A stretch of DNA of 64,000 bases, taken from contig NZ_AP017459.1 of the NCBI RefSeq assembly GCF_002355835.1, forward strand, positions 372,001 through 436,000, in the 5' to 3' direction. The stretch comes from Candidatus Endomicrobiellum trichonymphae. GTDB lineage: Bacteria > Elusimicrobiota > Endomicrobiia > Endomicrobiales > Endomicrobiaceae. The translations under genes were made by a program, and so were the position numbers. Each line of letters opens with the position of its first letter. Position 1 is the stretch's first letter. Of the stretch, positions 1 through 64,000 are shown in pieces. Below the pieces are notes generated by a model. The model saw only the letters and a list, made by a program, of their open reading frames with translations. It ran no database searches and was not told where the DNA came from.

Positions 1-509
1 ACGGACTTGAAAAGATAATAGAAAAACGGTTGTCAAAAAAAACTTTGGGTTTTATAACGGATGGCTCGAATAATAGGAATGATTTTAAAAATATGGATTA
101 TACCCTTTCTAGAGTTGAAAGCGAAGATTTAATAAAATTCGGTCTTATACCGGAGTTTATAGGAAGAGTTCCCGTGATTTCGGCATTAAACCATTTGTCA
201 ACGTCGGATCTGGTTCATATTTTGACGGAACCTAAAAACGCTTTAATAAAACAGTATCAGAAAATGTTTCAGTTTGAAAATGTCGAACTTAAGTTTGAGA
301 GAGAAGCTTTGGAAAAAATAGCGGAAGAGGCTTTAAAAAGAGGTTCTGGAGCGAGAGGTTTAAGATCAATTATAGAAAATATACTGCTTGATGCAATGTT
401 TGACATTCCGGATAATACTTCAGTTGTAAAAAGCATCGTTATGGCTGAAACTGTGACAAGAAGAGAAAAGCCAAAATTTGTGTATAAAGGTACGAAGGAG
501 ACTGCATGA
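1..509 (+). CDS. clpX: ATP-dependent Clp protease ATP-binding subunit ClpX (3' part)
   Basis: This is the carboxy-terminal part of ClpX, the AAA+ unfoldase that feeds substrates to ClpP. The frame is open to the left edge and starts with GLEKII, so the zinc-binding and Walker regions lie outside the window. Visible family features are ESEDLIKFGLIPEFIGRVPV (the conserved stretch before sensor 2), the small AAA+ domain, and RGSGARGLRSIIE, the sensor-2 arginine segment. The TGA stop overlaps the ATG of lon (ATGA), so the two are translationally coupled in the common clpX-lon arrangement. A TTG at 30 is an internal codon, not a start. Confidence 0.97.
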   Translation, partial: GLEKIIEKRLSKKTLGFITDGSNNRNDFKNMDYTLSRVESEDLIKFGLIPEFIGRVPVISALNHLSTSDLVHILTEPKNALIKQYQKMFQFENVELKFEREALEKIAEEALKRGSGARGLRSIIENILLDAMFDIPDNTSVVKSIVMAETVTRREKPKFVYKGTKETA

Positions 510-2914
510 GCGAATTGGATAGATTCAGTAATGATAAGAACGAAATGCCAAAAATTCCTGATGTACTTCCGCTTCTTCCTGTAAGAGATATAATTTTGTA
601 TCCGGCAATGGTGTTGCCGCTTGCCGTAGGCAGGGAAAAGTCAATCAAGGCTTTGGAAGAATCCATGTCGACAAACAGGCTTGTTTTTATAGTTACGCAG
701 AAAAATATTCAGATTGAAGATCCAACGCCTAAGGATATTTATAATATAGGAACCATATGCGAAGTGCTTCAGATGTTGAAAATGCCTGACGGTACGTTAA
801 AAGCTCTTGTAGAGGGTATAAGCAGAGCGCAGTGGACGGATTTTAAATTAAGCGATAAAGGCTATATTGAAGTAGGATTGAAAGTTTTTGACGAGAATAC
901 CTTAAAAATGCCTGAAGTTGAGGCAATTATGAGACAAACTATCGCTCTTTTTGAGCAGTATGTGAAATTAAATCCCAGAATACCTATTGATATCTCTGTT
1001 TCTGTAAGCAACATTGCGGATCCCGCAAGACTTGCAGATACCATAGCGTCGCACCTTGTAATAAAAAATAACGATAAGCAGACGATTCTCGAACTTGTAG
1101 ATCCCGTTAAGCGTTTAGAGAAAATAATCCAGATACTTAATGCGGAGATAGAAATATTAAACATTGAAAGACGTATTCAGAACAGAGTGAGAAACCAGAT
1201 AGAAAAGACACAAAAAGAATACTATTTAACCGAACAGATGAAAGCCATTCAGAAAGAGCTTAAGCAGAAAGACGAGGCACAAAAAGACCTTGATGATTTG
1301 AAAGGCAAGCTTAAAAAAACGAAAATGCCGCAGGCTGCAAAAAGTGCCGCAGACAAAGAGATGTCAAGGCTTGAAAAGATGATGCCGATGTCTCCGGAGG
1401 CTACGGTTATAAGAACATATCTTGAATGGATTTTAGATTTGCCGTGGGATGAATCTACTATTGATAATTTGGATTTAAATAGAGCTAAAGAAGTTTTAGA
1501 TCAGGATCACTACGGACTTGAGAAAGTTAAAGACAGAGTTTTAGAATATCTTGCTGTTTTATCAAGAGTGCAAAAAATAAAAGGTCCTATTCTCTGTTTT
1601 ATCGGACCTCCCGGAGTGGGCAAGACTTCCATTGCAAAATCCGTTGCAAGAAGTCTCGGAAGAAATTTTGTAAGAATTTCAATGGGCGGTGTAAAAGATG
1701 AAGCTGAGATAAGAGGACACAGACGTACTTATATAGGCTCAATGCCCGGAAAAATCATACAGTCGATAAAAAAAGCGGGCTCTAACAATCCTGTGTTTAT
1801 TCTTGACGAAATAGATAAAATCGGTTCCGACTGGAGAGGCGATCCGTCTTCGGCGCTGCTTGAAGTTTTGGATCCGGAACAGAATTATACTTTTAACGAT
1901 CATTATCTTGATGTGGATTTTGATTTGTCAAACGTTATGTTTATAACTACGGCAAATACTTTGAACAATATTCCGGTCACGCTGTTTGATAGGTTGGAGC
2001 TTATAAGATTTTCCAGCTATACAGATGTCGAAAAACGACACATAGCCGAAGATTTTATAGTTCCCAAACAGTTAAAAGAACACGGATTAAAACCGGAAGA
2101 ATTTATTTTTGACGACGGTGCTCTTGATATTGTGATTAAAAATTATACGCATGAAGCTGGCGTCCGTAATTTAACGAGGGAAATTGCAAACCTTTGCAGA
2201 AAAGTTGTAAAGGGACTTGAATTTAACAAGGAATTGAAATCAATAACTATTAAGCCTGAAAATCTTAATAAATATCTAGGTATAGCTTATTATGAGAGAG
2301 AAAGAATAGCGGAAAACGATGTCGGAGTGGCAACGGGGCTTGCATGGACAGAAGTCGGTGGCGAGACGCTGACGATAGAAGTAAATAAAATGGGAGGCAA
2401 AAATTCTTTAGTTCTTACTGGAAAACTCGGTGACGTTATGAAAGAATCTGCGCAGGCTGCTTTGACTTATGTTCGTTCGTCATCGCAAAAACTGAAAATA
2501 GATGAAAATATGTTTTCAAATACCGACTTTCACGTACATGTGCCGGAAGGAGCAGTGCCAAAAGATGGACCTAGCGCTGGAATTGCTTTGGCGACCGCTC
2601 TTGCTTCAGTCTGTATGAATAAGCCGATAAAAAAGAAAATTGCAATGACCGGCGAGGTTACATTGAGAGGGAGAGTACTCAGTATAGGTGGACTTAAAGA
2701 AAAAGTTCTTGCCGCTTACAGGGAAGGAATAACGATGATACTGTTTCCTGAAAGTAATAAAAAAGATTTGGTTGACATACCCGAAGATGTGATAAAGAAA
2801 TTGCAGATGATACCTGTTTCCCATATGGATGAAGTAATTTCCTTGACAATAGAACGTCTACCCGAAAATAAAAATATAAAAATGGATAAGAGGAATGGAG
2901 AAAATGGGATATGA
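506..2914 (+). CDS. lon: ATP-dependent protease Lon
   Basis: Lon is a cytoplasmic AAA+ serine protease that degrades misfolded and regulatory proteins. At 802 residues it is full length for bacterial LonA. The N-terminal substrate domain begins with LPLLPVRDIILYPAMVLPL near residue 23. A coiled-coil-rich linker follows, then the Walker A GPPGVGKTS near residue 367 and Walker B FILDEIDKIG. The S16 protease domain has DGPSAGIALA with the catalytic serine near residue 690 and KEKVLAAYREG with the catalytic lysine near 732. The ATG overlaps the clpX stop, and the lon stop in turn overlaps the next ATG, so three genes are linked by ATGA junctions. Confidence 0.98.
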   Translation: MSELDRFSNDKNEMPKIPDVLPLLPVRDIILYPAMVLPLAVGREKSIKALEESMSTNRLVFIVTQKNIQIEDPTPKDIYNIGTICEVLQMLKMPDGTLKALVEGISRAQWTDFKLSDKGYIEVGLKVFDENTLKMPEVEAIMRQTIALFEQYVKLNPRIPIDISVSVSNIADPARLADTIASHLVIKNNDKQTILELVDPVKRLEKIIQILNAEIEILNIERRIQNRVRNQIEKTQKEYYLTEQMKAIQKELKQKDEAQKDLDDLKGKLKKTKMPQAAKSAADKEMSRLEKMMPMSPEATVIRTYLEWILDLPWDESTIDNLDLNRAKEVLDQDHYGLEKVKDRVLEYLAVLSRVQKIKGPILCFIGPPGVGKTSIAKSVARSLGRNFVRISMGGVKDEAEIRGHRRTYIGSMPGKIIQSIKKAGSNNPVFILDEIDKIGSDWRGDPSSALLEVLDPEQNYTFNDHYLDVDFDLSNVMFITTANTLNNIPVTLFDRLELIRFSSYTDVEKRHIAEDFIVPKQLKEHGLKPEEFIFDDGALDIVIKNYTHEAGVRNLTREIANLCRKVVKGLEFNKELKSITIKPENLNKYLGIAYYERERIAENDVGVATGLAWTEVGGETLTIEVNKMGGKNSLVLTGKLGDVMKESAQAALTYVRSSSQKLKIDENMFSNTDFHVHVPEGAVPKDGPSAGIALATALASVCMNKPIKKKIAMTGEVTLRGRVLSIGGLKEKVLAAYREGITMILFPESNKKDLVDIPEDVIKKLQMIPVSHMDEVISLTIERLPENKNIKMDKRNGENGI

Positions 2915-4044
2915 TGAATCGCTATCTCCTGACACCGGGACCTGTACCTATTCCTCCCGAAATTGCTCTTAAAGGAGCACTGCCTATATTTCATCACAGA
3001 ACAGATGAGTTTGCAGCGGTTTATAAAAATATTGCGGAAGGTTTAAAATATATTTTTCAGACTGAAAATGAAGTATATGTACTGGCTGCTTCCGGAACGG
3101 GCGCAATGGAAATGGCTGTTGCAAATCTTTTGAGTCCGGGGGACAAAATTATAGTTGCAAGTTGCGGAGATTTTGGCGATAGATGGGCGGAAATAGCGCA
3201 GGGATACGGAATAAGAGTTATTGCTGCTTCTGTCAGATGGGGAAAAACAGTAAAGCCCGCTGAAATAGAAAGAGTGCTCAAAGAAAACCCTGATGCTAAA
3301 GCTGTTTATACGACGTTTACTGAGACATCTACGGGTGTTGCAAACGACATTAAATCTGTCGGTGGAATAGTTTCAAAAACAGACGCTGTTTTAGTTGTTG
3401 ATGCAATTTCTGGACTTGCAGGTCAAGAGTTTAGAACAGATGAATGGAAAGTCGACGTGGCAATTTCCGCTTCGCAGAAAGGTTTTATGCTTGCTCCCGG
3501 TCTTGCTTTTATAACGTTAAGCGGTAAGGCATGGAAACTAGTTGAAACTTCAAAAATTCCAAAATTCTATTTTGACATTAAAAAATATAAAAAGTTTTAT
3601 TCTGCAGGTGAAACTCCTTTTACTCCTCCACTGACTCTTATTGCTGCTCTTCAGGAGTCGGTAAGACTTATTAAAGAAAGGGGCTTGGAAAATATATGGA
3701 ACGATTGCAAACTTCTTGCAAGAGCCGCAAGAGCCGCAATGAAAGCTCTCGGTTTGGAGCTTTTCGGCGAAGTTCCATGCGAAATTGTTACAAGTGCTTC
3801 AGTTCCTGTTGACATTGGGATTAAAATAGTTAAAACATTGAGAGAAAAATACGGAGTGTCTATTGCCAGCGGGCAGGGCGATTTGAAAGGCAGAATTATA
3901 AGATTTGCGCATTTGGGCTGTATCGGCAAAGCCGACTTGCTTGCGGGTTTTACATGTCTTGAAATGGTGTTGATTGAACTTGGCGTAAAAATTGAGAAAG
4001 GAAAAGCAGCAGCAGCCGTTGAGGAAATATTGCTTAAGACATAG
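2911..4044 (+). CDS. PLP-dependent class V aminotransferase (serine/alanine-glyoxylate type)
   Basis: The protein belongs to the class V fold type I aminotransferases that include serine-pyruvate and alanine-glyoxylate aminotransferases and the phosphonate aminotransferases. It starts with the family signature LLTPGPVPIPPE, then FHHRTDEF. It has a GTGAMEMA phosphate-binding turn, VVDAISGLAGQEF carrying the PLP-ring aspartate, and SASQKGFMLAPGL with the Schiff-base lysine. The C-terminal substrate arginine region IIRFAHLGCIG is present. Length (377) is normal. The ATG overlaps the lon stop. In related bacteria such genes often feed serine/glycine metabolism, but the substrate cannot be fixed from sequence. 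A second ATG directly follows the first and could equally be the start. Confidence 0.9.
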   Translation: MMNRYLLTPGPVPIPPEIALKGALPIFHHRTDEFAAVYKNIAEGLKYIFQTENEVYVLAASGTGAMEMAVANLLSPGDKIIVASCGDFGDRWAEIAQGYGIRVIAASVRWGKTVKPAEIERVLKENPDAKAVYTTFTETSTGVANDIKSVGGIVSKTDAVLVVDAISGLAGQEFRTDEWKVDVAISASQKGFMLAPGLAFITLSGKAWKLVETSKIPKFYFDIKKYKKFYSAGETPFTPPLTLIAALQESVRLIKERGLENIWNDCKLLARAARAAMKALGLELFGEVPCEIVTSASVPVDIGIKIVKTLREKYGVSIASGQGDLKGRIIRFAHLGCIGKADLLAGFTCLEMVLIELGVKIEKGKAAAAVEEILLKT

Positions 4045-4701
4045 TGTGAAGCGTTAAGAGCGGAAAGTGAAAATGAGACTAACATACTCTCGCTTTTGTT
4101 GTATATTATCTGCTAAGTGGAGTGCGAATTTATTTATATTGATATCAATATGTCAAAGTCTGTTAAAGAATAAATCTTATTCTCTTTTTAACATATTTCG
4201 GTTTTTAGTGTTGTTGTTGCTTTCTGTTAAATGTATTTTGTATCAAATTTTCCTGCGAGTACATAATGTTAATCTGTGAACTATTCGCATCGCTATACTA
4301 TTTATATTCAAGCCCTGAAATGCGGACTAAACTGTATTGTTTTAAGAGATTTAGTCCGTCGGACTTTAACTGTTTTTTGTTTATTTGCGAAGTATTGTTA
4401 TAACTGCATTTCAACAGTGCAGATTGTTTTGTCAGGATTTAGTTTTTTATAGGTTTTTTCTAGCAATGGCGTTAAAAGAAGCAAAAGGATAAAATATAAG
4501 CTTCTAAAAAGTCCGGGAAAGTAAACAAATGTTTTGTTTGAATTAATGTTGTTTTAAATGTATTATAATTATTTATGTTACTATCGATTTAGTTATCTCT
4601 AGTTTCCAAAGTTAAAAATATTATAAGTTAAACCTGATGTATGTTTGCAGACGGCGGACATATAATTGTATTTTTTTGTTTTGTGAAAGGGGCAACTACT
4701 A
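4045..4701. other. Gene-free AT-rich spacer before purF with a nested inverted repeat
   Basis: About 650 bases without a credible coding frame; the short open frames have no recognisable motif. The only clear structure is the repeat annotated at 4323-4365. The rest is T-rich and looks like decayed sequence between the aminotransferase and purF. Confidence 0.6.
4323..4365 (+). promoter_or_regulatory. Nested inverted repeat, attenuator-like
   Basis: A 9-base arm CGGACTAAA (4323-4331) pairs perfectly with TTTAGTCCG (4350-4358) across an 18-base loop. The second arm can also pair with a third element, since AGTCCG-T-CGGACT (4353-4365) is itself palindromic. A T-rich run (TTTTTTG) follows shortly after. 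Mutually exclusive 1:2 and 2:3 pairings are what attenuators use, and purF starts about 340 bases downstream. No known purine riboswitch core was recognised, so the regulatory role is inference. Confidence 0.35.
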
Positions 4702-6066
4702 ATGTGTGGAATAATTGGCGTTGAAAACAATGAAAATGCTGCTGTTTTAGCTTCGGCGGGACTTCTTACTTTGCAGCATAGAGGAGAAGAATCTGCCGGT
4801 ATTACGATAAGCGGTAGTGAAAAGATGAGAACTTTTAAAGCTATGGGGCTTGTCTCAAGAATTTTCAATGAAGAAATCTTATTGAACAAACTTCCTGGGA
4901 CTGTTGCCATAGGACATGTTCGCTATACAACTTCTTCAAAAAGCTCTTTAATAAATGCCCAACCTTTTCAGATAAGCTGTATTCATGGAAATATTTCCGT
5001 AGCGCATAACGGGAACATTACAAATTTTTCTAAAATAAAAGAACTGCTTTTAAAAAAAGGTGCGATTTTCAATCATACTTCGGATACCGAAATATTGCTT
5101 CATCTTATAGCGATGTCTAAAGGAAGTTTTGCCGACATAATTGCAAATTCGCTGCGTAAACTCGAAGGTGCTTTTTCGTTGGTAATACTTAAAGACAGAA
5201 CTCTTATAGGCGCAAGAGATAGTAATGGTTTTAGACCTTTAGTTTTAGGGAAAATAGATAATTCCTATATAATATCTTCGGAAAGTGCCGCTGTTGAGGT
5301 TATCGGAGGCAAATATATAAGAGACATAAAACCAGGCGAGATTATTGTTATAGAAGACGGACAGATTAAGAAATCTCTTATATATAAAAAAGGCAGAAGA
5401 CAAACCAGCTGTATTTTTGAACAGGTTTATTTTTCAAGACCTGATAGTGTAATGTTTGAACAGACTATAAAAGAAGCTAGAGTAAAAATGGGAGAATATC
5501 TTGCACAGCAAATGAAAAATATAAAAGCCGATATTGTTATGCCTGTTCCTGACACAGGTTATTTCGCAGCGCTCGGATTTTCAAGGACGTCGGGAATACT
5601 TTTTGAAAATGGCTTTATAAGAAATCATTACGTCGGAAGATCTTTTATAAAACCGTCGCAGAACTTAAGAAATTTGACCTCAACGCTTAAGCTTCGTCCG
5701 ATAGGAGAAGTTGTAAACGGGAAAGAAATAATACTTATTGACGATTCGATAGTGAGAGGAACCACTTCAAAAAGATTAATGAATATTTTAAAGAAAACCG
5801 GGGCAAAGAAAATACATTTTGCCTTGTCTTGTCCGCCTATAATTGATTCGTGCTATTACGGGATTGATACTCCAAGTAGAGAATATTTGATAGCTGCCAA
5901 TAATTCGGTGGAAGAGATAAAAGAATATTTGAATGTCGACAGCCTAAACTTTTTAAGTTTAGACAATCTTATTAAGGCTTGTTCTGCAGATAATAAAAAA
6001 AGCGATGTTTTCTGCGCAGCGTGTTTTACCGGGAAATATCCTACAAAAATTTCAAAGAGTACCTAG
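4702..6066 (+). CDS. purF: Amidophosphoribosyltransferase PurF
   Basis: PurF makes 5-phosphoribosylamine from PRPP and glutamine, the first committed step of purine synthesis. After removal of Met the nucleophilic Cys2 leads the glutaminase domain (MCGIIGVE). RHQ-loop-like LTLQHRGEESAGI and IGHVRYTT follow. The phosphoribosyltransferase half carries the PRPP loop IILIDDSIVRGTT. Cysteines near QTSCIFEQVYF, ALSCPPIIDSC and FCAACF match the [4Fe-4S] ligands of the Bacillus-type enzyme, fitting an anaerobe. Length (454) is standard. The start follows GGGGC about 12 bases upstream. pyrG follows after 14 bases with a strong ribosome site, so the two are probably co-transcribed. Confidence 0.97.
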   Translation: MCGIIGVENNENAAVLASAGLLTLQHRGEESAGITISGSEKMRTFKAMGLVSRIFNEEILLNKLPGTVAIGHVRYTTSSKSSLINAQPFQISCIHGNISVAHNGNITNFSKIKELLLKKGAIFNHTSDTEILLHLIAMSKGSFADIIANSLRKLEGAFSLVILKDRTLIGARDSNGFRPLVLGKIDNSYIISSESAAVEVIGGKYIRDIKPGEIIVIEDGQIKKSLIYKKGRRQTSCIFEQVYFSRPDSVMFEQTIKEARVKMGEYLAQQMKNIKADIVMPVPDTGYFAALGFSRTSGILFENGFIRNHYVGRSFIKPSQNLRNLTSTLKLRPIGEVVNGKEIILIDDSIVRGTTSKRLMNILKKTGAKKIHFALSCPPIIDSCYYGIDTPSREYLIAANNSVEEIKEYLNVDSLNFLSLDNLIKACSADNKKSDVFCAACFTGKYPTKISKST

Positions 6067-6080
6067 GAGGAAAACTGTTA

Positions 6081-7661
6081 ATGGCGAAGTATATTTTTAT
6101 TACCGGCGGAGTTGTGAGTTCTTTGGGCAAAGGTATTTCTGGTGCAAGCATAGGCAGACTCCTGCAGCTTCACGGCTTTAAAGTTAATATGATAAAGTTT
6201 GATCCTTATATAAATGTAGATCCGGGAACAATGAATCCTTATCAGCATGGTGAAGTTTTTGTGACAATAGACGGTACGGAATCAGACTTGGATTTAGGAA
6301 CTTATGAAAGATTTTTGGACGTTTATACAAGCAGGGCAAATACTAATACTGCGGGTGATATTTACCAAACTGTAATCAACAGGGAAAGAAGAGGAGATTA
6401 CGACGGGGCTACGGTTCAGGTAATACCTCATGTTACTGATGAAATAAAGAAGCGTTTTGCGGCATTAAAAGATAGTTGTGATATTTCAATAATTGAAATC
6501 GGAGGAACGGTCGGGGATATTGAAGGTCTGCCTTTTATGGAAGCTGCAAGACAGTTTCAGCTTGAAAATAAAAATGAAGATGTTTTCAGCATACATGTTA
6601 CTCTGGTTCCGTATATTGCGGGTGCGCACGAGTTAAAAACGAAACCTACTCAGCATTCAGTCAACAAATTAAGAGAAATAGGAATTTCTCCCGATATGAT
6701 AATATGCAGAACGGAGCATAGCCTTGACGAACCGTTAAAGAAAAAAATATCGCTTTTTTGTAACGTGAGAGAAGATTGTGTGATCGAGGCATTGGACAGT
6801 CCGTCGATTTATTATATTCCCGAAGCTTTCTATAAACAAAATACCGATTCTTTGATAGTAGGAAAACTTAACATAATATCTAAAAAAAAATTTGATAAAA
6901 CATGGTTTACAAAAATAAAATCTACCGGTGAATTTAATGAAAGAGTTAAAATTGCCGTTGTAGGAAAATACGCAGATTTAAAAGATGCTTACAAATCTAT
7001 TGACGAATCTTTAAATATTGCCTCGTCAGAGTTAAATACAAAAGCTGAAGTGCGCTATCTTGGAGCCGAAGATAAGAATTTGGTTAGAAAATTGGAGAAT
7101 TATGATGCTGTTTTGGTCCCCGGAGGATTTGGCAGTAGGGGCATAGATGGTAAGATAAGGGCAATAACTTATGCAAGAGAAAATAAAACTCCATTTCTTG
7201 GGATATGTTTGGGAATGCAGTGTAGCGTTATAGAGATATCAAGAAATTTAGCAAAACTTGAAAATGCAAATTCTACGGAATTTGATGAAAATACAAAATA
7301 CCCGGTAATAAAAATTCTTGATGAGCAGAGAAATATCAAATATAGAGGTAATACTATGAGGCTTGGAAATTACAAGTCTGAAATCAAGAAAAGTACGTTG
7401 GCATATAATTTATATAAAACTACTAAAATTGAGGAAAGACACAGACACAGATATGAAATGAATCCAGAGTTTATAGAAACATTGGAAAAAGTCGGACTTT
7501 TGGTAAGTGCATATCATAAGAAAAAGCTTCCCGAAATTGTCGAGATGAAAAATCATCCGTTTTTTATAGGAGTGCAGTTTCATCCCGAGTTCGGTTCAAG
7601 ACCTATGAAAGCTCATCCGCTTTTTAAAGGTCTTATCAGTGCGGCGCTTAAAAATAAGTAA
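6081..7661 (+). CDS. pyrG: CTP synthase PyrG
   Basis: CTP synthase aminates UTP with glutamine. The synthetase domain opens with KYIFITGGVVSSLGKGI (P-loop), followed by the DPYINVDPGTMNPYQHGEV signature. The glutaminase domain contains PFLGICLGMQ with the nucleophilic Cys near residue 378 and FHPEFGSRP with the His-Glu pair near residue 501. The protein is 526 residues. I chose the ATG directly after AGGAGGAAAACTGTTA rather than an in-frame upstream codon that lies inside purF, because of this strong ribosome site and the family N-terminus MAKYIFITGG. Confidence 0.98.
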   Translation: MAKYIFITGGVVSSLGKGISGASIGRLLQLHGFKVNMIKFDPYINVDPGTMNPYQHGEVFVTIDGTESDLDLGTYERFLDVYTSRANTNTAGDIYQTVINRERRGDYDGATVQVIPHVTDEIKKRFAALKDSCDISIIEIGGTVGDIEGLPFMEAARQFQLENKNEDVFSIHVTLVPYIAGAHELKTKPTQHSVNKLREIGISPDMIICRTEHSLDEPLKKKISLFCNVREDCVIEALDSPSIYYIPEAFYKQNTDSLIVGKLNIISKKKFDKTWFTKIKSTGEFNERVKIAVVGKYADLKDAYKSIDESLNIASSELNTKAEVRYLGAEDKNLVRKLENYDAVLVPGGFGSRGIDGKIRAITYARENKTPFLGICLGMQCSVIEISRNLAKLENANSTEFDENTKYPVIKILDEQRNIKYRGNTMRLGNYKSEIKKSTLAYNLYKTTKIEERHRHRYEMNPEFIETLEKVGLLVSAYHKKKLPEIVEMKNHPFFIGVQFHPEFGSRPMKAHPLFKGLISAALKNK

Positions 7662-8672
7662 ATTTCAATCTATATTTTAAATATACAATTTGTTTTATAG
7701 TAAAGAGTTTTATTATTAAGCCCCCCCTTCAAAAAAACTGAAAAACTTAGAGAGTTATTGTGTTTCTTATACCATTAAGTGTTGTGTTTCGGCTGAGGAT
7801 GCTGTTGTCTTTCCAATTGCAAGTATCTGTTCTTGCTCATTTTAAACTTTTCATCCGGGTGCCGATATATTTGAGAAATGACGATGGAGAGGAGAAGAAT
7901 ACACGAGTCTGGCAAATCCGTCCGCCGACTTCTTTATTTATTTCTTGATATGTGCTTAGACCGATACTCTATGCAAGCCTTTTTATAATCTGTAATTTCC
8001 TCCATAGTTGGAAGGGTTTGTTGTTGCCTGCAGGACATCAGCTTTTTTATATCAAGTTCGTTTCCTGCCGCAAAGCGTGCGTGTCACGAAATAGTCGTAA
8101 GCAAATATCAATTGAAATTATATAAATCATTGTGTAATCCAGTCTTAATGCAATAATTGGTGGATTAATATGAGTTGTTTTGTCGGCAGAAGAAAAAATT
8201 CCATTATGAACTGCGCAGTATATTCATTACCGTCAAAATATGTCCCGAAATTTAACTTGCCGAAAATCAGCGGTAAGTTTATTATTTAAGAAAGGCTGTT
8301 GATAAAACAATTCAGTAATTTTTATATTATTTTCAGTCCCGCTGTTGCCTTTAAGACGCATTTCAGTTCAAACTCTTTTATGAGTTTGAAAGAAAGTTTA
8401 TATGTCACATAGGGTGTGGGGTATCTATGGTTTGTGTACTTTGGGCGTTGTTCATCGTATATAGTTTTTTGATTCCCGGTTGTTTTGTTGCGCTGCTGTT
8501 TGCTGCAAATGCCACGATGTTTATTATTGCCATAAACATTGTTGTTTCTGCTAAAATTGCCTTCACTTTTCCTGTTATATTCCTTGTTTTTGCTACCCAA
8601 AACCCAAAAAACAATAATCTCTGTAGACAGGAAGTCTGTTTGAATCAGTGCATATATTTATCTTAGATTTTT
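7662..8672. other. Decayed intergenic region with minus-strand coding remnants
   Basis: About 1 kb with no intact gene. A C7 run lies at 7721-7727. On the minus strand a short frame ending near 8400 begins with GTG after CAGGA and reads KAILAETTMFMAIINIVAFA, which looks like a signal peptide, and further degenerate frames follow down to about 7950 (for example EEITDYKKACIEYRSKH). This could be the corpse of a small secreted-protein gene. I could not name it. Confidence 0.4.
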
Positions 8673-10064
8673 TTATTGTGATAATTTTATATCCGTAGCT
8701 TCTTTCTTCCATGTTAGGGCGATAAAGAACATTGCTATTATACATGATATAATGCAGGACACAAAGAATCCGTGCCAGCCGTACTTTCCAACAAGTAGTG
8801 CTACGCCGAAGCCTGATAATGCGGCTCCAACATAACCGAACATTCCGGTGAAGCCGCAAGCAGCAGATACAGATTCCTGTACAGTAAGACGGGATGTCTG
8901 CACTCCCCCTACAAGATTTTGCGGTCCATCTATAAAAAATCCGACTAAAGACAGGAATGTTATCATAATCCATATCGGCGTTGTGGCGTTAATAAAGTAG
9001 TACATACCTACCAAACTGAAAATCAGACAAAAAAGATATATGAGATTAACAGGTGTGCAACGTCCTTTGAAAAACCTATCAGCAATCCAGCCTGATGATA
9101 TACCACCTAAGGTGCCGACGAGCGGCATGGATGACAGCAAAAAAGCAGCACGTGCATTTCCTATGCCTCTGTCTGCCATAAATTTAGTTGTCCAATCCAA
9201 TGTGGCGAAACGAATGTAATATATAAATATGTAAGACATTGCAAGAGACCATAAAAACGGATTGCCGAAAACATATTTAGTTAAAATCTGCCAATGGAAG
9301 AGATTACTTTGTTTTTTTATCGGTATTATGTCTTTTTTGTAAACCTCAATAGGCGGCAAGCCTATGCATGCAGGCTTATCTGTCAAAGTAAAAAGCAGTC
9401 CGATACCTGTTATTATTCCGATTATACCCGGTATATAAAAGACTGCATGCCAGTCTCCTATTGCTATACAAAGACCGGTTACTATGCCTCCTATAGCGGT
9501 GCCGACCGTATGGGAAGATGACCATAATGTCCATTTAGTCGCTCTTTCTTTAGGCGAGAACCAATATACCAGTCCTTTTGCCACTGGTGGAAATCCCATA
9601 GACTGCAGTCCACCGTTTATACCCCAGAATAAAGTTAAAAGAGGCAAAGAGGGAAGAAAACCGAAAAAAAGATTGACTAAAGAAGAGCCAATCAGTCCGA
9701 GTGCCATAAAAGTTCTTATATTACATTTGTCAGCAACTATGCCGCTTAAGAATTTGCCGATAGCGTAAGTTATATATGATACTGAACTTATCGTGCCCAG
9801 CTCCCCCATTGTAATATCGAATTTTTTCATTACAGAAGGTGCTGCGTAAGTCAAATTCTTGCGCGTAAAATAATACATCACATAACCTACATACATCCCC
9901 GAAAACATCCTGATACGCCAGCGTTTGTATTGCTTTGCGATTTGTTTCTCGTCTGTAAGAGGATTTTTCGCATCTGGCAGAGGTTTCATCCCAGCTAGAG
10001 CCACAGCCAGAGTAGACAAGGCTAGTTTCATCCATTTCATCCAATTAATGAATTTTGATAACAT
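8673..10064 (-). CDS. uhpC: Organophosphate:phosphate antiporter, UhpC/GlpT family
   Basis: This major-facilitator protein of the organophosphate:Pi antiporter family is an inner-membrane exchanger of sugar phosphate (glucose-6-phosphate or glycerol-3-phosphate) for phosphate. The family hallmark is visible after a cytoplasmic N-terminus: RMFSGMYVGYVMYYFTRKNL, then an SYITYAIGKFLSGIVADKCN loop and about twelve hydrophobic segments. Its 463-residue length is usual. The start is ATG at 10064 because GGGAG sits 8 bases upstream; earlier in-frame codons lack a ribosome site. A TTGAAA-17-TAAAAT promoter lies about 115 bases upstream. In a host-associated bacterium it would import host sugar phosphates. 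The exact substrate is inference; UhpC-type is favoured by overall resemblance. Confidence 0.9.
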   Translation of the reverse strand: MLSKFINWMKWMKLALSTLAVALAGMKPLPDAKNPLTDEKQIAKQYKRWRIRMFSGMYVGYVMYYFTRKNLTYAAPSVMKKFDITMGELGTISSVSYITYAIGKFLSGIVADKCNIRTFMALGLIGSSLVNLFFGFLPSLPLLTLFWGINGGLQSMGFPPVAKGLVYWFSPKERATKWTLWSSSHTVGTAIGGIVTGLCIAIGDWHAVFYIPGIIGIITGIGLLFTLTDKPACIGLPPIEVYKKDIIPIKKQSNLFHWQILTKYVFGNPFLWSLAMSYIFIYYIRFATLDWTTKFMADRGIGNARAAFLLSSMPLVGTLGGISSGWIADRFFKGRCTPVNLIYLFCLIFSLVGMYYFINATTPIWIMITFLSLVGFFIDGPQNLVGGVQTSRLTVQESVSAACGFTGMFGYVGAALSGFGVALLVGKYGWHGFFVSCIISCIIAMFFIALTWKKEATDIKLSQ

Positions 10065-10180
10065 ATTAGCATCTCCCATTTTATACGTCTGTATTGCTTT
10101 TGTGCGTAAAACTGCGTATATATAAGTGAAGTACATATAAATATATATATGATAATTGCCTTTATTATATTACTTGATTT

Positions 10181-10209
10181 ATTTTATCTTTTTCTATACC
10201 TTTTTTCAA
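10181..10209 (-). promoter_or_regulatory. Sigma-70-type promoter for the sugar-phosphate antiporter
   Basis: On the minus strand TTGAAA (10209-10204) is separated by 17 bases from TAAAAT (10186-10181), giving a leader of roughly 110 bases before the chosen ATG. Spacing is optimal and both boxes match four or five of six consensus bases. Confidence 0.55.
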
Positions 10210-10289
10210 ATATATTTATCTAGTATTAGCGGTATGTAAAGTTCGAAATGTTTTAAAGTCATAAAAAATTAAAATGAGAAAAAGGAGGA

Positions 10290-10401
10290 GACTACTAACA
10301 ACTACGTGTTTCTCATAGGCAACACAGGTGTTGGTAAGCCAACTTTCCTGAGATATTTGAAAGAACATATAATGTATATGATATTTGAGGAGAAGCGTTA
10401 A
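10290..10401 (+). pseudogene. Fragment of a P-loop NTPase gene
   Basis: A 36-codon open stretch reads NNYVFLIGNTGVGKPTFLRY followed by LKEHI and a stop. GNTGVGKPT is a Walker A motif with T replaced by P, preceded by a typical hydrophobic beta strand. Nothing downstream completes a GTPase or ATPase, so this looks like a gene remnant rather than a working gene. It lies in the decayed stretch between the antiporter and moxR. Another reading is a chance match. Confidence 0.35.
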
Positions 10402-10423
10402 CATATTTGAAGTATTGCTGGAT

Positions 10424-10460
10424 GCTGCGGTGGCAGGTACAGGTATAGTTGCGAGGCAGA
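10424..10460 (+). repeat. Copy of a porB segment in decayed DNA
   Basis: Nine bases (10424-10432) and then 21 bases (10440-10460) are identical to the adjoining stretches 43537-43545 and 43546-43566 of porB, where they encode the conserved GCGAGIVARQ. Here they are separated by a 7-base insertion that partly duplicates the flanking CAGGTA. A 21-base exact match is not expected by chance in 64 kb. The next 100 bases before moxR are non-coding and include a small CCTGTT-cata-AACAGG hairpin (10512-10527). Confidence 0.6.
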
Positions 10461-10584
10461 GTCAGAAGTAGTGAATGCGTTCGCCCGGCGGCAAATAAAA
10501 CTGGTGTAAAGCCTGTTCATAAACAGGATTAGTTTCTTATTTTCAGAATTTGTAGCGGATATTATAACCGATCGGAGGTTTGAA

Positions 10585-11571
10585 ATGGCGGTTTATATAG
10601 ATGAGCTTAACAAAAAAATAATGCAGGACAGTATTTTCGTTTCGAAACTTTTAAATGAAGTTTCAAAAGTTCTTGTTGGGCAGAAATACGTTTTAGAAAG
10701 AATGCTCATAGGACTTCTTTCTGACGGGCATATTTTGCTTGAGGGTTTCCCCGGTCTTGCAAAAACACTTGCCGTAAAAAGTCTGTCGGCTGTAATACAA
10801 GCCGACTATAAAAGAATACAGTTCACTCCAGATCTGTTGCCCGCGGATGTTGTCGGAACTTTAATTTATAATCCTCAAAGCAGTGATTTTGTCGTAAAAA
10901 AAGGTCCCGTTTTTGCCAATATAGTTCTCGCGGATGAAATCAATCGCGCTCCTGCAAAGGTACAGAGTGCATTGCTTGAAGCTATGCAGGAAAGACATGT
11001 TACTATTGGTGATACTACATACGGTCTTCCTGACCCATTTTTAGTTATGGCGACACAAAATCCTATAGAACAAGAAGGGACATATCCCCTTCCTGAAGCG
11101 CAGGTTGACAGGTTTATGCTTAAACTTAAAGTTTCTTATCCGAATAAATCCGACGAGAAAATTATTTTGGAAAGAATGACGCGCTTCCTACCGAAAATAA
11201 ATCCTATAATTAGCTTAAAAGATGTTCAAAAAGCGAAAGATTCAATAGAACAGATTTATGTTGACGATAAAGTAAAAAATTATATAGTTGACATTGTTTT
11301 TGCTTCCAGGAACCCAGGAGAATACGGGCTTAAAGATTTAAGAAGTCTTATTGCTTACGGTGCTTCTCCAAGAGCTACGATTAGCTTAACTCTCGCCTCA
11401 AAAGCCTACGCTTTTCTTCAGGGTAGAGGATATGTTATACCGGAAGATATAAAAATAATCGGACATGACGTTTTAAGGCATAGGATTTTGATTACTTATG
11501 AAGCAGAAGCCGATTCTATTGATTCGGATGATATAATTGAAAAAATATTTGGCGGTGTTGACGTACCTTAA
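10585..11571 (+). CDS. moxR: MoxR-family AAA+ ATPase
   Basis: MoxR ATPases are chaperone-like AAA+ proteins that act with von Willebrand (VWA) proteins encoded next to them. Walker A is GFPGLAKT near residue 54, Walker B LADEINRAPAKVQ, sensor 1 MATQNPIEQEGTYPLPEAQ, and the arginine-finger stretch VDRFMLK follows. The C-terminal lid ends SYGA/SPRATISL-like (GASPRATISL). At 328 residues it is full length. CGGAGG lies about 7 bases before the ATG. It heads the Bat operon (DUF58 protein, BatA, BatB, BatC, BatD), although a 370-base spacer separates it from the DUF58 gene. Confidence 0.95.
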   Translation: MAVYIDELNKKIMQDSIFVSKLLNEVSKVLVGQKYVLERMLIGLLSDGHILLEGFPGLAKTLAVKSLSAVIQADYKRIQFTPDLLPADVVGTLIYNPQSSDFVVKKGPVFANIVLADEINRAPAKVQSALLEAMQERHVTIGDTTYGLPDPFLVMATQNPIEQEGTYPLPEAQVDRFMLKLKVSYPNKSDEKIILERMTRFLPKINPIISLKDVQKAKDSIEQIYVDDKVKNYIVDIVFASRNPGEYGLKDLRSLIAYGASPRATISLTLASKAYAFLQGRGYVIPEDIKIIGHDVLRHRILITYEAEADSIDSDDIIEKIFGGVDVP

Positions 11572-11939
11572 CTTGTGGTTTGGAATTTGAAATTGTGAGC
11601 GTGAGCTTGACAACAACAGGAAAATAAGAGCTAGGAAGGAATACAAGGGGTGTTGGGGGCAAGAGTATGTTGTATGTGATCCGCTTAGCTTGGTAATTGG
11701 ATAGAATGGAGTAAAAAAATTAGGTCATTGCAAAGAATAATTAATTAAATTTTAAAAAAATAAAAAAGGAAAAGTAAAGTGGAATTTTTAGGATATATTG
11801 TCATTTTTTTGTTTGTAGCGTCGCTGATTGTTTTGCAATTATAAACGTGATTTGAAATTGTAATCAGTTGTTGTTTTTAATTGCGCTCTCGACTCTTTTC
11901 AGTTGTGAATTGCTGAGAGCGGATACTTTGGATTATTAT
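11572..11939 (+). other. Spacer with a possible 21-residue membrane peptide
   Basis: Between moxR and the DUF58 gene there is no normal gene. From 11779 a GTG codon after AAAAGGAAAAG opens a 21-codon frame (VEFLGYIVIFLFVASLIVLQ) that would be a single membrane helix. It may be a small membrane protein or the relic of a larger one. The remaining sequence shows no structure I could support. Confidence 0.3.
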
Positions 11940-12893
11940 ATGATGGATAAGGATATATTAAAAAAACAAATACGGCAGCTTGCAATAAGGTCGCATAAAC
12001 TTGTAAATGAAATCTTCGCCGGTCAGTACCAGAGTGTTTTCAAAGGGCAGGGGATAGAATTTGCCGAAGTCAGAGAATATCAGATAGGCGATGATTTTAG
12101 AAGTATCGACCACAATGTTACAGCTCGTTTCGGCAAACCTTATATAAAACTTTTCTCGGAAGAAAGAGAACTTACCGTAATTTTTCTTATAGATGTTTCA
12201 TCATCGCAGCGCTTTGGCAGTACGGACAGGTTAAAATCTGAAATTACCGCTGAAGTAGCGGCTCTTTTGGCATTTGCTTCTTTAAAAAATAATGACAGTG
12301 TCGGTATGCTTTCTTTTACGGATAAAGTTGAAAAAGTTATCGCGCCTCGCAAGGGCAGAAACAATATTTTAAAAATGATATATGAAATACTTGATTCAAA
12401 CTTCTCTGGCACAGAAACTTCGATTTCGGTGGCATTGAAAGCGATAAACGGAATATGGCGCAGAAAAGCGATTGTTTTTCTTATTTCGGATTTTCAAGAT
12501 GAAAATTATGAGAAGGATTTGGCAATGGTTGCAAAAAGACACGATTTAATATGTATAAAAATAGAAGATAACAGAGAAAGCGATTTGCCTGCAGTAGGTT
12601 TAGTTGAAATGGAAGATCTTGAAACAAAAGAAACGATGACGATTGATACTTCCGCCGTATATGAATCGTTTAAACAAAAAAATGAAGATTTTAAAAAAGA
12701 AACCCTCAGAATATTTAAAAAAGCAGCAGTCAGTGTCATAAATTTGAATACGGGCGGTTCTTATGTAAACCCGCTTATAAGATTTTTTAAAGAAAGAGAA
12801 AGACGGATACGGCGCGAATGTAGTCATTTCAGAATACCTTTAATTTTCATGGCAATATTCAGCTTTTTTGACATGGTAAGTAAGAATGCGTAA
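11940..12893 (+). CDS. DUF58 domain protein of the Bat operon
   Basis: DUF58 proteins are VWA-like partners of MoxR ATPases. The signature FKGQGIEFAEVREYQIGDD and then FRSIDHNVTAR is present, followed by a VWA-like core FLIDVSSSQRFGS in place of a classical MIDAS. The 317 residues cover the full cytoplasmic domain. An in-frame TTG further upstream would add a hydrophobic tail unlike the family, so I start at the ATG pair before DKDILKKQIR; no strong ribosome site is visible. Its 3' end overlaps the next gene by 8 bases, so the operon is tightly coupled from here to batA. Confidence 0.88.
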   Translation: MMDKDILKKQIRQLAIRSHKLVNEIFAGQYQSVFKGQGIEFAEVREYQIGDDFRSIDHNVTARFGKPYIKLFSEERELTVIFLIDVSSSQRFGSTDRLKSEITAEVAALLAFASLKNNDSVGMLSFTDKVEKVIAPRKGRNNILKMIYEILDSNFSGTETSISVALKAINGIWRRKAIVFLISDFQDENYEKDLAMVAKRHDLICIKIEDNRESDLPAVGLVEMEDLETKETMTIDTSAVYESFKQKNEDFKKETLRIFKKAAVSVINLNTGGSYVNPLIRFFKERERRIRRECSHFRIPLIFMAIFSFFDMVSKNA

Positions 12894-13770
12894 ACATTTT
12901 AAATATATTATCATTGCTATTTTATTTGTTTTCTGCATTTGCGCGTCTTTGTATTCGCGGGAGAAAGTAAGCGCTTCATTAAATAAAAACAGAGTTTTTG
13001 TCGGTGATATAATAAAATTTATCGTAAAGGTACGGCTTCCGCATGGTGCTCAGATAAGTGCGGATCAGGACTTTAGTTTTGACGATTTCGATATTATAAG
13101 TTCGGATATCAGACGTATATCCGACGCGGAAAATACTTACGAGTTAAATTTTAATATTGCGGCGTACAAAACCGGAATTTTTACAGTAAATCAGTTGACG
13201 GTTTTTTATATAAGTTCTGACGGGACTAATAATCTGTTTTTTACTCCTGAAGTGCGGGTTGAAGTTTTAAGCATTATCGGAAGCGGGACAGCAGAAGATA
13301 TAAAAGATATCAAAGCTTTAAAAAAGTTGAGGGTTGGTCCCGTATATGTGCTTTTAATAGTTATTATGTCATTCTTGTTTATCGTTTGTGTCGTATCTGT
13401 TGTAAAAGCTGTTGCAGAGCGGATAAAGAAGTCAAAACAATTTGAAGCTGACCCTAAAATTAAAGCGTTAAATGCTTTAAATGATTTATATAAAGGCATA
13501 GATGGAGTAAGCGTAAGAATTTTCTATTATAAGATGTCTGAAATTTTAAGAACTTATGCGTCTAAGCAGTACAATTTCAATGCTATGGAAATGACGACTT
13601 CGGAATTTTTTGACAAAATTAAGCCTTTTATTCCGCGGGAAATAAATATAAATGAGTTTAAAAATTATTTAAAAATATTTAACTTGGCAAGATATGCCGA
13701 TTTTACGCCGGACAAAATTGAAACGGAAGACAATTATATTTTTACAAAAAAACTTTTGGAGTTGTTATGA
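12886..13770 (+). CDS. Membrane-anchored BatD/DUF4381-like protein of the Bat operon
   Basis: This 294-residue protein has a signal peptide (KYIIIAILFVFCICASL), an exported beta-rich domain that starts like BatD (KVSASLNKNRVFVGDIIKF), one membrane helix around residues 152-174, and a cytoplasmic helical C-terminal domain. The order resembles the small BatD-like or DUF4381 proteins placed between the DUF58 protein and BatA. It overlaps the DUF58 gene by 8 bases and batA by 4. A role in presenting a periplasmic sensor or interaction domain to the VWA proteins is inference. Confidence 0.75.
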   Translation: MRKHFKYIIIAILFVFCICASLYSREKVSASLNKNRVFVGDIIKFIVKVRLPHGAQISADQDFSFDDFDIISSDIRRISDAENTYELNFNIAAYKTGIFTVNQLTVFYISSDGTNNLFFTPEVRVEVLSIIGSGTAEDIKDIKALKKLRVGPVYVLLIVIMSFLFIVCVVSVVKAVAERIKKSKQFEADPKIKALNALNDLYKGIDGVSVRIFYYKMSEILRTYASKQYNFNAMEMTTSEFFDKIKPFIPREININEFKNYLKIFNLARYADFTPDKIETEDNYIFTKKLLELL

Positions 13771-14768
13771 GGTTTGCAAACCCTTTATACCTTTTGATAT
13801 TTCTCCCGCTGCTTGCACTTGCATACGTGTATATTAGTATTATAAAAAAGAATTCTTTTAAACCTTGTATCAGTTTTTCGCGTGTAAATCTGCTTAAAAG
13901 TAATAATCCAGAATTTAAAAAAATACTTTTAAATATTTTAAAAGTTTTGAAATGTGTTTCGCTTATTTTGATTATCATCGCTCTTGCAAAACCCCAGAAA
14001 GGGAAAACTTTTGAACATTTAAGCGATCAGGGTATTGATATTATAGTGGCGCTTGATACTTCAACAAGTATGCGTTCGCTGGATTTTAGATCGCTTAACA
14101 GAATGGAAGCCGCAAAAAAAGTTATACGGGATTTTATGAAAGAAAGAAAATATGACAGAATAGGACTTGTGATTTTTTCAGGACTTGCTTTTACGCAGTG
14201 TCCGCTTACGACTGATAAAGATTCTCTTGCTGAATTTATAAACAATATAAATATCGGAGATACGGGGCTTGACGGTACGGCAATAGGTTCTGCAATAATG
14301 ACTTCCGTCAATAGATTAAAAGACAGTCGGGCTAAAAGTAGAATTATAATTCTTGTTACTGATGGAAATAACAATATGGGAGAAATCGATCCTTTAACCG
14401 CTTCAAAAATAGCCCGAAGCTATGATATAAAAATTTATGCCGTAGGAGTAGGAAGTCTTGATGGTGCAATTTATGAGGTGGGCGATCCGTTTTTAGGTAA
14501 AAGAGAAATTAAATATAGAAAGGATGCAATAAATGAAAGCGTTTTAAAAGAAGTAGCGTATAATACCAGCGGCGGATATTTCAGGGCGCAAGACGTAAAA
14601 TCTTTTGAAAATATAATGAAACAAATAGATAAGCTGGAAAAAGATGATATTGAAGTTATGCGGTTTACCAATTACAGAGAGCTGTATAAATATTTTTTGA
14701 TTCCGTCTTTTATTTTGCTGTTACTCATAATCGTTTTAGAAAACACTTATTTGAGGAAACTTCCTTAA
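13767..14768 (+). CDS. batA: BatA, VWA domain membrane protein
   Basis: The layout is that of Bat VWA proteins: two N-terminal membrane helices (residues 5-26 and about 55-73), a VWA domain and a C-terminal helix (about 308-328). The metal-binding MIDAS motif is intact: DTSTSM, then the downstream threonine in GLDGTAIGSAI, and VTDGNNNMG. The 333-residue length is normal. Its ATG overlaps the upstream stop (ATGA). Bat proteins were described as aerotolerance factors in Bacteroides and as envelope-stress genes in spirochaetes; the molecular job is not settled. Confidence 0.93.
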   Translation: MRFANPLYLLIFLPLLALAYVYISIIKKNSFKPCISFSRVNLLKSNNPEFKKILLNILKVLKCVSLILIIIALAKPQKGKTFEHLSDQGIDIIVALDTSTSMRSLDFRSLNRMEAAKKVIRDFMKERKYDRIGLVIFSGLAFTQCPLTTDKDSLAEFINNINIGDTGLDGTAIGSAIMTSVNRLKDSRAKSRIIILVTDGNNNMGEIDPLTASKIARSYDIKIYAVGVGSLDGAIYEVGDPFLGKREIKYRKDAINESVLKEVAYNTSGGYFRAQDVKSFENIMKQIDKLEKDDIEVMRFTNYRELYKYFLIPSFILLLLIIVLENTYLRKLP

Positions 14769-14918
14769 CAGCAATGGCTGAGTAAAAAATTGAGGCTGGA
14801 ATGAAAACGACAAAACCGGAGATTGTAATGCTTAAGAGATAAAATACTTAAAATGTCCGGTCTTTTTAAACTTTTTTATCTGATCAGATAACAGTTGGAG
14901 AGAAGGCAGAAAGGAAAT

Positions 14919-15911
14919 ATGTTTGCGGATAAAATCTATTTATTGCTTCTATTGCTGATTCCGGTGTTGGCAGTCTTTTTTTATATTGCATTAAAAAAAA
15001 GGAAAGCAGCATTGGATCGCTTAATATCAAGGGTAAATATATCAACGCTTGTGTCTGTTAATTTAAAAGCTTATAAAATAAAATATATTTTGCTTCTCGC
15101 AGGGCTTTTTTTTGTTATTATTGCAATGGCTTGTCCACAATACGGCGACGAAATGAGAACAGTAATTAAGGAGTCTTCAGAAATAATTATAGCTTTGGAC
15201 ATTTCAAAAAGCATGCTTGCTGAAGATTCAAAACCAAGCAGGCTTGAAAAAGCAAAAATGATAGTTTCAAAGATTGTTGAAGAAAATCCCGGTGAGAAAA
15301 TGGGCATTGTCGTTTTTTCTGGGACTGCTATGTGGCAGTGTCCTTTGACTTTTGACTTGCATGCGCTAAAAATGTTTTTGCAGAGTGTTGAAACAACTAA
15401 CCTTCCTTTGGGCGGTACGCGCATAAGCAGCGCGATTATGCTTGCTTCTAAGGCGGCAAGTTGCGAGTCTGCAGGCAGCAGGGTAATGATTCTTATAAGT
15501 GACGGCGAAAATCACGACTCAAAAATAAAAGAAGCTGTAAATGCGGCAAAAAAAGCAGGTTTAAGAATCATTTCTATCGGAATAGGGAAAAAAGAAGGAG
15601 CGCCTATTCCTGTTAAAGATGAAACAGGCACGGTAATAGATTATGTAAAAGATGTAAACGGTAAAGTGGTTATAAGCAGGGTAAATCCTGTTTTATTAAA
15701 AAATGTTGCCGAAGAAATGGGCGGAAAATATTTTGACGCTTTAGATGACGACGTTTATCCGTCACTTGTGAAAGCCGTCCGCAATTTAGGTAAAAATAAT
15801 AGTGAAGTCGGTATGAAAAGCAGTAAAACCGATAGATTCCAGATATTTTTGCTTCTTGGTTTGATTGCGTTGTTTGCGGAACTTTTGTTTCCTCTGAGGC
15901 GTAAGAGATGA
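14919..15911 (+). CDS. batB: BatB, VWA domain membrane protein
   Basis: A second VWA protein parallel to BatA, with N-terminal helices (IYLLLLLLIPVLAVFFYIAL; about 53-70), MIDAS residues ALDISKSMLAED, LGGTRISSAI and ISDGENHDSK, and a C-terminal helix. I start at the ATG after AGAAAGGAAAT because AAGGA lies just ahead; an in-frame TTG 24 bases upstream has no such site. A 150-base gap without features separates it from batA, while batC overlaps its end by 4 bases. BatA and BatB probably form a membrane complex served by MoxR. Confidence 0.93.
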   Translation: MFADKIYLLLLLLIPVLAVFFYIALKKRKAALDRLISRVNISTLVSVNLKAYKIKYILLLAGLFFVIIAMACPQYGDEMRTVIKESSEIIIALDISKSMLAEDSKPSRLEKAKMIVSKIVEENPGEKMGIVVFSGTAMWQCPLTFDLHALKMFLQSVETTNLPLGGTRISSAIMLASKAASCESAGSRVMILISDGENHDSKIKEAVNAAKKAGLRIISIGIGKKEGAPIPVKDETGTVIDYVKDVNGKVVISRVNPVLLKNVAEEMGGKYFDALDDDVYPSLVKAVRNLGKNNSEVGMKSSKTDRFQIFLLLGLIALFAELLFPLRRKR

Positions 15912-16906
15912 AATTAAAAATGTTTATGCTGGCTTTATCAGCGTCTCTGTTAATTTTTCTTTTGATTTTTTCATATAAGGATATAAGAGGAAACAATAGA
16001 GCCGTAAGATATTTTAATGACGGTAATTTTGAAGCCGCTTCTGAAAGTTTTAACAAAGAACTTGAAAAACTTCCCGGCAGTTACAGCATATTTAATAATG
16101 CCGCGGGGGCGGAATATAAACTGAATAAATTTGATGAAGCGCAGACAAAATATAATGCAGTGTTAGATTTTTCGGATGCAGACCAAGAGGAAAAATTTAT
16201 AGCTTTATATGGCTTGGGGAATACTGAGTACGGTAAGAATGATTTTCGAAAAGCCGCCAGTTTATATAAAAAGGCGTTGAGATTAAAACCGGGCGATAAA
16301 GACGCAAAATATAATCTTGAAGTAGCGTTATTGAAGTTGAATGAGAAAGATAGTTGTCAGAATAATAATGATAATAGTAGTAAGCAGAACAGTCGGCAAA
16401 AAGGGCGGAACAACAAACAGAATGAACAAAACATCGGGAACCGGCAGCAAAGTAAGGAAGAACGTGATTTGAAAAGACATATGGAACAAAACGATAAAGC
16501 TCAAAAAGAAAACGAAAAAAAGAGGCAAAGTCTCGGCAGACAGGTTTCCGTTGTAAGAGATGAAATTCAAAAAAGGCAGAATGTACAAAAAGGTTTAGAG
16601 GAAGAAAAACTGAGGCTTGATAAACAAAAACTGGAAATAAGCAATAAGATAGAAGCGTTAAAAAAGACCGGAGTAACTAAGAATAAGTTCTCTAAACGGA
16701 AAAACGAGTCTCAAGGGGACAACCCGCTGGGTGACAAGTCTGAGAAAGAAAAACTAGAAATGCAGCCGGTAGGAGAAAAAGAAGATAAGAAAGATATGCC
16801 TGCGGCGATATTTTTAAATTATTATGATGAAGCTGAAAGGAAAGCCTATAAGTTGAGGAATAAAAATAAAAAATCGGCATTAAATCAACCTCAAGAGGAT
16901 TGGTAA
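15908..16906 (+). CDS. batC: BatC, TPR-repeat membrane protein
   Basis: It has one N-terminal membrane helix (residues 5-22), then tetratricopeptide repeats between about 35 and 140 (FNDGNFEAASESFNKEL; YGKNDFRKAASLYKKALRLK). A long, charged, glutamine- and lysine-rich coiled coil runs from about 145 to 250. This is the BatC pattern, a periplasmic scaffold of the Bat complex. The low-complexity part holds many Asn/Gln/Lys codons as expected at this base composition. It overlaps batB by 4 bases and is followed one base later by batD. Confidence 0.88.
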   Translation: MKLKMFMLALSASLLIFLLIFSYKDIRGNNRAVRYFNDGNFEAASESFNKELEKLPGSYSIFNNAAGAEYKLNKFDEAQTKYNAVLDFSDADQEEKFIALYGLGNTEYGKNDFRKAASLYKKALRLKPGDKDAKYNLEVALLKLNEKDSCQNNNDNSSKQNSRQKGRNNKQNEQNIGNRQQSKEERDLKRHMEQNDKAQKENEKKRQSLGRQVSVVRDEIQKRQNVQKGLEEEKLRLDKQKLEISNKIEALKKTGVTKNKFSKRKNESQGDNPLGDKSEKEKLEMQPVGEKEDKKDMPAAIFLNYYDEAERKAYKLRNKNKKSALNQPQEDW

Positions 16907-16907
16907 A

Positions 16908-18683
16908 ATGCTTAAAAAGATATTGCTGCCCGTCATATTGTTGCTTTTGCTTTTTACATCTGTTTTGGCATCTGCTGAAACTATTTATTTTAAGGCATCT
17001 GCGAATAAGAAAACTGTGACGTTAAGCGAGTCTTTTATATATTCAGTCACGGTGAGTGGGGACAGTACAAATCTTCCGGAATATAAGATGGACGCTATGC
17101 CGGAATTTAACAGGTTCGGAACGACTGTTTCGCGGAGCATATCTGTAGTCACCGGCAAAACTAGCATGAGCGTAACACGTGACTATACTTTGGGACCGAA
17201 AAAAATAGGAAAATTTACGATACCGCCTGCCAAAATAACGTTTAAGGGTAAAACGTATTTAACAGAAAGCGTAGAAATTGAAGTTACACCAGCTCAAAGC
17301 GTTAAGAGTATTCCTGTCGTCGCTAATCGGCGGCAGTTATCGTCGCAGAATGCGGCGGCAGGAAAAGCTTTTGTAAAAGCTTCCATAAATAAGAAGACTG
17401 CTTATGAAAATGAGAAGCTGGTTTATAAGTTCAGCTTTTATACGAATGTTGATTTGGTATCAAATCCCGAATACTACCCGCCGGATTTTTCAGGTTTTTG
17501 GAATGATGGCTCGAAACCTAAAAATCATTTTGAGGTTATAGACGGTTCAAATTACCGCGTTGACGAAATAGAGACGACTTTATATCCCGTTGGAACTGGA
17601 TTAAAAAGAATTTTACCTGCGAAATTAAAAATAGATCTTATGAATTTTTCGCTGCCTTCCGGAATGAATGATTTTTTCAGTTTTTTTGCGGATAATGGAT
17701 GCGCTGGAGACGGAGAGACTAAAATTTTAGAAACTGAATCATTAGAAATAAAGATTATTCCCTTGCCTAAGGATGGGAAACCTGCTGATTTTTATGGAGC
17801 CACAGGCGATTTTGAAATAAAGGCTGTCGTTGATAAAAAAGATGTCAGGATAAACGAACCTGTAACTTTGACTGTGACTGTAAGCGGAAGCGGGAATATG
17901 AAAAGCATAAGCGACATAAACTTTGGTGTTTATAACGATTTTAAAAAATATGATACTATAGTCGAAAGTACTTCCGGTAATTCAAAAAAATTTAAAACTA
18001 TATTTATTCCGCTTGTGTCGGGCGAAAAGGAAATACCTGCGGCAAGCCTGTCTTTTTTTAGTCCCTTAAAGAAACAATATGAGACCATAAAGACATCGTC
18101 GCAAAAAATCATCGTAAGTGGGATGTCCTTACATACCGAAGAAAATGTTGAAGATAAGTTAAAAATAGACATTATGCATAAAAACATAAATTACAATAAG
18201 CGGATAAAAACGCTTAAGTTGTATAGAGGATATCTCATAGAAAAGCCGGTGTTCTATTTGATATTCGTTCCTTTTATTATGTTGTTCATTTTGAGTGTAT
18301 GCTATGCTGTGTATATGAGAAGAGTATCCAGAAATCCGTTTAAAAAATTAAAAACTCTTAGTTTTGCCGAAGTACAGAAGCTTGTGAAAGAAGCTGAAAA
18401 CAGGATTTCAGAAAATAATTTTGAAGCTTCGCTGGATTTGCTTTATCAGGCTTTGATTGAAATCATAAATATTGAAACTGGTATTAAATCGGATAATTTG
18501 CAGAAGAATCAAATAACCGGTAATTTGCGAAAAAAGAATGCAGATGATGAAAAAATTATAGAAATAATAAAAATGTTGGAAAGGTTTGATTTTTATAAAT
18601 TTGCTTCTGTGAATTTAGATAAAGATTCCATAAACGCATTATTAATTAATGTTGAAACTCTGATTCTGAGTTTTAAGAAATGA
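16908..18683 (+). CDS. batD: BatD, exported oxygen-tolerance protein
   Basis: BatD proteins are secreted beta-sandwich proteins held by one C-terminal membrane helix. The signal peptide (ILLPVILLLLLFTSVLASA) is followed by the family start YFKASANKKTVTLSESFIYS and then repeats of about 120 residues, seen again at AFVKASINKKTAYENEKLVY and at AVVDKKDVRINEPVTLTVTV. The membrane segment lies near residues 447-467, with a cytoplasmic helical tail. Length (591) is normal. It closes the Bat operon; its start is just after the batC stop. Confidence 0.9.
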   Translation: MLKKILLPVILLLLLFTSVLASAETIYFKASANKKTVTLSESFIYSVTVSGDSTNLPEYKMDAMPEFNRFGTTVSRSISVVTGKTSMSVTRDYTLGPKKIGKFTIPPAKITFKGKTYLTESVEIEVTPAQSVKSIPVVANRRQLSSQNAAAGKAFVKASINKKTAYENEKLVYKFSFYTNVDLVSNPEYYPPDFSGFWNDGSKPKNHFEVIDGSNYRVDEIETTLYPVGTGLKRILPAKLKIDLMNFSLPSGMNDFFSFFADNGCAGDGETKILETESLEIKIIPLPKDGKPADFYGATGDFEIKAVVDKKDVRINEPVTLTVTVSGSGNMKSISDINFGVYNDFKKYDTIVESTSGNSKKFKTIFIPLVSGEKEIPAASLSFFSPLKKQYETIKTSSQKIIVSGMSLHTEENVEDKLKIDIMHKNINYNKRIKTLKLYRGYLIEKPVFYLIFVPFIMLFILSVCYAVYMRRVSRNPFKKLKTLSFAEVQKLVKEAENRISENNFEASLDLLYQALIEIINIETGIKSDNLQKNQITGNLRKKNADDEKIIEIIKMLERFDFYKFASVNLDKDSINALLINVETLILSFKK

Positions 18684-18764
18684 TAAAAACAGAAACATTT
18701 GCAAAAGAAGTTATAAAAATGAATAATTTAGAATATAAGCCATACATCAAACAAGGAGAATATT

Positions 18765-18917
18765 ATGAAAAAGTGGAAATGTTCAGCATGCGGTTATGTT
18801 TATGATCCTGCTGTAGGTCTTCCAGAGGCTGGGATTGCTCTGGGAACTCTTTTTGAACAGCTTCCTGAAGACTGGGTGTGTCCGTTATGTGGCGCGCCTA
18901 AAAGCACGTTTGAATAA
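18765..18917 (+). CDS. Rubredoxin
   Basis: A 50-residue one-iron electron carrier. The four ligands are in [12 protein letters not shown] and [11 protein letters not shown], with the conserved LPEDW before the second pair. It is preceded by ACAAGGAGAATATT, a strong ribosome site. It probably carries electrons to the flavodiiron protein, superoxide reductase or rubrerythrin encoded just downstream. The NifS-like gene starts 12 bases after its stop, so they form one transcript. Confidence 0.97.
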
Positions 18918-18929
18918 GAGTAACAATTT

Positions 18930-20189
18930 ATGAAACGAATATATATGGATAATCAGTCAAATACTAAAGCTGACGAAAGAGTATTTGAGAGTATGAAGCC
19001 GTTTTTTATTGAGTATTATGGAAATCCTCAAAGCATTTATTCTTTTGGTTCTTTTTCTAAAAACGCTCTTGAAACGGCAAGGCGGCAGGTTGCAGATTTA
19101 ATTAATGCAGATGCCGAGGAAATTATTTTTACATCCTGCGGTACCGAATCGAATAATTTGGCAGTAAAAGGTATTGCCGGAGCTTTAAAAGCTGGCGGAA
19201 GACATATTATTATCTCTTCAATAGAGCATTTTTCAGTTTTAAATTCTGTGAAAAGACTTGAAAAAGAAGGTTTTGAAGTAAGTTTTATTCCGGTTGACGG
19301 CAATGGCAATGTAGATGGATCTGAATTGAAAAAAGCGCTGAGAAAAGATACGATTTTAGTGTCTGTGCAATATGCCAATCCCGAAATCGGCACAATCCAG
19401 GACATAAAAAAATTAGTTTCCGTAGTTAAAGAAAACAGTAATGCCGATAAATTTGTTGCTTTTCATACGGATGCGGTCAGTGCCTGCGGAACGATTCCCG
19501 TAGATGTTAAAGATTTGGGAGTTGACGCTTTAACTTTTTCGGCTTCAGTAATGTACGGACCCAAAGGAGCTGCGGCGCTCTATCTTAAAAAAGGTGTAAG
19601 AATTAGTCCCCAGATGGATGGCGGAATTCAGGAAAATTATATACGTTCCGGAACTGAAAATATTCCGGCTATTGTAGGTTTTGGAAAAGCCTGCGAGATA
19701 GCTAAAGATGAAATTGTAAAAAATGGTAAAGCTGTTCAGAAGTTAAGAGATAGACTTATTGCCGAACTTCCAAGAAGAATAGAACATATTTATTTAAACG
19801 GCGTGCGGGAAAATCGCCTGCCGGGAAATGTAAATTTTTCAATAGAATTTGTTGAGGGAGAAGCGCTGTTTCTGCTTTTAGATGCCAAAGGTATCATGGC
19901 ATCTAGCGGCTCTGCCTGTGCCAGTAAAAATCTTAAACTTTCGCATATTTTAGATGCTATTGGTATTGACGTTGCAGTTGGGCAGGGTTCAATTTTATTT
20001 GCCCTGTCAAAATTTAATACGGAAGAAGAAATAAATTATGTTCTGGAAGAGTTTCCAAATATCGTTAAAAGATTGAGGGATATATCGCCGCTGTATTCAT
20101 ATTTTCTAAAGACCGGTAGCAGAAAAGCGGCGGGACCAGGGACTGATTTTGATGATCACTGCACTACCACTATAAGAAGAATAGACTAA
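18930..20189 (+). CDS. nifS: NifS/IscS-like protein lacking the PLP-binding lysine
   Basis: The fold is that of a class V cysteine desulfurase: MDNQSNTKADERVFESM, TSCGTESNNLAVKG, SIEHFSVL with the ring-stacking His100, HTDA with Asp181, and YGPKG. The sulfur-accepting Cys330 is kept in SSGSACASKN. But the residues that make the enzyme work are altered. The usual HK before YGPKG reads SV (Ser206, Val207), so no Schiff-base lysine exists. The Gln after HTDA-V is Ser184, the second Asn of ANNEIG is Pro151, and the Arg of RFSLG is Leu355. The frame is fully open at 419 residues, with a C-terminal tail. Probably no desulfurase activity by the standard route. It sits 44 bases before an intact IscU-like gene. 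Confidence 0.85.
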   Translation: MKRIYMDNQSNTKADERVFESMKPFFIEYYGNPQSIYSFGSFSKNALETARRQVADLINADAEEIIFTSCGTESNNLAVKGIAGALKAGGRHIIISSIEHFSVLNSVKRLEKEGFEVSFIPVDGNGNVDGSELKKALRKDTILVSVQYANPEIGTIQDIKKLVSVVKENSNADKFVAFHTDAVSACGTIPVDVKDLGVDALTFSASVMYGPKGAAALYLKKGVRISPQMDGGIQENYIRSGTENIPAIVGFGKACEIAKDEIVKNGKAVQKLRDRLIAELPRRIEHIYLNGVRENRLPGNVNFSIEFVEGEALFLLLDAKGIMASSGSACASKNLKLSHILDAIGIDVAVGQGSILFALSKFNTEEEINYVLEEFPNIVKRLRDISPLYSYFLKTGSRKAAGPGTDFDDHCTTTIRRID

Positions 20190-20233
20190 GGAGAAAGTTT
20201 GAAATAAGCGGTAAAAAATATTGGAGGATATTA

Positions 20234-20611
20234 ATGGCATTTTATTCGGAGAGAGTCATGGATCATTTCGCAAATCCGCGCAATGTCGGAGAAATAAAAG
20301 ATGCCGACGGTATTGGTGAAGTGGGAAATCCCGTATGTGGCGATATGATGACTTTTTATATAAAAGTTAAAGACAATAAAATTGAAGACGTGAAATTTAA
20401 AACTTTCGGCTGTGGCGCTGCAATAGCCGTTTCTTCAATGGTTTCGGAAATGGTGTTGGGAAAGACGCTTGAAGAAGTTATGAATCTTACAAATGCAGAC
20501 GTTGCAAAAGCTTTAGGCGGATTGCCGTCAAATAAAATGCATTGTTCTAATTTAGGAGCGGATGCATTGCATAAAGCTGTTGAAAACTACAATTCTAAAC
20601 AGGTAAAGTAA
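20234..20611 (+). CDS. iscU: IscU/NifU-type Fe-S cluster scaffold
   Basis: A 125-residue scaffold on which Fe-S clusters are built before transfer. The three cluster cysteines are Cys35 (GNPVCGDMM), Cys60 (FGCGAAIA) and Cys104 (MHCSNLGADAL), and the Asp37 that controls cluster release is present. It starts YSERVMDHFANPRNVGE, the standard N-terminus. No C-terminal NifU domain is attached. The LPPVK-like chaperone motif of IscU reads LPSNKMHC, as in the shorter anaerobe type. GGAGG lies 8 bases ahead of the ATG. It follows the NifS-like gene and would be its partner. Confidence 0.95.
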   Translation: MAFYSERVMDHFANPRNVGEIKDADGIGEVGNPVCGDMMTFYIKVKDNKIEDVKFKTFGCGAAIAVSSMVSEMVLGKTLEEVMNLTNADVAKALGGLPSNKMHCSNLGADALHKAVENYNSKQVK

Positions 20612-20787
20612 ATATATTTAAAGTTTATATATCGGGATTCTTCTTTTTTTCATTGTATAAGATAGATAGGATTAAAAAGAGTATGTTTGAAGTGTGGATT
20701 GCAGATATTACTGTGCTGAAATATAATGATGATGCAGTCGTTTGACAGATATGTAATTCCTTACGCTGTAAAAAAGGAGTGCTTTAT

Positions 20788-21984
20788 ATGACAGTCAGGT
20801 TAATAAAAGACGGCGTTTATGCAGTAGGCGCGATAGATTGGAATGAAAGACATTTTCACGGACATACTTACGTAACAAGAAGAGGCGTTACCTATAATTC
20901 TTATCTAATTGTCGATGAAAAAATTACTTTAATTGACACAGTGCGCAGAGGTTATGAGAAAGAGCTGATAGAAAATATAAGAACACTAGTTGATCTTTCC
21001 AAGATCAAGATAGATATAATAATTATTAATCACATTGAGCCGGATCATTCCGGAGCCTTTCCGGAAATATTAAAATTATGTCCCGGTGCAAAAGTTTACG
21101 GAACCGAAAAAGCAAGACAGGGACTTTTAAAATATTACGGGGTAAGCGGTGACTGGACTGTCGTGAAGTCCGGGCAAAGTTTAAATATTGGTAAAAGAAC
21201 TTTAAATTTTATAGATGTACCTATGATACATTGGCCTGATAGTATGTTTACATATTCCGCTTACGATAAAATTTTATTTTCAAATGACGGTTTCGGTCAA
21301 CATTATGCGACAAACAAAGTTTTCGACGATGAAGTTGATTTTGTCGCTTTGATGGATGAGGCACAGAAGTATTACGCGAATATACTTTGGCCGTTCAATG
21401 CACTTGTTGCCGCCAAACTTTCTACAATAGATAAATTAAATCTTAATATTGAACTTATTGCTCCTAGTCACGGGCTTGTATGGCGCAGATATGTACCTGA
21501 AATTATACAGAAATATCTCTACTGGTCGTCTCATTCCTGTCAAAACAGGATCGCTGTTGTTTATGAAACAATGTGGAACTCTACTGAAAAAATGGCGGGA
21601 AAAATTATTGAAGGCATAACTTCGGAAGGCGTTGAAGCTGTTTTATTTGATGTAACAAAAAATGACAGAACGGACATTGCCTCATATATGCTTGATGCGA
21701 AAGGTTGGGTTTTCGGTTCATCGACGCATGACGGGGAAATGCTCCCTGTTATCACGGGTTTTCTGCATTTTCTTAAAGGATCAAAGGCTAAAGGGCGCAG
21801 ATCTTTTGCATTCGGATCTTATGGATGGAGCGGCGAAGCTGTAAAAGATATAGAAGATACGGGTTCCTGCGTGAGCACTTTTGAATCATCTTTAATGGTT
21901 GTTTTTAATCCGACCGATGAGGAACTTAATAAATGTTTTGAAGCTGGTAAAACGTTTGCTTTAAAAATAAAAACCGAAAAATAA
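20788..21984 (+). CDS. fprA: Flavodiiron protein FprA
   Basis: Flavodiiron proteins reduce O2 (or NO) to water with electrons from rubredoxin. The N-terminal metallo-beta-lactamase-like domain keeps the diiron ligands HIEPDH (His82, Glu84, Asp86, His87), His148 in PMIHWPD, the Asp in FSNDGFG and the His in APSHGL. The C-terminal half is a flavodoxin domain (AVVYETMWNSTEKMA as FMN phosphate loop, SSTHDGEMLP, FGSYGWSGEA). At 398 residues it is the minimal class A form. The ATG was chosen since AAAAAGGAG lies 8 bases ahead; a GTG nine bases earlier is too close to that site. Confidence 0.96.
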   Translation: MTVRLIKDGVYAVGAIDWNERHFHGHTYVTRRGVTYNSYLIVDEKITLIDTVRRGYEKELIENIRTLVDLSKIKIDIIIINHIEPDHSGAFPEILKLCPGAKVYGTEKARQGLLKYYGVSGDWTVVKSGQSLNIGKRTLNFIDVPMIHWPDSMFTYSAYDKILFSNDGFGQHYATNKVFDDEVDFVALMDEAQKYYANILWPFNALVAAKLSTIDKLNLNIELIAPSHGLVWRRYVPEIIQKYLYWSSHSCQNRIAVVYETMWNSTEKMAGKIIEGITSEGVEAVLFDVTKNDRTDIASYMLDAKGWVFGSSTHDGEMLPVITGFLHFLKGSKAKGRRSFAFGSYGWSGEAVKDIEDTGSCVSTFESSLMVVFNPTDEELNKCFEAGKTFALKIKTEK

Positions 21985-22121
21985 AAATGTTGGCAGATCG
22001 TTTTCTTTATTTTTTGATATATTGTGAGAGTGATAGGCAGTATCTGTGTTGTCTGCTTATGAGTATTTAATTGTGTAATCTTTGAGGTGGGGTATTTTCT
22101 GTTAATATGGGAGGGATAATT

Positions 22122-22565
22122 ATGAAAGGATTAGTCTGTAAGGTGTGTGGTTATGTTGCTTTAGACGGGAATAAAGAACGATGTCCTGTTTGCCGGTCAA
22201 AAAACGTATTTGAAGAAAAAGAAGATGCTTATAAAATGCCGGATTTTAAAGCAGCTTCCGATGAAACAGAAAAAAAACATATACCTTCATTTATGCTGAT
22301 GAGTGAGTGCAGCTTGATTCCTGATACAGGCTGTGTGGACGTTCATGTAAAAATCGGAGAAATTCTTCATCCCACTTTGCCGGAACACCATATAACGGGA
22401 ATAGCTTTTTATATTGATAATAAATTTGTTGAAAATATCATGCTTGAATCTGACATTAATCCTGCTGCAGTTATTCATTTAAATGGTAGTACGAAAGGCA
22501 GAGTTCAGGTTATAGAAAATTGTAATATACATGGCAAATGGTTTAATGAAGTAGAAGTAAAATAA
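22122..22565 (+). CDS. Superoxide reductase with N-terminal rubredoxin-like zinc/iron knuckle
   Basis: Superoxide reductases reduce superoxide to peroxide at a non-haem iron without making O2. The C-terminal domain keeps the centre II ligands: His53 in KKHIP, His83 in ILHP, His89/90 in PEHHI, and Cys134 with His137 in CNIHGKW. The N-terminal part has CKVC (6, 9) and CPVC (21, 24), a rubredoxin-like rather than desulforedoxin-like centre. The usual Glu12/Lys15-like EKHVP loop reads EKKHIP. The ATG at 22122 follows GGGAGGG by 6 bases and is preferred to an in-frame ATG upstream. Neighbours are other oxygen-defence genes. Confidence 0.88.
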   Translation: MKGLVCKVCGYVALDGNKERCPVCRSKNVFEEKEDAYKMPDFKAASDETEKKHIPSFMLMSECSLIPDTGCVDVHVKIGEILHPTLPEHHITGIAFYIDNKFVENIMLESDINPAAVIHLNGSTKGRVQVIENCNIHGKWFNEVEVK

Positions 22566-22764
22566 TATAAAATTTGAAGTGTGTGCAGACAGCAGGGTAT
22601 TTTTGTCTGTTAAGTGGACATTCGAGGGTTATGTAAAAATAAAAAAAACATATATTTGTTTTTACTTAACAGTCTCTGTTTAAAATATTTTAAGAGCTAT
22701 TTGATGTATTTAATTTGTTTTTATTGCGTAATTAATTATTCTGTAATGGAGGTGCGAAACAGCT

Positions 22765-23343
22765 ATGGTAAAATCAATTAAAGGAACAAAAACGGAAAAA
22801 CATTTATTGGAGTCGTTTGCAGGCGAGTCTCAGGCGAGAATGAGATACACTTATTTTGCTTCAAAAGCAAAGAAAGAAGGTTTCGAACAGATTTTTGCAG
22901 TTTTTATGGAAATTGCAGATAACGAAAAAGAACATGCAAAGAGATTTTTTAAATTCTTAGAAGGTGGGTTTGTTGAAATTACCGGGACTTTTCCTGCTGG
23001 GATTATAAGTAGTACAATTGAAAATTTGAGGTTTTCCGCTACAGGTGAAAATGAAGAGCATTCAAAAATTTATCCGGAAGCGGCAAGAATTGCCGACGAG
23101 GAGGGTTTTCCTGAAGTAGCCGAATGTTTTAGAAGAGTTGCTATTGCTGAGAAACATCATGAAGCAAGATATTTAACGCTCCTCAATAATCTTGAAAACG
23201 GCAGAGTTTTTAAAAAAGGTATAGTTGTAAGATGGAGATGCCGCAACTGCGGCTATGTATATGAAAGCAAGGAAGCTTTCGAGAAATGTCCTGCATGTCT
23301 GCATCCTAAAGCATATATGGAAGAGTTATCTGGCAGTTTTTAA
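22765..23343 (+). CDS. rbr: Rubrerythrin
   Basis: Rubrerythrin is a cytoplasmic peroxidase of anaerobes. The ferritin-like four-helix domain has ESFAGESQARMRY and the ligand pairs EIADNEKEHA and RRVAIAEKHHEARY. The C-terminal rubredoxin domain has CRNCGYVY and CPACLHPKAY. At 192 residues it is the classical form. GGAGG lies eight bases before the ATG. It removes the hydrogen peroxide produced by the superoxide reductase upstream. A 199-base AT-rich spacer before it may hold its own promoter. Confidence 0.97.
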   Translation: MVKSIKGTKTEKHLLESFAGESQARMRYTYFASKAKKEGFEQIFAVFMEIADNEKEHAKRFFKFLEGGFVEITGTFPAGIISSTIENLRFSATGENEEHSKIYPEAARIADEEGFPEVAECFRRVAIAEKHHEARYLTLLNNLENGRVFKKGIVVRWRCRNCGYVYESKEAFEKCPACLHPKAYMEELSGSF

Positions 23344-23638
23344 AGATACTTTTTTTCTTTTGTAGGAACTAGTTGTTATAGTCGACAGTTTTTTTGAATC
23401 TAAACTCAAAATAATCAGCATTTTATTTTGTGTTTATGTCTTTTTGTTTCGGTTCAAATCTTTAAGTATGTTTTACTGTCTGCATCGTTGAATATATCAT
23501 TCGGTGTTTAGGCTATATTTTTTTGTAAGCTTGCGCTTATTTCGCGTCCTCTTATTTTTTATCAGCAGGAAACTGTGCAAGAAATAAAAAAACAACAGAC
23601 TCTATGTACACTAACGCAGGAAGCACCTTATTTAAGAA
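23344..23638. other. Spacer between convergent genes
   Basis: About 295 bases between the ends of rubrerythrin (+) and the SpoU methyltransferase (-). No coding frame and no strong terminator hairpin was found. Confidence 0.5.
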
Positions 23639-24406
23639 TTAAAAAATAAAGGTTCTGCTTTTTGCTGCTTCATACATAATTATAGACGCTGCAGTGGCAG
23701 CATTTAAAGATTCGGTGTTACCTGGCATATATATTTTAACAAGGGTGTCTGCCGAGTTTTCTGTCTCGCTTCTGAGACCGTTAGCTTCGTTGCCTATTAC
23801 AAAAGCGCTTTTATTTGGGAATTTAATATCGTTTAAATATTTTTCCCCTTTTAAAGATGCGGCAAATACGGAAATTTTTTTGTTTTTCATTAAGTTCAGT
23901 GTATTTTTAATATTAATGCTATCGATTATAGGCAAATGAAATATTGAACCCATTGTCGCTCTTATGGTTTTGTCAGAATATATATCAGCGCTTCCCTTTG
24001 ACACAAATACAGCTTTTGCGCCAAATGCGTCTGCAGAGCGTATAATTGTTCCTAGATTGCCAGGATCCTGAATGTTTTCCAAAAGTATAAACAGCCCGGA
24101 ATTTTTGATGATATCTTCAACAGCGTAGTATTTTTTCTCAACAATTGCCATTATTCCCTGCGGAGATTTGGTTGCTGACAGTTTGCTGAATAGATGGTTT
24201 GAAAGCATTATAACATTTTTAAAATTTGTAACGTCGTTTTTATATTTTTCAGATATGAAAATTTGTTTTATAGTCCTGTTTTTTGGGATTTCATAAATCT
24301 GTTTTTTACCCTCAACAAAGAAAAGACCGTTTTTATCGCGCAGTTTCTTATTTTGCAGGCTTAGGGCATCTTTAAAGATTTGATTTTGAACACTTTTAAT
24401 TATCAT
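23639..24406 (-). CDS. SpoU/TrmH-family RNA 2'-O-methyltransferase
   Basis: The protein methylates ribose 2'-OH groups of tRNA or rRNA using S-adenosylmethionine. The knotted SPOUT motifs are present: NLGTIIRSADAFG (motif 1), FVIGNEANGLRSE (motif 2) and MPGNTESLNAATAASIIMYE (motif 3). The N-terminal RNA-binding part QNQIFKDALSLQNKKLRDK and FFVEGKKQIYE is typical of the RlmB/TsnR-like group with 250-270 residues. The start MIIKSVQN is the family start. It is transcribed alone on the minus strand. Which nucleotide it modifies cannot be told. Confidence 0.9.
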   Translation of the reverse strand: MIIKSVQNQIFKDALSLQNKKLRDKNGLFFVEGKKQIYEIPKNRTIKQIFISEKYKNDVTNFKNVIMLSNHLFSKLSATKSPQGIMAIVEKKYYAVEDIIKNSGLFILLENIQDPGNLGTIIRSADAFGAKAVFVSKGSADIYSDKTIRATMGSIFHLPIIDSINIKNTLNLMKNKKISVFAASLKGEKYLNDIKFPNKSAFVIGNEANGLRSETENSADTLVKIYMPGNTESLNAATAASIIMYEAAKSRTFIF

Positions 24407-24625
24407 ATTTTATTTAAAATTATGACATATTCAGCGATTGACTACGAATTCTTTGAAAGCAGAGAGATAAATTAAATATGTATTCAAAAATATTATATCT
24501 TTTTTTATATGCAATAAAAAGTGTTGAAAAATTTAAAAGACAGAATTAATATAAAAATAAACGGAATGAATATTTTTTAAAAAATAAAAAAAAGAATTGC
24601 GGATAATATAAGCATTGACTCTTTT

Positions 24626-26124
24626 ATGAAGATGAAACGACTGTGGATTAACTATGTTTTACCGCAGCGAAAACTTTTAGCGGTTTCGGTGCTTTTTATG
24701 GTTATATTTGGAGTTTTGGAAGCTGTGTCCGTTAAGTTGTTTGAACCTGTTTTTGACAAAGTGTTTATAGATAAAAATAAGGAAGTCCTTACTTGGGTTG
24801 CTATTCAGATTGTAATTCTTTTTGCTGCAAAAGACGTTGCCTAGTCGGCATGTCAACGCTTGGTGTGAATTTTGTAAAGAAGATGCAAGTCGATTTGTAT
24901 GATAGTACAGGATTTAGAATTTTTCTATAAGAACAATTCGGTTTGTAAGTGATTTAGATTTAGAGAGTCTATTTAAAAGGCGTTACAACTCTTTGCAAGG
25001 ACACCTGTTCAGCACTCTTTTTAGTTATCCTTATGTTTTGATATGGCAGTAGTTATGTTTTTACTTTTCCCCGCAGCTTTTTATCCGATAGTATATTTCG
25101 GGGGGGGGGGGGGGGAATAAAAAGAATTTTTTTCAGACAGCAGATGCATTCCGGGAATTTATACGCAATTCTCACACAGTCGTTTCAGGGGATTAAAATT
25201 GTTAAATCTTAAAATACGGAAGAAGTTGAATATCAAAAAGCAAAAGACAGCACTGATGTATTGTCAGCCACTCAGATAAAAATGGCAAAAAATAATAGCG
25301 TATTAGGCCTTTGCAGGAACTCTTGTGTATGGTGGACACAGAATTATGCGCGGTTCCCTTACTACCGGCTCTTTTATGGTGTTTTTGTTTGCCATAGTTG
25401 CGGCGTATAAACCAAAGTTAATAATGTTAGATTCGATTATGTTCCTGGTTTTGAAATTCTGCATGGCGTAATTTTGAAGTAAGAGAAGAGGAAAAAGTTG
25501 CAATAGTTGGAGCCGCCGGTTCTGGAAAATCTACTTTAATAAATTTGATACTTAGATTTTATGATGTTCAAAATGGGGAAGTATAGAAATTGATGGTGAG
25601 GATGTAAGAGATGTCAAGATAAAGTCTTTGAGAGATAATATAGCTTTTGTTTCGCAGGATGTAGTACTTTTTGATGATACTATTAAGTAATGGGCAGACC
25701 GGCCGCAACGGATGAAGAAGTCATAGAAGCATCGAAGAATGCTGCAGCACATAACTTTATAGTAAATCAGGAACGCAAATATGATACTATTGTCGGTGAA
25801 AGAGGCGGTAATTTGTCCGGCGGACAAAAACAAATGATATCTATTGCGAGAGCCATGTTAAAAAATGCTCCAATACTTTTGCTTGACGAAGCTACAAGCT
25901 CGCTGGATTCCCAATCTGAAAAAATAGTTCAGGAAGGACTTGATAAACTTATAAAAGGCAGAACTTCAATAGTTATAGCGCACCGCTTATCTACAATAAT
26001 CAATTCTGACAGAATATACGTGTTTGAATCCGGCAATATAGTAGAATCGGGAACACACAAAGAACTTCTGAAATTAAAAGGTTATTATACAAATCTTTAC
26101 AAACTCCAATTTGTTCATGAATGA
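24626..26124 (+). pseudogene. Broken ABC exporter gene (MsbA/lipid exporter type)
   Basis: The pieces follow the order of a half-transporter of about 570 residues. The first membrane segment (LAVSVLFMVIFGVLEAVSVK) runs into a stop after 72 codons. A scrambled membrane domain follows and contains a G16 run. The nucleotide-binding domain then appears in changing frames: Walker [17 protein letters not shown]-loop AFVSQDVVLFDD, then an open 144-codon stretch with [29 protein letters not shown] and the H-loop AHRLST. At least four frame changes or stops are needed. Lipid A flippase is likely for this subfamily, but peptide or drug exporters cannot be excluded. Confidence 0.88.
25100..25115 (+). 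repeat. Poly-G tract of 16
   Basis: An uninterrupted run of 16 G inside the broken ABC exporter gene, extreme for this AT-rich DNA. Such tracts slip easily during replication; sequencing error in the exact length is also possible. Confidence 0.9.
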
Positions 26125-26761
26125 TTAACTGTAAAGCTTGCGTTATGCAAGAATAGTATCGTCGCTTTAAGAGAGGTATTGTTTGCTCAAAAGTTGTTAT
26201 ACGACAAAAACATTTTTTATTTGTTTTGTTGTAAGCGGCTAAGAAAGTGAAAATAGCAGAATTGCGACATATATCTATCAAATGTTAATATCCGAACTGC
26301 TGTAAATTGCCCTACTTCTTTCATTTTCTATTATATTTTTTAAAATAAGTATTTTGCTTTACTGCATTATTGTATTTAGGCAGTCTATATTTGAAAATCC
26401 GCCAATTATTAACAAAAGATGCAGTCTTTGAACAAAAAAAGACTGAATGTTTCGGAAACTTCGTCTCCTCGACATAAAAGACAATGAATTTTTTAGCCTC
26501 ATTGAATATCTTTTTTTTCTGATTTTCACAGATAAAGGACAACTTCCTATCCCTACCTATTTAAAAGGACAGCATCCTGATAGAATCTATCTTAGCCGTC
26601 AAAATATAATTGTAATAATAGTGTATAAAAATTAAACTAAACCCTTATTAATTTTTGGGAAAAAGTGGAAGATAGAAGATAATGGATGTAATTGCAAACC
26701 TTAAAATGAAAATCTTGGACTGTTTTTTTGAAGCGTACTCAAAGAAAGGCATTTTTTCGGA
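26125..26761. other. Gene-free region before the tRNA pair
   Basis: About 640 bases downstream of the broken exporter with only short shadow frames. No coding or RNA signal recognised. A 29-base stretch at 26235-26263 resembles 36938-36966 beyond the accessory island (about three quarters identical by eye). Confidence 0.5.
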
Positions 26762-26791
26762 TTGACTGGATAAGTTTATTTTTGTTATAAT
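26762..26791 (+). promoter_or_regulatory. Sigma-70 promoter of the tRNA pair
   Basis: TTGACT (26762-26767), 18 bases, then a perfect TATAAT (26786-26791). Transcription would start around 26798, about ten bases before tRNA-Arg. Confidence 0.75.
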
Positions 26792-26808
26792 CCAATTTTC
26801 TTATCATT

Positions 26809-26882
26809 GTCTCCGTAGCTCAACTGGATAGAGCAACTGCCTTCTAAGCAGTAGGTTGCGTGTTCAACTCACGCCGGAGACG
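26809..26882 (+). tRNA. tRNA-Arg (UCU)
   Basis: The cloverleaf folds fully. The acceptor stem is GTCTCCG with CGGAGAC and discriminator G. The D arm is GCTC...GAGC, and the anticodon stem is ACTGC/GCAGT around the loop CTTCTAA with anticodon TCT (reads AGA). The T arm is TGCGT-GTTCAAC-type. AGA is the dominant Arg codon in this window, so this is a major tRNA. CCA is not encoded. Confidence 0.96.
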
Positions 26883-26893
26883 CTTCTTTCTTT

Positions 26894-26968
26894 GGTGGTT
26901 GTAGCTCAACTGGTTAGAGCGTCGGTTTGTGGAGCCGAAGGCTGCGGGTTCAAGTCCCGTCAGCCACC
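26894..26968 (+). tRNA. tRNA-His (GUG)
   Basis: The acceptor is GTGGTTG with CAGCCAC and the extra G at -1 facing C73, the histidine identity pair. The anticodon stem TCGGT/GCCGA encloses TTGTGGA with anticodon GTG. The T arm is GCGGG-TTCAAGT-CCCGT. It lies 11 bases after tRNA-Arg and shares its promoter. The accessory island begins directly downstream, as is common at tRNA 3' ends. Confidence 0.96.
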
Positions 26969-27123
26969 CTTTTCAAGAGAAATACATTTATTTTTTAATC
27001 GTTTTAATTATATCATTAGGATATAAAAGAGATTTCAATGATAATTGTGAAAATTATGAGTGATTCCTGTCTGTTGACGCGGGCATTTTTTTCTCATTTG
27101 CATAATAGTGTAGGCTAAACGTA

Positions 27124-28800
27124 AATGAAAGAGTTTGTTAAAGATTTCAAAATAGAATATAAAGATTTTGATGCTATTCAGAAACGAGGATATTTGAATT
27201 CAAGAAATTTTAACCTGATACTTTAGTATAGAATCACTATAAAGTATTAAAGGATAGTCTTTTAGTACTTAGATATTCATTTGAAGTATTACGATGAAAA
27301 AAAACCTCATTGTCCTCACTATGGTGGTGAAGGATATATATCTATGATTCCTGAGGATATTTCTAAAGAACAAGCAGAGGAACTGTTTAGAAATTTGAAT
27401 AAAATAGAATCACCTTATGTAAAGTCTCGAATTGCTGACATTTTATGGCATATAAAAAAATTGGATAAAAACAACATAGAGGCAGCAAAAATAGCAATAG
27501 AGTCCTACTATAAAAGTGTTAAGTATTTTGTCAATAACTGTAAAATCTCAGAATTTTTTTTGAAGTTTGCAATAGGACAATTGGAACGTCTCGCTATAAT
27601 AATTTTATCCCTGAAAGATATTCCAAAAAGAGATCATATTTATAATAAACTTCTAGAATATTTAGATAATATTGCTAGTATAGAATTTATATCTGCGGCA
27701 TTTGGAATCTTCCTTAGATTAAAACTTAGTAAAGAAGAAACAAAAGTTGTTATAGAAAAATTAGAAAATTTAATTAAACTATTAGGAGATAAGATAGATG
27801 GTTTTTCATTAAGAAAATTGTATTCAACTGGTGCAGAAATTGCTAAAAAATCTGGCGAGTTATATAAAATGCGTAGTTTTAAAATAATTGAAGCGGATAG
27901 TTTTATAGAAGAAGCAGATAAGATAAATATAAGAGGCTGGATAATAAAATCTGGTTTTTTGAAAAAAGCAATTTTGTTATATCAAAGTATTCCAAGTAAA
28001 AAAATAGAATTGAAGAATTAAATAAAAAACTTGCTGAGGCATGAATAAATATAAAAGATGAAATGGGGACTTTATATTTGACGATGTTAATCTTAATCAG
28101 TGTATTGAAATTAAACAGTTGGTATCAGGTGTGGAGTTTGAATAAGCTATTATCAGATTTATTGATTGTTTCCCTAAATATGAAACATTAACAGCGCAAG
28201 CAGAGAACTATAGTAATCCTAGCTTCATAGATTCAATTACTAATGATGTATGCGGTTCAGAAAGGGGAACAGTGTATATCTCGCATGATCCCGTTGATAA
28301 TAAAATGATTGGATAAAGTGTTTTGTTATATATTTACTAAAGCAATAATAGTGCCTGCAATATAGACTATACAAAATGAGCATATATTTTCATGTAAAAC
28401 AATTTATGAAATTGTAAAAAATAGTTTATTTATTCTTAAGAGACATGGATTTATATTTGCAAAAGGATTGTATCACTTCCTTAGATTTGAAATTATGGAA
28501 GCAGTTTCTCTATTAGTTTCGCAAATTGAAAATTTGTTGAGACAGATACTAAAAAACGCAGGTGTAAATACAAATGTAATAAGATCTGACAAAATTGAAC
28601 AATCAAAAATAGATGTAGAATAGATCATAAATTTATGTTCATCTAATAATTTGATTTCAAAAACGCATTTATTTTATCTAGAAAAAAATACTTATCCAGC
28701 CTTTTTTTAGATTAAGACATGATATTGCTTATGGGAAAGCTGAAGATTCTATTGAATAGTACCATATTGTGTTTTTTGGTTTTTCATTTGGTAATGGTTC
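27124..28800 (+). pseudogene. Broken DUF4209/DUF7380-like gene
   Basis: Coding pieces in shifting frames add up to a large helical protein. The first piece opens with MKEFVKDFKIEYKDFD and stops after about 33 codons. The longest piece (27281-28021) contains YISMIPEDISKEQAEELF and SRIADILWHIKKL, then AAKIAIESYYKS, which resemble the N-terminal half of DUF4209-containing proteins (typically IPEDL...RLADVLW...A..AYL). Near 28540-28760 come LLRQILKNAGVNTN and LRHDIAYGKAED, the DUF4209-like end where intact members read NLRN.IAHG. Stops and frame changes occur near 27225, 28021, 28143, 28315, 28622 and 28708. Family assignment is from memory of motifs. Intact relatives often sit in defence or mobile islands. 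Confidence 0.6.
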
Positions 28801-28929
28801 ATAAAATTGAGCATTATAATAAAATCAATCCAAAATTTGAAAAATTAAAAAGTGTAGTGGCAAATTTAAATAAATATAAAGAAATTATAGATATTTTTAT
28901 GAAAGAAAATATATCATTTTTTTAAAGAG

Positions 28930-29296
28930 AATGTGTGTGAAATATCATTTATGTCGAGCTTGGGAAATATCCTATCAAAGGAGTTTCCGTGTTTTGATGT
29001 GGATATTACTGAAGATAACCAGAATATAATGAAAGTCAAAAAATTTGATATTAGATTTAATAATACATAAAAGAATTAATCAGGATAATAATATGTTTGT
29101 ATGTAAGGCAAAGAAAAGTAATAATAATGAAAATGATATAAGTATCGATAAAAACAGAATAAAGCAAATGACATTAAAAGAAGGTAAGTGTCATTATAAA
29201 ATGGGTTGTTTTATTCATATTGAAAATGAGACTCTAACAAGTTTTTGGTATGAAAGTGGGCAAGAGGTTTCTATTTTAGAACATAAAAATATTTAA
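28930..29296 (+). pseudogene. Gene remnants of unknown function
   Basis: Two short open pieces, SSLGNILSKEFPCFDVDITE (from about 28951) and an 83-codon frame ending EVSILEHKNI (29045-29296), lie in different frames. They have the codon usage of coding DNA but no recognised motif. They may be the tail of the upstream broken gene or a separate small gene. Confidence 0.35.
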
Positions 29297-29504
29297 GTTA
29301 ATAATTATAATATCTAAAATATATGTTTTTTTGTCTAAAGCATCCTTGCTTTTATCTTGGTAAAAATATCTGTAATTCTTTAATTTTTGGATTTTTCTGC
29401 TATGAAAAAATGAAATCATAGTTAGTCGTTTCGAATATGTGTTTATATAAAGCCTGGTATATAAATAGGTAAAAGTATATTAATCTATTCGCCTTTTATT
29501 GTGC

Positions 29505-29533
29505 TTGAAACCCTTATAACATACTGATAGAAT
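29505..29533 (+). promoter_or_regulatory. Sigma-70-type promoter of the AlwI-type system
   Basis: TTGAAA (29505-29510), 17 bases, TAGAAT (29528-29533), giving a start of transcription about 30 bases before the methylase ATG. Confidence 0.5.
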
Positions 29534-29573
29534 ATATGAAAATAACAAAAATTTATTGCATAAAAATTATACT

Positions 29574-31679
29574 ATGGAAACGTTAACTACTGTTGAAGTT
29601 ACTAAAAAATTGATTAATACGAGCAAAATATCTTCTCATGATAAAAGATCTAATCGTGCTGTTTGGACTTCACGATTGATTGATCAATTAAGAAATATTG
29701 TAAACCAAAGGCATATACCAAAGAATCGAGAATTTATCTTGTCTTATAAAACTACCGGTATTAATAATCGCAGATATTTAGGAAATAAATATAAACTTTT
29801 ACCTTTTATAAAAAAAATCGTCAATAATAACTGCAGCAATATTAATACGGTTGCAGACATATTTGCTGGAACCGGAGCCGTAACGTATTTGTTTAAAGAC
29901 AAAAAAATAATTACAAATGATATTATGTACAGCAATTATGTTTGTAACTTAGCATGGTTCGGTTCAGAGAATATTTCCCTAAAAAAGATTATTGAGATTA
30001 TAGTGAGGTATAATAACGATAAAATAAATGCAGATAATTATGTGTCTAAAAACTTTAAAAATACATATTTTAATTTTGAATCTTGCAGAAAGATAGGTTA
30101 TATACGCGAAGATATTGAAAAGTTGTATAAAAAAAGAAAAATTAATAACCGTGAAAGAGCAGTTTTGATTACATCACTGTTATATGCTATGGATAAGATA
30201 GCAAATACTTGCGGGCATTATGATGCATATAGGAAAAATGGCGATTTAAACAAAGGATTAGAGTTATCTGTTCCGGCAGTATTAAATAATTTATGTGATA
30301 ATAATAAGTGTTTTAATAAGGATGCCAATATTTTAGTAAAAGATATAAAAGCAGATTTAGTTTATATAGATCCTCCTTATAATTCGAGGCAGTATTGTGA
30401 TCTATATCATTTTATTGAAAATATAGCCAGATGGGAAAAGCCAAAAGTTAAAGGCGTTGCTAAAAAAATGGAAAGGAGTGATTTAAAAAGCGACTATTGC
30501 ACGCAAAAAGCGTCGAAAGTTTTTGGGGATTTAATATCAAATATAAATGCGAAATATATATTGTTGTCTTATAATAATATGGCATATAAAGGCAATGCCC
30601 GTTCAAACGCTAAAATAAGTGATGCTGACATAATGAGAATACTGTCTAAAAAAGGAAAAATAAAAATATTTTCGCAAAAGTATAAATCTTTTTCTGCAGG
30701 AAAATCGTATATTACAGGAAATAAGGAGCGTTTATTTTTGTGTGTTTGTAAAACTTTTAAATACGTAAAGCCTTTAATATCATCTCCAATGAATTATACG
30801 GGAGGAAAATTCAAACTACTTCCTCAAATTCTTCCAAATTTTCCTAGGAATGTTAATACTTTCGTTGATTTATTCTGTGGCGGTGCAAATGTAGGCATAA
30901 ACGTAAACTATGACAAGATAATATTAAATGACAGAGGGCAGTATATACCGTATCTTTTTAATACATTTAAGAATTTAGATAAAGAAGTTTTATTTAATAT
31001 GATTTATGAAGTTATTGATAAATATGAATTATCTTTATCAAATAAATACGGATATAAAAAATATGATTGTAATAGTGTTGAAGGACTGGGAGCATATAAT
31101 AAGGAAAAATTCCTTAAGATGAGGAAAGATTTTAATACTTATAAAAGCAGAGATTACTACTATTATGTACTGTTATATGTTTTGATAGTATACTCTTTTA
31201 ATAATCAAGTAAGATTTAATTCTAGAGGGGAATTTAATTTACCCGTCGGGAAAAGAGATTTTAATACTCAATTGATTAAAAAGCTGAATTTTTTTATTGA
31301 CAGATTAAAAAGTAATAATTTTATATTTACAAATACAGATTTTAGAAAATTTGACACTACAGCTTTGACAAAAAATGATTTTGTTTATTGTGATCCTCCT
31401 TATCTTATTACCTGTGCTTCATATAATGAACAAAACGGCTGGACAGATAAAGATGAAAAAGACTTGCTTAAGTTTTTAAGTTTTCTTAACGCAAAAGAAA
31501 TAAAATTTGCACTTTCGAATGTTTTTAGAAATAAGGGCAAAGAGAATTCTATACTGTTAGACTGGCTTAAAGATAAATCATATAAGGTAATCCAACTTAA
31601 TAAATCTTATGCAAACTCAAATTATCATACAAAAGATAAAACCGGTAATGCTGAGGAAGTATTAATTGTAAATTATTAG
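29574..31679 (+). CDS. Two-domain DNA adenine methyltransferase of a type IIS system
   Basis: Two complete D12-class (Dam-like) N6-adenine methyltransferase domains are fused. The first has the AdoMet loop RRYLGNKYKLLPF near residue 68 with DIFAGTGAVTYLF and the catalytic DPPYNSRQYCDLYHF near 265. The second has MNYTGGKFKLLPQI near 405 with DLFCGGANVGIN and CDPPYLITCASYNE near 607. Both catalytic motifs are intact. Two domains suit an asymmetric recognition site whose strands need separate methylation, as in M.FokI. The chosen ATG gives 701 residues; an in-frame TTG 18 bases upstream is the alternative. The restriction gene starts 11 bases after the stop. AT content is visibly higher than in the surrounding housekeeping genes, suggesting transfer. 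Confidence 0.92.
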   Translation: METLTTVEVTKKLINTSKISSHDKRSNRAVWTSRLIDQLRNIVNQRHIPKNREFILSYKTTGINNRRYLGNKYKLLPFIKKIVNNNCSNINTVADIFAGTGAVTYLFKDKKIITNDIMYSNYVCNLAWFGSENISLKKIIEIIVRYNNDKINADNYVSKNFKNTYFNFESCRKIGYIREDIEKLYKKRKINNRERAVLITSLLYAMDKIANTCGHYDAYRKNGDLNKGLELSVPAVLNNLCDNNKCFNKDANILVKDIKADLVYIDPPYNSRQYCDLYHFIENIARWEKPKVKGVAKKMERSDLKSDYCTQKASKVFGDLISNINAKYILLSYNNMAYKGNARSNAKISDADIMRILSKKGKIKIFSQKYKSFSAGKSYITGNKERLFLCVCKTFKYVKPLISSPMNYTGGKFKLLPQILPNFPRNVNTFVDLFCGGANVGINVNYDKIILNDRGQYIPYLFNTFKNLDKEVLFNMIYEVIDKYELSLSNKYGYKKYDCNSVEGLGAYNKEKFLKMRKDFNTYKSRDYYYYVLLYVLIVYSFNNQVRFNSRGEFNLPVGKRDFNTQLIKKLNFFIDRLKSNNFIFTNTDFRKFDTTALTKNDFVYCDPPYLITCASYNEQNGWTDKDEKDLLKFLSFLNAKEIKFALSNVFRNKGKENSILLDWLKDKSYKVIQLNKSYANSNYHTKDKTGNAEEVLIVNY

Positions 31680-31690
31680 GATCAGAATTT

Positions 31691-33682
31691 ATGTCTGTTA
31701 AAAATATAAGCTTTAAAAGCTATTGTTGGAATATTGGAACAACAAGTTATAGAACTAAAGAATTCAATACTAATATTGAGAAACAACTTGATATTGTTGA
31801 AAAATTTTGGAATTTGCAGAAAAATAAAAATGAATTGTGGAATGAAAAGATACAAACTGCATATTATAAATATATGCAGAATAATAAATTTGTTAGAGGA
31901 AGTGCTAACAGACCCGCTAAAGATGCGAGAGAAAAAACGTCCGGCTTAGTAGATATAGGATTATTGACTTCAGATAGAAGATTAACTCCGGCAGGACTTA
32001 AATTATTACAAATCAGCAGGGATAAAAATTTTGCCAAAGATAATGAATTAAAAATAGCAAATGACAGTTATATTTATTTAAAGCAATTATTGAAAATGTC
32101 TGTTAAGACTGATATTTACATAGTCAGACCGTTTGTACTTCTTATATATTTTATCGCTAAATTAGGTTGTCTTTCAAAAAATGAATACACTTATATTTTG
32201 CCTTTATGTATAAATAAAGAAATAACTGACAGGGCATTAGTTAAAATCAAAGATATTAGAGATAATAAATGTAGTGTTGATGATTTTATTTTAGATACTC
32301 TTTTATCGATGGATAATTATAAAGAAGCTTTAAAACTTTTAATATCGAATAGAGTAACTGAAAAACTAGTTAAAGTAATCGGCATGAACAGGAAAAGTCA
32401 TAATTATGACAAGCCATATTACATGTTATATAAATCACTATTTACTTTATGTTTTGACAATGGAAAGAATCAACTTCTGAATGTATATAAGAGTATTGAT
32501 GGATTGCGAGGAAAAACGAAATCATTTTGGAATGATTATATGTTTTATTCAAATTCAATTTCAATAAAAACACTAAAAAACAATCCTGAAAAGGCTCTTA
32601 AAAGAACAAGGTTATTAACTTTGAAAACTGAAAAAGATTTTAAAAAAGAATTTTTTAATCTATTACATTTATTTAAAGCAAAAGCAACATTATCCGATTA
32701 TCTTGATCTGAATAGAAGATATTTTAGATTAACTGATACAATACTGTTTCAAGATAATACGGTAAGGATGGATATTATACCTGAGTATTTTTTCAAAGAA
32801 AATATAGATAACATATATAAGTTGGCTTTTACAAAAGATAAAAATATCCAAGAAGATTGTTCTCTTTCAGAAATATCTCCATATCTTATATTTGACGATA
32901 AAAAAATATTAAGAAATATTAATAAATCATTAAAAACAAGGTATTCAAACATTAATGACTTTATGGAGAGGGTTGATGATGAAAGATTGAATCGTTTTAA
33001 ATCACTTATAGAAAAGAAGTTTACAAATGATATGTTAATTAAATTGTTAGAAATGTTTGAAAGTAGAAAACAAGATGTAGAAATAAATAATTATGTTACA
33101 GACAATGCTGATATACCGACGATATTTGAATATGTTGTAGGTATAATTTGGTATAAGATTAGTGAGCAAAAAGGCAATATATTAGAATATATGAATTTAT
33201 CTCTTGATGCAGATTTATTGCCAAAGAGCCACGCGAGCGGAGGAATGGCTGATATTGAATATCATTATAATGAGACTGCTATGTATCCTAAGCATGTTGT
33301 TTTACTTGAAACTACATTGACAAGCGACTCTAATCAAAGGCGCGCTGAAATGGAGCCTGTGTCAAGACATCTTGGCAAATATTTACTAAAACATAAAAAT
33401 GAAAATTCTTACTGTGTATTCTTAACTAATTATTTAAATCTCAATGTAATATCTGATTTCCGTAGCAGAAAGACTCACATATATTACTCTTCGAATGGGA
33501 AAGATTCTGTAAACAGCATGAAAATCATTCCATTACAGACATTAGAGTTAAAAACGATCATATCTAAAGGCATTCTGTATAAACAATTATATTCTGTTTT
33601 TGATAAAGCACATAATTCAGACGGAGAACCAAAGATTTGGTATAGTGAAAATATAAAGAATGTAATTTCTAATTTGAGATGA
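31691..33682 (+). CDS. AlwI-family type II restriction endonuclease
   Basis: The 663-residue protein ends in the AlwI-family nuclease core: LLPKSHASGGMADIEYHY with the metal-binding Asp near residue 522, VVLLETTLTSDSNQRRAEME with Glu near 539, then EPVSRHLGKYL. This is a PD-(D/E)XK variant. The N-terminal half (KSYCWNIGTTSYRTKEFN, then a winged-helix-like region with DIGLLTSDRRLTPAGLKLLQ) should read the DNA. AlwI itself recognises GGATC and cuts outside it; the specificity here is unproven. No frame break is present. It follows the two-domain methylase, so the pair is a complete restriction-modification system. Confidence 0.88.
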   Translation: MSVKNISFKSYCWNIGTTSYRTKEFNTNIEKQLDIVEKFWNLQKNKNELWNEKIQTAYYKYMQNNKFVRGSANRPAKDAREKTSGLVDIGLLTSDRRLTPAGLKLLQISRDKNFAKDNELKIANDSYIYLKQLLKMSVKTDIYIVRPFVLLIYFIAKLGCLSKNEYTYILPLCINKEITDRALVKIKDIRDNKCSVDDFILDTLLSMDNYKEALKLLISNRVTEKLVKVIGMNRKSHNYDKPYYMLYKSLFTLCFDNGKNQLLNVYKSIDGLRGKTKSFWNDYMFYSNSISIKTLKNNPEKALKRTRLLTLKTEKDFKKEFFNLLHLFKAKATLSDYLDLNRRYFRLTDTILFQDNTVRMDIIPEYFFKENIDNIYKLAFTKDKNIQEDCSLSEISPYLIFDDKKILRNINKSLKTRYSNINDFMERVDDERLNRFKSLIEKKFTNDMLIKLLEMFESRKQDVEINNYVTDNADIPTIFEYVVGIIWYKISEQKGNILEYMNLSLDADLLPKSHASGGMADIEYHYNETAMYPKHVVLLETTLTSDSNQRRAEMEPVSRHLGKYLLKHKNENSYCVFLTNYLNLNVISDFRSRKTHIYYSSNGKDSVNSMKIIPLQTLELKTIISKGILYKQLYSVFDKAHNSDGEPKIWYSENIKNVISNLR

Positions 33683-33806
33683 GTTTTTTCTATCAAAAAG
33701 ATAATAAAAACTGCAAAAAATGAAATTGCCTATACTATACTCGGTTTGATTCTAATAGTATAAAAATTAATCTATTTTTTTTGTTGTGAAAAGGAGTATA
33801 TATAAT

Positions 33807-35915
33807 ATGAACATAGTTAGAGGCACTAATATTAATGAAATGTTATCAAAGGAATTGATAGATGCTCTGACAAGAATGTCACTTGAAGGTATTTTATATT
33901 TAGGGTATCCAATAATTTCTATTGATGATGAAGCCAATAGTTGTGATGCGATGTTATTATCTGAAAAATATGGAATTATTATTTTTGATTATAATAATAG
34001 AAATTTTTCTAAAGGTATTGATATTGAAAATGCTCATGATAAATTATACCTTGCGTTGAAGAGTAAGTTAACCAAACATGTAGAACTAACTAAGAAAGAA
34101 GGAAGAGAGAGATTGTTAGATGTACCAATAATTATTATTCTTTTTAGTCCTTCAAAACCGAAGGATTTAGATGATTTTCCTGTTGACTTTGCAACTAAAG
34201 AAAATTTAGAAGAAAAGATACTCTCGTTAGAAAAAAATTTAGATAAAAAATATCTTATACCTTTAAAGGCTGCAATAGATAGCGTAAAAACTTTTAAACC
34301 GAGAAAAAAAAGAAGTAGTGTTACAAAGGAATGTTCAAAAGGAGGAATACTGAAAATTATTGAAAAAGAGATTGCAAATTTGGATAGATGGCAACAAAAA
34401 GCTGCGCTTGAGACGCCAGATGCTCCGCAACGCATTAGGGGATTAGCTGGTTCTGGAAAGACTGTAGTTCTTGCTAGAAAAGCGGCGCATTTGCATGGGC
34501 AACACCCGGATTGGAACATAGCAGTTACATATAATACTCGTTCATTGTGTCAGCAAATAAAAGAACTTGTAAGAAGGTTTTATTACGATCAGTGTGAGGA
34601 TGAACCTAATTGGGAAAAGATAAAAATTATTCCTGCGTGGGGAGGACGTTCTGAGGGGATATATTCACAAGTTGCGAATTATTATAATATTCAGCCTGTA
34701 ACATTTTCAGAAGCGAAATCTTTATATGGACATAATAATGCTTTGAAGGGCATTTGTGATGAATTATTAAAAAAGATTACGTCAATAGGGGAAAAAGAAC
34801 CTATTTATGATGTATTATTGATTGATGAAGCACAAGATTTACCAGTATCTTTTTTTAAAATTGTTTATGAAATTGTTAATGACCCGAAAAGAATTATATG
34901 GGCTTATGATGAGCTGCAAAATTTAGGAGAATATCAAATGGCTCCTCCTGATCAATTATTTGGAGTAAATGAATCTGGACTTCCAAAAGTTGTACTATCT
35001 GATTTACCTGATACTCCAAGACAGGATGTAATCTTGCCAATTTGTTATCGCGGGACAAAATATGCCTTAACAGTTGCTCATGCACTTGGATTTGGTATTT
35101 ATAGAAATAAGGGGTTAGTACAATTATTTGATGATAAAGGTTTGTGGGAAGATATAGGCTATGCAACGATATCTGGCAATTTTGATAGCGCTGGAAAAGA
35201 AATAAGATTGAAAAGAAAGGATGACTGCAGTCCGAATTTTTTTGATAAATGTAAAGTATCTGAAAGTGCTATGCGATGCATAACTTTTAAAGATAAAGAA
35301 GAGCAATATGATTGGTTGCTGAAAGATATAAAATATAATTTGGAAAATGAAGAAATTGAAGAAGATGATATTTTAATAATATTAACCGATCCTTTAACAG
35401 TATATGATGAATCTAGAACTGTTGTGAAGAAATTACTAGAGCATAATTTGAAGTCACATATAGTTGGAATAACAAATGATAGGGATATAATTTTTATTGA
35501 AAAATCAATAGCGATTTCTAGTATATATAGGGCTAAAGGGAATGAAGCTCCGCTTGTGTATGTTTTAAATTCTCAAAGTTGTTTTGATGGAGTAGAACTC
35601 ATTAAAAAAAGGAATATTTTATTTACAGCTATAACACGCTCAAGAGCTTGGGTAAATATATTAGGATATAACGAATTTGATAATGATATGGATGAACTTT
35701 ATAAAGAAGTACAAAAAGTTATTGATAAAAAATTCATATTTGAATTTATAGTTCCAACAAAGGAAGAAGCTGCAAAACTACGTATTATACATAAAGATAG
35801 ACCACATGATTCAAAAGAGCGTATCAGAAAGGGAATAGACTATAAAAAGTTTTTAGATGGATTAGATGAAGATGAAAAAGACTTAGTTGGATATGGCAGG
35901 AATTATAATGAATAG
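33807..35915 (+). CDS. SF1 (UvrD/Rep-like) helicase with N-terminal nuclease-like domain
   Basis: The N-terminal 150 residues contain GILYLGYPIISI and DAMLLSEKYGIIIFDYN, a pattern like NERD or restriction-like nuclease folds although the catalytic set is not certain. Helicase motifs follow: LDRWQQKAAL (Q motif), GLAGSGKTVVLARKA near 211, TYNTRSL (Ia), LLIDEAQDLP near 339, AYDELQNL (III), PICYRGTKYAL (IV), SSIYRAKGNEAPLVYVLN near 573 and FTAITRSRAWVNI near 607. All are intact over 702 residues. The ATG at 33807 follows AAAAGGAG by 10 bases. The next gene overlaps by 8 bases. The setting beside a restriction system suggests anti-phage or anti-plasmid work. Confidence 0.9.
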   Translation: MNIVRGTNINEMLSKELIDALTRMSLEGILYLGYPIISIDDEANSCDAMLLSEKYGIIIFDYNNRNFSKGIDIENAHDKLYLALKSKLTKHVELTKKEGRERLLDVPIIIILFSPSKPKDLDDFPVDFATKENLEEKILSLEKNLDKKYLIPLKAAIDSVKTFKPRKKRSSVTKECSKGGILKIIEKEIANLDRWQQKAALETPDAPQRIRGLAGSGKTVVLARKAAHLHGQHPDWNIAVTYNTRSLCQQIKELVRRFYYDQCEDEPNWEKIKIIPAWGGRSEGIYSQVANYYNIQPVTFSEAKSLYGHNNALKGICDELLKKITSIGEKEPIYDVLLIDEAQDLPVSFFKIVYEIVNDPKRIIWAYDELQNLGEYQMAPPDQLFGVNESGLPKVVLSDLPDTPRQDVILPICYRGTKYALTVAHALGFGIYRNKGLVQLFDDKGLWEDIGYATISGNFDSAGKEIRLKRKDDCSPNFFDKCKVSESAMRCITFKDKEEQYDWLLKDIKYNLENEEIEEDDILIILTDPLTVYDESRTVVKKLLEHNLKSHIVGITNDRDIIFIEKSIAISSIYRAKGNEAPLVYVLNSQSCFDGVELIKKRNILFTAITRSRAWVNILGYNEFDNDMDELYKEVQKVIDKKFIFEFIVPTKEEAAKLRIIHKDRPHDSKERIRKGIDYKKFLDGLDEDEKDLVGYGRNYNE

Positions 35916-36600
35916 AGGAGCATTGAATGTAATAATTAATAATTTAGTTTGTGATATGATAAAATCTAAAATTTCTCAAGTTTATAACGAATCTATATTT
36001 TTTAAAGAAAAAAATACAATATCTGTATCTGTAAAAACTAGAGATTCAATTTCAGATATGACAAATCTTGTTAATATTATCGATAGGTATAAAAAGTTTA
36101 TTGAAAATAAATTTTATAATTTTATTTTATTCGATGGAGCATTAATTCAGATATTTTATAGATTTAAAGAGGATGAAATTGTTGAACACAGATTAGCATA
36201 TGTTCCAAGTCCTATAACTCTTACATCTGAAGAATGCTATAATGAGTCAATTATTGGAATGATAGATATGATTAAAGACGATAAGATAGAGTTAAATAAA
36301 AGGTTGAATGATAGAGCAACTATAAGGTTTGATTTTGATAGAAATAACAGTTCCGAAGATCATCCTGCTTCACATTTAACGTTTATTTCTAATAGTTGTA
36401 GGATTCCAGTTTGCTCTCCAATTACTCCTAATGGATTTATAAGATTCATATTGGAAAATTTTTATAACTTTGAAGTGTTGTTATGCCAAAAGATTGATAT
36501 AGATATAATAAAAAAAATTTGCAATATGAAATATAAACTTTTTGATAAGGTTATAAGTGATGATCATAAAAAGAAATTGCATATAAATTATGATCTTTAA
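35908..36600 (+). CDS. DUF2290-like protein coupled to the helicase
   Basis: A 230-residue protein of unknown biochemical role. The features I match to DUF2290 are HRLAYVPSPITL, the TIRFDFDRN stretch, and the most conserved part HPASHLTFISNSCRIPVCSP followed by GFIRFILENFYNFE. The ATG lies within the end of the helicase gene (ATGAATAG), so the two proteins are translationally coupled and probably made in fixed ratio. GGCAGG lies about 9 bases upstream. An in-frame ATG 15 bases earlier is possible. No membrane segment or signal peptide is seen. Function is inferred only from its partner: a subunit or regulator of the helicase. Confidence 0.75.
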   Translation: MNRGALNVIINNLVCDMIKSKISQVYNESIFFKEKNTISVSVKTRDSISDMTNLVNIIDRYKKFIENKFYNFILFDGALIQIFYRFKEDEIVEHRLAYVPSPITLTSEECYNESIIGMIDMIKDDKIELNKRLNDRATIRFDFDRNNSSEDHPASHLTFISNSCRIPVCSPITPNGFIRFILENFYNFEVLLCQKIDIDIIKKICNMKYKLFDKVISDDHKKKLHINYDL

Positions 36601-37475
36601 AATTTTAATTTTGCAGATTTATCTTTGTTATTTTTATTTAATTTTTCTTTGATGTATACCTTGCAGAAAATAAAGCAGGATATTCAGTTAGCAAGATATC
36701 CGAAGATAAGTCTGCGCATAGAAAGATATAGATATAAAAGAGTATTGAATATGAATACTTTTCTTGAATATAAAGATAAAAACGTTGTAAAAATATTGAC
36801 AAATATTAAGTCCGCTATACTTTTAACTTTTACGGACAAACTTTTTAAAAATATATATAAGTTTTGAGTCTGTGAAGTTTAATGATGTTGTGTAGATTTA
36901 TAGGTATGTATAAAAAGACATTTTTATATATTTATACTGGCGACTGAGAAAGTAAAAGTCAGAGAATTAATATCAATAGGATATAGAAATTTAGCCCGCG
37001 GGATTTGTTTTTCATAGTATTAATATTATATTTTGATGCTGTACAGATGATGTTATATTTCCTCGCAATATATTCTCACCTTAATCCATTCCTCTCTTTT
37101 CAGGCAAAAAGCGATGTAGTAATGCCAATAGAAACACAATATGTCTGTTTTTTCTATAGTTCTTAGTAGGGATCCGGACATTGTTTGTTATATTGAGGGA
37201 AACATATCTAGGAAGTCTGGAATAATCCCGCATCCATTTAAGGAGACTACTTTGTCTCTGAATATCCAGCCCTTTTTTAAGCATATTAAAAGCTTTACCT
37301 TTTTAGAATTACAGTAGCTTAAAGTCGGATCCTCAATAGAAGATTATTGCATATGCAATATTTCAGGATTGATTGAGTTGATATGAACTTTTTTTGTTGT
37401 GTTACTTAGACAAGCAATTAAGTATTTGCTAAAATTACGGATACAAATGAATAATAATTTAAGGATGTTCGTCTT
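36601..37475. other. Decayed region between the defence island and dnaX
   Basis: About 870 bases without an intact gene. A 67-codon minus-strand frame (37284-37081) begins LKKGLDIQRQSSLLKWMRDY and ends with FLPEKRG; its composition is protein-like but I do not recognise it and it has no neighbour that completes it. The plus-strand frames here look non-coding. Confidence 0.4.
37406..37435 (+). promoter_or_regulatory. Possible promoter of dnaX
   Basis: TTAGAC (37406-37411), 18 bases, TAAAAT (37430-37435), about 40 bases before the dnaX ATG. Confidence 0.4.
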
Positions 37476-39071
37476 ATGGCATATCTTGTTTTAGCAAGAA
37501 AATTCAGACCGCAGAATTTTGATGAAGTTGTCGGACAGGAACATATTTCGCAAACTCTTAAAAACTCAATTTCTGAAAAACGCATTGCCCATGCCTATTT
37601 ATTTAGCGGACCTAGAGGCTGCGGCAAAACCACTATGGCTAGAATTCTTGCTAAAGCTTTAAACTGTAAAAATGGTCCGACAATTAAACCATGCGGAGTA
37701 TGTGAAAACTGTGTAGAAATTTCAAAAAGCTCAAGCGTCGACGTTTTAGAAATTGACGGAGCATCGAATAACGGCATAGATGATATAAGGGTTTTAAGGG
37801 AGAATGTGAAATTCTCAACTGCCAGTTCAAAATATAAAATTTATATTATAGACGAAGCTCATCAGATAACAGCTCAGGCGTTTAATGCATTGCTTAAAAC
37901 GCTTGAAGAACCACCCGCTCACGTTATTTTTATTATGGCTACAACCGAACAGCATAAAATTCCCATTACCATTCTTTCAAGATGTCAGAGATACAGGTTT
38001 AAGCTTATATCTGGTGCTGAAATGGTTTGCGCAATAAAGAGTATAGGACAGGAAGAAGGTTTTGAAATAGATGACGAAGCTTTAAATATAGTAACTTCAG
38101 CCTCCGGCGGCTCTATGAGAGATGCCTTAAGTCTTTTAGATCAAGCGGTGTCTTCAAATACAGGCAGAATAACCGGTGACTATATGAGAGGACTGCTTGG
38201 ACTTCTTCCAAAAGATATTATAGTTTCGGTTACAGACAATATTGCGAAAGGCGATATACATGCAATTCTAAAAATCGTCAAAGAAATTTACGAGCAGGGG
38301 TATAATATTTTGCAGTTTGCAAGAGATTTAAGGGAGCATCTCAGAAATGTTATGATTTATTCTATAAACCCCGCCATCGCAGAAATTTCTTCTGAAGACA
38401 AAAAGATTTTTGATGTTCAAAAATCTTTGTTTACCGTCTCCCGCTATGTGCGTATGAATAATCTTTTATCAAAAGCTCTTGAAGAAATGCGCTGGCATGA
38501 CCAGCCCAGAATTCTTCTTGAGATGTATCTTCTTAAGATGTCGGAGCCGTATTATGATGTCGGCGAACTTATAAATAAGATAACTGACTTAGAGAGAAAT
38601 TTCAGGACTTGCGGTAATTCGCAGCTGCCTTTTGAAAAGCAGCCTGCAGTGCGAAGCGAATCTTGTGCTGCCGGTAAAGTTTTCGATCCTGCAGATTTGA
38701 CAGTCGTGTGGAATGATATTGTTTCTGAAATAATAAAAAAACATTCGCTTACGGGGCAGCCGTTAAAAAATGCGTTAATTAAGATAGAAAGCGACTCATC
38801 GATACAGTTAGTATTTTCAAAACAATTTGATTACGATTCTGGTTTGGAATTTCAAGAACAGATTGCAAAACTTTTCCAAAGAATGACCGGTTTAAATGTA
38901 GCAATAAAAATCGTTATTGAAAAGAATATATCTAAAAATAAAGCGGTATATGAGGATGCGGTTGTTAAAGAAGAGTGTCCCCATCCGAATAAAGAAAACG
39001 CAAAAACTACAATACCTGCGCGCATAGAAGAAATAGCAAAAAGGTTTGGTTCTGTCGCCAAAAAAATTTAA
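37476..39071 (+). CDS. dnaX: DNA polymerase III subunit gamma/tau
   Basis: DnaX is the clamp-loader ATPase of the replicase. It starts with the family signature YLVLARKFRPQNFDEVVGQ and has Walker A FSGPRGCGKTTMARILAKAL near residue 43. A zinc module with CKNGP, CGVCENC follows, then Walker B YIIDEAHQITAQAFNALLKT and the SRC motif TILSRCQRYRFK. The 531-residue length means a tau-like C-terminal extension is present. The start follows AAGGATG-type sequence. In most bacteria ybaB and recR come next; here recR follows only after about 1.3 kb of broken DNA. Confidence 0.96.
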   Translation: MAYLVLARKFRPQNFDEVVGQEHISQTLKNSISEKRIAHAYLFSGPRGCGKTTMARILAKALNCKNGPTIKPCGVCENCVEISKSSSVDVLEIDGASNNGIDDIRVLRENVKFSTASSKYKIYIIDEAHQITAQAFNALLKTLEEPPAHVIFIMATTEQHKIPITILSRCQRYRFKLISGAEMVCAIKSIGQEEGFEIDDEALNIVTSASGGSMRDALSLLDQAVSSNTGRITGDYMRGLLGLLPKDIIVSVTDNIAKGDIHAILKIVKEIYEQGYNILQFARDLREHLRNVMIYSINPAIAEISSEDKKIFDVQKSLFTVSRYVRMNNLLSKALEEMRWHDQPRILLEMYLLKMSEPYYDVGELINKITDLERNFRTCGNSQLPFEKQPAVRSESCAAGKVFDPADLTVVWNDIVSEIIKKHSLTGQPLKNALIKIESDSSIQLVFSKQFDYDSGLEFQEQIAKLFQRMTGLNVAIKIVIEKNISKNKAVYEDAVVKEECPHPNKENAKTTIPARIEEIAKRFGSVAKKI

Positions 39072-39107
39072 TACTCTATAAAGAGTTTCTAGTAGGAAGT
39101 TTTTAAA

Positions 39108-39649
39108 ATGAAAAAACTCGTTTTGTCTATAATATTTTGTTTTGTAGCGTCAAATCTTTTGGCGATAATAGCAAAGGATGAAGACATTGAGATGAAAAAA
39201 TATAAAATAGAGTTAGTCAACGGAACTTTTAAAGAAGTAAATCTTCCTGACGGCGTAAAACCAACTAGAGAACTTGTTGACAAACTAATTGACGAAGGCA
39301 AAGCTAAAGATTACCAATATGATACCAGCAAATTTGGAGGCAAGTTTGAGAAGTTTGCTGACAAATATTTAAACCTACTGTGGGCAGTTCTTTAGGCGAC
39401 GAAACAATGGATTTGCTGATGGAAGATACAGCAGGCGCGGTTCCTATTGTTGGAAACGTTGCCAGAGGATTAAGAAACATTTTAAAGACTAAAGAGGAAA
39501 AATCTGAAGACGAGGAAATCAGAAAAGAAAATAAAGGACTTTTCACTCTTGCAAAAATAGCGGGTTTTTTAACTGTTGCACCGTTCCTGTGGCTGATTCT
39601 GTTGCAAAAATTGAAAAAAATATCACAACAAATAAAAAATCGGAGATGA
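39108..39649 (+). pseudogene. Frameshifted small secreted-protein gene
   Basis: The first part (95 codons) has a signal peptide (KKLVLSIIFCFVASNLLAII) after AGGAAG and ends in a stop. A second frame overlapping it by 16 bases continues PTVGSSLGDETMDLLMEDTA and AGAVPIVGNVARGLRNILK, with a possible membrane segment near its end. A single indel near 39375 would join them into a protein of about 180 residues. The end of the second part is echoed about 107 bases further on (KIAGFLTVA versus KIAGSLTGA), an imperfect direct repeat at 39552-39586 and 39661-39695. No family was recognised. Confidence 0.55.
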
Positions 39650-40347
39650 AAATCCTACTGCTACAAAAATAGCGGGTTCTTTAACTGGCGCACTGCTTGT
39701 GACGGGCAGATGTATATAATGTTTCGTTAATTAGGACTGATAAAGCATCGCATGTAAGTTCAAAAGGGCAGCTTTGTAGAAATGGAAAAATCATTTTTGC
39801 GAACTGTCAGATATTTAACAATACTGCTAATATTTTAAATATCCAAACGATTTTTTAACGATATTAAGATTGAGGAAAACTATAACAATTGTGAATTTAA
39901 ATTCAATAATGTTTCAAATGAAGTGAATTCAAGAGAATATGCTGTCAGCATGAAAGTGAAAAGCGAAGAATAAGTTATAAAAAGTTATTATGAGAAAGAA
40001 AAAATCAGAAAAGTCTGGCTGAAAAAGATTAGTCTCTTAATATTGCAACAATATTTAATATAGAATATTTTATTGATAAAAATAATTTTCATATTAATGG
40101 TTATAATATGTTGTTAAATGTGGCGAGTTAAGAATGTGAATCTGAGTTTATACCAGCGAATGTAAAGGAAGGCGAAGGCAAGTTGCCTGCCGTATTATCA
40201 AAAAACAACAAGTCTTTTCAATATTATCTATATTAATTATTTTGAAAAGAGGAGAAAGGATGTATTTGGAGATTTTAGCAATGCTGTTAAAGAAAAAAAG
40301 ATGGTATTTTTTAAACTATTAAAAGAATATTGGGGATTTAAAATAGC
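39650..40347 (+). pseudogene. Unidentified gene remnants between dnaX and recR
   Basis: Short coding-like pieces in several frames (for example SHVSSKGQLCRNGKIIFANC and EFKFNNVSNEVNSREYAVSM) separated by stops. Just before recR, GGAGAAAGGATG is followed by a frame reading VFGDFSNAVKEKK, which faintly resembles the start of YbaB (MFG..S.L.K). This is the place where ybaB normally lies, so it may be its relic. The match is short and weak. Confidence 0.35.
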
Positions 40348-40944
40348 ATGAACAGACCGCGGCCCGTAGAGAAAATGGTTGGAATAATAAAAAAACTACC
40401 AGGTGTAGGACATAAAATGGCAGAACGTCTGAGCTATCATATATTGAAAATGCCTCAAGTGGAAGTTGACAGACTTATAGATTCTATACAAAATGCGAGA
40501 CGAACGATGAAGTGTTGCAGCATCTGCTGCAATTTAAGCGAACACGATCCATGTCCTATATGTTCTGATGTTACAAGAGAAAAGAATATTGTATGCGTTG
40601 TGGAAACTCCTCAGGATTTAATAGCCGTCAGCAAAGTTGAAGATTATAAAGGGCTTTATTTTGTGCTTGGAGGTGCTTTATCGCCTCTTGATGCGGTAGG
40701 TCCTGATGACATAAGAATTGATAAGTTGATAAAGAGATTGAAAAGAGATAGCATTAACGAAGTAATAATTGCTACTGATGCAGACTCTAAGGGCGAAATA
40801 ACTGCTGTTTACCTTGCAGATATTATTAAAATATTAGGCATTAAGGTCACAAGATTAGGTTATGGTTTACCTGTCGGCGGTGATATTGAGTATGCCGATG
40901 AGATAACTATCTCGCGTGCTATTGCAGGACGGAAAGAAATGTAA
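40348..40944 (+). CDS. recR: Recombination protein RecR
   Basis: RecR is a ring-forming protein of RecFOR-dependent gap repair. The N-terminal helix-hairpin-helix LPGVGHKMAERLSYHIL, the zinc finger CSICCNLSEHDPCPIC, and the Toprim domain from VCVVETPQDLIAV are all present. It ends with GLPVGGDIEYADEITISRA, the family C-terminus. Length 198 is standard. One unusual point is that the Toprim stretch usually reading ATNPTVEGEATA is ATDADSKGEITA. Confidence 0.96.
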   Translation: MNRPRPVEKMVGIIKKLPGVGHKMAERLSYHILKMPQVEVDRLIDSIQNARRTMKCCSICCNLSEHDPCPICSDVTREKNIVCVVETPQDLIAVSKVEDYKGLYFVLGGALSPLDAVGPDDIRIDKLIKRLKRDSINEVIIATDADSKGEITAVYLADIIKILGIKVTRLGYGLPVGGDIEYADEITISRAIAGRKEM

Positions 40945-41039
40945 AAAAGCAGAGTAAAGATAGATTGACGAAAAAGACAAAAATTTTTTTGTAATTTTAC
41001 TTTTTACTCTTTAATTCTACATATGCAAAAAGGAGCAGA

Positions 41040-41621
41040 ATGATGTCAGCAAAAATGATTGAAGTTCGTTGGCACGGTCGCGGCGGGCAGGGCGCAAAGA
41101 CAGCTGCGCTTTTATTTGCCGAAGCTGTTTTGGCAACAGGTAAATATATACAGGCATTCCCTGAATACGGACCTGAAAGAATGGGCGCTCCCGTTCAGTC
41201 TTTTAACAGAATCAGCGAAGCTCCCATTACAATCCATTCGGGTATAACAAATCCTGATTATGCTGTTATTTTAGATCCGTCTCTGATAGAATCTGTTCCA
41301 GTGACAGATGGTATAGGGGAAAAAGGAAAAGTTATAGTAAATACTTCTTTCAGTTCCTCAGAAATTGCGCAGAAACTCGGTATTGACGCAAGTCAAGTAT
41401 TCGTTGTTAACGCAAGTCGGATCGCTTTGGAAACGATAGGAAGAAATATACCAAACACTCCTATGCTTGGTGCTTTGGTAAAAGTTATAGGAACTTTGGA
41501 TATCAACGGCGTTTTAGAGGATACAAAAGTCAAACTTACAGCAAAATTCAGACATAAACCGGAAGTTATTGAAGGGAATCTTGCATCAATAAAATGTGCT
41601 TTTGGTGAAGTAAAAAATTAA
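41040..41621 (+). CDS. porC: 2-oxoacid:ferredoxin oxidoreductase gamma subunit PorC
   Basis: The gamma subunit of pyruvate (or related 2-oxoacid):ferredoxin oxidoreductase. The signature VRWHGRGGQGAKTAALLFAE, then QAFPEYGPERMGAPVQSFNR is diagnostic. It is 193 residues long and starts after AAAAGGAGCAG with two adjacent ATG codons. It is first of four genes in the order gamma-delta-alpha-beta, as in archaea and thermotogae. The complex oxidises pyruvate to acetyl-CoA and CO2, reducing ferredoxin. The 95-base gap from recR may contain a promoter. Confidence 0.95.
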   Translation: MMSAKMIEVRWHGRGGQGAKTAALLFAEAVLATGKYIQAFPEYGPERMGAPVQSFNRISEAPITIHSGITNPDYAVILDPSLIESVPVTDGIGEKGKVIVNTSFSSSEIAQKLGIDASQVFVVNASRIALETIGRNIPNTPMLGALVKVIGTLDINGVLEDTKVKLTAKFRHKPEVIEGNLASIKCAFGEVKN

Positions 41622-41725
41622 AAAGCTGTTTCTCTCGCAAGACATTTTAAGAGATGTGACATTTCGTTTCGTTCAGTTTCGCTCTGATATTTAATAAAAG
41701 GGCTTTGTCCTTTGGAGGAAATAAA

Positions 41726-42037
41726 GTGAAAAAAGAAGAAAGAAAATTAACTGCTGTTGAAATACCTATAGGCGATATAGTTGAAGCTGAAACGGCAGTC
41801 GAATTTAATACGGGAAGCTGGCGTTCTGAAAGACCCGTATGGAATAAAGAAAAATGCATTCATTGTTTAACATGTTGGATTTCATGCCCTGATTCTTCTG
41901 TAAAGATTGCTTCAGATGAAAAGAGAATAACGATTGTTACAGGTATAGATTATGACCATTGCAAAGGTTGCGGAATTTGTGCAAGAGAATGTCCGCCTAA
42001 AATTAAAGCAATTACAATGGAACATGAAAAGAAATAA
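41726..42037 (+). CDS. porD: 2-oxoacid:ferredoxin oxidoreductase delta subunit PorD
   Basis: A 103-residue ferredoxin-like subunit with two [4Fe-4S] motifs, CIHCLTCWISCPD and CKGCGICARECPPK. The preceding GSWRSERPVWNKEKC is typical of PorD. I start at the GTG eight bases after TTTGGAGGAA; a TTG further upstream would precede that ribosome site and is rejected. It passes electrons from the alpha/beta core to soluble ferredoxin. Confidence 0.94.
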   Translation: MKKEERKLTAVEIPIGDIVEAETAVEFNTGSWRSERPVWNKEKCIHCLTCWISCPDSSVKIASDEKRITIVTGIDYDHCKGCGICARECPPKIKAITMEHEKK

Positions 42038-42071
42038 TATAGAGAGGTTCTTGCCTCAAAGGGTTAATGAA

Positions 42072-43277
42072 ATGATAAAGACAGTATACTCAAAAGGTAA
42101 ACTTGTTGCAAAGACCGGCAACGAAGTTGTAGCTGAAGCAATGCGCCAGATAGAGCCGGATGTAGTAGCGGCATATCCTATAACTCCGGCAACTGAAATC
42201 GTACAGATTTTCTCACAGTTTGTTGCAGACGGTATTGTAAAAAGCGAGTATGTCGCGGTAGAAAGCGAGCATTCGGCGATGTCGGCTACGATAGGGGCAT
42301 CGGCAGCCGGCGCAAGAGCAATGACAGGCACTTCTTCACAGGGATTATCTCTTATGTGGGAAATGCTTTATATAGCTTCAGGACTTAGGCTTCCTATAGT
42401 TATGGCGGAAGTCAACAGGGCAATTTCTGCTCCGATTAACATTCACGGAGATCAGTCGGATACAATGGGCGCAAGAGATGCGGGATGGATTCAGATATAT
42501 TCGGAAAACTCGCAGGAAGCTTACGATAATATGATTCAGGCTACAAGAATAGCCGAAAAAGCAAAACTTCCTACGCTTGTGACGACAGATGGGTTTATTA
42601 TTTCTCATTGTATGGAAGTTGTCGAGACTTATCCTGATGCAGATGTAAAAGCTTTTATAGGTAAATACGAACCTGAAAGATATCTTTTAGATATTAAGAA
42701 GCCTTATACGCTAGGTTCAATTGATTTACAAGATTACTATTTTGAACACAGATACCAGCTTGCGCAGGCTATGAGAAATGCGAAAAATATAGTTTTAGAT
42801 GTTGCGAAAGATTTTGAAAAAACTTTTGGACGCAAATACGATTTATGTGAGAAATATATGCTTGACGATGCAGAAATTGCAATAGCGGTTATAGGTTCAA
42901 CAGCCGGAACTGCAAAAGTCGTAGTAAATGAATTGAGAGAAAAGGGTATTAAGGCGGGTCTTTTAAAGATAAGAGTTTACAGACCGTTCCCAGCGGAAGA
43001 AATTGCAAAAGATTTAGCGCATGTTAAAGCAGTTGCGGTTATGGACAGAGCGGATTCATGTTCCGGTGCATTTGCTCCTGTTTATTCGGATATTGTCGCA
43101 TCTTTGTATGCCTCGGGAGTTACAAACCCTAAAGTTGTGAATTATGTTTACGGTCTTGGCGGAAGAGAAATCAATACCGGACATATTATCGGTATTTACG
43201 AGATGCTTTGTAAAATTGCTTCAGGTACAGAAAAATCGTCAAATAAAGTTGAATATATAAATGTAAGAATAAAATAA
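42072..43277 (+). CDS. porA: 2-oxoacid:ferredoxin oxidoreductase alpha subunit PorA
   Basis: The catalytic alpha subunit. VVAAYPITPATEIVQIFSQF, VESEHSAMSATIGASAAGAR and RAMTGTSSQGLSLMWEMLY match PorA, and NIHGDQSDTMGARDAGWIQ is the substrate/thiamine-side segment. It is 401 residues. The ATG comes after CAAAGGGTTAATGAA; the frame is open further upstream inside porD, but that sequence is porD in another frame. The length and VLTGNEVVAEAMRQ-like N-terminus fit. Confidence 0.95.
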   Translation: MIKTVYSKGKLVAKTGNEVVAEAMRQIEPDVVAAYPITPATEIVQIFSQFVADGIVKSEYVAVESEHSAMSATIGASAAGARAMTGTSSQGLSLMWEMLYIASGLRLPIVMAEVNRAISAPINIHGDQSDTMGARDAGWIQIYSENSQEAYDNMIQATRIAEKAKLPTLVTTDGFIISHCMEVVETYPDADVKAFIGKYEPERYLLDIKKPYTLGSIDLQDYYFEHRYQLAQAMRNAKNIVLDVAKDFEKTFGRKYDLCEKYMLDDAEIAIAVIGSTAGTAKVVVNELREKGIKAGLLKIRVYRPFPAEEIAKDLAHVKAVAVMDRADSCSGAFAPVYSDIVASLYASGVTNPKVVNYVYGLGGREINTGHIIGIYEMLCKIASGTEKSSNKVEYINVRIK

Positions 43278-43469
43278 TCACCAGGCTGTTTTTATTTCTT
43301 TCCATCTTAAGACGGGGAGAGAGTATGAGTTAGAAAGGATGCGTACAAATTTGATGTCTGGAGCAAGAGGGTGAATAACTCTCTCCTAAATGGACACCTT
43401 CTTTTTTTCTTACCTCTCGCAGGGTATAGGTATAGTCAGTGAAAAAGTTTTGTTATTAGGAGAGATAAA

Positions 43470-44405
43470 ATGGCAAATTTGAAAGAATTAAGCAAAAACC
43501 CAGAGCGGTTGACAGGCGGACACCGTCTTTGCGCTGGCTGCGGTGCAGGTATAGTTGCGAGGCAGACTTTAATAGCCGCCGGTAGCACGCCGGTTGTTAT
43601 TACAAACGCTACAGGGTGTTTGGAAGTTTCGACGACGGTTTTCCCTTATACGGCATGGAAAGATTCTTTTTTTCACAGTGCTTTTGAAAATTCGGCGGCA
43701 ACATGCAGCGGCATTGAAACTGCATATAGAAGTTTAAAAGCACAGGGGAAAATTAAAGACGATATAAGGTTTATAACTTTTGGTGGTGATGGTGGAACTT
43801 ATGACATAGGTTTACAGTCTTTGTCGGGTGCAATGGAGAGAGGGCACAGAATGCTTTATATATGTTATAACAATGAAGCATATATGAACACCGGAATCCA
43901 AAGATCTGGGGCAACTCCTAAAGGAGCTCATACGACAACAGCTCCTGCGGGAAAAGTGCGGCAGGGTAAAGAACAAAATAAAAAAGATTTAACGCAGATA
44001 ATGATTGCTCACGATATTCCTTATGTTGCGCAGGCTTATGTTGGAAACTGGAATGATTTTATAACAAAAGTTCAGAAAGCTTTGGCAGTTGACGGACCGT
44101 CATTTATAAATATTTTAACGCCTTGCAGACTGGGCTGGGCATATAAACCGGAAGATACGATGTTGATTTCAAGACTTGCGGTTGAAACCTGTGTTTGGCC
44201 TTCTTTTGAGGTTGAAAATGGCGTTTATAAAATAAATGTTATACCTAAGGAAAAGAAGCCTGTAATAGAATTCTTAAAACTTCAGGGAAGGTTTAAACAT
44301 CTTTTCAGATCCGATAACGCTCATATTCTTGAGACAATTCAGAAAGGCGTTGACGAAAAATGGGATCTTTTACAACGTAGGTCAGCCGTCGGCTGTCGAG
44401 CATAA
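43470..44405 (+). CDS. porB: 2-oxoacid:ferredoxin oxidoreductase beta subunit PorB
   Basis: The thiamine-diphosphate subunit. LCAGCGAGIVARQ holds cluster cysteines, TGCLEVSTTVFPYTAW and TFGGDGGTYDIGLQSLSGAM carry the TPP/Mg site, and YICYNNEAYMNTGIQRSGAT follows. It is 311 residues. AGGAGAG lies 7 bases before the ATG. A 190-base spacer without visible genes separates it from porA, unusual for this operon. A copy of the segment encoding GCGAGIVARQ lies at 10424-10460. Confidence 0.95.
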   Translation: MANLKELSKNPERLTGGHRLCAGCGAGIVARQTLIAAGSTPVVITNATGCLEVSTTVFPYTAWKDSFFHSAFENSAATCSGIETAYRSLKAQGKIKDDIRFITFGGDGGTYDIGLQSLSGAMERGHRMLYICYNNEAYMNTGIQRSGATPKGAHTTTAPAGKVRQGKEQNKKDLTQIMIAHDIPYVAQAYVGNWNDFITKVQKALAVDGPSFINILTPCRLGWAYKPEDTMLISRLAVETCVWPSFEVENGVYKINVIPKEKKPVIEFLKLQGRFKHLFRSDNAHILETIQKGVDEKWDLLQRRSAVGCRA

Positions 44406-44488
44406 ATTTGCAATAATCATCAGTGGGCAGGTTTCTAAAAGACAATTATCTTATTTATTAAGTGCAAACATACACTTACAATGGACGA

Positions 44489-44529
44489 GAGATAAGAGAA
44501 TAGATATTTTTATCTGTTCTCTTATTCTC
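44489..44529 (+). terminator. Long hairpin after porB
   Basis: GAGATAAGAGAATAGATA pairs with TATCTGTTCTCTTATTCTC around a TTTT loop, with one bulged A and one G-U pair. It is followed by ATTTTAC. It lies between porB and aroC and would end the por transcript or protect its 3' end. Confidence 0.55.
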
Positions 44530-44591
44530 ATTTTACATACTTCTTTTAAATTAGATATAATTACTAGTAGTATATGGTATTGGGAGTGGAT

Positions 44592-45749
44592 ATGATAAGA
44601 TTTACTACGGCAGGCGAATCGCACGGAGAAGGACTTTTTGTTATTATTGAGGGGATTCCCGCAGGGCTTACCATAAATTCGGAAGATATAGACTTAGAGC
44701 TTGCAAGAAGGCAGAAAGGTTATGGCAGAGGACAGAGAATGTGCATAGAAACGGATACTGTTAAAGTTTTTTCGGGCATGCGACATACAGTATCGCTCGG
44801 TTCGCCTATAGCAATGTATATTGCAAATAAAGATTTCAAAAACTGGACGAAAATAATGTCACCTACGTCTGTCGATTCAGAAGTAACGCCCCTTTTAAGA
44901 CCGCGTCCGGGACACGCCGATTTGCCAGGTTTTATGAAATACGGCGTAAACGATTTTAGAGATATTCTTGAAAGAGCTTCTGCAAGAGAAACTGCGGCAA
45001 GAGTAGCAGCCGGCGCTGTATGTAAAGCTCTTTTAAAAGAATTTGAAATAAGTATTGTGTCTTATACGTCGCAGATAGGAGATGTTACTGCGGATATATC
45101 TTCTGTTGAAGAATGTAAAATATGGCATGATGCAGAAATATCTTGTGTAAGATGTCCTGATGCAAAAGCAAGTGAAAAAATGATTCAATTGATAAAAAAA
45201 GCTGGCGAAAAAGGAGACACTTTAGGCGGTAAAGTCGTTGTTGTGACAAAAAATGTACCGGCGGGACTTGGAAGTCATACCCAATGGGATTTAAAGCTTG
45301 ACGGGCGTCTTGCGCAGAGTTTAATTTCAATTCAGGCTGTAAAAGCTGTTGAGTTTGGTGCGGGAACAAAACTTGCCTCGCTTTTGGGTGCGTTATCTCA
45401 TGATGAGATTTTTTATGATGTAACAAGAGGATTTTATAGGGATACAAACAGAGCGGGCGGTATAGAGGGCGGTATGAGTAACGGAGAACCTATTGTTGTG
45501 ACATGTACGATGAAAGCGATCCCATCTCTTGCTAATCCCCTGCATTCCGTCAATCTTGCCACAAAAGAAACCGCTGAAGCTGAGGCGATAAGAAGTGATG
45601 TTTGTGCAGTTCCTGCGGTTGGTATTGTTGCCGAAGCCGCGATTGCTGTAGAACTTGCAAAAGCGTTAAAAGAAAAGTTCGGCGGCGATTCGCTCAAAGA
45701 TATGAAGAAGAATGTAAATATATATAAAGAGAGAATAAAGGTATTATAA
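44592..45749 (+). CDS. aroC: Chorismate synthase
   Basis: AroC makes chorismate from EPSP using reduced FMN, the last shared step to aromatic amino acids. The family signatures are FTTAGESHGEGLFVIIEGIP, RPGHADLPGFMKYG and RASARETAARVAAGA. Later GGIEGGMSNGEPIVV and the C-terminal SDVCAVPAVGIVAEA follow. At 385 residues it is full length. ATG at 44592 follows GGGAGTGG; an in-frame ATG 18 bases earlier lies before this site. aroK begins directly at the next base. Confidence 0.97.
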   Translation: MIRFTTAGESHGEGLFVIIEGIPAGLTINSEDIDLELARRQKGYGRGQRMCIETDTVKVFSGMRHTVSLGSPIAMYIANKDFKNWTKIMSPTSVDSEVTPLLRPRPGHADLPGFMKYGVNDFRDILERASARETAARVAAGAVCKALLKEFEISIVSYTSQIGDVTADISSVEECKIWHDAEISCVRCPDAKASEKMIQLIKKAGEKGDTLGGKVVVVTKNVPAGLGSHTQWDLKLDGRLAQSLISIQAVKAVEFGAGTKLASLLGALSHDEIFYDVTRGFYRDTNRAGGIEGGMSNGEPIVVTCTMKAIPSLANPLHSVNLATKETAEAEAIRSDVCAVPAVGIVAEAAIAVELAKALKEKFGGDSLKDMKKNVNIYKERIKVL

Positions 45750-46265
45750 ATGAATTTGGTATTTACCGGTTTTATGGGTACCGGCAAATCGAATACCGGA
45801 AAAATCATCTCGGAAAAACTTAAGATGAGTTTTTTTGATACTGATGACTTAGTAGAAAAAAAATCCGGTTTTTCAATAAACGACATTTTTAAGAAATTCG
45901 GGGAGGCTAATTTCAGGAAGATGGAAGCCGAAACCATAAAAGAGGTGTCTGAAAAAGACTCTGTCGTAATTTCATGCGGCGGCGGCGCGGTTTTAAATCC
46001 TGCAAATATTGCAAATTTAAGAAAAAAAGGAATAATAATAAATCTCTATGCTTTAGCGGAGGTTATATATGATAGGTTGAAAGACGAAAATAATAGACCT
46101 CTTTTAAGATGTGAAAAGCCTTTGGTGGAGATAAAGAAACTTTTAGACTTTAGGAAAAGCATTTATGCGGATTGCGATTTTTCTTTTGATACTGACGGTT
46201 TGACGGCAGTCGAAGTTGCGGATAAAGTTTTAAATAACGATGTCATAAAAAGATTGTTGCTTTAG
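45750..46265 (+). CDS. aroK: Shikimate kinase
   Basis: AroK phosphorylates shikimate. Walker A is FTGFMGTGKSNTGKIIS at residues 5-21, the shikimate-binding DTDDLVEKKSG follows, then GEANFRKMEAE and VVISCGGGAVL. The ENNRPLL lid holds the catalytic arginine. It is 171 residues and abuts aroC with no spacer, forming an aroCK unit. Confidence 0.96.
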   Translation: MNLVFTGFMGTGKSNTGKIISEKLKMSFFDTDDLVEKKSGFSINDIFKKFGEANFRKMEAETIKEVSEKDSVVISCGGGAVLNPANIANLRKKGIIINLYALAEVIYDRLKDENNRPLLRCEKPLVEIKKLLDFRKSIYADCDFSFDTDGLTAVEVADKVLNNDVIKRLLL

Positions 46266-46315
46266 TATAACCGCTGTAAATAACCTTAGTTTGTTCTATA
46301 TACTACAAAAGGAAA

Positions 46316-46835
46316 ATGATATTTAGAAAAATGTTGGGTTCGTTGCTATTGGTTTTTATTTCTATTTCTTTATCATTTGCGAGTAAAACTTATTTAATAG
46401 ATACGACTACCACAGATATATTGAGTTACGGTTCTTATGATGTGGGATTTAGGTTTTTTTCAAACGGGAACGTTCTTTCCAGAATTGATTTTGCTGTTTT
46501 TAAACTTTTAAATGTGGGTTTATCGCTTGAGTTGGATCGGATTATAGAATGTAGTCATATAAAAATTGCAATTCCGGCTCTACATGTTAAATTCAGGGTT
46601 TATGATGGAATTATGCCTCTGCCCGTAGTAGCGGCAGGTTATGATGGAATACGATAATATAAGTTATTTTCCGAAATTGAGTATTGAAGCGGCAAGACTC
46701 AATTTCGGTTTGAGATTTTCTTTAACAAAATATATAAGTGTGGATTTCATCGCGAGAGACTGCTTTGTCGCAAAAGATCTTAACAGATTTCCCGGCGAAA
46801 GAGTTTTTAAAGTAATTTGTTCCAGTAAATTTTAA
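46316..46835 (+). pseudogene. Broken exported beta-barrel-like protein gene
   Basis: The first frame has a signal peptide (LGSLLLVFISISLSFASK) and a beta-rich stretch GSYDVGFRFFSNGNVLSRID, then VGLSLELDRIIEC and IPALHVKFRVYDG, which recalls the small outer-membrane proteins of this lineage (LMNVG...IPAL..K.RLY.G). It stops after 113 codons at YDGIR. A second frame continues MEYDNISYFPKLSIEAARLN and SLTKYISVDFIAR to 46835. A one-base shift near 46650 would join them, and the middle of the barrel seems deleted. Confidence 0.6.
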
Positions 46836-46845
46836 GCGAGGATAC

Positions 46846-47829
46846 ATGGAAACGTCTTTTGATTTTGAAAAACCTATTGCTGAAATTAACAATAGAATTG
46901 ATGATTTAAAAGAATCTTCTCGGGTTGGCAATATAGATTTGTTGGCGCAAATTGAAGATCTTGAAAAAACAAGAGATGAATTGAGGCAAAAGATTTACGG
47001 TTCTTTGACAGCTTGGCAGAGGATACAAATCGCAAGACATCCAAAAAGGCCTTACTCTGCAGATTACGTTAAACTTATCTTTAAAGATTTTATAGAACTT
47101 CACGGTGACAGAATTTTTGGAGATGATCAGGCGATTTTATGCGGCATTGCTGTGTTCAATGACAATCCCGTTGTTGTTATAGGACATCAAAAAGGCAGAA
47201 CTCTCCAGGAAAATATGGATAGGAATTTTGGTATGGCACATCCTGAAGGATATAGAAAGGCAATGAGGATTATGAAACTCGCCGGGAAATTTAACAGACC
47301 TATAATAACCTTTATAGATACGTCAGGCGCATATCCCGGAATTGCGGCAGAAGAAAGAGGACAGGCGGAAGCTATCGCAAGAAATTTGAGGGATATGTCA
47401 AATTTAAAAGTTCCCATTATAAGCATTGTTATCGGTGAGGGCGGTTCCGGCGGAGCTTTGGGTATAGGTGTTTCAAATAAGGTTTTGTGTCTTGAAAATG
47501 CTTACTATTCCGTTATTTCTCCGGAAGGCTGTGCCGCCATACTTTTCAGAGATGGCTCAAAAGCATCGGAAGCCGCTCAGGCAATGAAAATAACGGCTAA
47601 AGATTTGTTAAATTTAAAAGTTATAGATGGAATTATAAAAGAACCTCTTGGTGGCGCTCATTATGATCCGGTGGCAACGGCGGCAAATATAAAAGCTGTT
47701 TTAAACGAGTATCTCTGTAAATATGAGACTATGAACTGTAAAGAAATTGCAGACGAAAGATATTTAAAGTTTAGAAAAATGGGTATCTACGAAGATGTTG
47801 CGGAAGAGAAAATGAACGTAAAAAAATGA
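46846..47829 (+). CDS. accA: Acetyl-CoA carboxylase carboxyltransferase subunit alpha
   Basis: AccA transfers carboxyl from biotin to acetyl-CoA at the start of fatty-acid synthesis. The N-terminus [20 protein letters not shown], then [36 protein letters not shown] and the oxyanion stretch [15 protein letters not shown] are all typical. The 327-residue length is normal. GCGAGG lies 6 bases before the ATG. The beta subunit is not in this window. Confidence 0.96.
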
Positions 47830-48033
47830 GGAAAAAATCTGCAAAAAAATTAGAATAAAAGTAGTGTCTTGAGAAAGATGATAAGATAAATGTCTGTAGC
47901 GATATCAAAAACGCGATATTTCGTGAGGCAGGGCTGAGTTCTTTAAATATTTCTTAAGAGGACAATGTGTGTACTAGGTTGCTACCACGAAAACAAAAAC
48001 AGTAGCATAGAAATTTAGAATTTTAAAGGAGCA
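47830..48033. other. Spacer after accA
   Basis: No gene or convincing terminator seen in these 200 bases. Confidence 0.4.
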
Positions 48034-48386
48034 ATGAAAAAAGCATTTGTAGTTTTACTTATGGCAAGTTTTTTAGTATCAGGTTGTGGTAAGCCGGGAA
48101 ATAAAGTCGTTAAGCCTATCATTTAGGAGAGAACACCTGCAGGATGAGAGATGGCGAAAATGTATGAGGCAAGGTGGAGTATATAAAGAATATTCCGTAG
48201 AGACAATATTGAGAGTTTATAGTTCTTGGACACTGGTTGGGGGGGGGGTACCATCGTTTCATTGCAAGAAAACCCGCTCTTTCCAGTGATTTGGTAACAG
48301 ACTTAAAAAATAAAATAGATGAAATAGAACAGAAAGTATCAAATATAGGACAATTGCAGACTGCCCAAGCGAAAACTATTTATTAA
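48034..48386 (+). pseudogene. Broken lipoprotein gene with a G11 tract
   Basis: After TAAAGGAG, ATG opens KKAFVVLLMASFLVSGCGKP, a lipoprotein signal peptide with the lipobox LVSGC, but the frame stops after 30 codons. Other frames continue as YKEYSVETILRVYSSWTLV up to an 11-G run (48238-48248) and, beyond it, as YHRFIARKPALSSDLVTDLK then KNKIDEIEQKVSNIGQLQTA, a coiled coil. Thus the G tract sits exactly at a frame change. Confidence 0.6.
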
Positions 48387-48814
48387 GGATAACACCAATA
48401 ATTAATGTGGCAGAAAATACAAAATATGTATCGACTGTGACTGGAAACCAAGCCGCCGAGCGCCTAAGTATAGCAGGAAAACATTGTATGGTGTTGAGCT
48501 TCCTAAACAGCTTAGGCTTTTCCTTGTCTGCAAACGCTGAAAACAACTATTTTCTTTTTAAAATATCTCAAGAAAATTAACTTGCCTGTTTCTATATTCT
48601 TCCTGTTTTGGAAGTAACTCTGTAGTAATTTAGGAGACTATTTTATCGTGTTTGTCTTCGCTTTTATATCGGTCAGTATAGCGTTCGCCTATTTTCTGGT
48701 TATTATGTATTATTGTTAAGATCCACAGATAGCGCTCAAATTAGTTTTTTATGGCGGATAGGGGAACAATTTTAATATTAGCTTAACAATATTTGAGTTT
48801 AAGGAGGGAAGGAA
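48387..48814. other. Gene-free region before fba
   Basis: No coding frame recognised. A short GC-balanced stretch (48500-48560) has no clear fold. Confidence 0.4.
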
Positions 48815-49810
48815 ATGGCATTGGTGTCAGGAAAACAAATTTTAGAGGAAGCAAAGAAAAAGGGCTACGGAGTGGGAGCGTACAATGTTAACAATATGGA
48901 GCAGATACAGGCAATTATGGCTGCCGCAAAAGAGACACAGTCGCCCGTAATAATTCAGGCGAGTAGAGGTGCTTTAAAGTATTCTAATTTTACATATTTG
49001 GGATATTTGATGAAAGCTGCTATTATAGAAAACCCTGATATTCCGATTGTAATGCATTTAGATCACGGCAACTCTTTGGAATCGGCTATAAAAGCTATAG
49101 ATCTCGGATTTTCATCAGTTATGATAGATGGTTCTCTGTTGGAAGATGGAAAAACGGCTTCAACTTATGATTACAACATAAAAGTTACTCGTTCTGTTGT
49201 CGAATACGCGCATGCTAGGGGTGTTTCGGTGGAAGCCGAAATCGGAACTCTCGGCGGTATAGAAGACGGTGTAGGATCAGGTAAAATACATTTGACAGAC
49301 CCTAAAGAGGCTGAGAGGTTTGTAAATGAAACTGATGTTGATTCTCTGGCTATTGCGATAGGAACTTCGCACGGTGCGTATAAATTTAAGGGCGCCGCAA
49401 ATCTTGCTTTTGATGTTTTGAAAGAGATCAGAGCTTTGATAGATATTCCTATTGTGTTGCATGGCGCATCATCGGTTCCTAAAGAATTAACTGGCGAAGT
49501 AAATAAATACGGCGGAAAAATGCCTGGAGCAACAGGCGTGCCTATGTCAAATCTTCAGGAAGCAATTAAACTTGGTGTATCAAAAATTAACGTTGATACT
49601 GACGGAAGACTTGCGCTTACTGCCGCAATAAGAAAAGTTTTTACGGAGTCGCCGGAAAAATTTGATCCCAGGGATTATTTAGGACCTGCAAGAACTGCTC
49701 TTACAAATCTTATTATTACAAAGATGAAAGATTTTGGAACTGCGGGACATGCAAGGGATTATGCTCCAAAATCTCTTGAAGATATAAAAAAGCTGTATTT
49801 GTCAAAGTGA
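48815..49810 (+). CDS. fba: Class II fructose-bisphosphate aldolase
   Basis: Splits fructose-1,6-bisphosphate in glycolysis using zinc. Zinc ligands are in HLDHGNSLE, SHGAYKFKG and VLHGASSVP, and the phosphate-binding end KINVDTDGRLALTAAIRK is present. EAEIGTLGGIEDGV is typical of the FbaA/GatY-like long group. 331 residues; AAGGAGGGAAGGAA precedes the ATG, an unusually strong ribosome site. It is transcribed alone and is followed by a long hairpin. Confidence 0.97.
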   Translation: MALVSGKQILEEAKKKGYGVGAYNVNNMEQIQAIMAAAKETQSPVIIQASRGALKYSNFTYLGYLMKAAIIENPDIPIVMHLDHGNSLESAIKAIDLGFSSVMIDGSLLEDGKTASTYDYNIKVTRSVVEYAHARGVSVEAEIGTLGGIEDGVGSGKIHLTDPKEAERFVNETDVDSLAIAIGTSHGAYKFKGAANLAFDVLKEIRALIDIPIVLHGASSVPKELTGEVNKYGGKMPGATGVPMSNLQEAIKLGVSKINVDTDGRLALTAAIRKVFTESPEKFDPRDYLGPARTALTNLIITKMKDFGTAGHARDYAPKSLEDIKKLYLSK

Positions 49811-49887
49811 CGACAAGTATTATCATACTAAATCGTCACAGCGGGCTTAACCTCAATCTGGCGTTTACGGTTATTCTCTAAAATACT

Positions 49888-49935
49888 TTCCGCTTTTCTT
49901 TTTCTTCCTTGCGCGGAAGAAAGGGGAAAGCGGAA
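49888..49935 (+). terminator. 21-base-pair hairpin after fba
   Basis: The left arm 49888-49908 and right arm 49915-49935 pair over all 21 positions around a six-base loop (TTGCGC) when three G-U pairs are allowed. These wobble pairs exist only in RNA of the plus strand, so the structure serves the fba transcript. No U-run follows, so it may stabilise the 3' end or need a factor for termination. Confidence 0.65.
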
Positions 49936-50553
49936 TAGGGATCCGGGTAAAAACAATATAAATCTATATCATTAAAATGCGAGATAAATGTTAATTGACA
50001 GATTAGGGATTAAAACGAAAGCTTCATTCTTCTAGCGATGTACAGAAAGTCCATACCGGGTATATGGGAAAAAGTAAAAGTGTGCAGATATAACAAAAAG
50101 TTTATTGTCAGTTATAAAGAGTATTTTGTTGAATTCATTTAAACGGTGGCGTTATGATTTCTATTGAGTCTAAAACAGATTAACCTTTTTAGTGACTGCC
50201 ACTTTCATATATTCGTGTTTTTTTCTTGGAGAATACTTCATTTAAAACGGCTAATCATCTTTTGATAAAAACCTCTTTGTTATTTGATATTCTACTTTTT
50301 ACGTTTACGATTTTTCCATTGTTTCTTATCTATCCCCCTGTACAATTCCTTTTTCTAACTTCTATTCATATTAATTGGCATATAATAGAAATATAGTGCG
50401 ATTATATTGATTTCTCATACGCGATATTTATTATGTTATTTCTCTGCCTGTCTCTTTCTTTATATTTTTATATGACTGTTTCACCTTTCTTGTTTTAATA
50501 TGTTTTTGTTTTTTCTGTTTACTTTTAGAAAGTTTATGATATAAAAAAATTGA
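49936..50553. other. Gene-free region upstream of the malic enzyme operon
   Basis: About 600 AT-rich bases, no credible reading frame and no RNA gene recognised; probably decayed sequence. Confidence 0.5.
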
Positions 50554-50583
50554 TTGACTGCCTGCACTTTAAAGATATATAAT
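50554..50583 (+). promoter_or_regulatory. Sigma-70 promoter of the malic enzyme-fumarase operon
   Basis: TTGACT (50554-50559), 18 bases, perfect TATAAT (50578-50583). The leader before the malic enzyme start would be about 230 bases, long enough to hold regulation, although no riboswitch was recognised. Confidence 0.65.
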
Positions 50584-50818
50584 AATTAATAAAAGTCAAT
50601 AAAGTTATGAAAGAATGATGTCAAAAATGTTTTAAAGAATCAGTGTAATTTCAGATTATTCCCCTAAGAGAAGTTAAAAAGCAGATTGTTTTTATAGAAA
50701 GCGGCTTTTAGATTATTTAAGGATTTTTATAGTATATTTCCGGGAAAGTAAATGTTAAAAAACAGAAAAAATTTTTACATTTATTTTATATATAAGGTTT
50801 TTTTAACAGGGAAATAAT

Positions 50819-52261
50819 ATGCAGATTTTTAGGCAGATGCATTGTGGGTTTAGAAGCTTGCTCCAAAAAGTTAGGTTGGGGAAGACCGACGAAATAGCTA
50901 TGCAAACAATTAAGAAACAGAAAAAAGTTGATGTAAATAAACTTTTGAAAGCGGCAGAGGAACCGTCAAAAATTGCGAGAAAACTCCATCCTTTTTATCG
51001 TGGTAAGATTGAGGTTGTTCCTAAATGCAGAGTTAAGGATTTTAATGATTTTTCAATATGGTACAGCCCGGGAGTTGCTGCAGTTTGTACTGATATTTAT
51101 AAAAACCCGGAACTTGTGTACGAATATACAAATAAATGGAACAGCGTGGCGGTAGTGAGCGATGGAACAAGAGTTCTGGGGCTTGGTGATATAGGACCGG
51201 AAGCCGGAATGCCCGTTATGGAGGGTAAAGCTCTTTTATATAAATATCTTGGCGGAGTTGATGCGTATCCGATATGTCTTGATACAAAAGATGAGAAAGA
51301 GATAATACAAACCGTGAAAATATTGCAGCCGTCTTTTGGCGGCGTGAATTTGGAAGATATAGAACAGCCGAAGTGTTTTCCTGTATTAAATACTTTGAGG
51401 AAAGAATGTCGTATTCCAGTATGGCATGATGATCAGCAGGGAACAGCTCTTGTAACGCTTGCAGGTTTTATAAATGCTTTGAAAGTTGTTGGCAAAAAAA
51501 TAGAAAAAGTTAAAATTGCGATGCTAGGGGCAGGTGCTGCGAATATATGTATATCGAGACTTTTAATTCTTTACGGTGCGAATCCTGCAAATATAATTAT
51601 GGTTGACTTGTGCGGAACTTTGCATAAAAAAAGAGTTGATTTAAAAATGTGCCCTGAAAAATGGACATTAGCCGTTGACACTAATGTAAACGCCGTGCAC
51701 GGCGGAATTAAAGAAGCTATGGAAAATGCCGATGCTGTTATCGCTTTATCATCTCCAGGTCCGGGAGTAATAGATAAAAAATGGATAGAAAGGATGGCTA
51801 AAAATCCTATAGTTTTTACATGTGCAAATCCCGTCCCTGAAATTTGGCCTTGGGAAGCTAAAGAAGCGGGAGCAGCCGTAGTTGCAACGGGAAGAAGTGA
51901 TTTTGCAAATCAGGTAAATAATTCTTTGGGATTTCCTGGAGTTTTCCGAGGAGCTCTTGACGTAAGAGCTTCAACAATTACAGATACTATGTGTATAACG
52001 GCCGCAACAGAACTTGCTTCATGTATAGCAGACAATGAAATAAAACCGGATAAAATTCTTCCTACTATGGACGACTGGGAAATTTTTCCTAAAGTTGCCG
52101 CCGCGTTAGGCATAAAAGCAATAAAAGAAAAAGTTGCTGGTAAAAAATTAAGTTATGACAAAATTTTTAATGATGCAAAATCTATTATAAAAAGAAGCAG
52201 AGCTATAACTGAAGGAATGATGAAAAGTGGTTATATAAAAAGTGCGAAAGATAAAATCTGA
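50819..52261 (+). CDS. NAD(P)-dependent malic enzyme (oxaloacetate-decarboxylating)
   Basis: Converts malate to pyruvate and CO2. The malic domain has FSIWYSPGVAAVC with the catalytic Tyr, EGKALLYKYLGGVDAYPICL with the Lys, and NLEDIEQPKCF and WHDDQQGTALVTLAGFINAL with metal ligands. The NAD domain has IAMLGAGAANICISRLL. The start at 50819 follows CAGGGAAATA and adds 27 residues before the usual N-terminus; an internal ATG at 50900 is an alternative. 480 residues. The fumarase alpha gene starts within its last 20 bases. Confidence 0.93.
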   Translation: MQIFRQMHCGFRSLLQKVRLGKTDEIAMQTIKKQKKVDVNKLLKAAEEPSKIARKLHPFYRGKIEVVPKCRVKDFNDFSIWYSPGVAAVCTDIYKNPELVYEYTNKWNSVAVVSDGTRVLGLGDIGPEAGMPVMEGKALLYKYLGGVDAYPICLDTKDEKEIIQTVKILQPSFGGVNLEDIEQPKCFPVLNTLRKECRIPVWHDDQQGTALVTLAGFINALKVVGKKIEKVKIAMLGAGAANICISRLLILYGANPANIIMVDLCGTLHKKRVDLKMCPEKWTLAVDTNVNAVHGGIKEAMENADAVIALSSPGPGVIDKKWIERMAKNPIVFTCANPVPEIWPWEAKEAGAAVVATGRSDFANQVNNSLGFPGVFRGALDVRASTITDTMCITAATELASCIADNEIKPDKILPTMDDWEIFPKVAAALGIKAIKEKVAGKKLSYDKIFNDAKSIIKRSRAITEGMMKSGYIKSAKDKI

Positions 52262-53081
52262 AATTATCATTAATGCCATAGAAAATTTGTGTGCTGAGAC
52301 AAATTTTAAACTTCCTGCAGATGTTTTGAAATCTCTGGAACAAAATATTGTTTTGGAAAAAGATACGGCAAAGGATATTTTAAAAGAAATTATTGAAAAT
52401 GCAGATATAGCAAGAAAAGAACAAATTCCGCTCTGTCAGGATACAGGTACGGCAAATTTCTTTATAAAGCTCGGCAGAGACACAGAGATTGAGAACGGAG
52501 ATATTTATGCCGCAGTGAATAAAGGAGTTTCTTTAGGATATACAAACAGTTATTTGCGCAAGTCTGTTGCCTCTAATCCTCTTGAAAGAAAAAATACTAA
52601 AGACAATACGCCAGCAAATATTTATATTGATTTGGTATCCGGCGATAAAATAGAAATTACTTTTTTGCCTAAAGGAGGCGGGAGCGAGAACGCAAGTGCC
52701 TTAAAAATGTTGGTTCCGTCCGTCGGCTGGGACGGGATAAGAGAATTTGTTTTGAGCGCTGTAGATGATAAAGGCAGAAATGCTTGTCCTCCTTTGGTTG
52801 TAGGTATCGGTATAGGCGGAGATTTTGCATCTGTAGGTCTTATGTCAAAGAAGGCTCTGCTACGTGAAATAGGCAGTGAGAATAAAAATGTTTTTTACGT
52901 CGGAAAAGAAATAGAATTGTTAAATGATATAAATAAGCTAAATATCGGTCCTATGGGTATGGGCGGGAAAACGACTGCTTTGGCGGTATTTATTGAAGCG
53001 AAACCGGTACATATCGCCTCGCTTCCTGTCGCTGTAAATATTCAGTGCCATTCCTGCAGAAGAAAAACTGTTATGATATGA
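52242..53081 (+). CDS. Class I fumarate hydratase, alpha subunit
   Basis: The N-terminal half of an oxygen-sensitive [4Fe-4S] fumarase. IPLCQDTGTANFFIKLG with the first cluster Cys, LPKGGGSENASALKML, CPPLVVGIGIGGDFASVGLM and the final VNIQCHS motif carry the cluster ligands. It begins with GTG inside the end of the malic enzyme gene, and no ATG fits. 279 residues. Two-subunit class I fumarases are typical of anaerobes. Confidence 0.93.
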   Translation: MRKIKSEIIINAIENLCAETNFKLPADVLKSLEQNIVLEKDTAKDILKEIIENADIARKEQIPLCQDTGTANFFIKLGRDTEIENGDIYAAVNKGVSLGYTNSYLRKSVASNPLERKNTKDNTPANIYIDLVSGDKIEITFLPKGGGSENASALKMLVPSVGWDGIREFVLSAVDDKGRNACPPLVVGIGIGGDFASVGLMSKKALLREIGSENKNVFYVGKEIELLNDINKLNIGPMGMGGKTTALAVFIEAKPVHIASLPVAVNIQCHSCRRKTVMI

Positions 53082-53599
53082 AAATAGATTTATTAGATTT
53101 GGTTTTAAATCCTAAAATGCTGAAAGCAGGGCAAAGAATTTTGCTTAGCGGTACTGTTTATACGGCAAGAGATGCTGCTCATAAAAGAATTATAGATATG
53201 TTAGACAGCGGTAGTGCGGTTCCTTTTAATTTAAAGGATGCTGCAATTTATTATTGTGGTCCATCGCCTGCAAAACCGGGTGCGGTTATAGGAGCATGCG
53301 GTCCTACAACATCTTCAAGAATGGATATTTTTACGCCTAGAATCCTAAAAGAGGGTGTTAAGTTTTTGATTGGAAAAGGAACGCGGTCAGAATCTGTTGT
53401 CAATTCAATAGAAGAAAATAGTGTGGTTTATCTCGTTGCGACCGGCGGTGTTGCGGCGCTTCTTTCTAAAACGGTAAAAAAAGCCGCTTTGATTGCTTTT
53501 GAAGATTTGGGACCCGAAGCAATTTATAAGCTCGAAGTTGAAGATATGCCGTTGATTGTCGCAATAGACAGTGACGGCGGCAGTGTTTTTAAATTATAA
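53078..53599 (+). CDS. Class I fumarate hydratase, beta subunit
   Basis: The C-terminal half of the same enzyme. GQRILLSGTVYTARDAAHKR, YYCGPSPAKPGAVIGACGPT and IGKGTRSESV are the known signatures, and the end AFEDLGPEAIYKLEVEDMPL is typical. 173 residues. Its ATG overlaps the alpha stop (ATGA), so malic enzyme and both fumarase subunits form one coupled operon linking malate, fumarate and pyruvate. Confidence 0.94.
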   Translation: MKIDLLDLVLNPKMLKAGQRILLSGTVYTARDAAHKRIIDMLDSGSAVPFNLKDAAIYYCGPSPAKPGAVIGACGPTTSSRMDIFTPRILKEGVKFLIGKGTRSESVVNSIEENSVVYLVATGGVAALLSKTVKKAALIAFEDLGPEAIYKLEVEDMPLIVAIDSDGGSVFKL

Positions 53600-54649
53600 C
53601 AATTCTCCCTGCCTGATGCAGCTTTGAAAATCCCGTACGCATATGCACATCAACGGTTACGCTTTAGTCCGCTTGAGACTTATCTCTCAGCATTAAGCGT
53701 ACGCAAATCGCTTCATTGGGGTTAATGAATATGAGAAGATTACGAATAAAATCATTAAGCGAAAAACTGGCACATAAAGAAATCAATACTCTTTAAAGAA
53801 TAAAAGAAAAGTTGTCAACTTTCATACTGGAAAAATTCCGGGAAATTACTGTTGCGCGGCAGGAGAAAAAAGAAATTATTTTCAACTATATAACCGCAGA
53901 TAAAGATAAATAGGAAGTAAACATAAGTTTTCTGAACTTGTTAAAGATATAAAAGCTGGGTATTTAGTTGTTTCATACAACAATACTTACTCTTCAGAAA
54001 CTGCTTAAATGCGACAGGGTTTACAACTACGTGATGTCCGACGGATGGGTAAAAAGTATGTCTGAAAAAGAAAAAGAGGATTTTAGAAACGAAGCCATCC
54101 ATACCTGCCGAAACTGATGGCGCTGAGAGACTTCTATGGCACAGCCTTAGAAACTATCAAAATGTATGGAGAACTGTTTGACGTGCGGATGGGGGGGGGA
54201 GGGGAGTGCGGGTTTACTAAAGACTTCGATATTACAAACGTACTGCCGGCAGAAACGAATTATCCTTTGCTGTATAGTGGACTGACAGGCTTACAAGATA
54301 ACATCTCTGACTAAAAAGAATATCGAAAGGGCGATAAAAATTTCCAGTGACGAAGCTTACGAAGGCGATGACAACGGGGAGGAGTTCTCTTTTAATTTAG
54401 TTGAACACGCTCTGACCTAGCTGGAAACGTCCGAACATATTCTGGTTGTGCTGAAAGATTTGATAAGCGCGAGCAGCACGAAGGACATATCAGAGGTGTA
54501 GAATGGCTGATATTGAGAAAGCTGTTCACTTATGCGAAGGACTCTAATGGACAAAATCATCCGCATGGTAAGAGAAGTCAAAGATACTACGATTGCTGTC
54601 GGTGCTGTAAATTCTGACAAGTTTCTAACGAGAACGATACATAAGAAAA
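53600..54649 (+). pseudogene. Multiply frameshifted gene of unknown function
   Basis: Coding-like pieces in alternating frames form a plausible chain: VMSDGWVKSMSEKEKEDFRN; MALRDFYGTALETIKMYGEL up to a G9 run at 54191-54199; GFTKDFDITNVLPAETNYPL; KKNIERAIKISSDEAYEGDD; FSFNLVEHALT; SEHILVVLKDLISASSTKDI; MDKIIRMVREVKDTTIAVGA. At least six frame changes or stops separate them. I could not assign a family. Confidence 0.45.
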
Positions 54650-54940
54650 ATGAAAAAATTAATTGCAGGTGCGTTGGCATTAATTATGTTTGCAGGGGCA
54701 GCTTTCAGTGAAGGTGAAACGTGGAGCCAAATTGAGCTTGAAAACGCTAAAAAAAATCCGAAGTCGTGGACGTTTATTGAGTATTTTAAAGTAGTAAGAT
54801 CTGCTTACGTCAGTGAAGCACAGGAAGAAGAATACCCAGCCACTACGAAAAAGTATATTTTTGTGTCCACCCAAATCCAAGACCTGATTGACCACTTAAG
54901 GGCTGCATACGCAAACAGTTCAACTGTTTGGAAAAAGTAA
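54650..54940 (+). CDS. Small secreted hypothetical protein
   Basis: A 96-residue frame with a clear signal peptide (KKLIAGALALIMFAGAAFSE) and a helical mature part (WSQIELENAKKNPKSW; IQDLIDHLRAAYANSS). No family recognised. No good ribosome site precedes it, and it sits between two dead genes, so it could be the intact-looking end of a dying gene. Conservation in relatives would decide. Confidence 0.5.
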   Translation: MKKLIAGALALIMFAGAAFSEGETWSQIELENAKKNPKSWTFIEYFKVVRSAYVSEAQEEEYPATTKKYIFVSTQIQDLIDHLRAAYANSSTVWKK

Positions 54941-55039
54941 TGAAACAAAAAGCCTTAAAAAAAGGAGTTGGAGTATGGGAATGCTGAAAAGAAGAATTAT
55001 CTATATGCAGAGAAATTCAGGTTGAGATGAAAAGAGAAT

Positions 55040-55422
55040 TTAAAAAAAACTTATTATATTAATAATTCCAGAAATAATAATCCCTTAATTTTATATATTT
55101 TACTTATTTATGGATTTAACAGGCTGTTGCGGTTTAACAGCGGAGGAAAGTTTAATAGGAAATATTTTAAAAATGATTTTGTTTATTTGGATTCTCCATA
55201 TTTAATAGCTGCGAGTGAATACAATAAATTGTGGAATGAAAAATCAGAAGAATATTTGTTGAGGATTTTGGATGGGTTAAATGAACAAGGTGTGAGATTT
55301 GCATTGTCAAACATTATGTATTACAAAGGAAGTAAGAACAATATGTTGCTAAGTTGGATGGAAAAATATAATACTTAAATAGTCGGAAAATAGTAAAAGA
55401 AGTTTTAGTAACTAACTACTGA
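55040..55422 (+). pseudogene. Remnant of a DNA adenine methylase
   Basis: The 3' part of a second D12-class methylase. ILYILLIYGFNRLLRFNSGG aligns with the intact methylase stretch LLYVLIVYSFNNQVRFNSRG. FVYLDSPYLIAASEYNKLW is the catalytic motif with DPPY changed to DSPY, and FALSNIMYYKGSKNNMLLSW follows. The very end, VKEVLVTNY, matches the intact gene's EEVLIVNY in another frame. The 5' part is missing. Confidence 0.8.
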
Positions 55423-55425
55423 ATT

Positions 55426-56660
55426 ATGAAAAAACATCAAACTGAAAGGATTTTTTGAATATAATGGCAAAATACTTACGGTGATAGATATACTTAATAA
55501 AGTTGTACAGTTATTGATTCAAAATGGGTTGTATAGTCCGGCAAAAGTGTTTCAAAGTGTCAGAAATAAGTGGAATAATGGAATCAAATTGAGTAAAGCT
55601 GAAGTTGAAAAGATATTTATGGATAACACTCAAAATCATAAAGAAGCTGGCGTTGAAAAAGGTTGGGCATCAAGATTTGATGCATGGTTTAAAATTGCAA
55701 AAGAACTTAGTTTTGTGTGGTATTTTTTGCAAGAAAAAATAGTTTTTTCATGTTATTAGACAAAGAAAAGCCCGAGAATGAACTAATGGTTTTTACCAAT
55801 ACTTTTGCAAAATATCAAAGAGGTAATCCTTTTCGTAGAGTGTTAAATAAAAATATTCCTTTGGTTTTATTATTGAAAATAATTAGACTTTTGAATAACA
55901 ACAACGCAGGTATTGCAAAAAAAGAGATTCTGTTACTTCTTTGTTGGCGGGATAATAATGCAGAGAGTTTATACGTTGAAGTCAAAAAATTCGTAAAAGT
56001 ATGATTTTTTTCAAGTAATGAGATAATTTTAGAAACATGTTATAAAATGCTTAATGAAACAGAAAGAGATGATAATTCGATTTTAATAGATTATCCCGAT
56101 GATTTTATTCTAAAAATGAGACTTACAGGTTTGATTTTCATACGAAGTGCGGTCATTTTATAGATTTGAATACAAAAGAGAACAATGTTATTGATTATTA
56201 TGACTGGGTATTAATTAAAGAAGAACTACCTAATTGTTTAATAAGAAAGCTTCAAAAGATGAAATTTTAAAGATTGTTGAACAACTGTTGAGATTAGAAT
56301 TTTTAATTTCTCTTGCTATTCTTAAAAAGCTTAAAAATGTTACGGTAAAACCGAATTTTGTTTCAGATGATGAAGGACTTCCTACAAGTTTTGCTTCTGG
56401 AGGTAAGCCTGATATTGAATATTTTGAGAATGATGATACGGTTTTGGTGGAAGTGACTATAACAACATATAAAAGAATCTTTTTCTGTTCATAGACATTT
56501 AGAAACATTTGTAAAAAAGGGAATTAAATCTTATTCGATATTCATTTCTCCAAGAACTTTTATTGATAATTTAGTTTTGTAAAAAAAGATGGGTTTAAAG
56601 TAAGAACATCTGGAATTGATAGTTTTATAAATGCATTGGGAAAATACAAAATTTTAAAAA
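55426..56660 (+). pseudogene. Remnant of an AlwI-family restriction endonuclease
   Basis: Starts four bases after the methylase remnant, as in the intact pair. Pieces in changing frames read EKGWASRFDAWFKIAKELSF, ENELMVFTNTFAKYQRGNPF, then the nuclease core GLPTSFASGGKPDIEYFE and VLVEVTITT, which aligns with LPKSHASGGMADIEYHY and VLLETTLT of the intact enzyme. RHLETFVKKGIKSYSIFISP and DGFKVRTSGIDSFINALGKY close it. At least five frame breaks. It differs enough to be a separate system, not a recent copy. Confidence 0.8.
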
Positions 56661-57191
56661 GGCTACTCTTAAATAATATGGGGATAATATATGGAAAAAA
56701 GAATAGGATAGTTTGAAAGTATTGATTCGTGGTATAGGTAATAACAAAAAAAGAATACAGGAGCTTTGAATAGATGTTAGTAGAAAAGGAAGATAAAAAA
56801 AGAGGTAGGAATAAATCTTATAATTATGTTCGTAATTATTGTAGAATAATGAGTAATATTTGAAAAATGTATATTGCAAGAGAATCTTGACGATAATAAA
56901 AGCATAGATACACTTATAGTATAGAGATAATTTGGTAGGATTTAACAAACGATTAAACCCTTTCTCTATCATATATCATTTAAGTATTGTCACTTGATAG
57001 TACTAGCTTAACTTCACCTAGCAACACTAATTCCTGATAATCAAATTGATGGGGAAATGTGCGCGCAACTACCCTGCGGATAAGCCGGAAAAGTTGTTGA
57101 ATAGTGCAAAAGAACGAATGTCCTGTCCTATTTTTACATGAGTTTTTTACAAAGTTGCAATCTGAATATTAAAACTGTTATAGGAGAAATT
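56661..57191. other. Gene-free region before coaX
   Basis: About 530 AT-rich bases with no credible reading frame; probably decayed continuation of the restriction remnant. The final bases include TAGGAG, the coaX ribosome site. Confidence 0.5.
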
Positions 57192-57971
57192 ATGTTCTTA
57201 GCGTTAGACATTGGCAACACAAATATAACTGTTGGTTTGTTTGCCATGAAAGACAAGAAAGTTTTACCTGAACCGTTGAAAGTTTGGATAATGTCAACTG
57301 TAAAAGAGCGGACTTTCGACGAATATGCAACATTGCTTATGAATATGCTTTTTTATGACGGTTTTGACGCAAAACAACTAAGCAATTTTGCGGTTGCAAG
57401 CGTTGTTCCGTCGTTAAATCCTGTTTTTGAAGAACTTATAAAAAAATATTTTGGAAAAAAAACGTTTTTTGTGAACTCAAAAAACTGCGGCGGACTTGTT
57501 TTTGCGGCGGGAAATTCTAAAGAAACCGGCGCTGACAGAATTGCCAATGTTGTTGCTGCATATTCTGTTTATGTCGATAGCTGTATTGTTATTGATTTCG
57601 GTACGGCAACAACTTTTGATTGCATAAATTCTGAAGGAATATATATCGGTGGGGCGATAGCTCCAGGGCCGTCAATTTCAGCGCGGTTGCTTAACTTAAA
57701 AACAGAGCAGCTTCCGCGTGTGGAAGTGAAAAAACCTTTAAAATCAATAGGACTTACAACCGTTGAATGCATGCAGTCAGGACTTTATTTTGGTTATACG
57801 GGGCTGGTAAAAGAACTTATTGCAAGAATAAAAAATGAAATGAAAATAAAGCATATAATTGCCACCGGCGGTTTAGCTGGACTTATGTTTGACGAAATAG
57901 AAGAAATAGAAATTATTTTGCCGTATTTGACTTTATCTGGAGTACGAATTGTATGGGAAAAAGTAATTTAA
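57192..57971 (+). CDS. coaX: Type III pantothenate kinase
   Basis: CoaX phosphorylates pantothenate, the first step of CoA synthesis. LALDIGNTNITVGLF is the phosphate loop, GADRIANVVAAY, CIVIDFGTATTFDCI and IGGAIAPGPSISARLL are diagnostic, and ATGGLAG follows. 259 residues. The ATG follows TAGGAGAAATT; the frame is open further upstream but without a ribosome site. Confidence 0.95.
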   Translation: MFLALDIGNTNITVGLFAMKDKKVLPEPLKVWIMSTVKERTFDEYATLLMNMLFYDGFDAKQLSNFAVASVVPSLNPVFEELIKKYFGKKTFFVNSKNCGGLVFAAGNSKETGADRIANVVAAYSVYVDSCIVIDFGTATTFDCINSEGIYIGGAIAPGPSISARLLNLKTEQLPRVEVKKPLKSIGLTTVECMQSGLYFGYTGLVKELIARIKNEMKIKHIIATGGLAGLMFDEIEEIEIILPYLTLSGVRIVWEKVI

Positions 57972-58655
57972 ATGTCGAAAATTGAGAAAAAATTTTTAAA
58001 TTTATGCGATATGTTTGTTGTTTTATCTGTGGTATTTTAAAATCCTTAGATTCTTAATAATATGAGTTAGACCATTTTTTTAGAGACAAGATATAAAAAT
58101 ATCTTGATGTTTTTACAAGAGATTTTAAGCGAGCAATTTCTGGAAATTCTTTTAGACTTGAGCGTTAGATCGGAGCAAAAATATTTTATTAGCAGGTTTT
58201 TGCGAGTTATGTAATCGTGAGAATTATAGATTGGAACAACATTTGCTTTCGGTTTTTCAACTTGTAATCGGACTTCTCTATATAACACCCATGCACTTAA
58301 TGCAAATCAGTGGACAATGACAATAATGAAGAAAAATTATTTTATAATATCCTGATTTCTATGCTTTCTTAAGATGAACACTAATATTCACAACATAGGA
58401 GATGGACTGTTTAAGCCGAAGAGTTTTAACGGGTTTTATTCTTTCCGGATAATGCTTTTTTGTTATTTTTTCTCTGCTTGCATTCAAACTATGAAAAAGA
58501 TACTGATACTACATTGACAAAGAGAGATAGTTATTGTACAATTCACTACATGCTAAGTAATAGAGTAGTTAATCCCAGCTCACTTTCACCCAGATTTTAT
58601 TTAAGGGAAAAGAGGTTAGAGAGTATAAAACAATGTTTTTATATGGTGTATTTAC
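57972..58655. other. Gene-free region between coaX and infC
   Basis: About 680 bases. A 73-codon minus-strand frame (58288-58067) is lysine-rich without motifs and is not supported as a gene. No other signal found before the leader hairpin of infC. Confidence 0.4.
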
Positions 58656-58686
58656 GGGGCGGGTGTGGAGTCCGCCCCGATTTTTT
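58656..58686 (+). terminator. Intrinsic terminator or leader attenuator upstream of infC
   Basis: GGGGCGG (58656-58662) pairs with CCGCCCC (58672-58678) around a nine-base loop and is followed by GATTTTTT. This is a textbook intrinsic terminator placed about 10-40 bases before infC, so it is more likely a leader attenuator of the infC-rpmI-rplT operon than the end of coaX. In Bacillus this operon is controlled by L20-dependent leader termination; the analogy is inference. Confidence 0.75.
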
Positions 58687-58695
58687 ATTTAAAAA

Positions 58696-59244
58696 TTGAC
58701 AAGTTTTGTCAGGGGAGGATTCGTAGAAAACAGAAAATTTCGTATAAACCAGTTTATCAAAGTGCCGGAGGTAAGACTTGTTGATTTTGATGGGACAATG
58801 ATAGGAGTAATAAAAACAGCCGATGCTTTAGCAAAAGCGCAGGCAAAAGATTTGGATTTAGTGGAAATTTCTCCGCAGGCAAACCCGCCTGTATGTAGAA
58901 TAATTAACTTCTCTAAATTCAAGTATGAGATGGAGAAAAAAGAGAAAGAAGCCAGAAAAAAACAAAAAATCTTTCATATTAAAGAAGTCAGAATAAGACC
59001 CCGTATCAGCGACCATGATTTGGAAGTTAAAATTAAACATGCCAGGGAATTTATTGATGGAGGAGATAAAGTGCAACTTACGGCTTTATTTTCCGGAAGA
59101 GAAATGCAACACAAAGATTTGGGAATTAAAATTATGGAAAGAATAAAAGAATCTTTGGCTGATATTGCGTGTCCCGAAAGAAAAGTTTATTCAATGGGTA
59201 TGAGGATATTTTTGACTTTGGTCCCCAAAAATAAAATAAAATAA
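58696..59244 (+). CDS. infC: Translation initiation factor IF-3
   Basis: IF-3 controls start-codon selection. RINQFIKVPEVRLVDFDGT, the linker KEKEARKKQKIFHIKEVRIR and the C-terminal GDKVQLTALFSGREMQHKDL are canonical. The coordinates use TTG at 58696, the only standard start codon in frame. But that TTG lies within a small hairpin (TGACAA-gtt-TTGTCA), while the strong ribosome site AGGGGAGG (58711-58718) lies downstream of it. The true start is then probably a rare codon such as GTA at 58723, giving ENRKFRINQ. IF-3 genes commonly use rare start codons for autoregulation. Confidence 0.93.
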   Translation: MTSFVRGGFVENRKFRINQFIKVPEVRLVDFDGTMIGVIKTADALAKAQAKDLDLVEISPQANPPVCRIINFSKFKYEMEKKEKEARKKQKIFHIKEVRIRPRISDHDLEVKIKHAREFIDGGDKVQLTALFSGREMQHKDLGIKIMERIKESLADIACPERKVYSMGMRIFLTLVPKNKIK

Positions 59245-59332
59245 ATTTAATTTGTGACAGACTGTTTTAAGTTCGGTTCGGCAGATGCAGATGTAGATTG
59301 GTTTGTCATAGTTTGGGGGAGGGGGGGATAAA

Positions 59333-59533
59333 GTGCCTAAAATGAAACAGCACAGCGGTGCAAAAAAACGCTTTAAAGTTACAGGAAAAGGAAAGGTTAA
59401 ATATAAGAAGCCAGGGCAGAGACATCTTTTGACTGGGGATTCCGGGAACCAAAACAGAAAAGCAAGAAAACCTGCCATAGTTACAAAATCGGATATGAAA
59501 ACGATGAAAAAGATTATGTCGTACAGTTTTTAG
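59333..59533 (+). CDS. rpmI: Ribosomal protein L35
   Basis: 66 residues with the L35 signature PKMKQHSGAKKRFKVTGKGK and RHLLTGDSGNQNRKAR. The start is GTG, preceded by a G5-A-G7 tract (59315-59327) that serves as ribosome site. Length variation of the G7 run would change spacing. It lies 88 bases after infC and 25 bases before rplT. Confidence 0.97.
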   Translation: MPKMKQHSGAKKRFKVTGKGKVKYKKPGQRHLLTGDSGNQNRKARKPAIVTKSDMKTMKKIMSYSF

Positions 59534-59558
59534 TAATATTATATAGGGGAGATTTTAG

Positions 59559-59906
59559 ATGCGTGCGAAAAGTGTTGTGTATACAAGACAAAGAAAGAAA
59601 AAAATATTCAGACTTGCAAAAGGATCTTATGCAACAAAAAAAAACCGTTGGAGAATGGTAATCCAGCAGGTAGAAAGATCTCTTAATTATGCTTATACCG
59701 GAAGAAAGGACAATAAGGCAAATTTCAGAACTCTTTGGATAGTACGTCTTAATGCTGCAGTAAGAGAAGAAGGAATTTCTTATAATAGATTTATTTTCGG
59801 GCTTAAGAAAGCCAATGTTGCAATAGACAGAAAGATGCTTGCAGAAATAGCGGTAAACGATAATACTGCATTTAAACAGCTGGTTGAAGTTGTGAAAGCT
59901 GCATAG
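59559..59906 (+). CDS. rplT: Ribosomal protein L20
   Basis: 115 residues beginning RAKSVVYTRQRKKKIFRLAK, then the RNA-binding GSYATKKNRWRMVIQQVERS and LWIVRLNAAVREEGISYNRF. L20 binds 23S rRNA early in assembly and often represses its own operon. GGGGAG precedes the ATG. Confidence 0.98.
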   Translation: MRAKSVVYTRQRKKKIFRLAKGSYATKKNRWRMVIQQVERSLNYAYTGRKDNKANFRTLWIVRLNAAVREEGISYNRFIFGLKKANVAIDRKMLAEIAVNDNTAFKQLVEVVKAA

Positions 59907-59942
59907 AAATAAATAAATTATTCTCCGGCAAAAACACTGATA

Positions 59943-61217
59943 TTGTTTTTTCTTGAACTTATAATAACAGGCGTATTACTTTTGTCGCTTCCTGCCGCGC
60001 GCAGTTTCAGCGGTTTTTCTTTTATTACAAATTTATTTACATCTGTTTCAGCTGTATGCGTTATGGGTCTTTCAGTCGTAAGTATTGGTGAATATTATTC
60101 AAAGTTCGGACAGATAGTTATTTTAATTCTCGTGCAGCTTGGCGGTATAGGGTATATGCTTGTTTCCACCTCTATTACGCTGCTGTTTGGTAAAATAGCT
60201 TTGAAAGACAGACGCATAATGATTTGATATATCGTCTTTCAGCGGTTTAAAGAAACTTCTTTTAAAAGCTGTTTTTTTGTTTTAGCAATAGAATTCATTG
60301 GAGCGGTTATATTAACTTTTGTTTTTTTACGCAGTTTTTCATTTTTAAAATCAGTATATTTAGGAATATTTTATTCAATAGCGGCTTTTTGTAATGCTGG
60401 TTTTGGTTTTTTTTTTGCGACAGTTTAGTAGGATTTGCAAATGATCCGGTTTTGTTGTATGTGATTTCTGTCTTAGTGCTTATCGGTGGGCTTGGTTTTT
60501 TTGTAATAGTTGACATTTACGATACATATAAAGAAAAGCGTTTGCATTTGTGGACGCATACAAAAGTTGTTCTTTCTCTATCGGCAGCGATTACATTTTT
60601 TGCATTTATATTTTTTTATTTTCAGATACCCTGAAAGGAAATGGAGTATTTTATTCGATAAATAACGCTTTTTTTCAGACTGTAAGCGCAAGAACGGCAG
60701 GTTTTTATTCTGTCCCCGTAATTTGTTCAGTGAATTTATTGATGTAATACTATTATTTTTAATGTCAGTCGGTGCTTCTCCGGGAGGCACGGTGCGTGGT
60801 ATAAAAGTTACTTCGCTTGCGTTGGTTTTTATATTTGTAAGAAGTTTGTTGAAAGGTGATGAGGATTTTGTTTTATTTAAAAGGCGGGTCCCGGTCGATA
60901 TAGTAAAAAAGGCTCTGGCGGTTTTTATTATATTTTTTGTTTCAATTACATTTTTTTCGGCGATTCTCGTTTTGCTTGAAAGTTGTTTAAAACCGCTTGA
61001 TGTTGTCTTTGAAGTTGTTTCGGTATTTGCCACAGTCGGATTATCGCTGGGTATTACCGCTGATTTGTCAGTTGAAGGTAAAGTACTTATCATTATTGCA
61101 ATGATAGTGGGAAGAATAGGGATACTTACACTATTTATACTTGTGTTAGATTCGGTTGGTAAAAGGAAGAGTGTAAGATATCCCGAAGCCCGAGTATTAG
61201 TCGGGAAGGTCAACTAG
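59943..61217 (+). pseudogene. Broken K+ uptake channel gene (KtrB/TrkH type)
   Basis: The four pore-loop motifs of a KtrB/TrkH subunit are seen in order, but in five or more frame segments: VCVMGLSVVS, IAAFCNAGFGF, TVSARTAGFYSV and MSVGASPGGTVRGIKVTSL. The first frame stops at 60227, others begin near 60232, 60415, 60625 and 60723. Many of the breaks fall at runs of T (for example near 60270, 60410 and 60605). The last frame is open for 164 codons. The gene looks recently dead since its protein sequence is still well kept. Confidence 0.88.
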
Positions 61218-61313
61218 CATTATCTTCTTTATATGTTGTAATGAATATGAAATTTTACGAACAGCCCGGATGCTTTAAAAAATTGCCTTTTCATTATGAC
61301 AAAAGGATCATCG

Positions 61314-61925
61314 ATGAAAAAGAAACAATTTGCTATTATAGGGCTTGGGACATTTGGTTATAATGTTGCGCTGGAACTTGTAAAAAAAGATATTCAGGTT
61401 TTGGCTATTGGACAATGACAGTGAAGCAGTCAACCGTATAAGCAGATTTGTCACGCAGGCTTTAGTGGCTGATGCAACCGATGAAAAGGTTATGGAAGAT
61501 GCCGGTGTTGCATATTGTGACAGTGTTGTAATTTCAATAGGCGGAAATATAGAGACAAGCATTTTGTCTACGTTAATAGTTAAGGAGCTCGGTGTTAAAA
61601 ACGTCATTGTCAAATCTTCAAGCCGTTGGCATTCTAAAGTTGTGGCAAAACTCGGCGTGGATACTGTAGTTTATCCGGAATTTGAAATGGCAAAAAACTT
61701 GTAGATAATATAGTAATGCCGAATATTTTGGAACAGATAGAACTTTCAAAAGATTATAATTTGGTTGAAGTTGTAGCCCCGAAAGAGATTTGGGGAAAGA
61801 CAATAAAAAATTCAAGTGTCATAAGCAATTATGGAGTCAATATTATTGCTATGCGCAAACGTATTCCGATTATTGACGATGACGGACAGAGTGATATAAA
61901 GGAAGAGAGGATGATTAATGAGTAA
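61314..61925 (+). pseudogene. Broken K+ uptake regulator gene (KtrA/TrkA type)
   Basis: The frame starts KKKQFAIIGLGTFGYNVALE, the NAD-binding RCK domain, but stops near 61419. One extra G in ATTGGACAATGAC would restore VLAIDNDSEAV. The second part runs through QALVADATDEKVMEDAGV and IVKSSSRWHSKVVAKLGV to FEMAKNL-stop, where a missing A in a run now six long would restore KKLVDNIVMPNILEQI. The third part ends DIKEERMINE. Only two single-base indels separate it from an intact 200-residue gene. It overlaps the TPR gene. Confidence 0.88.
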
Positions 61926-62202
61926 TGATATAAAGAATATGCTTTCAAACGAGCTAGATCATATAGAATTGGGGAAATTTTATTTTCTTAACAATAAGTA
62001 TGATGAAGCCGTGTCTGAGTTTAAAAAAGTTTTGGAAATAAATCCGGCTAACGCTGAGACTTATTATAATATAGGTCTTATCAGAGAAAGTTCAAATCAA
62101 ATGGGCGAAGCAAGAGAAATGTATTCAAAAGCGTTGGCTGTTAAACCCGACTATAAGATAGTCAGAGTCAGGCTTAATAAACTTATAGGTATTAAGAGTT
62201 AA
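61918..62202 (+). CDS. Small TPR-repeat protein
   Basis: 94 residues containing two tetratricopeptide repeats: LGKFYFLNNKYDEAVSEFKK and YYNIGLIRESSNQMGEAREM, each ending with the proline turn (NPANAE; KPDYK). No signal peptide; a cytoplasmic adaptor is likely. The ATG overlaps the end of the dead KtrA gene, so it may now lack translational coupling. Confidence 0.8.
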   Translation: MSNDIKNMLSNELDHIELGKFYFLNNKYDEAVSEFKKVLEINPANAETYYNIGLIRESSNQMGEAREMYSKALAVKPDYKIVRVRLNKLIGIKS

Positions 62203-62287
62203 AATATTTGCTATGTCAGTTTTCGGTGCGGCAAAAAACAGATTTTAAATACTTATATATAACATAAAATAGTATAGAGATTTTGTA

Positions 62288-63307
62288 ATGGATGATATTA
62301 AACAGATTATTGATAGAGCGTTGGCAGAAATAAAAAATGCTGATCTCGCAGTGCTTGAAGACATAAAGACCAGATATTTGGGGAAAAATGGTGTGTTGAC
62401 ACAGATTTTAAAATCTCTGTTGCAGTATTCTATTGAGGATAAAAGAATAATCGGCTTGGAAACGAACGGAGCGAAAGATATTATTGTAAGTGAAATTGAG
62501 AAGAGAAAGAAAAGTCTTAAAAAAGTTTTACTTGACGAGAAAATGCATAAAGAGAAACTGGATTATTCTCCAAGTTTTTATTTCCCATTTTCAAAAGGGA
62601 GTTTTCATCCTGTTGTGCAGACTATAAAGAATATAAGTTCTGTTTTTAAGTTGCTTGGCTTTAGTATTGTGGAAGGGCCTGAAATAGAAACCGATTGGTA
62701 CAACTTTGAAGCTTTAAATATACCTGAAAGTCATCCGTCAAGAGATGCGCAGGATACTTTTTATATTGAGGGTATGAAAAATCTGCTCAGAACCCACACT
62801 TCTCCGGTACAGATTCATGTTATGGAAAAACAAAATCCTCCAGTAAAGGTTATTGTCCCCGGAAGAGTTTACAGAAATGAAGCTTCTGACGCTTCACATT
62901 CGTCAACTTTCCATCAGATTGAAGGATTTGAAGTAGATGAAAATATATCGTTTGTGGATTTAAAAGCTGTACTTATCAATTTTATACACCAATTTTTCGG
63001 TTCTGAATTGGGTGTACGGTTCAGACCATCGCATTTTCAATTTACAGAGCCGTCTGCTGAGGTTGATATTCAGTGTTTTTTCTGTAACTGCGGGGGCTGC
63101 AGAATATGCAAAAATTCGGGATGGATTGAAGTATTGGGTTGCGGAATGGTTCATCCTGATGTTTTAAAAACCGTTAATTACGATTCTGAAAAATATACAG
63201 GCTATGCTTTCGGTATGGGAGTTGAAAGGATTACGATGCTTAAATACGGAATAGATGATATACGGCTTCTGTACGAAAACGATTTAAGATTTTTGAAGCA
63301 GTTTTAA
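62288..63307 (+). CDS. pheS: Phenylalanyl-tRNA synthetase alpha subunit
   Basis: The class II catalytic subunit. RYLGKNGVLTQILKSL in the coiled N-terminus, FHPVVQTIKNISSVFKLLGF, motif 2 with PGRVYRNEASDASHSSTFHQ and the motif 3 end GYAFGMGVERITMLKYGIDD are present. 339 residues. A four-Cys knuckle CFFCNCGGCRICKNSGW precedes motif 3, as in many bacterial PheS. The start follows GAGATTTTGTA. Confidence 0.97.
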   Translation: MDDIKQIIDRALAEIKNADLAVLEDIKTRYLGKNGVLTQILKSLLQYSIEDKRIIGLETNGAKDIIVSEIEKRKKSLKKVLLDEKMHKEKLDYSPSFYFPFSKGSFHPVVQTIKNISSVFKLLGFSIVEGPEIETDWYNFEALNIPESHPSRDAQDTFYIEGMKNLLRTHTSPVQIHVMEKQNPPVKVIVPGRVYRNEASDASHSSTFHQIEGFEVDENISFVDLKAVLINFIHQFFGSELGVRFRPSHFQFTEPSAEVDIQCFFCNCGGCRICKNSGWIEVLGCGMVHPDVLKTVNYDSEKYTGYAFGMGVERITMLKYGIDDIRLLYENDLRFLKQF

Positions 63308-63616
63308 AGGTATAATATTATTTTTATCGGTTTCTGTAATTGTGAAAAATTTGCAGAAAAAACAGACACTTCAAAAACTTGTCTTGTTATCTCGGGCACA
63401 ATACCCTTAAAAGATTTGGATTTATTCCGTTTGTAGTGTCTCAAAATTAGAAATTCTTGAAGTAAGTGGGACAACGAAAGACTGGATGCTAAAAGCAATA
63501 GATGACCTCGGCGTGGCAGATTCTGGATCAAGTTCGTAATGGCGGAACTTGCGCATGTGGACTTGGACTTTTTGTGCCGTTGTCCCGAACTGACGGGAAA
63601 AATAAGGAATTGGGGA
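63308..63616. other. Decayed insert between pheS and pheT
   Basis: pheS and pheT are normally adjacent; here 309 bases separate them. Short plus-strand frames (SKLEILEVSGTTKDWMLKAI followed by DDLGVADSGSS and a stop) look like gene remains. No family recognised. Confidence 0.4.
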
Positions 63617-64000
63617 ATGAAGTTATCGTATAAATGGCTTAAAAAGTTTATAGATTTTGAGTTAAGCCCGCAAGAACTTGCCTCAATGCTTATTTCCGTA
63701 GGCATTGAAACTTCTGTTGTTTCAACGGGGTGCGACTGGCACAGTGTCGTTACGGTAAAAGTTTTGGAGGTGCTAAAACATCCCGGAGCAGACAGGCTTT
63801 CTTTGTGTAAGGTCAATGACGGTTCAAAAGATTATTCAATAGTATGCGGTGCAAAAAACATTGCCGCGGGGCAAATTGTTCCTCTTGCAAAGATAGGTGC
63901 CGTATTGCCTGGAAATTTTAAAATAAATAAGTCCAAAATAAGAGGAATAGTGTCTGAAGGTATGATATGTTCTGAAGCTGATCTCGGTCTTAAAAAAGAA
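63617..64000 (+). CDS. pheT: Phenylalanyl-tRNA synthetase beta subunit (5' part)
   Basis: The first 128 codons run off the window. KLSYKWLKKFIDFELSPQEL is the usual start, followed by the EMAP/OB-fold tRNA-binding domain: VLKHPGADRLSLCKV, IVCGAKNIAAGQIVPLAKIG and GIVSEGMICSEADLGL. No frame break is seen in the visible part. GGGG five bases ahead of the ATG is a weak ribosome site. Confidence 0.96.
   Translation, partial: MKLSYKWLKKFIDFELSPQELASMLISVGIETSVVSTGCDWHSVVTVKVLEVLKHPGADRLSLCKVNDGSKDYSIVCGAKNIAAGQIVPLAKIGAVLPGNFKINKSKIRGIVSEGMICSEADLGLKKE

Follow-up and report, generated by a model that had tools for sequence, protein, structure and literature searches.

The stretch of DNA analysed here (the window, 64,000 nucleotides from Candidatus Endomicrobiellum trichonymphae) carries a gene for a UvrD-like SF1 helicase, followed directly by a gene for a DUF2290 protein (Table 1). 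Judging by gene content and genome size, the host is probably an Endomicrobium-type symbiont of flagellates in the termite gut. A preliminary description of this DNA had reported a 702-residue helicase and a 230-residue partner, both intact and overlapping by eight bases, and this was confirmed by the open reading frames, by the SF1 motifs of the helicase and by the match of the partner to PF10053 (E = 1.9e-38), the sole Pfam match of that protein. The two genes are co-directional, lie in different frames and share bases 35908–35915. No stop interrupts their frames over a combined 932 codons, and each start is preceded by a purine-rich sequence (AGGAG for the helicase and AGGA for DUF2290). 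A scan for promoters and terminators gave results no better than those obtained with shuffled sequences. The GC3 of the pair is low, at 17–19% as compared with around 30% in three core genes.

Upstream of the pair, on the same strand and separated from it by around 124 bases, is a restriction–modification (R-M) system (29556–33682). As the preliminary description had stated, this system is intact: both the tandem D12-class methylases and the AlwI-type endonuclease are full length. The tandem fusion of two D12 domains in the methyltransferase of this AlwI-type system is what an asymmetric recognition site would lead one to expect.

Table 1 Features of the helicase/DUF2290 locus (coordinates are those of the window)
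Feature	Coordinates	Strand	Details
tRNA-Arg(tct) and tRNA-His(gtg)	26809..26969	+	Left edge of the putative variable defence spot
Tandem fusion of two D12-class adenine DNA methyltransferases (type II R-M)	29556..31679	+	PDLC03292, E = 6.5e-235; PF02086 in two stretches
AlwI-type restriction endonuclease, full length	31691..33682	+	PF09491, E = 1.1e-71, profile 2-441/441
UvrD-like SF1 helicase gene	33807..35915	+	ATG at 33807, stop at 35915, 702 aa; helicase component of Helicase+DUF2290
DUF2290 gene	35908..36600	+	ATG at 35908, ends at 36600, 230 aa; putative effector
dnaX-like core gene	37476..39071	+	Right edge of the putative variable defence spot

The interval between the tRNA genes and dnaX

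The R-M system and the pair lie between the tRNA-Arg/tRNA-His genes and a core gene that we take to be dnaX. A dnaX-like gene was found in 41 of the 42 genus genomes searched, and its order with the next core genes is conserved. The nearest same-genus genome (G004) has the same tRNA pair and dnaX edges (92% and 81% identical DNA), and between them it encodes a type I R-M system, a Fic protein, a type II methylase and an LmuB-like protein. Pieces of the window's methylase and AlwI genes are also present there. No traces of the helicase or DUF2290 were found in this syntenic interval of G004. From the gene content of the two genomes, we read the interval from the tRNA genes to dnaX (26809–37476) as a defence hotspot with turnover, which would be common to two species of a genome-reduced genus and would offer a useful place for finding further systems.

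The 3′ end of tRNA-His was considered as an att site and rejected, as it has no repeat of at least 16 bases elsewhere in the window. Two short open reading frames lie to the left of the R-M system. One, encoding 246 residues (27281–28021), matches the PADLOC candidate PDC-S39 over profile positions 74–305 of 615, with DUF7380, and is probably a truncated defence gene. The other, encoding 144 residues (25690–26124), resembles by inspection the C-terminal portion of the ATPase of an ABC transporter and is likely a remnant. The earlier statement that most accessory genes of the region are dead was followed up by a spot-check only, in which the partial PDC-S39 match agreed with it.

The helicase and its N-terminal domain

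The helicase matches the PADLOC Helicase model PDLC03002 over residues 1–677 (E = 1.4e-214) and the Pfam families UvrD_C_2 and UvrD-helicase, and its SF1 core motifs are intact (GLAGSGKT, DEAQD, RAKGNEA and TAITRSRAW). Its AlphaFold model (pLDDT 89.7) is UvrD-like by structure comparison, with Z-scores of 26–28 to UvrD and of 26 to the helicase domain of SLFN11. In this predicted model, residues from 1 to approximately 175 adopt a NERD-like strand–helix order of the PD-(D/E)XK type. The N-terminal domain had earlier been called nuclease-like, which holds for its predicted topology but not for its motif: D47 is present, whereas ExK is absent, with FDYNN at its position.

The same pattern was seen across 90 aligned homologues, in which the ExK columns 61 and 63 are variable and never have a consensus E or K. 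D47 is kept in 83 of these 90 helicases, and Q77 in 77 of them, with H77 in the window copy. ECK or EVK occupies the ExK columns in relatives that are further removed, which mostly carry the annotation of nuclease-related-domain (NERD) helicases, and no DUF2290 was found next to these ExK-keeping helicases in the stretches examined. In a tree built from 34 helicase-core rows, a 100/100 branch splits the distant NERD helicases from the DUF2290-paired ones. At the level of aligned sequence, these comparisons show loss of the ExK motif in DUF2290-paired helicases and its retention in distant NERD helicases without DUF2290. The loss is not strictly tied to pairing with DUF2290, because the motif is also missing from two solo helicases of haloarchaea. 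Directly upstream of both of these lies a hypothetical gene of around 243 codons (L170:2092-2823 and L176:1487-2218), with no DUF2290; it is possibly a different partner in the same role as DUF2290. Further NERD helicases were sought in viral contigs, and none were found there.

The DUF2290 protein and the distribution of the pair

Two PADLOC DUF2290 models match the downstream protein (E = 3.3e-40 for PDLC02998), and its predicted structure is confident (pLDDT 93.1). Its 70 homologues are divergent, with 16–33% identity to the window copy; D76, R140, H152, H156, R165 and F177 are invariant in this set, and D142, Y61, P100, P102 and Y186 are nearly so. A sequence search of the PDB found no relatives of DUF2290, and a fold search with the predicted model, against the PDB and viral structure predictions, gave nothing at E ≤ 0.001 (best VIA-align Z of 5.1). 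Because neither a structure nor a significant relative by fold or profile was found, an effector role for DUF2290 rests on the conserved residues, which could bind a ligand or a partner instead of catalysing. DUF2290 was not detected in phage records at E 0.01; viral contigs do hold helicase/DUF2290 pairs.

A scan with the helicase alignment, taking one genome per species, gave 466 related loci, of which the best 80 were kept, including two without downstream sequence. DUF2290 is the next gene on the same strand in 76 of the 78 loci with downstream room among these best 80 of 466, and lies within 60 bases in 64 of the 76; because the scan kept the nearest relatives, this figure covers the present helicase clade and not all UvrD helicases. 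Of the two exceptions, one has a type I R-like gene following on the opposite strand (L048) and in the other the helicase itself is broken (L039). The plasmid records that contain DUF2290 number 16, and they are the same 16 that rank best for the helicase; the helicase is directly upstream of DUF2290 in each of nine regions that were opened. Co-occurrence of the two families, which the preliminary description had proposed as a check, was thus borne out.

Elsewhere, the neighbours of the pair include BREX genes, type I R-M genes and Abi genes. A general association with defence genes is weakly supported: among the 128 nearest neighbours in other genomes, a count made with no background control, no family is common to more than three, and defence genes (type I specificity subunits, Mads, LmuB and BrxL) occur together with housekeeping genes. 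Such ordinary neighbours, along with the UvrD-like fold, would suit a helicase that serves housekeeping repair or replication, aided by an accessory subunit, and has no part in defence. Against this, the distribution of the pair is very patchy, it is located on plasmids and viral contigs, the window copy sits in a hotspot of defence genes, and an anti-phage test of another copy has been published; this explanation is already largely refuted, and we give it hardly any credence.

On a Thioflavicoccus plasmid (L014:1-16489), the pair is inside a BREX cluster, where the methyltransferase gene lies on one side of it and the PglZ gene on the other. Further copies are present on Acinetobacter plasmids, one of which carries tet(39), and on an E. 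coli IncI plasmid that is conjugative (L010, L015 and L012). Given these plasmid-borne copies in Acinetobacter and E. coli, the pair may also serve plasmid–plasmid competition.

A single genome contains the pair, both among the 77 of the family and among the 341 of the phylum, a sparse occurrence that makes horizontal acquisition likely, and we consider that the pair was probably acquired in this way. No close donor was found, the top identity in the helicase-core tree being 50%. Presence in a single family genome would also be expected if the pair were a defence system by descent that is now non-functional or drifting in a reduced genome, its intactness reflecting recent acquisition. Other features in line with such drift are the low GC3, the state of the adjoining R-M system in G004, where only debris is left, the long branch of the window helicase (0.89 in the helicase-core tree) and its departures from the family consensus at 4 of the 82 columns in which conservation reaches ≥95%; N to G at 416 is one of these. 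The long branch and these departures could mean weakened function. By contrast, both frames have stayed open, the helicase motifs are kept and the window DUF2290 retains all 12 columns conserved at ≥85%, and we regard drift as quite improbable. The earlier argument that intactness implies selection was not substantiated: no close homologue for dN/dS was found, and the helicase departs at the four conserved columns.

Proposed mechanism and comparison with known systems

The preliminary description had called the pair a candidate defence system. Defence is supported by the PADLOC models, the pairing, the defence neighbours and an anti-T7 test of another copy, but 'candidate' understates the case, the system having been described and tested in 2022. 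In that work, an ATP-dependent helicase and a DUF2290 protein from P4-like satellites specifically inhibited T7, and the same pair was found in prophage hotspots of Vibrionales and Bacillales (Rousset et al. 2022, PMC9122126). The system is named Rst_HelicaseDUF2290 in DefenseFinder-based papers and appears in defence surveys. On the evidence of its sequence, the window pair is a member of this published Helicase+DUF2290 anti-phage system and not an undescribed module, and we infer that the window copy acts in defence. We found no description of the mechanism of Helicase+DUF2290 in the searchable literature, and in this respect the earlier account appears correct.

We think it rather probable that the pair is a horizontally acquired Helicase+DUF2290 copy in which the helicase is the sensor and motor, its N-terminal domain an ExK-less module and DUF2290 the effector. 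The two proteins would be co-produced and would work as a complex, in which the UvrD-like helicase would load on or unwind foreign or replicating DNA, of a phage or perhaps a plasmid, and its N-terminal nuclease-like domain, with the catalytic ExK gone, would be a DNA-binding or docking module. DUF2290, with a putative active site formed from D76, R140, D142, H152, H156 and R165, would then cut or modify nucleic acid once the helicase is engaged. That the cutting domain of the helicase has no cutting site points to DUF2290 as the active part. The economical reading would be that the helicase is a sensor whose nuclease domain is dead and that DUF2290, as we infer, is the effector. The family-wide dead nuclease domain of the helicase and the invariant D/R/H set of DUF2290 give this mechanism a concrete, testable form.

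A tentative and somewhat doubtful extension is that DUF2290 is an effector that cuts nucleic acid or is toxic in another way, has a fold unseen in solved structures and replaces the NERD activity in trans; the system would then have arisen from a NERD nuclease-helicase whose own nuclease was inactivated and which gained a separate effector.

In P. aeruginosa, the helicase PA1372 and its partner PA1371 are assigned to Helicase+DUF2290 by prediction. PA1372 underlies the fitness cost of a plasmid, and inactivating mutations relieve that cost, which favours our main reading; that PA1372 acts through rep expression in the published account, a route that is not obviously DNA cleavage, counts against it. 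Alternatively, the helicase could be imagined as the active component, blocking phage or plasmid replication by unwinding DNA or displacing proteins, with DUF2290 as a non-catalytic specificity or regulatory subunit. This would accommodate the intact helicase motifs, the fall of the compensatory mutations of PAO1 in PA1372 and the failure of DUF2290 to match any known enzyme fold. We consider it unlikely in view of the D, R and H residues that are invariant in so divergent a set of DUF2290 homologues, which is typical of a catalytic or ligand site, and of the loss of the nuclease motif in partnered helicases, which suggests that activity moved to the partner.

With DUF2290 as the putative effector, the proposed outline resembles Hachiman and Gabija, but the effector is unrelated to theirs. 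Like the window pair, Hachiman (HamAB) consists of two genes, for a helicase and a small partner; its helicase is a sensor and its partner a nuclease (PMC12278908). That partner is HamA (DUF1837), whereas the window partner matches PF10053 and no other Pfam family, and the window helicase is a UvrD-like SF1 enzyme. Gabija (GajAB) has a UvrD-like helicase in common with the window, and the window helicase weakly matches the GajB models (E = 7e-8). The partner in Gabija is the GajA nuclease, whereas in the window the downstream partner is the PF10053 protein DUF2290 and the upstream gene encodes the AlwI endonuclease.

The order DG...RLAY...HPxxH of the translation-targeting TumE toxins (PF20126; PMC10584680) recurs by eye in DUF2290 (35908–36600 compared with L147/L148). 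By eye this hints at a distant relationship of DUF2290 to TumE, which we treat as no more than a lead: the hhalign probability was 0.7%, which is not significant, and only the DG...RLAY block was aligned.

Solo NERD UvrD-like helicases, such as L171-L174, L177 and L178, are homologous to the window helicase in both the helicase core and the N-terminal domain, and the order of the two is the same. They keep D...ExK, and no DUF2290 partner accompanies them in the stretches examined, whereas the window helicase lacks the ExK part of the N-terminal D...ExK that defines a NERD nuclease-helicase and is paired with DUF2290. A solo NERD helicase on a Haloarcula plasmid is closely followed downstream by genes for a DUF1837 protein and a DEAD/DEAH helicase, a Hachiman-like arrangement (L172:5775-7938). 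Beyond the preliminary description, our analysis adds the hotspot and this dead-nuclease contrast with solo NERD helicases; the pair itself is ordinary in kind. The window holds a helicase of the family of Helicase+DUF2290 and a PF10053 protein, encoded by adjacent genes on the same strand, and the pair resembles that system in its near-full-length protein matches, the order of helicase then DUF2290, the gene overlap and the defence setting. It differs only in host lineage, as the sole copy among the phylum genomes.
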